Source: Myxococcaceae bacterium
Lineage (GTDB): Bacteria > Myxococcota > Myxococcia > Myxococcales > Myxococcaceae
Length of the DNA: 32,214 bases
Assembly (NCBI GenBank): GCA_017881265.1
Contig: JADGRA010000010.1
Location: forward strand, 1 to 32,214
Direction: 5' to 3'
Shown here: positions 1 through 32,214 of the stretch, piece by piece
How the letters are laid out: the number at the start of each line of letters is the position of its first letter
Numbering within the stretch: the first letter of the stretch is position 1
Notes under the pieces: generated by a model
The model's database searches: none
The model's input: the letters and a program-made list of their open reading frames with translations, nothing else
Told to the model about the DNA's origin: nothing
Position numbers and translations under genes: made by a program

Positions 1-121
1 TCGGAGCCTGGCGCTTCGAATTTGGCGGGCGCAAGCCGGACGGGCGTCCCCAGGCCTGGAGCGGTAGGGCCGTTAGAGGTTGGAGGAGTCCTGGCGAGGT
101 ACTGAGTGTCCCCTGCGGACG

Positions 122-1492
122 CTACGCGTTCAGCAGTTCAAAGCGGGCCGTGAAGTGGCGCAGCTGCTTTGGCTGCCACGCGATGCGCAGCCCGCGTAGC
201 TGGCCCCGGCGCGCCCAGACCTCCTCGAAGACCTCGATGAGGTAGTCGGCATGGGACTGCGTGTAGACCCGGCGCGGCATCGCCAGTCGCACGAGGTCCA
301 TCTCGGCGGGCTGCTCCGTTCCATCCGGCCGCAGGCCGAACATCACCGTGCCGATTTCACATGACCGGACGCCCCCCGTTTCGTACAGGGCGACCGCCAG
401 CGCCTGCCCCGGGTATTGCAGGGGTGGCACGTGCGGAAGGAAGCGCCGCGCATCGACGAAGACGGCATGGCCGCCGACGGGCTGGACGATGGGGACACCG
501 AGGGCCCTCAGCCGTTCGCCGATGTACTCGTTCGTGCGCAGCCGGTAGCGGAGGTACTGCTCGTCGACTATTTCGCGCAGCCCGACGGCGATGGCCTCCA
601 GGTCCCGGCCGGCCAGTCCGCCGTATGTCGGAAAGCCCTCGGTGAGAATCAGCCGGTTGCGGGCGGCGCCAGCCAGTTCGTCGTCATGCATGGCGAGCCA
701 GCCGCCGATGTTGGCAAAGGCGTCCTTCTTGGCGCTCATCGTCATCCCGTCGGCCAACGCGAACATGTCGCGCACGATGTCCGGCACGGAACGGTGCGCC
801 TGGCCGGGTTCCCGACACTTGATGAAGTAGGCGTTCTCGGCGAAGCGGCACGCGTCGAGGAAGAGCGGCTTTCCGTGCCGGTGCGCAACCTCGGCCACGG
901 CGCGGATGTTGGCGAGACTCACCGGTTGACCACCTCCGGCGTTGTTCGTGACCGTCAGCATGACGATGGGGACTGAGGGGCCCTGCTCCGCCAGCAGCAC
1001 CTCCAGCCGCGCAACGTCCATGTTGCCCTTGAAGGGATGCAGAGAGTCCGTGTCCCTGGCCTCGGCCACTACCAAGTCCAGCGCCGTGGCGCCGGTCGCC
1101 TCGACGTTGCCCCGTGTCGTGTCGAAATGGGTATTCGACGGGATAACTCTCCCGGCACCGCCGAGGATGGAGAAGAGGATGGCTTCGGCGGCGCGGCCCT
1201 GGTGCGTGGGGATGATGTGCTTGAAGGGCATCAACTCGCGGACCGCCGCTTCAAATCGGTAGTAGGACGGGGAGCCCGCGTAGGACTCGTCGCCGCGCAT
1301 GATGGCGCCCCACTGGTCGGCACTCATCGCGCTGGTGCCGGAGTCCGTTAGCAAGTCCACCATCACGTCGTCCGAGTGGATGCTGAAGAGGTTCCAGGAG
1401 GCCTTGCGCAGCAGTTCACGTCGCTCTTCCTGCGTCGTCAGTCGAATCGGCTCAACGACTTTGATGCGGAACGGCTCGATGATTGTTTTCAT
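122..1492 (-). CDS. tnaA: Tryptophanase (tryptophan indole-lyase)
   Basis: Cytoplasmic PLP enzyme that cleaves L-tryptophan to indole, pyruvate and ammonia. The 456-aa product is close to the family length of about 470. The start is the ATG giving MKTIIEPFRIK; an ORF extends about 90 codons upstream, but that part is low-complexity and unlike the family. The PLP-lysine motif SAKKD is at about residues 253-257, with Lys256 as the likely Schiff-base lysine. Two positions separate it from the sister enzyme tyrosine phenol-lyase: the sequence reads CEIGT where phenol-lyase has its substrate-binding Arg (MERG), and LRHFTA near the C-terminus keeps the His of E. coli TnaA (His463) where phenol-lyase has Phe. 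No clear Shine-Dalgarno precedes the ATG. It is divergent from the S9 peptidase gene. No tryptophan permease gene lies beside it. Confidence 0.95.
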   Translation of the reverse strand: MKTIIEPFRIKVVEPIRLTTQEERRELLRKASWNLFSIHSDDVMVDLLTDSGTSAMSADQWGAIMRGDESYAGSPSYYRFEAAVRELMPFKHIIPTHQGRAAEAILFSILGGAGRVIPSNTHFDTTRGNVEATGATALDLVVAEARDTDSLHPFKGNMDVARLEVLLAEQGPSVPIVMLTVTNNAGGGQPVSLANIRAVAEVAHRHGKPLFLDACRFAENAYFIKCREPGQAHRSVPDIVRDMFALADGMTMSAKKDAFANIGGWLAMHDDELAGAARNRLILTEGFPTYGGLAGRDLEAIAVGLREIVDEQYLRYRLRTNEYIGERLRALGVPIVQPVGGHAVFVDARRFLPHVPPLQYPGQALAVALYETGGVRSCEIGTVMFGLRPDGTEQPAEMDLVRLAMPRRVYTQSHADYLIEVFEEVWARRGQLRGLRIAWQPKQLRHFTARFELLNA

Positions 1493-1611
1493 GGCGTGAC
1501 GCACGGCAAGGCTGGTGGAAGGCAGGCAGGGCAGGGGCGGAACTCGCCGGCGCCCACGGCCACCCCCGTGGCGGGGCCGGCGGTGAGTGCACCCGTCAGT
1601 CTCCAGCGCAT
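1489..1611 (-). CDS. Possible short leader ORF in front of tnaA
   Basis: A 40-codon ORF begins MRWRLTG and ends LPCVTP-stop. Its TGA overlaps the tnaA ATG in an ATGA arrangement. It has one Trp codon (residue 3) and a Pro codon directly before the stop. E. coli TnaC also has a critical Trp and a terminal Pro, but the spacing here is quite different. There is no good Shine-Dalgarno for either this ORF or tnaA. It may be chance in a GC-rich leader; listed because tnaA would otherwise lack an obvious translation signal. Confidence 0.2.
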   Translation of the reverse strand: MRWRLTGALTAGPATGVAVGAGEFRPCPACLPPALPCVTP

Positions 1612-1752
1612 GAGGGGGCACCGTAGCTGGTTGTGTCGCGCTGTGGGCGCTTCTCTCGACGTGCCTGAAGTTGGCCCCGGGCGCTCTGCCCCGTTGGCGG
1701 CGTGGGCGGCCCCGGCTAGGGTGCCGCCCCCAAGCCGAGAGGAGCCGGACCC

Positions 1753-3732
1753 CTGCTGCCCACGACACTTGTCGCTGCCCTCATCCTTGCCGCAAGCCCG
1801 CAGCGGCCCACCGTCGAGTCCGCGCTCGCGGCGCTGCACCGCATCGTCCATTTCGAGCGGGTTGCAATCTCGCCCGATGGGGAACGGGTGGCCTGGGTCG
1901 AGACAGTCGCCACGCCGGACGGCCCGTCGGGCAACCTGCGAACCATTCGCGTGAGCGACCGGTCCGGCTCGCCGGCAGTGCTCCTCACCGCCGCCCGCGA
2001 CGCCTCCCCCCACGAGGAGGACGAGCCTGTTTTCTCGCCCGACGGGGGCAGGGTGGCATTCCTGTCGGATGCCGAGGCCTCCGGTCAGCCGCAGCTGTAC
2101 GTGGCCGACCTCAAGAGCGGGGCCGTCCGCCAACTGACGCACGTCACGGGTTACTTGGAGAACCCGCGTTGGGCCCCCGATGGAAAGCGGCTGGCCGTCC
2201 TGTTCCTCGAGGGAGCTGCGGACGCGCGCGGCCCGCTCGGCCCGAGTGCCCGCGAGACCGGCGTCATCGCCTCCGTCGTCCATGAACAGCGCCTCGCCGT
2301 GGTGGCTGTCGAGGGTGGCGAACTCACGCGCGTTTCCCCGGCCGACCTATTCATCTACGAGTACGCCTGGAGCCCGGATGGGACGCGTTTCGTCGCCACC
2401 GGTGCACACGGAGACGGAGACAACAACTGGTGGACGGCCGACCTCTTCCTCGTGCCGGCTTCGGGGGCCGCAGCGACGCGCCTGTACCACCCGACGCTGC
2501 AGCTGTGCGAGCCGACGTGGAGCCCCGATGGGACCCGGGTGGCCTTCATCGAAGGGCTGATGAGCGACTTCGGCTTCAACGGGGGCGATGTCTTCGTCGT
2601 CCCGGTCGCCGGCGGCCGCGCTCGGAATGTCACCCCCGGGATGCACGCCTCCGCGGCGCAGCTACATTGGTCGGCGACCTCGGGCCTGGTGGCCACGGCG
2701 GCGATGGGCGGGGATTCGGCGTTCCTGCGTGTGGACGCTGACCAGGCGAAGGCCCCGGTGACGCTCTGGCGCGCTGGCGAGACGGTGAGGCGGAGCCGGA
2801 ACATCTCGGCGGCGTTCGCCAGCGACGGGAAGACGACGGCGGTCATCCGCGAGTCGGCGCTGGAACCTCCGGACGTCTTCGCTGGTGCCATAGGGACCTG
2901 GACGCGGCTGTCCAAGGCCAACGCCGGCGCCAGCAGCCCAGCCGCCGAGGTGCAGAGCCTGACCTGGACGAGCGACCGTTGGGAAGTTCAGGGCTGGCTC
3001 CTTCTGCCACCAGCCGAGATGACGGCGCGCAAGCCAGCGATGGTGGTCAACGTGCACGGAGGTCCCGCTGGCGTCGCCACCAATGCCTTCGACACGAAAG
3101 TCCTCCTGCTCGTCAGCCAGGGCTACGCGGTGCTCCTGCCAAACCCCCGCGGCAGCTACGGTCAGGGCGAGGCCTTCACCCGTGCCAACGTGAAGGACTT
3201 CGGGCATGGGGACCTGCGCGACATCCTCGCCGGCGTAGACCGGGTGGTCCGGACCGGTGCAGTCGATGGCACCCGCGTTGGCATCACCGGGCACAGCTAC
3301 GGCGGGTACATGACGATGTTCGCCGTGACCCAAACCAATCGTTTCAAGGCGGCGGTGGCAAGTGCCGGCATCGCCAACTGGCTCAGTTACTACGGCGAGA
3401 ACAAGATTGACCAGTGGATGGTGCCATACTTCGGCGCCACGGTATACGCGGACCCCGCCGTGTACGCGCGGAGCTCTCCCATGACGTTCATCACCCACGT
3501 GAAGACGCCCACGCTGGTGCTGGTCGGGGAACGGGACGCGGAGTGCCCGGCGCCGCAAAGCTACGAGTTCTGGCATGCGCTCAAGACGCTGGGGGTGCCT
3601 ACGGAGTTCGTCGTCTACGCGGACGAGGGGCACCACTTCCTGAACCCGGCAAACGTGCTCGACCACACCCGGCGTGAGGTGGCGTGGCTGGACCAGTACC
3701 TGAACGGAGTTCCTGCCGCGGCGGCCCGCTGA
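1753..3732 (+). CDS. Secreted S9-family prolyl oligopeptidase / acylaminoacyl-peptidase-like hydrolase
   Basis: Serine peptidase of family S9, expected to cleave short peptides in the envelope or outside the cell. The N-terminal half carries WD40/TolB-like beta-propeller blades (repeated SPDG: ISPDGERVAW, FSPDGGRVAF, WAPDGKRLAV, WSPDGTR). The C-terminal half is an alpha/beta hydrolase with Ser about 515 in GHSYGG, Asp about 595 in GERDAE and His about 627 in DEGHHF. The first ATG/GTG/TTG-type start is the GTG at 1888, but that cuts into the first blade. Upstream in frame, to the stop at 1717, the sequence encodes LLPTTLVAALILAASP, a good signal peptide, followed by an amphipathic stretch. A CTG at 1753 sits 8 nt after GAGAGGAG, so I chose it as start (659 aa). 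The start is inferred; the family call is firm. Confidence 0.9.
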   Translation: MLPTTLVAALILAASPQRPTVESALAALHRIVHFERVAISPDGERVAWVETVATPDGPSGNLRTIRVSDRSGSPAVLLTAARDASPHEEDEPVFSPDGGRVAFLSDAEASGQPQLYVADLKSGAVRQLTHVTGYLENPRWAPDGKRLAVLFLEGAADARGPLGPSARETGVIASVVHEQRLAVVAVEGGELTRVSPADLFIYEYAWSPDGTRFVATGAHGDGDNNWWTADLFLVPASGAAATRLYHPTLQLCEPTWSPDGTRVAFIEGLMSDFGFNGGDVFVVPVAGGRARNVTPGMHASAAQLHWSATSGLVATAAMGGDSAFLRVDADQAKAPVTLWRAGETVRRSRNISAAFASDGKTTAVIRESALEPPDVFAGAIGTWTRLSKANAGASSPAAEVQSLTWTSDRWEVQGWLLLPPAEMTARKPAMVVNVHGGPAGVATNAFDTKVLLLVSQGYAVLLPNPRGSYGQGEAFTRANVKDFGHGDLRDILAGVDRVVRTGAVDGTRVGITGHSYGGYMTMFAVTQTNRFKAAVASAGIANWLSYYGENKIDQWMVPYFGATVYADPAVYARSSPMTFITHVKTPTLVLVGERDAECPAPQSYEFWHALKTLGVPTEFVVYADEGHHFLNPANVLDHTRREVAWLDQYLNGVPAAAAR

Positions 3733-3788
3733 GCTTTCCGCGACAGGTGTCGCTACGCGACGGTGCCGTGCACCTGTGGAGGACGGAC

Positions 3789-4373
3789 ATGGGTTTACGG
3801 ATGTGCAGTATGGCCGCCTTTCTGACCCTCGCGCTCGCGTGCGCGCACCCGTCGGGCACGCCTGAGCAAGCGGGCGTTCAGACACCCACGGCGCCGCAGG
3901 TAACGCCAACGGCGAAGGCTGCCGACGTCGCCTCACCAGACGCCATCCTCGCTGCGACTTACGACGTCATCTCGGGACCGGCCGGACAGCCGCGTGACTG
4001 GGAGCGCTTCCGTTCGCTCTTCTTGCCCGGAGCGCGCCTCATTCCGACCGGACGGAACGAGAAAGGCAGCGGCTTCGTGGCCCACACGTACACCCCCGAG
4101 GAGTACATCGCGCGTGCCACCCCCTTCTTCCAGAAGGAGGGTTTTTTCGAGAAGGAGTCGAGCCGTCGCACGGAACGCTACTGCAACCTTGTCCAGGCCT
4201 TCAGCACCTATGAATCGCGCCACCGTCCAGAGGACCAGCCGTTCGCCCGGGGCATCAACAGCTTTCAGCTCTTCTTCGATGGGACCCGCTGGTGGGTGGT
4301 CACCATCTTCTGGCAGGCGGAAACCCCTGACACTCCAATTCCCAACGAGTTCCTACCCACCGTGAACAAATAG
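3789..4373 (+). CDS. Putative lipoprotein with NTF2/SnoaL-like fold
   Basis: A 194-aa product. The N-terminus MGLRMCSMAAFLTLALAC is a lipoprotein signal with Cys after LALA. A Pro/Thr/Ala-rich linker follows, then a domain of about 140 aa with DWERFRSLFLPGARLI, TPEEYIARATPFF and a final WWVVTIFWQAE strand, a pattern typical of NTF2-like/DUF4440 proteins. No catalytic residues can be assigned. The ATG at 3789 is preceded by GGAGG at about 8 nt; the ORF is open further upstream, but that part overlaps the peptidase 3' end. It lies 56 bp after the S9 peptidase on the same strand, so the two may be co-transcribed. Function unknown. Confidence 0.75.
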   Translation: MGLRMCSMAAFLTLALACAHPSGTPEQAGVQTPTAPQVTPTAKAADVASPDAILAATYDVISGPAGQPRDWERFRSLFLPGARLIPTGRNEKGSGFVAHTYTPEEYIARATPFFQKEGFFEKESSRRTERYCNLVQAFSTYESRHRPEDQPFARGINSFQLFFDGTRWWVVTIFWQAETPDTPIPNEFLPTVNK

Positions 4374-4439
4374 AAGGTTCATCAGAGGCTTTCGCGAGGA
4401 AGCGTCGCGAGAAGAGGGTATGGTCGTCCTCAACAAAGA

Positions 4440-4470
4440 CCCGGGCCCTGAATGACTCTTCTGGCCCGGG
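4440..4470. terminator. GC-rich hairpin after the lipoprotein gene
   Basis: Perfect 8-bp inverted repeat CCCGGGCC / GGCCCGGG around a 15-nt loop, about 65 bp past the stop at 4373. No U-run follows on the plus strand, so it is at best a weak intrinsic terminator. Confidence 0.35.
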
Positions 4471-4668
4471 GTTCGTGTATTCGTGGAGCGACGCGTGGAC
4501 GACGGAGCTCATGACGTGTTTCACCCTCTGGTGACGGCAGGGAAGGGTGCGTCGATGTGCCTCGGCGCGGCGGGCACACAACTGGGCGCTCGGCGGGGTT
4601 GAGAGATTCCCGAGCGCGACCCCATCTCGTTCAGCGCGAAGCTTGGCATTGCGCTCGCGGCCAGCCTG

Positions 4669-5262
4669 GTGAACGCGGTCGTTTACCTGGTGCCAAACCA
4701 CCTATTCATCGACTCCCCGCGCCTGCTTCCCTGGACGCCCGTTGACGCGGCGGTGCCATTCTTGCCGGCCACCGTGTGGATTTATTTCTCCGACTACTTC
4801 CTGGTGACGAGTGCGTTCTTGTGGTGTGCCAGCTGGACAGAGGTGAAGCGCTTCGTCCGCGCCTACTTCGTGCTGCTGGTCACGGGCTCCGCCATCCACG
4901 TCCTGTGGCCCACCACTTTCCCGCGCGAGGCCTTCCCCATCGAGGGGACGGGCGTGACCGCTTACGCCTTCAGGTTTCTCCGCCAAGTCGACCTTCCCAC
5001 CAGCTGCCTGCCAAGCATGCACGTGGCGAGTTCCTACCTGGCGGCGTTCTCACTGTGGCGGCACCCTCCGCGGCTCTTCGCCGTGTGGCTCGCCTGGGCG
5101 ACCTCGGTGGGTGTCTCGACGCTAACGGCCAAGCAGCACTACCTCATCGACGTGCTGGCGGGCTTAGCGCTGGCAGGGGCCTTCTGGGCGCTGTTTTTCT
5201 TTTTGCCCGAAGTCCGCAACCGTCAGGCAAGCGAGTGGGCAGTGGCCTCGAGCAGCCGGTGA
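4669..5262 (+). CDS. PAP2-superfamily membrane phosphatase
   Basis: Integral membrane protein of the type-2 phosphatidic acid phosphatase superfamily, expected to dephosphorylate a lipid or prenyl phosphate at the outer membrane face, or to act in inositol-phospholipid-like exchange. Several hydrophobic helices are visible, and the active-site motifs are LPSMHVASS (residues about 115-123) and AKQHYLIDVLAG near 153-164, with the conserved His residues. The best canonical start is the GTG at 4669 (197 aa). In-frame codons back to the stop at 4600-4602 encode IPERDPISFSAKLGIALAAS, which reads like the true beginning of the first helix but offers only ATT or CTG starts. The 3' end overlaps the convergent phosphoesterase gene by 40 nt. 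Confidence 0.8.
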   Translation: MNAVVYLVPNHLFIDSPRLLPWTPVDAAVPFLPATVWIYFSDYFLVTSAFLWCASWTEVKRFVRAYFVLLVTGSAIHVLWPTTFPREAFPIEGTGVTAYAFRFLRQVDLPTSCLPSMHVASSYLAAFSLWRHPPRLFAVWLAWATSVGVSTLTAKQHYLIDVLAGLALAGAFWALFFFLPEVRNRQASEWAVASSSR

Positions 5263-6071
5263 GTGTCGATGTCCAGCTGCCAGAAACCGGCAGCGGTGCC
5301 CTCGGTCGAGCTCCCGCCACCGAAGGTGTGAGGTGCGCCCCCCCGTGCCCGGTGCCAGTAGCGATGGTGGGAGTGCCCGTGCGCGACGACCACTGCGCGC
5401 CCGCGCAGGACGCGCGAAAGCGGCCCTGCGTCCAGAAGCCCCGACTCCCGCCAGTTGAACTTGCCTGAAGGACCGAACGGTCCGTGGTGGGTGAGCACCA
5501 ATACGGTACGTCCGGCCAGGCGCGCGTCGTCGAGCACGCGGCGGAGCCTTTTCAGCTGGCTCCGCCCGAGCCGACCAACGAGGTAGTGCCCCCAGCTGTT
5601 GACCCGTGTGCTGTCCAGTCCGACCAGCGCCAGCCGCTTGCCCACCAGCTTGACGAAGGGATAGCCCCTGGCGTCCGCGTGCTCGGGCAACTCGCTCCTC
5701 AACTCGCTGGCGAACATGCGCTCGAAGACGCGCGAACGCGGCGTGTCCGTGTAGCGGTCGTGATTCCCCGGAATGACTGTCAGCCGGCCTTCGGCGAGGA
5801 GGGGGGCGAACAGCGAGCGGACGTGGGCGAACTCGACCTCGTCCCCAAGGGCCGTGAGGTCCCCCGTCAGAAGCACATGGTGTGGCTCGCGGCCGAGGGC
5901 CTTGTCGACGAGGCGGCGGATGCGGTCATGGACGCCGTGGAAACGCCTAAGCCGTCCGAGCCCCTGCAATTCGAAGCGCCCGGGCGCGCCCCGCCAGCCC
6001 GAGCTCCAGAGCGAACGCTGCCTCCAGTCAATTTGGAGGTGAATGTCACTGAGGTGCACGAGGCGGGTCAT
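5223..6071 (-). CDS. Calcineurin-like metallophosphoesterase
   Basis: A 282-aa cytosolic-looking phosphoesterase with a complete dinuclear metal motif set: HLSDIHL near the N-terminus, LLTGDLTALGDEVEF, VIPGNHDRY, LTHHGPFG and AHGHSHHRYW. This is the class III cyclic-nucleotide phosphodiesterase / general phosphohydrolase pattern; the substrate cannot be told from sequence. The ATG at 6071 has AAGGAAA about 5 nt upstream. It lies 88 bp downstream of the short-chain dehydrogenase on the same strand and may share its transcript. Its 3' end overlaps the PAP2 gene tail to tail. Confidence 0.9.
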   Translation of the reverse strand: MTRLVHLSDIHLQIDWRQRSLWSSGWRGAPGRFELQGLGRLRRFHGVHDRIRRLVDKALGREPHHVLLTGDLTALGDEVEFAHVRSLFAPLLAEGRLTVIPGNHDRYTDTPRSRVFERMFASELRSELPEHADARGYPFVKLVGKRLALVGLDSTRVNSWGHYLVGRLGRSQLKRLRRVLDDARLAGRTVLVLTHHGPFGPSGKFNWRESGLLDAGPLSRVLRGRAVVVAHGHSHHRYWHRARGGAPHTFGGGSSTEGTAAGFWQLDIDTHRLLEATAHSLA

Positions 6072-6159
6072 GGGGTTTCCTTAACCATGCCCGTTAGCCA
6101 CGTCCGGCCGCAAGCGGCCGAGGAGCCGACGGAGTTGCCCAAAGTCCGTTCCCGGGCAA

Positions 6160-6861
6160 CTATTCAACGGGTTGCCCATCCTCGAAGAAGCCGCCCGTGG
6201 GGCCGTCGGCGTCGAGTCGACATGCCCAGAGGACGGACGCTGCCCCTTGCTCGAGGGAGCGTGGCGCATTCGCGCCGCCCATGTCCGTCCGAACCCAGCC
6301 AGGACTGACGGCGTTGACGAGAATGTGTCGGGGCTCAAACTGCTTCGCAAAAAGCTGTGCGAGGCGATTCAGGGCGGCCTTGCTCGCGCCATAGCCTCCC
6401 GGTGCTTCGTCGCAGAGCGCCTCCACGTCGCGGAGGGTGAGGACCTCCGACCGAAGTCGGGTGAGCAGCCGTGGGTCCTGGTTCGCACTCCGCCCCAACC
6501 CGCTGGACACCATCGCGACCCTGGCTCCATCGAGGAGCAACGGGGCCAGCGCTTGGGTGAGGAGTAGCGGTCCACGGACGTTTACGTCCCAGATGTTGCG
6601 AGCCTCGACGCCCCGGTAGACGCCCGCATTGTTGACCAGCACGTCCAGCTTTCCGCCGCGCCCGGCGAGACGGCCCGCCAACCGTTCAATCGACTCCGGA
6701 GAGCCGACGTCCAAGACCTCCGGCGTGCCCCCAGGCAGCTGTTGTGCATCGCCTGCCACACGGACGGCGGACAGGACGCGGTAGCCTTCACGCGATAGCT
6801 CGCGTGCGACTTCCCGACCAATGCCGCGGGAGGCGCCTGTCACCAAAGCTGTTCGCTTCAT
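6160..6861 (-). CDS. Short-chain dehydrogenase/reductase (SDR)
   Basis: Classical SDR of 233 aa. The Rossmann motif TGASRGIGREV is at residues 8-18, NNAGVYRG marks the central strand, a catalytic Ser lies in AMVSSGLGR, and Tyr-x-x-x-Lys is present as YGASKAALNRLAQ. PGWVRTDMGG follows the active site as in many SDRs with small carbonyl substrates. Substrate unknown. It is divergent from the reductase at 7083 with about 220 bp between them, and is followed by the metallophosphoesterase. Confidence 0.92.
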   Translation of the reverse strand: MKRTALVTGASRGIGREVARELSREGYRVLSAVRVAGDAQQLPGGTPEVLDVGSPESIERLAGRLAGRGGKLDVLVNNAGVYRGVEARNIWDVNVRGPLLLTQALAPLLLDGARVAMVSSGLGRSANQDPRLLTRLRSEVLTLRDVEALCDEAPGGYGASKAALNRLAQLFAKQFEPRHILVNAVSPGWVRTDMGGANAPRSLEQGAASVLWACRLDADGPTGGFFEDGQPVE

Positions 6862-7082
6862 GGGGCGCTAGCCTATGAAAAAGTCAGGGCGGCCGCTTTC
6901 CTCGCGTCTCGACGGTGTGTCTGGGTGACCCTCGACGGTGATGCCCTGCCTGAGGCGCCGTCGCCGGATGCGCCCCAAGGCGTTCCAGCCAGCCACCGCA
7001 TCGTCCTTCAGAATGTCCCCGGACAGGAGGACCGGGGCTCGCGCGCTAGACGTCGCCTGCGGTTTCGAGGATGTTGTCGCGC

Positions 7083-7943
7083 ATGGCCAACATCGCCTTT
7101 CTCGGGACCGGCCTCATGGGCGCAGCCCTGGCGGAGGCTGCTGCGAAGCGTGGCGACCGTGTAGCCGTCTGGAATCGCACCACTGCCAAGGCCAGGGCCC
7201 TCGAAGCGTTCGGGATTCGTGTCGCAGAGACGGTGCCGGCGGCCATCGCCGGTGCGGAGCGGGTGCACGTCATGCTGGCCGACGACGCTGCCGTCGATGA
7301 CGTCCTTTACGCGGCCGGAGAGGGCCTGCACGCCGCACTGGTCATCGACCACTCGACCACGTCGCCAGTCGGGACCGCCGCGCGCGCGAAGCGCCTCGAA
7401 GCACGTGGAATCGCATTCCTGCATGCCCCCGTCTTCATGAGTCCGAAAATGTGTCGCGAGGCGGGCGGCATCATGCTGGTGGCCGGTCCACAGGCGACGT
7501 TCGCCCGCACTGAGGCGGCGCTGCGCGCGATGACTGGCCGCGTCGAATACCTCGGGGAGCGTCGTGACCTCGCGGCGGCGAACAAGCTCTTCGGCAACGC
7601 GATGATTATCGCCATCTGCGGCGGCCTGGCCGACGTCTACGCCATGGCCAAATCCCTGGGAATCAGCGCGGAGGACGCCCACGTTCTCTTCAGCAAGTTC
7701 AACCCCACGGGTACCCTCACGTATCGCGGCGCAGCGATGGCCAGTGGCGACTACACCCCCAACTTCGAGTTGACGATGGCCCGCAAGGACGCACGATTGA
7801 TGATTGAGGCGGCTCAGGGTCTAGAGCTTGCCGTCCTGCCGGCGATTGCCAAACGCATGGATGCGCTCATCGCGCGGGGCTTTGGCTCCGACGACATGGG
7901 CGTCTTGGCCGTCGACGCGGTCCCGAAGACGGCGCCGCACTAG
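7083..7943 (+). CDS. NAD(P)-dependent beta-hydroxyacid dehydrogenase (3-hydroxyisobutyrate dehydrogenase family)
   Basis: A 286-aa oxidoreductase. The N-terminal dinucleotide fold is FLGTGLMGAALAEAAAKRG, followed by WNRT, which suggests NADP preference (Arg after the second strand). The family substrate region is DHSTTSP, with FLHAPVFMSP replacing the usual DAPVSGG, and the catalytic Lys is in NKLFGNAMII. It probably reduces a small aldehyde or oxidises a beta-hydroxyacid. ATG 7083 is preferred over ATG 7071: the only GAGG lies directly against 7071 but about 12 nt from 7083, and MANIAFLGTG is the usual family start. Confidence 0.88.
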   Translation: MANIAFLGTGLMGAALAEAAAKRGDRVAVWNRTTAKARALEAFGIRVAETVPAAIAGAERVHVMLADDAAVDDVLYAAGEGLHAALVIDHSTTSPVGTAARAKRLEARGIAFLHAPVFMSPKMCREAGGIMLVAGPQATFARTEAALRAMTGRVEYLGERRDLAAANKLFGNAMIIAICGGLADVYAMAKSLGISAEDAHVLFSKFNPTGTLTYRGAAMASGDYTPNFELTMARKDARLMIEAAQGLELAVLPAIAKRMDALIARGFGSDDMGVLAVDAVPKTAPH

Positions 7944-8072
7944 TGTCAACGTTCTGAGCTCATCGAGGAGATGAGCCCTTCGTGCCTCTCGAAGGCCTCC
8001 GGCGCGCCACGCTGGCGAGCGGGCCCGCGCGCCCTTTGTTTGTCCGGTAAGGCTTGCGGTAGCTTCTGCAGC

Positions 8073-8459
8073 ATGCGGATCCTTCACACGATGCTTCGTG
8101 TCGGTGACTTGGAGCGGTCGCTGGCCTTCTACACGGATGTGCTCGGGATGGACCTGCTGCGGCGGAAGGACTACCCAGACGGCCGGTTCACCCTCGCCTT
8201 CGTCGGCTATGGCCCCGAGTCGGAAGGCGCTGCCATCGAGCTGACCCACAACTGGGACACGAAGGGTTACGAGATTGGCCAGGGATTCGGCCACGTCGCG
8301 GTCGAAGTAGACGATGCCTACGCCGCCTGCGAGCGAATCAAGGTGAAGGGCGGAGTGGTCACTCGAGAAGCTGCCCCAATGAAACACGGCACCACGGTGA
8401 TTGCGTTCGTCATGGACCCCGATGGCTACAAGATTGAGCTCATTCAGCGCCGGAGCTGA
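8073..8459 (+). CDS. gloA: Lactoylglutathione lyase (glyoxalase I)
   Basis: A 128-aa metalloenzyme that converts the methylglyoxal-glutathione hemithioacetal to S-lactoylglutathione. All four metal ligands of the E. coli-type enzyme are visible: His5 (RILHTM), Glu in AAIELTHNW, His in [11 protein letters not shown] and Glu in GYKIELIQ. The motif [15 protein letters not shown] is also typical. The start is ATG 8073; the ORF continues upstream but that part has no family similarity. Confidence 0.95.
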
Positions 8460-8626
8460 AGAGGACACACATGTGTACCCCCGTGGGTTGTCGATAGTGG
8501 GGTGGGGGAAGCGCCAGCGGTCGAGCCGAGTCTTCGTATGCTTCTCATTTCCTTGTCGAAGAGGTCGGAGACGAGAACTCGTCACCTAAGGCGTGTCCGG
8601 TGCTGCCCACACGCATCTCACGGCGT

Positions 8627-10069
8627 TTAGGGCGACTGCGTGCGGGGGAGTGGGGCTGCGGACTTCCGACTCCACCAGGCGTAGACCGGGAGGCCCGAGA
8701 CAACGAGCAGCAGACCGACGAGAGACTCCCGCGGCGATTGGGACAGCGTCGTGCAGACCAGCGCGAGGCAGACTGCGACGAAGAGCCCAGGTATCCAGGG
8801 ATAGCCCCAGGTTCGGTACGGACGGGGCGTATGCGGGCGTGTCTTCCGAAGCACGAACACCGCCATCCCACAGCCAGCATGGAAGAGGACGCCTGCGAAG
8901 ACCACGCACGTGTATAGCTGCTCATAGGTTCCCGACAGAGCGAGCACGATGGACCACGCGCCCTGGGCGACCAGGCTCCTCGAGGGCGTATGCGTTCGTG
9001 GGTGAACATAGGCAAGCGAGCGGAAGAAAAGCCCGTCCTCTGCCATGGGGAGATAGATGCGTGAGCAGCACAGGACGTTTGACGCCAGACAGCCGAACGT
9101 TGCCACGAGTACGGAGAGGGCGATTAGGCGGGCGCCGCTCGCGCCAAAGAGCGCGTTCGCTGCAGCCTCGGCGATCCGTGTGGAGTGACCAATCACCGAG
9201 ACAGGAAGGGCGCGGAGGTAGACTACGTTGGTGACGAGGTAGAGCCCCATCACCGCCATGGAACCCCTCACCAAACCGCGGGGCAGGTTCCTCCCCGGCT
9301 CACGCACCTCTCCGGCAGAGAAAGTGAGGACATACCAGCCGTCAAAGGTCCACAGCACCGCGACCATTCCAAGCGCTAGACCAGCGACTAGGCCAGTGGA
9401 GGGGAGCGGAGCGAGAAGGTCGAGTGAGGCTGTCGGCGGAACAGCGAGCCCAACGACGGCGAGACCGACGAGGGCAGCCACCTTGAGCACGGTAATCGCG
9501 TTCTGAACAAAGGCGCCCTCCCGAAGCCCCACGTAATTGACCGCGGTGTGAAATGCGATGGCCAAGGCCCCAGCCAATTGACCGCCACTCACGCTCCACG
9601 TCCACTCGGTACTCCCTACGTGCCAGAGGATGTGGTGCGTGGAGAAGAAGGGAACGAACGCCCCGACGTACTCGCCGAATCCGACGGCAATGGTTGCGAT
9701 GCCACCACTCATGATGACCAAGAAGGAGGTCCAGCCAAAAAGGAAGCCCCAGAAGCGGCCATAGGCCTCCTTGAGAAAATGGTACTGGCCCCCGGCGCGC
9801 GGGAACATGGCGCCGAGTTCCGCGTAGCTGAGCGCCCCTGCCAGCGTCAGCAGCCCACCCGAGCCCCACAAGAGCAGAATGAGTCCGCCTTGCGGGAGCC
9901 GTCGAGCGATGTCTCCCGTGGTGAGGAAGATACCGCTCCCAAGCATCGCCCCGGCGGTGATGAGAGCTCCATCCCAGGCTCCGAGGCGCCGCTCCAGACC
10001 CGCTTGTCCGGACGTCGCGCCGTCCTTTCCGGGTCTCACATCGTCCATCCTGTCACAACCAGCTTGCAC
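8627..10069 (-). CDS. APC-superfamily amino-acid permease
   Basis: A 480-aa inner-membrane transporter with about twelve hydrophobic segments. The first helix has the APC substrate motif GAMLGSGIFLTTG; YAELGAMFPRAGGQYHFLKEAYG is the conserved loop of the LAT/amino-acid-transporter branch; FDGWYVLTFSAGEVREPGRNLPRG is the helix-6/7 signature. Start GTG 10069 has GAGG about 9 nt upstream; ATG 10048 is an alternative. The Rieske oxygenase gene starts 35 bp away on the other strand. The pair may handle one amine or amino-acid substrate, an inference from position only. Confidence 0.9.
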   Translation of the reverse strand: MQAGCDRMDDVRPGKDGATSGQAGLERRLGAWDGALITAGAMLGSGIFLTTGDIARRLPQGGLILLLWGSGGLLTLAGALSYAELGAMFPRAGGQYHFLKEAYGRFWGFLFGWTSFLVIMSGGIATIAVGFGEYVGAFVPFFSTHHILWHVGSTEWTWSVSGGQLAGALAIAFHTAVNYVGLREGAFVQNAITVLKVAALVGLAVVGLAVPPTASLDLLAPLPSTGLVAGLALGMVAVLWTFDGWYVLTFSAGEVREPGRNLPRGLVRGSMAVMGLYLVTNVVYLRALPVSVIGHSTRIAEAAANALFGASGARLIALSVLVATFGCLASNVLCCSRIYLPMAEDGLFFRSLAYVHPRTHTPSRSLVAQGAWSIVLALSGTYEQLYTCVVFAGVLFHAGCGMAVFVLRKTRPHTPRPYRTWGYPWIPGLFVAVCLALVCTTLSQSPRESLVGLLLVVSGLPVYAWWSRKSAAPLPRTQSP

Positions 10070-10104
10070 GGGGCAGCGCCTCGGCTAAGACACCTGGGCA
10101 GAAT

Positions 10105-11328
10105 ATGCCTCGAACGTTTCTACAGGAGCTCAACCGATTCGATGCAAACCTGCCGCTCGCGCGCGCGAAGACGATCCCCGGGCAATGGTACCGCGACCCT
10201 CGAATGGAGTTGGCTGAACGCCGCGGCGTGTTTGGCGCGGCGTGGCAATTCGTTGGACGGTCCACCCAGCTCGAGGCGCCAGGCTCTTTTGTGACAGCCG
10301 ACATCGCGGGCGAGCCAGTCGTCATCGTACGTGACGACAAGGGCGTTCTGCGGGCCTTCTTCAATGTCTGTAGGCACCGCGCCGCTTGTGTCGTCACCGA
10401 GCCAGCGGGGACAACTCGCCGACTCCGCTGCAGGTACCACGGCTGGACTTACGACCTCGCTGGTCACCTTCAAGGTGCGCCGGAGTTCGACGGCGTCTTG
10501 AACTTTCGCAGAGAGGACAATGGTCTCCTGCCGATAGCGGTCGAAACGTGGGGACCGTTTGTCTTCGTAAACCTCGGGCCCCAGCCTCGTCCGTTACACC
10601 AGGTGCTTGCACCGTTGCCCGAGAAGCTGGACGGGCTCGCTGGTCTTCGGTTCGTCGAACATCGCAGCTACGAGCTTGCCTGCAACTGGAAGGTGTTCGT
10701 CGACAACTACCTCGACGGGGGCTACCACGTGAACAGCGTGCACCCGTCGCTCGCTGGCGTGCTCCAGTACTCGAAGTATCGGACAGAGTGCTTTGACCTG
10801 ACCACCCTCCAGACCAGCCCGTTGCGCACGCCGCATCCCGAACACGCCGATGCCTCCGCGTCGGCGGTCAGAATGGGCGAAATGGCCTTTTACGCCTGGG
10901 TATTTCCAAATTTCATGGTCAATCTCTACTCCGGAGTGATGGATACAAACGTGGTCCTTCCCCTTGGCCCCGAGCGCTGTCGGGTGGAGATCGACTTCTA
11001 CATTTCACACTCCGATGGTCCCGAGGCCCGCGCCTTTGCAGCCGAAAGTGTGGAGGTCGGCCACAAGATCCAGCTTGAGGACGTTGGCGTGTGTGAAGAT
11101 GTGCAGCGGGGCTTCGGGAGCAAGTCCTACGACACTGGTCGTTACAGCGTGCGGCGTGAAGCGGCCGTTCACCATTTTCACAAGCTGCTCTCGGCGCATT
11201 TGCGCCGGACGGTGCGAGGCGCTTCTGCGAAGCGCATTCCACGGGGAGCCCTTCCGAAGGCCGGTCACACCGCAGCCGCACGCACACAGGAAGGATCCCG
11301 CCGTTCCAGGCTGCCTCGAGCGAGGTGA
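10105..11328 (+). CDS. Rieske-type ring-hydroxylating / choline-monooxygenase-like oxygenase, alpha subunit
   Basis: A 407-aa oxygenase. The Rieske [2Fe-2S] motif is complete: Cys89-x-His91 (CRHRA), 17 residues, Cys109-x2-His112 (CRYHGW). The mononuclear iron site is NWKVFVDNYLDGGYHV with His208 and His213, and Asp326 in QLEDVGVCE. The DNYLDGGYH pattern is that of the choline monooxygenase / glycine-betaine demethylase branch rather than of naphthalene-type dioxygenases. No reductase gene is adjacent. Family members usually end soon after a HHFHKLL-like helix; here about 40 Arg/Ala-rich residues follow, which look like read-through into non-coding sequence. The start has only a weak ribosome site. 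Confidence 0.88.
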   Translation: MPRTFLQELNRFDANLPLARAKTIPGQWYRDPRMELAERRGVFGAAWQFVGRSTQLEAPGSFVTADIAGEPVVIVRDDKGVLRAFFNVCRHRAACVVTEPAGTTRRLRCRYHGWTYDLAGHLQGAPEFDGVLNFRREDNGLLPIAVETWGPFVFVNLGPQPRPLHQVLAPLPEKLDGLAGLRFVEHRSYELACNWKVFVDNYLDGGYHVNSVHPSLAGVLQYSKYRTECFDLTTLQTSPLRTPHPEHADASASAVRMGEMAFYAWVFPNFMVNLYSGVMDTNVVLPLGPERCRVEIDFYISHSDGPEARAFAAESVEVGHKIQLEDVGVCEDVQRGFGSKSYDTGRYSVRREAAVHHFHKLLSAHLRRTVRGASAKRIPRGALPKAGHTAAARTQEGSRRSRLPRAR

Positions 11329-11595
11329 ACGCAGGGATCCCCGAGCCGCAGTGTCGACGCAAACCGAGGAACCGCGCCCTCAGTCACGCTTAGGTCGTGT
11401 GGGCTGCTGCGCCGTCAGGGATGCCGCCCCCCCGGCACATCGTCTGCCCAGTGCAGATGAACATCTTGAGCGTGGTCGAGCTCGTCTTGCAGTAAAGCCA
11501 ATGACGGTGCCACCTCTTTTCGTTCAGAGAAGGGAAGGGGTCGCGCAGCCTCCGGATCCGTGGTCTGGTTCGCGCTTCGGTTCGGGAGGGAACGC

Positions 11596-13188
11596 ATGCA
11601 GACCTGGGATGCCATCCTCGTCGGGGGAGGCCATAACGGCCTGGTGACGGCGGCGTACCTCGCGAGGGCGGGACAGAAGGTGCTGGTGCTCGAGGCTCGG
11701 GACAGCGTCGGAGGCGCGGCTGTCACCGACGAGCCGTGGCCGGGTTTTCGGGTGTCAACCGCGGCGTATGTCGTGAGTCTCTTCCGCCCTGAGATTGTTC
11801 GCGACTTGGAACTGGGCCGGCACGGCTACCAGCTCCTTCCTCGCAACCCGTCCTCGTTCACCCCCTTCCCGGACGGCCGGTCCCTAACCATGGGTTCCGA
11901 TGCCGACCTGAATCGCCGCGAGGTGTCGAAATTCTCGTCGCGTGACGCCGACCGGTTACCGGCCTACGAGGCCATGCTGGAACGGATCGCGCAGGTCATC
12001 GAGCCAACGCTGGTCGAGACCCCCGCCGACCCGTTCTCGGGGCGGCCGCGCGACCTCTTCAGGCTGGCCCGAACGGGCTGGCGATTCTTGCGCTTGGGCA
12101 AGGACGGGCCGCGAGCGCTCGAGATATTGGCTGGCCCAGCGCGCGCCATTCTCGACCGCTGGTTTGAGTCGGACCAGCTGAAGGCCACCCTCGCCACCGA
12201 TGCCATCATTGGGGCGATGGCGTCGCCCTCGACCCCGGGAACCGCCTACGTGCTCTTCCACCACGTGATGGGGGAGTGCAACGGGGCGAGAGGCGTCTGG
12301 GGCTACGTGAAGGGCGGGATGGGTTCGCTCAGCGAGGCGCTCGCCTCGGCAGCTCGCGCCGCGGGTGCTGAAATTCGAACCGGGACGCGAGTGGCGAAGG
12401 TGCACGTCCGGGAAGGGCGGGCGGTCGGAGTCATCCTCGAGGATGGCGCCGAGCTTCCGGCTCGAAGGGTGGTCTCGAACGCAGACGCCACCGTCACCCT
12501 GCTGGGGCTGGTGGGGGCCGAGCACCTCCCGGAAGACGTGGCCGAGGCGGTCCGCGCCATCGACTACTCGAGCGCCTCCCTGAAGATTAACCTCGCGCTC
12601 TCGGAGCTCCCGAGCTTCACCGCGGTTCCGGGCCACACCCCCGGCCCGCAGCACCGCGGCACCATCCACATCTGCCCGAGCGTCGAGTACATCGAGCGAG
12701 CCTACGACGACGCACGCGCCGGGCGCCCATCCGCGTCCCCAGTGCTCGAGTGCACAATCCCCTCGGCGGTGGATCCGACGGTGGCACCGCCGGGACAGCA
12801 CGTCATGCAAATGTTCGTCCAGTATGCCCCCTACCGGCTGGCCAATGGGAGCTGGGACGAGCGGGGGGAAGCCTTCGCTGACCGCTGCGTCGAACTGGTC
12901 GAGGAAGCCGCCCCCGGTTTCCGCCGCAGCATCCTCGGACGCGAGGTGCTCACGCCGCTCGACCTAGAGCGGCGGTTCGGGCTAACCGGCGGGAACATTT
13001 TTCAAGGCGCGATGGGTCTCTCGCAGCTCAACTTTATGCGGCCCATCCCGGGTTGGGCCGACTACCGCACCCCCGTCCAAGGACTCTATATGTGCGGAGC
13101 TGCCACCCACCCTGGGGGCGGCGTTATGGGGGCGTGCGGGCTGAATGCGGCGCGTGAAATTCTCCGCGACGTACGCCGCCGCCGCTGA
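11596..13188 (+). CDS. FAD-dependent oxidoreductase, phytoene-desaturase / PYROXD2-like family
   Basis: A 530-aa flavoprotein. The FAD-binding dinucleotide motif GGGHNGLVTAAYLARAG is at residues 9-25, ending with LEARDSVGGAAVT. Near the C-terminus, GLYMCGAATHPGGGVMGACGLNAAREIL is the conserved FAD-closing motif of CrtI-type amine oxidases/desaturases. The sequence resembles the PYROXD2-like subgroup more than carotenoid desaturases, and no carotenoid genes flank it. ATG 11596 has GGGAGGG 5 nt upstream, so the longer ORF from 11560 is rejected. Substrate unknown. It follows the Rieske gene after about 270 bp without a recognised gene. Confidence 0.88.
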   Translation: MQTWDAILVGGGHNGLVTAAYLARAGQKVLVLEARDSVGGAAVTDEPWPGFRVSTAAYVVSLFRPEIVRDLELGRHGYQLLPRNPSSFTPFPDGRSLTMGSDADLNRREVSKFSSRDADRLPAYEAMLERIAQVIEPTLVETPADPFSGRPRDLFRLARTGWRFLRLGKDGPRALEILAGPARAILDRWFESDQLKATLATDAIIGAMASPSTPGTAYVLFHHVMGECNGARGVWGYVKGGMGSLSEALASAARAAGAEIRTGTRVAKVHVREGRAVGVILEDGAELPARRVVSNADATVTLLGLVGAEHLPEDVAEAVRAIDYSSASLKINLALSELPSFTAVPGHTPGPQHRGTIHICPSVEYIERAYDDARAGRPSASPVLECTIPSAVDPTVAPPGQHVMQMFVQYAPYRLANGSWDERGEAFADRCVELVEEAAPGFRRSILGREVLTPLDLERRFGLTGGNIFQGAMGLSQLNFMRPIPGWADYRTPVQGLYMCGAATHPGGGVMGACGLNAAREILRDVRRRR

Positions 13189-13451
13189 GAGGCGAGCGGC
13201 CGCCGGTGTCGGCAGCGCGTCCCAGAGGTCGATGCTTGAACCGGTGAGCCGCCCCCGTTCATCGATCACGAGGGGTTGGAACGACGGATGCGACGGCGCG
13301 AATCTCGGCGTGTTTCTCCTCCGCCATAGTCGGCGAGGCAAGCGCCAAAGGAAGGAGCATCCTGACGTTCGCAAAAACCTTGTCCCTTGCGGAACCATTG
13401 ACGATCACAGTGGCTCGAGGCCACGCGCGGCCGGCGGCAGTAGCGTCGATG

Positions 13452-13949
13452 TCAACGGTGGATGTGCACCAGTCGGCACGCGACGCGTGGCACAGAGTTT
13501 CCTGTCGCGCCCGGGGCAGTGGCCGAGCCGAGAATCTCCTCACCACCCGCCACCACGGCAAAATCGAACACGGCTGGGCCAAGGACCTGGCCGCCGAGCT
13601 CCTGGAAACTGTAGATGACCTGGCCTAGGCAGTCGCGGCTCGCGTCCAGTGTGGCTTCGCCGTCCAGCTTCCACGGGAGCGATCCGAAGTTCGAGTTGAG
13701 CGTGGCGTCGACGGCGAAATGCCCACGGCCGTCGCCCCGTACCATGCCGACCGCCGCGATGGGCTGCAGGCCGCCCTGGAAGTCTGGATAAGAACCCCAG
13801 CATTCGAAACCATACAGCCCCGCTGTATTGGCGAAGCTGCATGATTTCCCTGACGTGAACTCACCATCCCGGTCGACCGGCGTTGCCCCGGAGAGGACGA
13901 CGGCTCCCACCAACATGGTCAAGCCGGCAAGCACTCGAATGACGCGCAT
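13452..13949 (-). CDS. Small exported protein of unknown function
   Basis: A 165-aa product. The signal peptide is MRVIRVLAGLTMLVGAVVLSG. The mature part has FECWGSYPDF, a central GHFAVDATLNSNFG stretch, and a GPAVFDFAVVAGGEEI motif before the end. Four cysteines outside the signal (Ser-Cys-Ser, Glu-Cys-Trp, Asp-Cys-Leu, Ala-Cys-Arg) could form disulfides. The alternating strand pattern suggests a small beta-barrel. I have seen similar VVxGGEEIxG patterns in uncharacterised exported proteins but cannot name the family. ATG 13949 is preceded by GGGAG at about 7 nt. It is downstream of the regulator gene on the same strand. Confidence 0.7.
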   Translation of the reverse strand: MRVIRVLAGLTMLVGAVVLSGATPVDRDGEFTSGKSCSFANTAGLYGFECWGSYPDFQGGLQPIAAVGMVRGDGRGHFAVDATLNSNFGSLPWKLDGEATLDASRDCLGQVIYSFQELGGQVLGPAVFDFAVVAGGEEILGSATAPGATGNSVPRVACRLVHIHR

Positions 13950-14020
13950 GATGCTTCTCCCTGGCACGGAGCCCCCCGATTGAGACTTCCGTTCGCCCGA
14001 GGAGGCTAGCGAACGCTGCG

Positions 14021-16195
14021 TTACCGCAGCGTGACCGGTGCTTCGGGGTCACTCGCGAGCATTCCCAGGGTACGGAGAATGGCTTGAAATCGAGTGCTCC
14101 CGCGGAGCGGGTCGAGCGTCGGGTGTACGGCTGCAAAGACCAGGAAGTTGCTCCTCGCCTTGACCGCTCGCTCCAGCGCCGCGAGTCCTTTGTCGACCTC
14201 GCCCAGAGCACCGTGCACGCCCGCAAGCCAATACCAGACCGGGCTCTTGGGCGGCAGCTCCGCCTCAACGGACGCGCTCAGGGTCTGGGCCTCCGACGTT
14301 GCCCCTGCTCGTGCCAGGGCGCGCGCGAGGTGGGCGGTGAACATCGGGCTTCCCTGCGTCGCCTCCGCAAGCGAACGCGCCAGGCGCACGGCCTCAGAAG
14401 TCCGCCCGAGTTCCTCCAGCGTCATCTCCAGCACCCAAAGGGCGAGGGGGAAAGTCCCATTAAGTTCAAGGGTGGCACGGCAGGTTGCTTCTGCCAGATC
14501 GTGACGCCGGGCGAGATAGGCGATGTACGCCACGTAGGCATTAGCAGGAAGCGACAGAGGGTCGGCATCCCGGGCCTTCGCAGCCTCCGCAAGAGCGGCC
14601 TCGAAGCGACCGGCATGGGCGAGCACGTAAAAGGCATAGAGGGAGCGGAGGACGACGTCCTGCGGCTCGTTTTCGAGTGCCCGAAGAGCACTTTCCTCGG
14701 ATCCCTTCCAATCCCAGGCATACATCGCCAGGCCCAGAGACCTGGCGCTGTGCGCGCTGGCCAGGTCGGGATCGAGGGCCAACGCAAGGGCTGCAGTCTC
14801 GAGCGCGCGAGGGAGACAATCCCCGGTAGACACCCCGCAATACACTGGTAGCGCGACGAGCGCGTTCGCCAACCCGCCGTGTGCGGCCGCGTAGAGCGGA
14901 TCGCGCTCGACTGCCTCCTCGAAGAGGGCCCGCGCCTTCTCCAAATCCGCCGGGGACCGCTTGTAGAGGTGAAACTGGCCCCGCAAGAAGAGGAGATAGG
15001 CGTCGCGGTCACTGGTTCCCCGGCTGGGGCGGCGCGACCTCGATGCGACCTCGCGCTCCAGCGCTGGCGCAATACGCCGGAAGACTTCACCCGGGAGGTT
15101 GACCGCGTCGGCAAGCGGCATCTCGAAGGTATCTGCCCATCGGTGAAAGCCGCTCTCGACGTCAATCAGCTGTGCCGTGACGCGAACGCGTTCGCCGGTG
15201 CGCCGAATGCTTCCCTCCACGAGGTGAGAGACTCCGAGACGCGAGCCAATCCGCCGAACGTCGTCGTTTCGCCCCTTGAACGCAAAGGACGACGTACGTG
15301 CGGCTACCGAGAGCCCCTTGAATGACGAGAGGTCGGCGATGAGCTCCTCCGTCATCCCGTCGCAGAAATACTCGAAGTCGGCATCGTCACCGAGGTTGAG
15401 GAACGGCAGGACAGCGATGGAGCCGGGCGGATGCTCGGCTGAAGAGTGCGTCCAGAGCGCGCCGGCCTTGGGCCGTCCGCTCGCGCGGAGGGCGCGGCCC
15501 AGACGCTGAGTCTCCGGCGACGGCCCAACACCAAAGTCCCGGCGCAGATGTGCAGTAAACGCATCATGAACGTCAAGAGCGCGCGCTCGTTCGCCCTGCC
15601 GGTCAAGCATGAGTGCCAGCCGGACCATCGCCGCCTCGTTGTCCGGGTCGAATTCGAGGGTTCGTGCGGCCCACTCGCTAGCCGGTGCCAGCTCGCCGGC
15701 CGCGTCCGCTTCCTCCGCGAGGGTGGTCGCTGCTGCTGCCGCTCGGGCTTGCAGTCGAGCGCGCATCGACATCATCCAGGTGTCGAACTCTGGAGCGCCG
15801 GGAATGGAGAACCCGGCGAGGAATTCCCCGGCGAACAGCCGCAAGGCCTCCATGTGGCGGCCCGCGTCGCAAGCTGCGTCGAACGCCGCCGCGTCACACC
15901 ACAGGAGCTCCGAGTCGCAGACGAGGGCGTCTCGGCCGAGACCTCGGATGGCCCGCTCCCCAAGAGCGTTGCGAAGCACCCTTACAGACTGACGAAGTGC
16001 CGCGTGCGCGTGCGCGGCCTCCGCCTCCGGCCAGAAGAGGGTGAGCAGCGCGCCCCGGCGCTGCGGACCGGCTGGCCGTGCGGCTGCCAGGTACACCAAG
16101 AGTGCGAGGCGCCTTGAACGTCCCTGGATGGTCGCCAGGGAGTTCCCCCCGGAGCCCTCGATGTTCAAGGTTCCTAGGGTGCGCAGCTCGATCAT
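14021..16195 (-). CDS. BTAD / TolB-like / TPR transcriptional regulator
   Basis: A 724-aa regulator with three parts. Residues about 1-90 form an OmpR/SARP-type winged helix (IELRTLGTLNIEG, SRRLALLVYLAA, ALRQSVRVLRNALG). About 100-245 is a bacterial transcriptional activation domain with TPR helices (EFLAGFSIPGAPEFDTWM to HLRRDFGVGPSPETQRL). From about 270 comes a TolB-N-like domain (SIAVLPFLNLGDDADFEYFCDGMTEELI, VAARTSSFAFKG, HLVEGSIRRTGERVRVTAQLID), then TPR repeats to the end. This is the COG5616-type arrangement of cytosolic signal-responsive regulators. It is divergent from the HAF-repeat gene, which it might control. ATG 16195 begins at the family start MIELRTLG; no good ribosome site is visible, and the ORF is open to 16396. 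Confidence 0.88.
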   Translation of the reverse strand: MIELRTLGTLNIEGSGGNSLATIQGRSRRLALLVYLAAARPAGPQRRGALLTLFWPEAEAAHAHAALRQSVRVLRNALGERAIRGLGRDALVCDSELLWCDAAAFDAACDAGRHMEALRLFAGEFLAGFSIPGAPEFDTWMMSMRARLQARAAAAATTLAEEADAAGELAPASEWAARTLEFDPDNEAAMVRLALMLDRQGERARALDVHDAFTAHLRRDFGVGPSPETQRLGRALRASGRPKAGALWTHSSAEHPPGSIAVLPFLNLGDDADFEYFCDGMTEELIADLSSFKGLSVAARTSSFAFKGRNDDVRRIGSRLGVSHLVEGSIRRTGERVRVTAQLIDVESGFHRWADTFEMPLADAVNLPGEVFRRIAPALEREVASRSRRPSRGTSDRDAYLLFLRGQFHLYKRSPADLEKARALFEEAVERDPLYAAAHGGLANALVALPVYCGVSTGDCLPRALETAALALALDPDLASAHSARSLGLAMYAWDWKGSEESALRALENEPQDVVLRSLYAFYVLAHAGRFEAALAEAAKARDADPLSLPANAYVAYIAYLARRHDLAEATCRATLELNGTFPLALWVLEMTLEELGRTSEAVRLARSLAEATQGSPMFTAHLARALARAGATSEAQTLSASVEAELPPKSPVWYWLAGVHGALGEVDKGLAALERAVKARSNFLVFAAVHPTLDPLRGSTRFQAILRTLGMLASDPEAPVTLR

Positions 16196-16764
16196 GGGGG
16201 AGTAAGCCTGCACGCGCCGGGCCCACGCCACCAGTGAATAGGTCAGGTGCCTCGCCAATTGGCGGTCCCCGGGCGTAGCTTCATGAGACTCGCGATTGGG
16301 AAGCACGCTCGGAGCGCCAAACCGGGCTCCCAGAACGGAGACTCGCTGAGCTGAATCATCAATAGTTCCGGGGCGAACCGGGCGTTGGCGAGCCACAGTG
16401 CATCACGACTACGCCGCACCGCGTGACGCGCGGGATCGAGAAAGCAGCCAACACGGGCGCCCCGGGCCTGAAGTGGCCAGCGATGCCGAAAGCTTAGGTG
16501 GGCGATCAACTTCGGCGCCCCAGCATCCGCCAGCCCAAGGACGGCTCGCGGCTCCTGCATGCTCCCGGTAACGGAGCGGTGACGCCCACCGGCGAGACTC
16601 CTCAGCCGCTCGGCTTTGGGAAAGCCTTATTGGCGCCGAGGGGGAGTTCAAACATGAAGTCCATGATTCGCAGAGCGACGAACGACAGCCCGACTCGCGT
16701 CGGGACGAGAGAGTTTCCCGAAGCAGCGTGCAGCATCCGGAAGGATGAAACTGAGGGGGAGGGA
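16196..16764. promoter_or_regulatory. Divergent intergenic region between regulator and HAF-repeat gene
   Basis: About 570 bp between the two chosen starts. Both reading frames stay open for a while into it (minus to 16396, plus from 16498), but neither extension resembles its family. It must hold the promoters of both genes; I could not pick convincing -35/-10 boxes or operators. Confidence 0.3.
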
Positions 16765-17847
16765 ATGCACCTCACCGAAAAGGTAGGACCAGCGCGACAT
16801 GCTGGCTTCATGCTGTCGGTACTCCTGAGCGTTGCTTCGCTCGTCTCTGCGGGCGTCGCATGCGCTCCGAGCCCAGACAGTACGAGTCCAGGCATCAGCC
16901 GAAGCTCTATCGCCGGGACTGTCAGGCACTCCCTGAAACTGCCCGGAGGGTCGAAGCACTCCGAGCTCGCCCAGAGAGCCGGGGTCGGGATGCCGAAGAC
17001 GGCTCTCGTGGCAAGCGTGAAGCTGCCGACACGCAGCTACCGCTTTGAGGTATTCGATGGTGTGTTGGGCGCACTTGCAACGACCGTCAACTCCATCAAT
17101 GACTTTGGAGACACCGTGGGCAATTACTTCGACGCCCAAGGCAACCTTCACGGATTCGTCCGGCATGCTGGCGTCATCAAGACAGTCGACGTCCCCGGTG
17201 CGCTAGGCACCGACTGGAGGTCCGTCAACGACTTCGGCGTGATCATTGGCGGGTTTGGAGATGTCGCGACGGACGATGTCCATGGCATCAAGCTCACACC
17301 TGACGGCAAGATGGCGGAATTCGATTTTCCAGGGGCCACGGATACGTTTCCGGGTCAGAACAACAACCGTGGCGAAATCGCTGGCTACTATGACTTGGGC
17401 GATTTTACGGGAACTGGTTTCCTGCTCCGTGGCGGAAAATACACCGTCCTCAACGACCCACCCGACGCGGAGCCGATGCAAAACTACCCCACCGGCATCA
17501 ACGACTTCGGGGTGATTGTCGGGCAATTCTTGGACCCGAACTTCAACAGCCACGGCTTCATTTTGCGTGACGGTGTCTACACAACGGTCGATGTTCCGGC
17601 TGCGGTGTTCACCTACGTGAGTCAGTTGAACGACCTCGGCCAGGCCGTTGGCGTTTACATCAGCGCTGACGATTCGGTGGTGGGCTTCGTACTCGAGACG
17701 AGGAAGAATCTCTTCTCCTCCGTCCTCTGCCCCGGCGGACTTCACACCGAGACCAACGCCATCAACAATCGGGGCCAGCTTGCAGGCACCTGTCGCACCG
17801 TTGCGGGGGGGCCGCGGCGCGGTTTCGTCGCCACGCCCGGCGAATAA
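16765..17847 (+). CDS. Secreted HAF-repeat protein
   Basis: A 360-aa exported protein. The signal peptide includes MLSVLLSVASLVSAGVAC; a Cys could make it a lipoprotein, although the lipobox is not ideal. From about residue 95 there are six copies of the HAF-type repeat, with cores SINDFGDTVGNY, SVNDFGVIIGGF, NNNRGEIAGYY, GINDFGVIVGQF, QLNDLGQAVGVY and AINNRGQLAGTC, each followed by a GFV or GFLL strand. Such repeats form beta-propeller-like extracellular domains of unknown role. ATG 16765 lies directly behind GGGGGAGGGA; longer in-frame starts (16498, 16654) place non-homologous basic sequence ahead of the signal peptide. Confidence 0.8.
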   Translation: MHLTEKVGPARHAGFMLSVLLSVASLVSAGVACAPSPDSTSPGISRSSIAGTVRHSLKLPGGSKHSELAQRAGVGMPKTALVASVKLPTRSYRFEVFDGVLGALATTVNSINDFGDTVGNYFDAQGNLHGFVRHAGVIKTVDVPGALGTDWRSVNDFGVIIGGFGDVATDDVHGIKLTPDGKMAEFDFPGATDTFPGQNNNRGEIAGYYDLGDFTGTGFLLRGGKYTVLNDPPDAEPMQNYPTGINDFGVIVGQFLDPNFNSHGFILRDGVYTTVDVPAAVFTYVSQLNDLGQAVGVYISADDSVVGFVLETRKNLFSSVLCPGGLHTETNAINNRGQLAGTCRTVAGGPRRGFVATPGE

Positions 17848-17868
17848 TGAGGAGGGTGGGTGAGTTCT

Positions 17869-17890
17869 CCAGGGGCGGCGCGCCCCCTGG
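17869..17890 (+). terminator. Hairpin downstream of HAF-repeat gene
   Basis: CCAGGGGCG / CGCCCCCTGG form a near-perfect stem with one bulge, 22 bp past the stop, followed by TTTA. Plausible intrinsic terminator between the convergent HAF and GNAT genes. Confidence 0.45.
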
Positions 17891-17983
17891 TTTACGGCTC
17901 GGTCGGGGCTCCTGCGTCGGCCTCGTGAGGTGATGGCCGAGCGCGTCTCGAATGCGTATCCCCTGCGACCGTGCCGGGCGCGC

Positions 17984-18388
17984 TCAGTCCGCGGTGACGT
18001 AGGCGTAGAGGAACTGATCGGTGACCTGACTTTCTTTCTTCGCGCTCCTCCGCAGGCGAGCCTCAAGTGTGAATCCAGCCTTTTCTAACACTCGGCAAGA
18101 CGCGGTGTTTCCGGCGAATGGCAGCGCAAAGACTCGCGTCAATCCGTGCTCGGCGATGGCGAAGGCCGTCACCGCTCGAACGGACTCGGTGGCGATCCCA
18201 CGTTCCCAGTGCGGTTGGGCCACCCAGTATCCGAGTTCGGCGGAGACGCGCTTCACGTTGTGGCCAAGACTGAAGCCAATACTGCCCACGGCAGCCCCAT
18301 CTATGGTGATCGCGAACGTTGCTTCGGGACGCTGCTCGCATACGCGAGTGATGAAGGTTCGGGCGTCGTCCTCTCGGTTGGGGCGCAT
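17984..18388 (-). CDS. GNAT acetyltransferase (RimJ/RimL-like), N-terminally short
   Basis: A 134-aa product covering the C-terminal three quarters of a RimJ/RimL-type N-acetyltransferase. The acetyl-CoA region is AELGYWVAQPHWERGIATESVRAV (the Q/RxxGxA-like loop is WERGIAT), then VFALPFAGNTASCRVLEKAGFTLEARLR and QFLYAYV. Typical members are about 175-185 aa and begin with an LRPLRPEDA strand-helix segment; that first part of about 40 residues is missing, because the ORF starts inside the helix equivalent to EDDARTFI. Only 75 bp separate its ATG from the stop of the beta-helix gene, and none of the three frames there restores the missing part convincingly. It is either a truncated remnant or a shortened but expressed protein. 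Confidence 0.65.
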   Translation of the reverse strand: MRPNREDDARTFITRVCEQRPEATFAITIDGAAVGSIGFSLGHNVKRVSAELGYWVAQPHWERGIATESVRAVTAFAIAEHGLTRVFALPFAGNTASCRVLEKAGFTLEARLRRSAKKESQVTDQFLYAYVTAD

Positions 18389-18463
18389 CGAGGATTCACG
18401 GTGAGTTGCTCAAGCCGCGCTTCCCCGTCCCGCAGTCGACCGTCGCGAAGCTGGTGGAGCCAT

Positions 18464-20257
18464 TCACATCCCGTCGGACCGAGCCCTGGCCGGGAGTGTC
18501 CCGACCATGGGGCTCAGATCCGGCCCGACCCATGGCCAGCTCGTGCCCGGCGGCCACCAAGTTGGCTTCTGCCCGAGGTAGAGCGACGCCGGGAGCTGGA
18601 CCGGTGTGTCGTTGGTCCACTCCGTCGCGTCGTGAGAATAGTCGTAGTTCCCGGTGCGGAGGAGCGTCTGGACGGCGGTGTCGTTCTGCCCGAGTCCATT
18701 GTTGCCCTGGCCCAGCTCGTAGATGGAGGCGGGCTCGCTGCTCGTGTAGTTGTCGAACATCTGCGTCACGCCGGCCTTCCCCAGGATGTTGCCCACCACG
18801 TTCATGCCCACCGCGCCGCCCTGGAGCTCGAGGGTAGTGATGTTGCCCGTCCGCGCCAGCGGCGAGTCGGCCACCTGGGGTGAAGCGAATTCGGACGACG
18901 AGTAGTTCCGGAAGAAGGTGAAGTATCCGGCGTTCCCGTGCGTGCTGGTCGCGCCCATGTGAGGGGCGTCGTTGCCCTCGATCAGCTCCATGTGCGGGAA
19001 GGCGCAGTGAGCGTCGATGTTCACTTCCTGCCAGGTGTTGTCAGCCCACGAGTTGTCTGCGTAGTTGTAGCCGATGACGTTGCCGCCCCCGCTCACCATC
19101 AGGAGGATGGGCTTGTTCATGTACCGGGCGATGTTGTTCTCGATCAGGTTGTCGGCGGAGAAGCAGCCCAGAACGATGCCGTAGCAGTCCGCCCCGAAGC
19201 CGTAGTTCTTGGAGTGGTGGAAGTAGCTGTCGCGAACGACGCACCGGTACGCTGCGCCGAGGCGAATGTGCATCCCTCCAATGGTCTGGTCGGTCTGCAC
19301 GTCCTTGACCCAGCAGAACGCCGAGTTGGAGATGTCGATCCCGCCGGCGGACTGACCGTCGTAGGACCCTGCCGTTCCACCCTGGATCCACAGACTCTCG
19401 ATCCCCGCCCAGCTCACCGTCGGGCTGCTGTTCACCCGGAAGGCCTGCGCGAAGGTGGGACTGCCTGCCTTGTAGCTCCAGTGGAGCGCCGCTCCCAGGC
19501 CGAGCTTCCCGGCCGCGGTATCGACCTGGGTGACCTGAACGACCTGGGCGATCGAGCGATAGGCGCCGCTCTGGCTGCGCTTGTAGTAAAGGCAATCCCC
19601 GACCACGACCGGTGAGGCATCGACCTGGTCGACGACGATCAGGTCCCCGACCTGGAAGCTCGAGGCCGCACTGCCGACGGTGATCGAGGTGCTGTCCTTC
19701 GCCGCGTCGGCCGTCAGGGCCACGCCCTTGCCGTTTCCGCTATAGCAGACCTGATCCCGCTCGGTGCCGATGGCGAGCACGGTTCCACCGTTGCTCTTCA
19801 CGATCGCCGTTCCACCAGTTCCCGAACCGGACCCGCGGAGCACGACTTTGCTCTTCACCTGGATGGTCGAGGTGGTGGTGAACGTCCCGGGGTTCAGCTT
19901 CACCACCTGGTTGTCGGGGCAGCCGTTGATCGCCGACTGGATGTCGTCGCCGGGGTTGAGCGTCGCGCAGATCGTCGTGCGCTGCGGAAGGCCATCCGAC
20001 CCGAGTGGCTGGCCCGTCGGCGTATCGGCGAGGATCCCCGGATTCCACCGAGTGGCGCGGTCGGCCGGGATGACCGTGCCCGCGTCCGCGCCCGGGCCGC
20101 CGTCGGAGGGACCGGGCCCCGCTGAACCGGAACCAGCGTCCGGTTGGCCGGCGTCGCTCGTACCAGAGCTGGAGACATTGGAAAGTGTTCCCACCTCGCC
20201 GACAGCGCAAGCGAAAACCGCCGTCGCGAGTACGGCGGGCCAGAGTCGACGAAGCAT
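18464..20257 (-). CDS. Secreted right-handed beta-helix protein (pectate-lyase-like fold)
   Basis: A 597-aa exported protein. The N-terminus MLRRLWPAVLATAVFAC is a likely lipoprotein signal, followed by a Gly/Ser/Asp/Pro linker of about 45 residues that suggests surface tethering. The body begins with ATLNPGDDIQSAINGCPDNQVVKLNPGTF, the usual first turn of a pectate-lyase-3/beta-helix domain (GDxIQxAIxxCP, VxLxPGxF). Asn- and His-rich rungs follow, such as VRDSYFHHSKNYGFGADCYGIVL, ADNLIENNIARYM, NVIGYNYADNSW and HMELIEGNDAPHMG. A polysaccharide substrate is likely for the fold but no catalytic triad is certain. The start is ATG 20257. Confidence 0.8.
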   Translation of the reverse strand: MLRRLWPAVLATAVFACAVGEVGTLSNVSSSGTSDAGQPDAGSGSAGPGPSDGGPGADAGTVIPADRATRWNPGILADTPTGQPLGSDGLPQRTTICATLNPGDDIQSAINGCPDNQVVKLNPGTFTTTSTIQVKSKVVLRGSGSGTGGTAIVKSNGGTVLAIGTERDQVCYSGNGKGVALTADAAKDSTSITVGSAASSFQVGDLIVVDQVDASPVVVGDCLYYKRSQSGAYRSIAQVVQVTQVDTAAGKLGLGAALHWSYKAGSPTFAQAFRVNSSPTVSWAGIESLWIQGGTAGSYDGQSAGGIDISNSAFCWVKDVQTDQTIGGMHIRLGAAYRCVVRDSYFHHSKNYGFGADCYGIVLGCFSADNLIENNIARYMNKPILLMVSGGGNVIGYNYADNSWADNTWQEVNIDAHCAFPHMELIEGNDAPHMGATSTHGNAGYFTFFRNYSSSEFASPQVADSPLARTGNITTLELQGGAVGMNVVGNILGKAGVTQMFDNYTSSEPASIYELGQGNNGLGQNDTAVQTLLRTGNYDYSHDATEWTNDTPVQLPASLYLGQKPTWWPPGTSWPWVGPDLSPMVGTLPARARSDGM

Positions 20258-20534
20258 CCGCAGGGCAAGGTGTCACTGCTCTTCCGGGCGGTCAATGCGG
20301 GCCAATGTCACACCTTTCGTGCCCCGCTGGGTGTCGTGCGGGTCACGGCGCCCGTCCGCTGTGGCCGCGGAAATACAGATAGAAGGAGCACGCGCCGCTT
20401 TGATCAACGTCCGCTCGGGGCTGGACCGAGCCTCTTTCGATCGGTGTGCATGCTGTGCTCCGGTCCCGTCCGGGTCCTGAAGGCGCTGCGCGAGTGATTG
20501 GCAGTGGTCCTATTGCGTGAGCAGCCCGCGCTCG

Positions 20535-21331
20535 TCAGGACAGGGTGCTCGGCGCGCACACGCGGAACCCCGCAAAGACGGAGCGCGTCTGGGGCTCAAA
20601 GAACTCGCGGGACGTCAGGCGTGCATTGAAGGTGTCGTAGTACCAGGCCCCGCCTCTGCCCACGGCTGGCACATCGGGCCGGCTTGCCTCGAGAATTTCG
20701 AGTGCGTTGCCTTGGACGTCATGCAGACCAAACGGACTGTCGGACTCGGGGTGTGAGCCCACCTCATCCGGCCCAAACGCCTCTGGACGTCGGCCGTACG
20801 TGACGTCAATGTTGGCCATCGTCGGCGGGAGCGCGTAACCCGTGGTGAAGGTTCGGTCGTCCGCCCCCCGCGCCGCCCGCTCCCACTCCCATTCCGTGCA
20901 CAGCCGCGCGCCAGGAAGGCGCCCGGAAGCATTCAGCCAGCGCAGGTAGGCCTCGATGTCGACCAGAGCGACGCCCGTAACTGGAAACCGGCGCCAGTCC
21001 TGCACCTGCAACCGGTCGCGGCCTTCATACCGAATGGGGACGCCCCAATCAGCGAAATAGTCCTTGCCCGTCGGTCGGAGCTGCAGGCTCCAGTGTCCCC
21101 GGGCCGGGCCGGGCGGAGGCGAATCAGGCCTTTCGAGTTTTCAATGTTGGGCAGGTGCTCCCGTGCGGCGGGTCCTTCCGCGTCGAGGAACTCAATCCAC
21201 TGCGCTAGGGTGACCTCGGATTCGGAGATGAGGAAGCTCGCTGTTTGAGCCTCATGGAGGGGCGGGGCCGTTTGCGTGAGTCGGACCGGCTCGTCGTCGG
21301 CGCTGCGGGGGCCTCGGGAAAGCGCCCCTCG
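20535..21331 (-). pseudogene. Frameshifted formylglycine-generating-enzyme (SUMF1) domain gene
   Basis: Two adjacent minus-strand frames together give one FGE-sulfatase domain. The upstream frame (about 21331-21105) encodes FLISESEVTLAQWIEFLDAEG and HLPNIENSKGLIRLRP. After GGGCCGGGCCGGGCGG at 21102-21117 the match continues in another frame: HWSLQLRPTGKDYFADWG, then QDWRRFPVTGVALVDIEAYLRWL, RLCTEWEWERAARGAD, FGPDEVGSHPESDSPFGLHDVQGNALEI and GGAWYYDTFNARLTSREFFEPQTRSVFAGFRVC. A one-base loss there (or a two-base gain) explains the switch. A second shift may lie near 21320, where an EGRFP-type start and RGPRSADDEPVRL are in different frames. In myxobacteria this domain often follows a Ser/Thr kinase or acts as a degenerate FGE. 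A one-base sequence error cannot be excluded. Confidence 0.75.
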
Positions 21332-21762
21332 CTACGCGCGCGTGGCCGCACCATCGGCGTCGGTGCTGCAACGGCTGCAAAGCCGTTGCCTCGAGGGCAA
21401 CGGAACCACAAGGAACTTGCTAGGGCGCAACAAACAAGCCGGCCCTTTGCGGCACTACTCCCGAGTGCCGCTACCCAAGCGCTTGGATTCATGGCCAATT
21501 GATTCGAAGTTGTGATTGTTTTGCGTCTTGGCCCCGGAGTTGCTTTTCGATTCAGGTCAGTGCCTCGCTCAGGAAGACTTATGAGCGTGTTGGACAGCAG
21601 GCGCCCTGGGCGCCCTGGCTATACCTGGAGGGGAACACCTCGGACCGGCGCGAGGGCTCGACCACGAGCGCGACGGGAAGGCGTCGTGAAGCGAGCTTTT
21701 GGTGAGATGCCAGAAGCCGAGTTGGGGGCTGCCCCCGCTCGTCAGCGTTGTGGGGGTTCCCG
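21332..21762. other. Intergenic region upstream of the kelch/Ig-like gene
   Basis: About 430 bp with no supported gene. It includes a relatively AT-rich patch at about 21495-21530 (GAAGTTGTGATTGTTTTGCG), the best place for a promoter of the large plus-strand gene, but I could not define boxes. Short ORFs here show no protein-like features. Confidence 0.4.
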
Positions 21763-24700
21763 ATGGTACGTGCAATTCCGCGTATTGGTCTGTTCGCGCT
21801 TGTCGCTGCCTTGTCGTTTGGGACTTATTGGTTTCAACGGTCTGAAATTGGGGTGCCGGCCTCTGAGGTCTCCCGCCCGCCGGCCGTCTCCGCTCTCCCC
21901 GAGGAAGTCTCGTCGAATTCGCGTGTCGAGCGAGCGACTCCCTTTCCCCTCACCGAGGCGGACGCTGCGCTGACGCGGGGTTTCCCGCAGCAGTCGGCGG
22001 AAGTCACAGCCGGGACTGGCTTCGTGCGCTCGACGTATGGCTTCCGCGCGCGGGGTCCGGAGGTGAACGCAGAAGCCGCGACCGATGCCGCGGAAGCAGC
22101 GCTCTCGACCCGCGCGAGGCTGCAGCTCGAGTTGCCCGCGCGGGGGGAAGGGGTTGCAACGTTGTCCCTTCCGACGGGGTTGGCGGTGGAGGTCCGTGAG
22201 CGGGGGGCCGAAGGCCCGGGGCGCGTGGTCCAGGGGGCGGTGGCCTACGGCCGTGCGGGTGGCACGTCCTACTGGCGCACGACAGACACGGGCTACGAGG
22301 AGTGGCTCCTCCTGGCCGATGCACGGGAAGGCCCCGTGGCACAGTGGGAGGTGCAGGGCGGCCAGTTGGAGCAGGACGGGGACGACGTCGTTGTGACGGA
22401 CGCTGCGGGGCAGGCGCGACTTCGAGTCGCGGCACCGAGAGCCTACGGTTTGGGCGGCCAGGAAGCCCGGGCGTGGCTGCGTGCCAGGGGCCAGGTGCTC
22501 GCCCTGTACACCTCGGCGCGCGGGCGCGCGCTCGTGGACCCGATCTGGACGACGGTGGGGAGGATGGCGACAGCGCGCGTCGGGCACACCGCGACGCTGT
22601 TGTTGTCCGGCAAGGTGCTCGTTGCGGGAAATGGCACCGCAGAGATCTACGACCCGGCGACACAAACCTGGAGTCCCACTGGCAACATGACGACGGTGCG
22701 CAGCGGGCACACCGCGACGCTGTTGTCGTCTGGGAAGGTGCTCGTCGCCGGCGGCCGTGGCGCTGGCGGCGGGCCCGCCTGGAACAATCCTCTCGGCTTC
22801 CTCGCCACCGCGGAGCTGTATGACCCGGAAGTGGGCACGTGGAGTGCCACTGGCTCCATGACTACGGTGCATCTCAACCACACTGCGACGCTGCTTCCGT
22901 CCGGGAAGGTGCTCGTCGCCGGGGGCTACAACCGGAACTACGTCAGAGGCTATGACTTCACCTATTGGACCACTGCCGTCGCGGAGCTGTATGACCCTGA
23001 AGGCGGCACGTGGAGTGCAACCGGCTCCATGGCGACGGCGCGCGGATCTCATACGGCGACGCTGCTGGCCTCCGGGAGAGTCCTCGTCGCCGCCGGCTAC
23101 AACCGTTTCCCGTATGGGAGTCCCCCCGATCTCGACAGCGCGGAGCTGTATGACCCTGCTGTTGAGATGTGGAATGGCACTGACCCCATGATGTCGGTGC
23201 GTGCCGGCTCACCGGCGAGTTCGCGCGCCTACCTGAATGCGACGCTGCTTCAATCGGGGAAGGTCCTCTTCACCGGGGGCGACGCCGACAGTCCGCAGTT
23301 GTATGACCCGCAAGCTGGGAGCTGGAGCACCACTGGCTCCATGTTCGCGGAGCACTACCACTCCACCGCGACGTTGCTTCCGTCCGGGCACGTCCTCGTC
23401 GCTAGCGGGGAGTTTGACAGCGCGGAGCTGTATGACGCGACTGCGGGGACCTGGAGTGCCACCGGCTCCTTGGCTACTGCGCGCTTCGACCACACCGCGA
23501 CGCTCCTTGTGTCCGGGCAGGTGCTGGTCACTGGCGGCATCGGCAGCACTGGCGTACTCGCCAGCTCCGAGCTGTATGGCTCGACCACGTCAGCGCCAGT
23601 GATTTCGCCGTCTATGGTGACACTGGCACCACAACAGAGCCAGGCCTTCACCGCGTCGGGTGGTAGCGGGATTGGATACGTCTGGGCCCTCGCTACCAAC
23701 GCATCGGGCGGCACCATGAGCTCAGCGGGTGTCTACACCGCGGGTGCCATGGGTGATGTGACCGACGTGATCAGTGTGACGGACTCGCTGGGCGCTCATG
23801 CAAAGGCGACGGTGATGGTGACCAGCGCTTTGGCGATCGATCCGACGAGCGTCATGCTGGACCCGCTGACGAGCCAGACATTCACCGCTTCCGGTGGTAG
23901 CGGGACTGGATTTGTCTGGGGCTTCATCACCAACGCCTCGGGCGGCACGCTGAGCGCAGACGGGGTCTACACCGCGGGTGCCACGAATCACGTGACCGAC
24001 GTGGTCAGCGTGACGGACTCGCTGGGGAACTCCTCCACCGCCACCGTGACAGTGGGAACGCCCGTCGCTCCACTGGCGATTTCACCGTCCGATGTGGCGT
24101 TGAATGTCGGGGCGACGCAGGTCCTCCGCGCGGTGGGTGGCAGTGGTCTTGCCAATCTCTGGGCGGTGGAGACCAACCGCTCAGGGGGTCACTTCACAAC
24201 TGTCGGCTCCCAGTGCGAGAGGACCTTCGCTCACAGGAATTCATCTTGCTACACCGCAGGGCCGATCGCGGGCGTGACGGACGTGATCCGAGTCACGGAT
24301 TCTCTTGGCGATATGGCGTGGGCGATGGTGAGGGTGACGTTCGTCGCCCCCCCGCTAGTCGTCTCGCCGCAGGACGTGACGCTGGCTCCGAAGGCGACCC
24401 AGACGTTCACTGCCTCGGCCGGCAGTCTGACTGGATACATGTGGGCATTCGTCGGCAACGCCTCCGGGGGCACCCTGAGCACAGCCGGTGCCTACGTCGC
24501 AGGCTCTACGGGTGGTGTTACCGATGTCGTCGGTGTGACGGATTCCCTGGGCGCCCACGCAACAGCCACGGTGAACGTCACCAACGCGCTCGGCATCTCT
24601 CCCTCCGGCATTACTCTGGCCCCGGAGGCGCGTCAGAACTTCACCGCGTCCGGGGGCAGTGGGTCTGGGTACACGTGGGCATTCGTCGGCAACGCCTCCG

Positions 24701-24936
24701 GGGGTGCGCTGAACGCAGCCGGTGCCTACGTCGCAGGCTCCACGGGTGGCGTCACCGATGTCGTCGGTGTGACGGACTCCCTGGGCGCTCACGCAACGGC
24801 AACGGTGACGGTGACGGTGACGGTGACGCCCAGTGGCGGCTGCGGCGCGACGGGTGGGAGCGCATTCCCTCTGCTGGCGTTCACACTCTTACCGCTGCTC
24901 GCACCGCGCCGCAGGAAGCTGTTCGCTGCCAACTGA
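21763..24936 (+). CDS. Large surface protein: kelch-type propeller plus five Ig-like repeats, MYXO-CTERM-like anchor
   Basis: A 1057-aa exported protein. The N-terminus MVRAIPRIGLFALVAALSFG is a signal/anchor. Residues about 50-265 form a globular domain seen in myxobacterial surface proteins. About seven kelch/Kelch_4-type repeats follow, with the core HTATLLxSGKVLVAGG and YDPxxGTWSATGSM. Then come five Ig-like domains of about 78-93 aa (ISPSxVTLAPxxxQxFTASGGSGxGYxWAxxxNASGG ... VTDVVxVTDSLGAHATATV). The end GGCGATGG, a Leu-rich helix and APRRRK is a MYXO-CTERM-like sorting signal for surface anchoring. ATG 21763 gives a clean signal peptide, preferred over the TTG at 21748. A role in adhesion or matrix binding is likely for the architecture but not shown. 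Confidence 0.88.
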   Translation: MVRAIPRIGLFALVAALSFGTYWFQRSEIGVPASEVSRPPAVSALPEEVSSNSRVERATPFPLTEADAALTRGFPQQSAEVTAGTGFVRSTYGFRARGPEVNAEAATDAAEAALSTRARLQLELPARGEGVATLSLPTGLAVEVRERGAEGPGRVVQGAVAYGRAGGTSYWRTTDTGYEEWLLLADAREGPVAQWEVQGGQLEQDGDDVVVTDAAGQARLRVAAPRAYGLGGQEARAWLRARGQVLALYTSARGRALVDPIWTTVGRMATARVGHTATLLLSGKVLVAGNGTAEIYDPATQTWSPTGNMTTVRSGHTATLLSSGKVLVAGGRGAGGGPAWNNPLGFLATAELYDPEVGTWSATGSMTTVHLNHTATLLPSGKVLVAGGYNRNYVRGYDFTYWTTAVAELYDPEGGTWSATGSMATARGSHTATLLASGRVLVAAGYNRFPYGSPPDLDSAELYDPAVEMWNGTDPMMSVRAGSPASSRAYLNATLLQSGKVLFTGGDADSPQLYDPQAGSWSTTGSMFAEHYHSTATLLPSGHVLVASGEFDSAELYDATAGTWSATGSLATARFDHTATLLVSGQVLVTGGIGSTGVLASSELYGSTTSAPVISPSMVTLAPQQSQAFTASGGSGIGYVWALATNASGGTMSSAGVYTAGAMGDVTDVISVTDSLGAHAKATVMVTSALAIDPTSVMLDPLTSQTFTASGGSGTGFVWGFITNASGGTLSADGVYTAGATNHVTDVVSVTDSLGNSSTATVTVGTPVAPLAISPSDVALNVGATQVLRAVGGSGLANLWAVETNRSGGHFTTVGSQCERTFAHRNSSCYTAGPIAGVTDVIRVTDSLGDMAWAMVRVTFVAPPLVVSPQDVTLAPKATQTFTASAGSLTGYMWAFVGNASGGTLSTAGAYVAGSTGGVTDVVGVTDSLGAHATATVNVTNALGISPSGITLAPEARQNFTASGGSGSGYTWAFVGNASGGALNAAGAYVAGSTGGVTDVVGVTDSLGAHATATVTVTVTVTPSGGCGATGGSAFPLLAFTLLPLLAPRRRKLFAAN
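23593..24830 (+). repeat. Five tandem Ig-like-domain coding repeats
   Basis: Units start near 23593, 23827, 24067, 24347 and 24586. Four spacings run about 234, 240, 280 and 239 bp. Units 4 and 5 are nearly identical over the AGAYVAGSTGGVTDVVGVTD region, pointing to a recent duplication. Unit 3 is the most diverged and carries an insertion with two extra cysteines (SQCERTFAHRNSSCY). Confidence 0.85.
24805..24828 (+). repeat. GTGACG hexanucleotide repeat, four copies
   Basis: Four perfect GTGACG units in frame encode alternating Val-Thr at the junction between the last Ig-like domain and the sorting signal. Gain or loss of a unit would keep the frame and change linker length. Confidence 0.8.
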
Positions 24937-24945
24937 ACCTGCGCT

Positions 24946-25308
24946 TTGGAAGTGACCCAGAAGCGGTTCAAGGAAGGCGAGGGAACCCACCCCGTCTCAG
25001 AGGTTCCCAATGGTCCCAGCCGGTCGGAATTTCGCGTGGTTGGCGAAGCCCCGGGCGATCCTGACTTCCCAACGGTCCCAGCTTTCCCAGCCATTCCACC
25101 CTCAAATGTGGACAAACCATGTGGACAGCAGGGGCGGCCGGTCGATGAGCCCGGCTTATTGGCGCTCCTGACCGTCAGCGTCGCCGAGTTGCTCCGGTGC
25201 TCCAAGGCCACACTCTACGGATTGATCGATCGGAAAGAGCTGCCCTCGCTGCGTGTGTCGAACGCTATCCGGGTGCGGCGAGAGGACGTGGAAGCACTCT
25301 CGCGCTAG
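24946..25308 (+). CDS. Excisionase/MerR-type helix-turn-helix protein
   Basis: The last 50 codons encode a complete HTH_17/excisionase-type DNA-binding domain: LLTVSVAELLRCSKATLYGLIDRKELPSLRVSNAIRVRREDVEAL. Such proteins act as recombination directionality factors or small regulators. The ORF can open at TTG 24946 (120 aa), but the first 65 codons are Pro-rich, overlap direct repeats and look non-coding; a start at GTG 25108 or TTG 25159 (about 50 aa) is more likely. No good ribosome site was found. In many genomes an integrase follows such a gene; here no integrase is found downstream. Confidence 0.6.
   Translation: MEVTQKRFKEGEGTHPVSEVPNGPSRSEFRVVGEAPGDPDFPTVPAFPAIPPSNVDKPCGQQGRPVDEPGLLALLTVSVAELLRCSKATLYGLIDRKELPSLRVSNAIRVRREDVEALSR
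25004..25082. repeat. Direct repeat TTCCCAAYGGTCCCAGC (two copies)
   Basis: 17-bp copies at 25004-25020 and 25066-25082 differ at one base and are 62 bp apart; a partial TTTCCCAGCC follows directly. They lie just upstream of the HTH domain, where binding sites for the protein or a partner recombinase would be expected. Confidence 0.6.
25106..25127. repeat. Direct repeat ATGTGGACA (two copies)
   Basis: Copies at 25106-25114 and 25119-25127, 13 bp apart, between the longer repeat pair and the HTH domain. Spacing near one helical turn would suit a protein-binding site. Confidence 0.5.
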
Positions 25309-25523
25309 CAACGACGTCGTAGCCTGTGCCTCGCCAATCCACGGTCAGTCGTGTCCACCACAACGGAGCGGAACGCCGGGACGAAGGCTGCGAGGAAGCG
25401 GAGCATTTGGGCGACGAGAACGCAGGCCTCGTCGGATTCGCCAATGGTTCCGGGACGAACCGAGTTCTCGAGCCACAGGTGTTCCTGCGCAAGACGTTCT
25501 AGAGGGTGCGACCGCTGCTCGGG

Positions 25524-26138
25524 TCAGCCGATGCCGCTATCGGTTCCGCCGTCGGGCGGCACGCAAGATCCGTCCTGGTCGGACTCGGAACGGACGTGGA
25601 TCACTGGAGAGAGGATCCACTCAGCCGACGGTCCGCCCGTCGGGTGGTACTCGATGGCGTTGGGACCGTCGAAGTCGAGAACTAGCACGTGCGTCTTGCA
25701 GGGTTGAACCTGGAATGGCCCGTTCAGTTTGAGGCCAGAGGTGTCTCCGCTCGGAGTCTTAAGGTCGGCATGTGAACCGTCGGGGAGGACGACGTACTGA
25801 GGTCCATTCGGGTCGAGCACGAAGCGAACCTGGGTGATGGCCCCGGAAGGAATCTGTACCGGGCCGAGCTGGCGCGTGTCGGTCGGGAGCTGGAGCAGGT
25901 CCACCGTGAGTGGTCCCGTGAAGATTTGGATCCAGCCGCCTCCCTCCGGATTCGCAGTCACCTCGTCGATTGTGACGATGATCCCCTGCAGCGAGTTCAC
26001 TGGCGCAGCTGCCGTGTTCACCGGAGCAGTCAGCTTCACCGCGAGCATCCCCGGCCCGGTGGACGAGCCACACGCCATCCCTCCGCCGAGGGCAAGTGCT
26101 GCAACCAAGCCGGGGATACGACGTCGTTCGGTTTCCAT
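25524..26138 (-). CDS. DUF4382-family putative lipoprotein
   Basis: A 204-aa product. The N-terminus METERRRIPGLVAALALGGGMACGSS is a probable lipoprotein signal (Cys near residue 23). The rest follows the DUF4382 pattern: MLAVKLTAPVNTAAAPVNSLQGIIVTIDEV, then GGGWIQIFTGPLTVDLLQL, PSGAITQVRFVLD, TSGLKLNGPFQV, LVLDFDGPNAI and WILSPVIHV, an all-beta fold of unknown function. The family's usual TDAP loop is replaced by TAPVNTAAAPV. ATG 26138 has a GGGGGGAGGGGG ribosome site. A longer in-frame start at 26303 adds basic non-homologous residues. Confidence 0.8.
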   Translation of the reverse strand: METERRRIPGLVAALALGGGMACGSSTGPGMLAVKLTAPVNTAAAPVNSLQGIIVTIDEVTANPEGGGWIQIFTGPLTVDLLQLPTDTRQLGPVQIPSGAITQVRFVLDPNGPQYVVLPDGSHADLKTPSGDTSGLKLNGPFQVQPCKTHVLVLDFDGPNAIEYHPTGGPSAEWILSPVIHVRSESDQDGSCVPPDGGTDSGIG

Positions 26139-27000
26139 CCTTGCGACCCCCTCCCCCCGGAGTGATCTCCCGGAGCGGAGAGGGCCGGCACGATAGGCAC
26201 CGGCGTATGTCGGGGGTAGGGGTGGGTCTGAGATAGGCCAAACGGAAGGCGTAATCACCCGCTTTGAATCCGTACGTCGTGCGCGGGACAAAGCTCTTTC
26301 CAACTTGGATGGTTCCGATGCGCGCGATGTAGCTCGACACAGGCCCAGTTCCGGCTACCGCGTGCTTCTCGGCGTCGCCAGTTTTCGGCGCCCAGCCTCC
26401 GAACTCAGATTGGTAGCTCACAGAAATGATGCTTCGTGCACTGTTGCGGGACGGCATCATCGCCGAAGCTGCTGAGCGCTATGGGCACAAGCGCTCGGCC
26501 GCCCCACGCGTGAACGCGCGGTCCGCGGCTTCGCTATTCGCCTTGTGCTTGGCGGCCTCCTTTTGGTCGCCGGCAAGGACGTGAGTGGAAGGCCGCAGCT
26601 GACAGAGGCGGAGCCAAGCGGCGCCTGAATGAGACGCAATGCTCGCGCGAGGGTGTCGTCCATCTTCGGTGCCAACTGTGACGCGTCGGTTTCGGGTCCT
26701 TCAGGCCCAGCATTCACGTCGATGGGGTGAAGATGGTTTCCCTACAGTCCTGAAAATGACGTTGCCCACTCGCGGCCTGGCGTCAGTGAAGTGATGCAGT
26801 GCCCCACGCGTGTTGGACCGACGGTCTTGACGTCGCGTTCCACCCGATGCCTGGCTCCCCGACTCGCCCTCGGCAAAGAGTAAACGGGCCGCGTCATCGA
26901 GAGCGCGCGGCGCCGGTCGCTGGCCCACGGTCGACGGCTTCCGCTCCGGGCGTGGGTGCCACTGCTCACCCGGAGCGAGTGATCAGATCGGGACGGAGAC
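26139..27000. other. Long region without a supported gene
   Basis: About 860 bp. A minus-strand frame at about 26200-26460 encodes a low-bias stretch (SYIARIGTIQVGKSFVPRTTYGF) that could be a degraded gene, and a 52-codon plus ORF at 26426-26584 begins MMLRALLRDGIIAEAAERYG. Neither is recognised. The right end carries a hairpin near 26943. Confidence 0.4.
26943..26976 (-). terminator. Hairpin 3' of the haloperoxidase-like gene
   Basis: GCTCCGGG / CCCGGAGC, 8-bp stem with an 18-nt loop, 25-58 nt beyond the minus-strand stop at 27001. No U-run, so weak support. Confidence 0.3.
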
Positions 27001-28362
27001 CTAGTCGTCGTCCCGATCGTCACCGTCGCGGTCGTGGTCGGGGTCATCGCCTCGGTCATGGGTCGGACGGAAGTGGTGGCGCAGCATGTGGTGCACCACC
27101 TTCTTGCCGAGCTTGGCCCCTTGCTCGGTCGAGTTCCTGTAGTGCATGCCGCCGTAGACGCGAGCGCGTTCCACCTCGGCCAGCGCGTCGCTGAAGCGCT
27201 CGTAGCTGCGGACCGGCTGCAGCAGGCCTGCCACCGTGCTGTTGATCGTGAATGCGATGTCGTCGGTGTTGAAGAATGCCTCCAGCGTGTGGACGGTGGC
27301 GCTGCTGACGCATCCGTGGGCTGCCGGGTACTCGGGGTGGTTCGGAGTCACCACGTTGCTCTCCCATGTCGGATCGGCAGTCAGTTTGGGGTTGGCGCCG
27401 CCAGCGCGGATCGCGGTGACCGGACGCCAGAATACATAGTGGAACTTCGAGTCCCAGCAGCCGATCAGCGCGTCCGAGACGGCCATGTAGAGCATCGCGA
27501 AGAAGCGAGCCTCGTGCTCGATCGAGAGCTGCTGCGTCGTCGCAATGCCGCGCCACGCGCGGTTCCACTGGAGCATCGGCTGGTCGGACCAGAACACGCC
27601 GATGTCGGTCTGCTCCTGCGTGCGCGTGCTACCGACCTTGGCGCCGAGCGTCTTGGTCTCATTGTAGTCCCGGATCCAGGTCTTGCTGTCCAAGCTCGGC
27701 GGAGGGTGCGCGCGGAACTGCGATGGGGAGGTCATCGTCCACGGAGTGATGAACCGTACCCACGGAGTTAGAGCCGGCAAGAAGGCTGGAGGAGTCGGGA
27801 CCCACACACCGTCGCCTCCCGAGGTGGTGAACGTGCCGCCCGCGTTGCGGCCATCGTTCGCGCGTAACGCCACGATCGCCGCGGCCGTTTGTTGACCGAC
27901 CGAGACGCCGTTGGTCTTCGCCTCTCCATCTGGCACGTACGAAAGCGACGTCGCGTACGCTGCGTCCAGTCCGGCGGCGTTCGCGGGGTAGAGCGCGAGG
28001 AGTACGTCGTGCGCCGCGGCGGCCGTGGCCGCGTAGTCCGACGCCGGCGTGATTACGTTCGGGTGAGAGCCGTAGTTGGTGTACGGGTTACGGTGGATCG
28101 CGTTGACGGCGTCGTAGATCGCCGTATGGACGATCGCGCCGTCCAGAAACGCGAGGGGGGGTGGTTTGGCCGCACCGCCGGGGCCGACGATCATCTGCGC
28201 TGCCGTCGCGTTCCAGGCAAGAACGGGGTCGGGTGCCCCCGTCAGCGCTGCCGCGCTGACGGCGTCGGGCGGCACCGCCTGGGCTGCTTCGCTCGGCCCC
28301 TGATTGACTCCACATCCACCGAGAATGGTGACCAGAACACTGACTACGCCAAGAAGCTTCAT
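27001..28362 (-). CDS. Vanadium-dependent haloperoxidase / PAP2-family lipoprotein
   Basis: A 453-aa exported protein. The signal MKLLGVVSVLVTILGGC has a Cys at the lipobox. The C-terminal half carries the vanadate/phosphate pocket pattern of secreted vPAP2 proteins: KFHYVFWRPVTAIR, PNHPEYPAAHGCVSSATVHTL and RVYGGMHYRNSTEQG. Fungal and bacterial chloroperoxidases use the equivalent Lys, Arg, Ser-Gly-His and His; here the second motif reads AAHGC instead of SGH, as in the bacterial secreted branch, so haloperoxidase activity is uncertain and a phosphatase role is possible. The last 19 residues are Asp/Arg/His-rich (HDRGDDPDHDRDGDDRDDD). The ATG has GGAGGG upstream and overlaps the end of the out-of-frame sigma ORF (ATGA). 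Confidence 0.85.
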   Translation of the reverse strand: MKLLGVVSVLVTILGGCGVNQGPSEAAQAVPPDAVSAAALTGAPDPVLAWNATAAQMIVGPGGAAKPPPLAFLDGAIVHTAIYDAVNAIHRNPYTNYGSHPNVITPASDYAATAAAAHDVLLALYPANAAGLDAAYATSLSYVPDGEAKTNGVSVGQQTAAAIVALRANDGRNAGGTFTTSGGDGVWVPTPPAFLPALTPWVRFITPWTMTSPSQFRAHPPPSLDSKTWIRDYNETKTLGAKVGSTRTQEQTDIGVFWSDQPMLQWNRAWRGIATTQQLSIEHEARFFAMLYMAVSDALIGCWDSKFHYVFWRPVTAIRAGGANPKLTADPTWESNVVTPNHPEYPAAHGCVSSATVHTLEAFFNTDDIAFTINSTVAGLLQPVRSYERFSDALAEVERARVYGGMHYRNSTEQGAKLGKKVVHHMLRHHFRPTHDRGDDPDHDRDGDDRDDD

Positions 28363-28542
28363 ATATAGGTCCCTCCGCTGATGGGTGGCAGAGACCGTTC
28401 AGGGCGAATTTGACCTTTTCGCAGGACGGTCGAGCCTGCGCTGCCGAGTCCGACCTCCGGGACCCTCGGACGCGCCCTCAGGATCCGTTCTCCGAGGAAT
28501 GGGTGCAGTCTCGCACGGAGCGTGAAGCAGGACAGGGAGTCG

Positions 28543-29072
28543 CTATGGCCTTTCGAGGAGTCCTGCGTCCTCGGCCAGCTTCCGGAGCCGCTCCTGCACG
28601 CGCGGGAACCGCTTGGCGACCGTCTGGGAATCGAGGTGCGCCTCCGGGGTGGACATGACCGATGCCACCTCGGACCATGACAGGCCCGGTCAATCCTCAG
28701 GACCAGGAGGGACTGCTCGGCGGGTGCCAGCTGCTCGCGCAGCCGCGCGACCGCGTCTTTCGCCTCGGACCTCAGGTGCAGCGCGGTGGTCGACCGAACG
28801 GCCGCGGCGAGGCGGGCCATCTCCTCGGTCACGAGTGGACGCCCGTGGAGGCGGTACGTGTCCCGCTCGTTCCGGAGCCAGGCGTGCCACGCCAGCTTGT
28901 AGACCCAGGTGCGTACCGACGCGTCGCGGCGGAACCCGGGCAATCCCCGCCATAGGTCTTCGCAGAATTGTGAGAACACGTCATCGGCCCGGTCGTCGTC
29001 GCGAGCCAGCGCCGCGAGATAGCCGAGGATGGCGGCCCGGAACGTGTTCGTGCTCCGGGACGGCCGGGTCAA
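28543..29072 (-). pseudogene. ECF-type sigma factor, 5'-truncated and frameshifted
   Basis: Region 2 is clear: ALARDDDRADDVFSQFCEDLWRGLPGFRRDASVRTWVYKLAWHAW. The frame then leads into LLVLRIDRACHGPRW, which is not region 4. In the neighbouring frame the missing region 4 follows at once: LSWSEVASVMSTPEAH and QTVAKRFPRVQERLRKLAEDAGLLERP, ending with TAG at 28543-28545. One base is missing in the GGG at 28685-28687; four Gs would restore IDRGLSWSE and a protein of about 176 aa. The upstream end is also abnormal: there is no ATG, and sigma-like sequence stops near 29040, where kinase sequence begins on the other strand. Region 4 contacts the -35 box, so the uncorrected product should not function. 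Confidence 0.8.
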
Positions 29073-29103
29073 GGTTCTGGATTTCGGTCTCGCCGGGCTC
29101 GAC
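29038..29103 (+). pseudogene. Serine/threonine protein kinase fragment (DFG segment)
   Basis: The plus-strand frame encodes NVFVLRDGRVKVLDFGLAGLD, matching kinase subdomains VIb end to VII (DLKPxNVFV ... KVLDFGLA, with the Mg-binding DFG Asp). The HRDLKP part before it and the activation loop and APE after it are absent. Only about 22 codons are preserved, joined abruptly to sigma-factor sequence on its left. Confidence 0.7.
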
Positions 29104-29138
29104 AGGACACGAAGTAGCGGGACCCCGCGGGACCCGCA

Positions 29139-29252
29139 GCGGGGGAGCTGAGGCTGCTCGCCCCCGCGGCCGAGACGCTCCTGTCGGTCCGGGAGGTCGC
29201 TTCCAGGCTGAGCGTCAGCGCCGCGACTGTCTACGGCCTATGTGACCGCGAG
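29139..29252 (+). pseudogene. Excisionase-type HTH fragment
   Basis: The frame reads LLAPAAETLLSVREVASRLSVSAATVYGLCDRE, the first two thirds of an HTH_17/excisionase domain, very similar to the modules ending at 25308 and 31365 (TVxELLxxSxATxYGL). The winged C-terminal part (LxHVRVxNxIRI) is missing; the DNA passes directly into alpha/beta-hydrolase sequence at about 29239. Confidence 0.65.
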
Positions 29253-30898
29253 CTTGGGCTGGGGTGCCGACGTCCTGCCCGGAAACGGGCGTTTCATCCT
29301 GCGAGCGCCAGCTCCCACCAACGCTGACGGGAGTCCGATTACCCAGCAGATTACCATCGAGTTGAGCGACGAGTTCAGCTTCAACGAAGGTGGCGGGGAC
29401 ACCTGCGTGCCGCTGAGCGGCTCCGCGACCATCGCGGGCTACCCGGCAGTCTTGGCCGAGGAAGCGAGCGGTGAGCTGTTTGCCCGCCCCAGCGATTCGC
29501 CGAGACCCTCCGCACCGCCGATTCCCGTGGGCACGCTCGTCCCCCATTCGCAGTGGCACTTCAGCGATGCCAATACGCTGTGCGTCGCCGGAGGCTTTCA
29601 AACCGGGACGGTGTACCAGCTGAACTACGTCGCGCAGGACACGCGCATCATGGGTCTTGGGTACACGGCGCAGCGCGATTTCGCTTCGTTCCTACGAAAC
29701 CGCAAGACAGATAGCGGCGGCGTGGCGAACCCGCTGGCGGGAGGTGGCGGTGTCGACACTTCCCTCGTCTACGGGAGCATCCCAGTCCGGCGTGTACCTG
29801 AGAGACTTCGTCTACCAGGGCTTCAATGAGGACACGAAGGGCCGCCGCGTATTCGACGGCGTCCATGCCCACATCTCCGGAGCCGTGAAGCTTGGGCTCA
29901 ACTACCGCTTCGGGCAGGTCCACCCCTGGTCGACGGAGCACCGCGACCGTTTCATTCCGCAGGTGACGTTTCCCTTCAACTTCGGCGTCCGCGTGAATCC
30001 GCTGGTCGCCCTCGGCTACCAGGACGGCCCGCTGCGGGACGGCATTCTCAAGCGGCCAGACACCGACCCTCTCTTCGTCCAGACCGACAGCTCGAACGAG
30101 TATTGGTGGGGAGAGACGTCGCTGGTCGACACCGACGGTTTCGGCCATGAAGTACAGCTGCCGTGGAACGCGCGGCACTACGTCATTGTGGGGACCCAGC
30201 ATTTCAGTGCAACCGGCTCCGTCCCAACCTTGGGTCTCTGCCAGCAGCTCAACAACCCCGTCCCGCAGGGGCCAGCGTTGCGAGCCGTGTTTGTCGCACT
30301 CGAGGAGTGGGTAGCGAATGGCAGGGAGCCTCCGCCGAGCCGGCGTCCCACGGTAAGCGCTGGGCTGCTCGTCCCTCCTCAAGACCGCGCGGTCGTCGGT
30401 GTCCCGGAGATTCCCGGCTACACCTACAACGGCCTCTTCAATGCGCTCGCCGAACTCGACTTCGGGCCAAAGGTCTCCCACAACCGGGGAATCATCACGA
30501 ACTGGGGCCATCCGCCCGCGCTCGCCACCTACCAGGTGCTCGTCCCCAGGGAGAATGCCGTGGGCATCGACCGCGGCGGTCTCGAGCTTCCTGTCGTCGG
30601 TGTTCCGACTGTGACGCTCACTGGCTGGAACTACCGGCGTGCACCCTACGCGGACGGCGAGCTCTGTGAGCTCAACGGTAGTTATCTGCCGTTGCCGGTG
30701 ACTAAGGCCGAGGCCGAGGCGGCTGGCGACCCACGGCCTTCGCTGCAAGAGCTCTACGGCACCCACGAGGGCTATGTGAAGGCCGTGAAGAGGTTCGTCC
30801 GGAAAAGCGTGAGGGAGCACTACCTTCTTCCCGCTGACGCAGCAGCTGCAGTGCAGGACGCAGAAGCGAGCGACGTTCTGGTAGGTGTCGGCCCCTGA
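29239..30898 (+). pseudogene. Alpha/beta hydrolase domain protein, N-terminally truncated and frameshifted
   Basis: The first frame (from 29239) gives YVTASLGWGADVLPGNGRF, NADGSPITQQ and MGLGYTAQRDFASFLRN up to VDTSLVYG. The second frame (to 30898) continues ASQSGVYLRDFVYQGFNEDTKGRRVFDGVHAHISG, DPLFVQTDSSNEYWW, VGTQHFSATG and so on. Together they match a family of large secreted alpha/beta hydrolases in which YGxSQSG holds the nucleophile Ser. A single extra base at about 29773-29777 separates the frames exactly at this motif. About 110 N-terminal residues of the family are absent and no start codon or signal peptide precedes 29239. The second frame remains open to a normal-looking end. Confidence 0.75.
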
Positions 30899-30954
30899 CA
30901 TAGTGGAGTCTGGAGTGACGTCAAGCAGAGTGCGAACGTCTCTCCTGAGATGGT

Positions 30955-30984
30955 GCAGGCACGGACAGAAATAGCCGTGCCTGC
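30955..30984. terminator. Strong hairpin after the hydrolase remnant
   Basis: Perfect 10-bp stem GCAGGCACGG / CCGTGCCTGC with a 10-nt AT-rich loop, 57 bp past the hydrolase stop, followed by GCTTTGG. Likely terminator of the former hydrolase gene. Confidence 0.55.
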
Positions 30985-30999
30985 GCTTTGGCATTGAGA

Positions 31000-31047
31000 A
31001 AGGTTGACGCGATTCCGGGCTCGAACCAGTGGCCTTCGGATCCGGAG
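31000..31047 (-). other. tRNA-Arg(CCG)-like 3' half, possible attachment-site remnant
   Basis: Read on the minus strand: CTCCGGA (like an Arg-CCG anticodon loop), TCCGAAGGCC, then ACTGGTTCGAGCCCGG, which resembles a T-arm with the TTCGA loop (four of five stem pairs). The 5' half that should precede it does not fold: the segment before the anticodon-like loop cannot pair with TCCGA. It is therefore not a working tRNA. Tyrosine recombinases often insert in tRNA 3' halves and leave such a copy. Confidence 0.35.
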
Positions 31048-31187
31048 AGCGGATGGGTACTCGAGCAGGGGTCGCCACAGGTTGCTAAACGCGCGCATGT
31101 CCTTCTTTCTGGCGGTGGCCCACCCGGCGGTCCGCAGCACGACTTGGCACCGTTTGACACAAAAAGAGCGGATGGGAAGCGGATGGG
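31048..31187. repeat. Three copies of AGCGGATGGG
   Basis: Copies at 31048-31057, 31167-31176 and 31178-31187. The last two are adjacent and run into the proposed start of the third HTH module; the first abuts the tRNA-like segment. Confidence 0.6.
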
Positions 31188-31365
31188 ATTTACCGTCCGC
31201 GAGCTTGCCGAGTAGCTCCACCTCTCGACGGCGACAGTGTACGGCTGGGTGAAGGCCGGGAAGCTCGCCCACTTGCGGCTCGGGGGAAACGTCATCCGGA
31301 TTCCTCTCCCAGCAGTCGAGCGCTTCATTGCGGCTTCGCGCGGCGGGCATATTCAGTCCCGATGA
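31183..31365 (+). pseudogene. Excisionase-type HTH gene with in-frame TAG
   Basis: From ATG 31183 the frame reads MGFTVRELAE, TAG (31213-31215), then LHLSTATVYGWVKAGKLAHL, RLGGNVIRIPLPAVERFIAASRGG and TGA at 31363. The full HTH_17/excisionase domain is present in one frame on both sides of the stop, so a single base change in a Glu, Gln, Lys or similar codon between two HTH helices explains it. The complete protein would be about 60 aa. No suppressor context or integrase is visible. Confidence 0.75.
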
Positions 31366-31491
31366 CCGAGTGGCCACGCCCCTTAGCCAGGGGAGGGCGC
31401 CGTAGCTGAGGAGGTGAATGGGCGTATGGCAGGTCGGTTCTTCGCCACGACCGCACTTGCGCATCTCGAGGTCACGACCCACCTTTAGGTC

Positions 31492-31695
31492 ATGACTCGG
31501 ACCTTCCTGGCATTGTTATGTTGCTTAGTATGTCTCGGGTGCGGTGGCGGACAATCCGAGCCAAACGGAACCTGTACCTACCAAGGTCAGACCTTCACGC
31601 AATTCGTCACGTGCCCGGGCAGCACCGTTTGCTGCCCCACCTATGACCATTGCGCAGTCATCGTGGGCGGCGGCTACTCGTGCGCATCCAACTGA
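31492..31695 (+). CDS. Small cysteine-rich putative lipoprotein
   Basis: A 67-aa product. The signal MTRTFLALLCCLVCLGC has a lipobox CLGC. The mature part of about 50 residues holds six cysteines (CTYQG, VTCPGSTVCCP, HCAV, YSCASN) in a compact pattern that could form three disulfides. The ATG at 31492 has only a weak upstream site (TTTAGGTC). No family recognised. Small Cys-rich lipoproteins of this kind are common in myxobacteria; a role cannot be inferred. Confidence 0.65.
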   Translation: MTRTFLALLCCLVCLGCGGGQSEPNGTCTYQGQTFTQFVTCPGSTVCCPTYDHCAVIVGGGYSCASN

Positions 31696-32093
31696 GCACA
31701 GAGTTCCAAAACTGACTTCAGCGACGGCCGACGGTGGGCCGTGCTGGCTACAAATCCCATCTCGCATGAGAATGTAGCTTGGCAACGTGACGCGGAGTGC
31801 CTCAAGCGGCTCGGCGGTCATCATAGTGAAGTCCGCCGAGCACGGGGATTGCGGCAATGCGGCCCACGAACTCCGCGTGACGTGGAATGGGCTGTTGGTG
31901 CCCGAGAGCTTGGTGCGGCCGTCGTGCTGGCTCCGTTGTTCATCCGAGCGTCATTCACGGCTCACGCGGCGCGGCGCTAGTCATGATGCAGCCCATTCTG
32001 TTCCGTCAGCTACGGAGTTTTGCGTCTTGATATCGAGTACCAGCAGGTCGACCAGGTCGCGGCGAGCGGGATCCGTGACTACCCTACGCTCAC
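31696..32093. other. Intergenic region before the last gene
   Basis: About 400 bp. No ORF here has family features. It should contain the promoter of the gene at 32094; nothing definite was seen. Confidence 0.35.
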
Positions 32094-32214
32094 ATGAAGG
32101 CTCAACTCGCCGTCTCCGCGCTGCTTCTCTCCACCGTCGTCTGGAGCCAGACGCCGCCGCCGAAAATCACGCCCTCGGCAGAAGGGCCGGGCACCGAGGC
32201 GGGGAAAGATAGCA
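32094..32214 (+). CDS. Exported protein, N-terminal part only
   Basis: Runs off the right edge. The 40 visible codons start MKAQLAVSALLLSTVVWSQ, a typical cleavable signal peptide, followed by a Pro/Gly/Glu-rich stretch (TPPPKITPSAEGPGTEAGKD). The family cannot be told. The ribosome site before the ATG is poor, so the start rests on the signal peptide. Confidence 0.6.
   Translation, partial: MKAQLAVSALLLSTVVWSQTPPPKITPSAEGPGTEAGKDS

What the first reader, a model, noticed from the sequence alone, without database searches (positions are those of the whole stretch)
28543..30898. Mosaic of four gene fragments joined end to end
Within about 700 bp the sequence passes from a 5'-truncated sigma factor (minus) to a 22-codon kinase DFG segment (plus) at about 29040, to a partial excisionase-type HTH at about 29139, to an alpha/beta hydrolase lacking its first third at about 29239. 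The homologies end abruptly, and at the last junction the two overlap by roughly a dozen bases (TATGTGACCGCG), which would fit joining at microhomology. Repeated insertion and deletion at one spot is the simplest reading.
Basis: partly seen in the sequence, partly recalled or inferred. Interest (0 to 1): 0.6.

Follow-up and report, generated by a model that had tools for sequence, protein, structure and literature searches.

The report
Scrap heap at a mobile-element site
Four broken gene pieces really do sit end to end here, and one of them is the worn-out end of a small mobile DNA element of a kind that inserts at tRNA genes in myxobacteria; this is ordinary genome decay, though it shows which mobile element was involved.

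Summary
Homology to intact relatives switches abruptly: sigma factor (28543-29032, minus), a 22-codon kinase DFG scrap (29038-29103, plus), an HTH_17 piece (about 29100-29256) and an alpha/beta hydrolase lacking its N-terminal third (29257-30898). The sigma and hydrolase pieces each carry a 1-bp frameshift, yet their substitutions still look constrained, so the breakage is recent.

The HTH piece is identifiable. It follows a paired repeat, GCGGGACCC-C-GCGGGACCC, found exactly only once more in this 4.4-Mb genome: between an integrase 3' end and tRNA-Arg(CCG) on another contig. A second HTH_17 gene (31189, with a stop) follows a tRNA-Arg(CCG) 3'-half fragment (31008-31047). Across Myxococcales, such HTH_17 genes lie 1-12 kb upstream of tyrosine integrases on the same strand (40 pairs against 3 in opposite orientation), mostly with a tRNA T-arm about 170-250 bp upstream (23 of 29 loci). 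So the scrap is the left end of a decayed tRNA-targeted integrative element.

Repeated insertion and deletion is supported. The claimed 12-base microhomology is not: the HTH/hydrolase junction allows 2 bp at most. Where the sigma and kinase scraps came from stays unexplained; a chimeric assembly cannot be excluded.

The parts
28543..29032 (-). 5'-truncated ECF-type sigma factor pseudogene, 1-bp deletion at about 28688
   Evidence: 77% DNA identity to G006:C176 and homology to many other sigma genes of the order; homology stops at 29029-29039
29033..29041 (.). junction J1, sigma to kinase
   Evidence: sigma homology ends at about 29032, kinase homology begins at about 29038-29041
29038..29103 (+). 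protein kinase scrap (catalytic loop to DFG, 22 codons)
   Evidence: 12 other loci of the same genome match, best 70% over 20 aa; PF07714 E 0.016
29117..29135 (+). paired direct repeat GCGGGACCC x2, read as arm-type sites of an integrative element
   Evidence: exact pair occurs only here and at C70:19671-19690 in the whole genome; control pattern 0
29139..29256 (+). 5' part of HTH_17 (excisionase-type) gene, truncated
   Evidence: HTH_17 positions 1-24 of 51; 75% DNA identity to C12:9715-9857 over 29112-29256
29257..30898 (+). alpha/beta hydrolase (PF20091) lacking its N-terminal third, 1-bp insertion at about 29773
   Evidence: 75% identity to the intact G066:C52 gene; PF20091 E 3e-37
31008..31047 (-). 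3'-half fragment of tRNA-Arg(CCG), read as attachment-site remnant
   Evidence: 34 of 40 bases identical to the genome's own tRNA-Arg(CCG) on C70; similar fragments on C33
31046..31187 (+). three direct repeats containing GCGGATGGG (31046-31057, 31165-31176, 31176-31187), read as arm-type sites
   Evidence: the window's 4 matches to GCGGATGGG were not reached in any of 100 shuffles
31189..31341 (+). HTH_17 gene with in-frame TAG, left end of another decayed element
   Evidence: HTH_17 43-44 bits with 1 TAG
25004..25302 (+). third HTH_17 gene with direct repeats upstream (TTCCCAAYGGTCCCAGC x2, ATGTGGACA x2); possible third element end, no tRNA fragment seen

Best explanation
The stretch is a recent scrap heap where tRNA-targeted tyrosine-recombinase integrative elements have accreted and then decayed. 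Best supported: the HTH piece with its paired repeat is the left end (arm-type sites plus the start of an excisionase-type HTH gene) of an element of the same family as the one whose integrase end lies at tRNA-Arg(CCG) on contig C70; another element end, with a tRNA-Arg(CCG) 3' fragment, lies 1.9 kb to the right. Inferred: the missing tRNA core, integrase and 3' half of the HTH gene were lost by illegitimate deletions. Those deletions, or insertion of stray fragments, joined the element end to a 5'-truncated sigma gene, a kinase scrap and a 5'-truncated hydrolase with little or no microhomology at the one junction where it could be measured. None of the pieces is likely to work as a gene now.
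For: Sharp homology ends with intact relatives on both sides. The paired repeat GCGGGACCC occurs exactly only twice in 4.4 Mb, here and next to the C70 integrase and tRNA-Arg(CCG), with 0 in the control pattern. tRNA-Arg(CCG) 3'-half fragments lie at 31008-31047 and on C33. Other HTH_17 copies of this genome lie next to tRNA-Asp or its fragment, on C39 and C4. In the order, HTH_17 and integrase pair as element ends: 40 same-strand pairs with the HTH 1-12 kb upstream and 8 with it downstream, against 3 in opposite orientation. A perfect tRNA T-arm lies 173-253 bp upstream of the HTH in 23 of 29 loci, against 1 of 29 in the downstream control. Frameshifts occur in both truncated genes while many long ORFs elsewhere in the window are uninterrupted.
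Against: No integrase was found in the window, and no tRNA fragment survives beside the 29.1-kb piece. The sigma, kinase and hydrolase pieces are not tied to the element by anything but adjacency. Both frameshifts are at G runs, so sequencing error is possible. The genome is a draft in 81 contigs and an assembly chimera at a junction cannot be excluded without reads. Constraint on the hydrolase is not relaxed: window-branch changes by codon position 37/46/124 against 15/19/54 on the intact branches.
Confidence: 0.72

Rival explanations
1. Assembly chimera: contig ends from different places were wrongly joined, so the mosaic does not exist in the cell.
For: Draft genome in 81 contigs. The best DNA match for the sigma piece, G006:C176, itself ends at the same base (29032), which is unexplained.
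Against: Three separate junctions within 230 bp would all have to be errors. The shared sequence with C12 runs unbroken from the arm repeats into the HTH gene. Decayed HTH copies elsewhere in the genome (C12, C42) have similar truncations or frameshifts.
Confidence: 0.12
2. Plain gene decay without mobile elements: four unrelated genes eroded by deletions until only scraps remained.
For: Truncations and frameshifts alone would be explained; the genome is smaller than most of its family.
Against: The paired repeat is shared with the C70 integrase end, a tRNA-Arg fragment lies nearby, and HTH and integrase are linked across the order. A 66-bp kinase scrap inside the array is hard to get by deletion alone.
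Confidence: 0.13
3. Joining at microhomology of about a dozen bases, as the first reader proposed for the HTH/hydrolase junction.
For: The bases TATGTGACCGCG can be read in both frames.
Against: DNA alignments give those bases to the HTH parent only; the overlap between parents is TG, 2 bp.
Confidence: 0.03

Closest known systems
tRNA-targeted genomic islands with tyrosine integrases (Islander type, PMC4383910)
   Same: tRNA gene fragment at the element end, tyrosine integrase at the tRNA, tandem arrays known
   Different: here only a decayed end is left; no integrase in the window; the 29.1-kb piece has no tRNA fragment
Myxococcus phage Mx8 (PMC6070905; NC_003085)
   Same: myxobacterial integrase whose reading frame runs through the tRNA-derived attachment core; the C70 integrase frame does likewise
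   Different: no HTH_17 was found in the Mx8 integrase frame; the elements here have an HTH_17 gene beyond the core
excisionase-family HTH (TIGR01764 / PF12728)
   Same: weak match of the truncated piece (E 0.0017 and 0.00035), strong match of the other two copies in the window
   Different: function as an excisionase is not shown; the piece lacks the second half of the domain

Membership tests
tRNA-targeted tyrosine-recombinase integrative element | tyrosine integrase gene | tested here: not met
   none found in the window; the one with the same arm repeats is on contig C70
tRNA-targeted tyrosine-recombinase integrative element | tRNA fragment at the end | tested here: inconclusive
   present at 31008-31047 for the 31.2-kb HTH; absent beside the 29.1-kb piece
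tRNA-targeted tyrosine-recombinase integrative element | arm-type direct repeats shared between both element ends | tested here: met
   GCGGGACCC pair here and on C70 only; that the repeats bind the integrase is inferred
tRNA-targeted tyrosine-recombinase integrative element | empty site in a sister strain | tested here: inconclusive
   no close relative with this locus among 145 genomes of the order
pseudogene | truncation or frameshift against intact homologues | tested here: met
   sigma and hydrolase both
pseudogene | relaxed constraint | tested here: not met
   codon-position pattern same as in intact genes, so decay is recent or not yet visible
Mx8-type integrase with attP inside the gene | integrase frame continues through the tRNA core | tested here: met
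   for the C70 integrase of this genome, not for anything in the window

The most novel reading that the evidence does not exclude
In a group of Myxococcales integrative elements the integrase frame runs through the tRNA-derived attachment core and on into an HTH_17 excisionase-type domain, so that integration splits one protein into a catalytic part and an orphan HTH at the far end; the HTH scraps of this window would be such orphans. Two apparently full-length fused frames were seen in one genome (G077:C52, 571 aa; G077:C6). Among the places where an HTH lies just downstream of an integrase, some share a frame and others do not, so a fusion is not the rule.
Probability: 0.15. Interest if true: 0.6.

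Novelty: new member of a known kind. Interest (0 to 1): 0.3.

Why it matters
It turns an odd mosaic into a readable trace. Small HTH scraps in myxobacterial genomes can be recognised as the far ends of decayed tRNA-targeted elements, which helps to find old insertion sites and to avoid annotating scraps as genes. The mosaic itself is ordinary genome decay.

Tried and rejected
Microhomology of 12 bases at the HTH/hydrolase junction: rejected, 2 bp at most. A tRNA fragment by Rfam in 24500-32214: nothing at E up to 5; direct comparison with the genome's own tRNA found it. A recent kinase donor in the same genome: best only 70% over 20 aa. Phage relatives of the piece: none useful. Integrase-HTH fusion as a general rule: rejected, several adjacent cases are in different frames. 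The Mx8 IntP paper PMC178153 is not held.

Full report
The window is contig C79 of a 4.4-Mb genome in 81 contigs. The region of the finding was compared with 60 relatives and then with 145 genomes of the same order. Homology changes abruptly three times in about 230 bp. The sigma factor piece matches G006 at 77% from 28555 to 29032; more distant homologues also stop matching at 29029-29039, although those genes go on for about 30 more N-terminal residues. The kinase piece is a 22-codon stretch from the catalytic loop to DFG that matches 12 other loci in the same genome. The HTH piece matches two tandem copies on contig C12. The hydrolase piece matches an intact gene of G066 from 29257 to its stop codon.

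The truncated genes look recently broken. The sigma piece has one single-base deletion and the hydrolase one single-base insertion, both at runs of G, so sequencing error is possible, although many long reading frames elsewhere in the window are uninterrupted. Substitutions against intact relatives are concentrated at third codon positions (81/90/250 for the hydrolase, 20/16/74 for sigma), and on the window's own branch of the hydrolase the pattern (37/46/124) is the same as on the branches of the intact genes (15/19/54). The window's branch is long, so this says only that most of the divergence came before the breakage.

The HTH piece can be placed. Just before it lies the repeat pair GCGGGACCC-C-GCGGGACCC (29117-29135). 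The pattern with a spacer of 0-4 bases occurs exactly twice in the genome; the other place, C70:19671-19690, is between the 3' end of a tyrosine integrase and a complete tRNA-Arg(CCG). The two C12 copies have variants of the pair with mismatches. The C70 integrase frame reads on through the repeats and the tRNA, as in phage Mx8 (PMC6070905). Near the contig end C70 carries what reads like the start of an IS256-type transposase; this was judged by eye. Farther right in the window, 31008-31047 is a 3' half of tRNA-Arg(CCG) on the minus strand (34 of 40 bases), followed by three repeats containing GCGGATGGG and an HTH_17 gene with an in-frame TAG. C33 has two further fragments of the same tRNA. 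HTH_17 copies on C39 and C4 lie beside tRNA-Asp or its fragment.

The same linkage holds across the order. Of 29 HTH_17 loci, 23 have a perfect tRNA T-arm 173-253 bp upstream (22 on the opposite strand, one on the same strand), against one in the downstream control. Pairing the HTH hits with the integrase hits on shared contigs within 16 kb gave 40 pairs on the same strand with the HTH 1-12 kb upstream of the integrase, 8 on the same strand with the HTH downstream, and 3 in opposite orientation. So the HTH gene marks one end of small integrative elements and the integrase the other.

The best reading is therefore an accretion and decay site. Element ends were left behind, their integrases and cores were lost, and illegitimate joins brought in or left a sigma gene, a kinase scrap and a hydrolase without their 5' parts. 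The order of events and the origin of the sigma and kinase pieces are inference. The closest sigma match, G006:C176, ends at the very base where the window's homology ends; a search of G006 with the whole locus found no further match, so there is no evidence of a shared junction, but the coincidence is unexplained.

A side observation: where the HTH lies just downstream of an integrase, the frame sometimes runs through without a stop, clearly so in G077:C52 (Phage_integrase and HTH_17 in one 571-aa frame) and, by the search table alone, in G077:C6. By the match positions, the integrase and HTH matches share a frame in L132, L121 and L122, and do not in L123, L276, L289 and L100. A general fusion is not supported.

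Noticed in passing
G077:C52:6936-8648 (L132 6936-8648): One uninterrupted frame of 571 aa holds a tyrosine integrase, a backward-read tRNA-Asp and an HTH_17 domain.
   Followed up: partly
L050 (G000:C70:18291-20414), integrase, repeats and tRNA-Arg(CCG): Integrase end at tRNA-Arg(CCG) whose frame reads through the tRNA; its 5' part appears cut by an IS256-like transposase start near the contig end (judged by eye).
   Followed up: partly
L127 (C33) 637-679 and 3559-3586: Two more tRNA-Arg(CCG) 3' fragments about 3 kb apart, suggesting tandem element ends.
   Followed up: no
L022 (C12) 9715-10014: Two truncated HTH_17 copies in tandem, 163 bp apart, at the contig end.
   Followed up: partly
L075 (G006:C176) position 1: Closest sigma homologue's contig ends at the same base as the window's sigma homology.
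   Followed up: partly
window 27001-28362: Long minus-strand reading frame with weak matches to vanadium chloroperoxidase/PAP2-type families (E 0.005-0.06).
   Followed up: no
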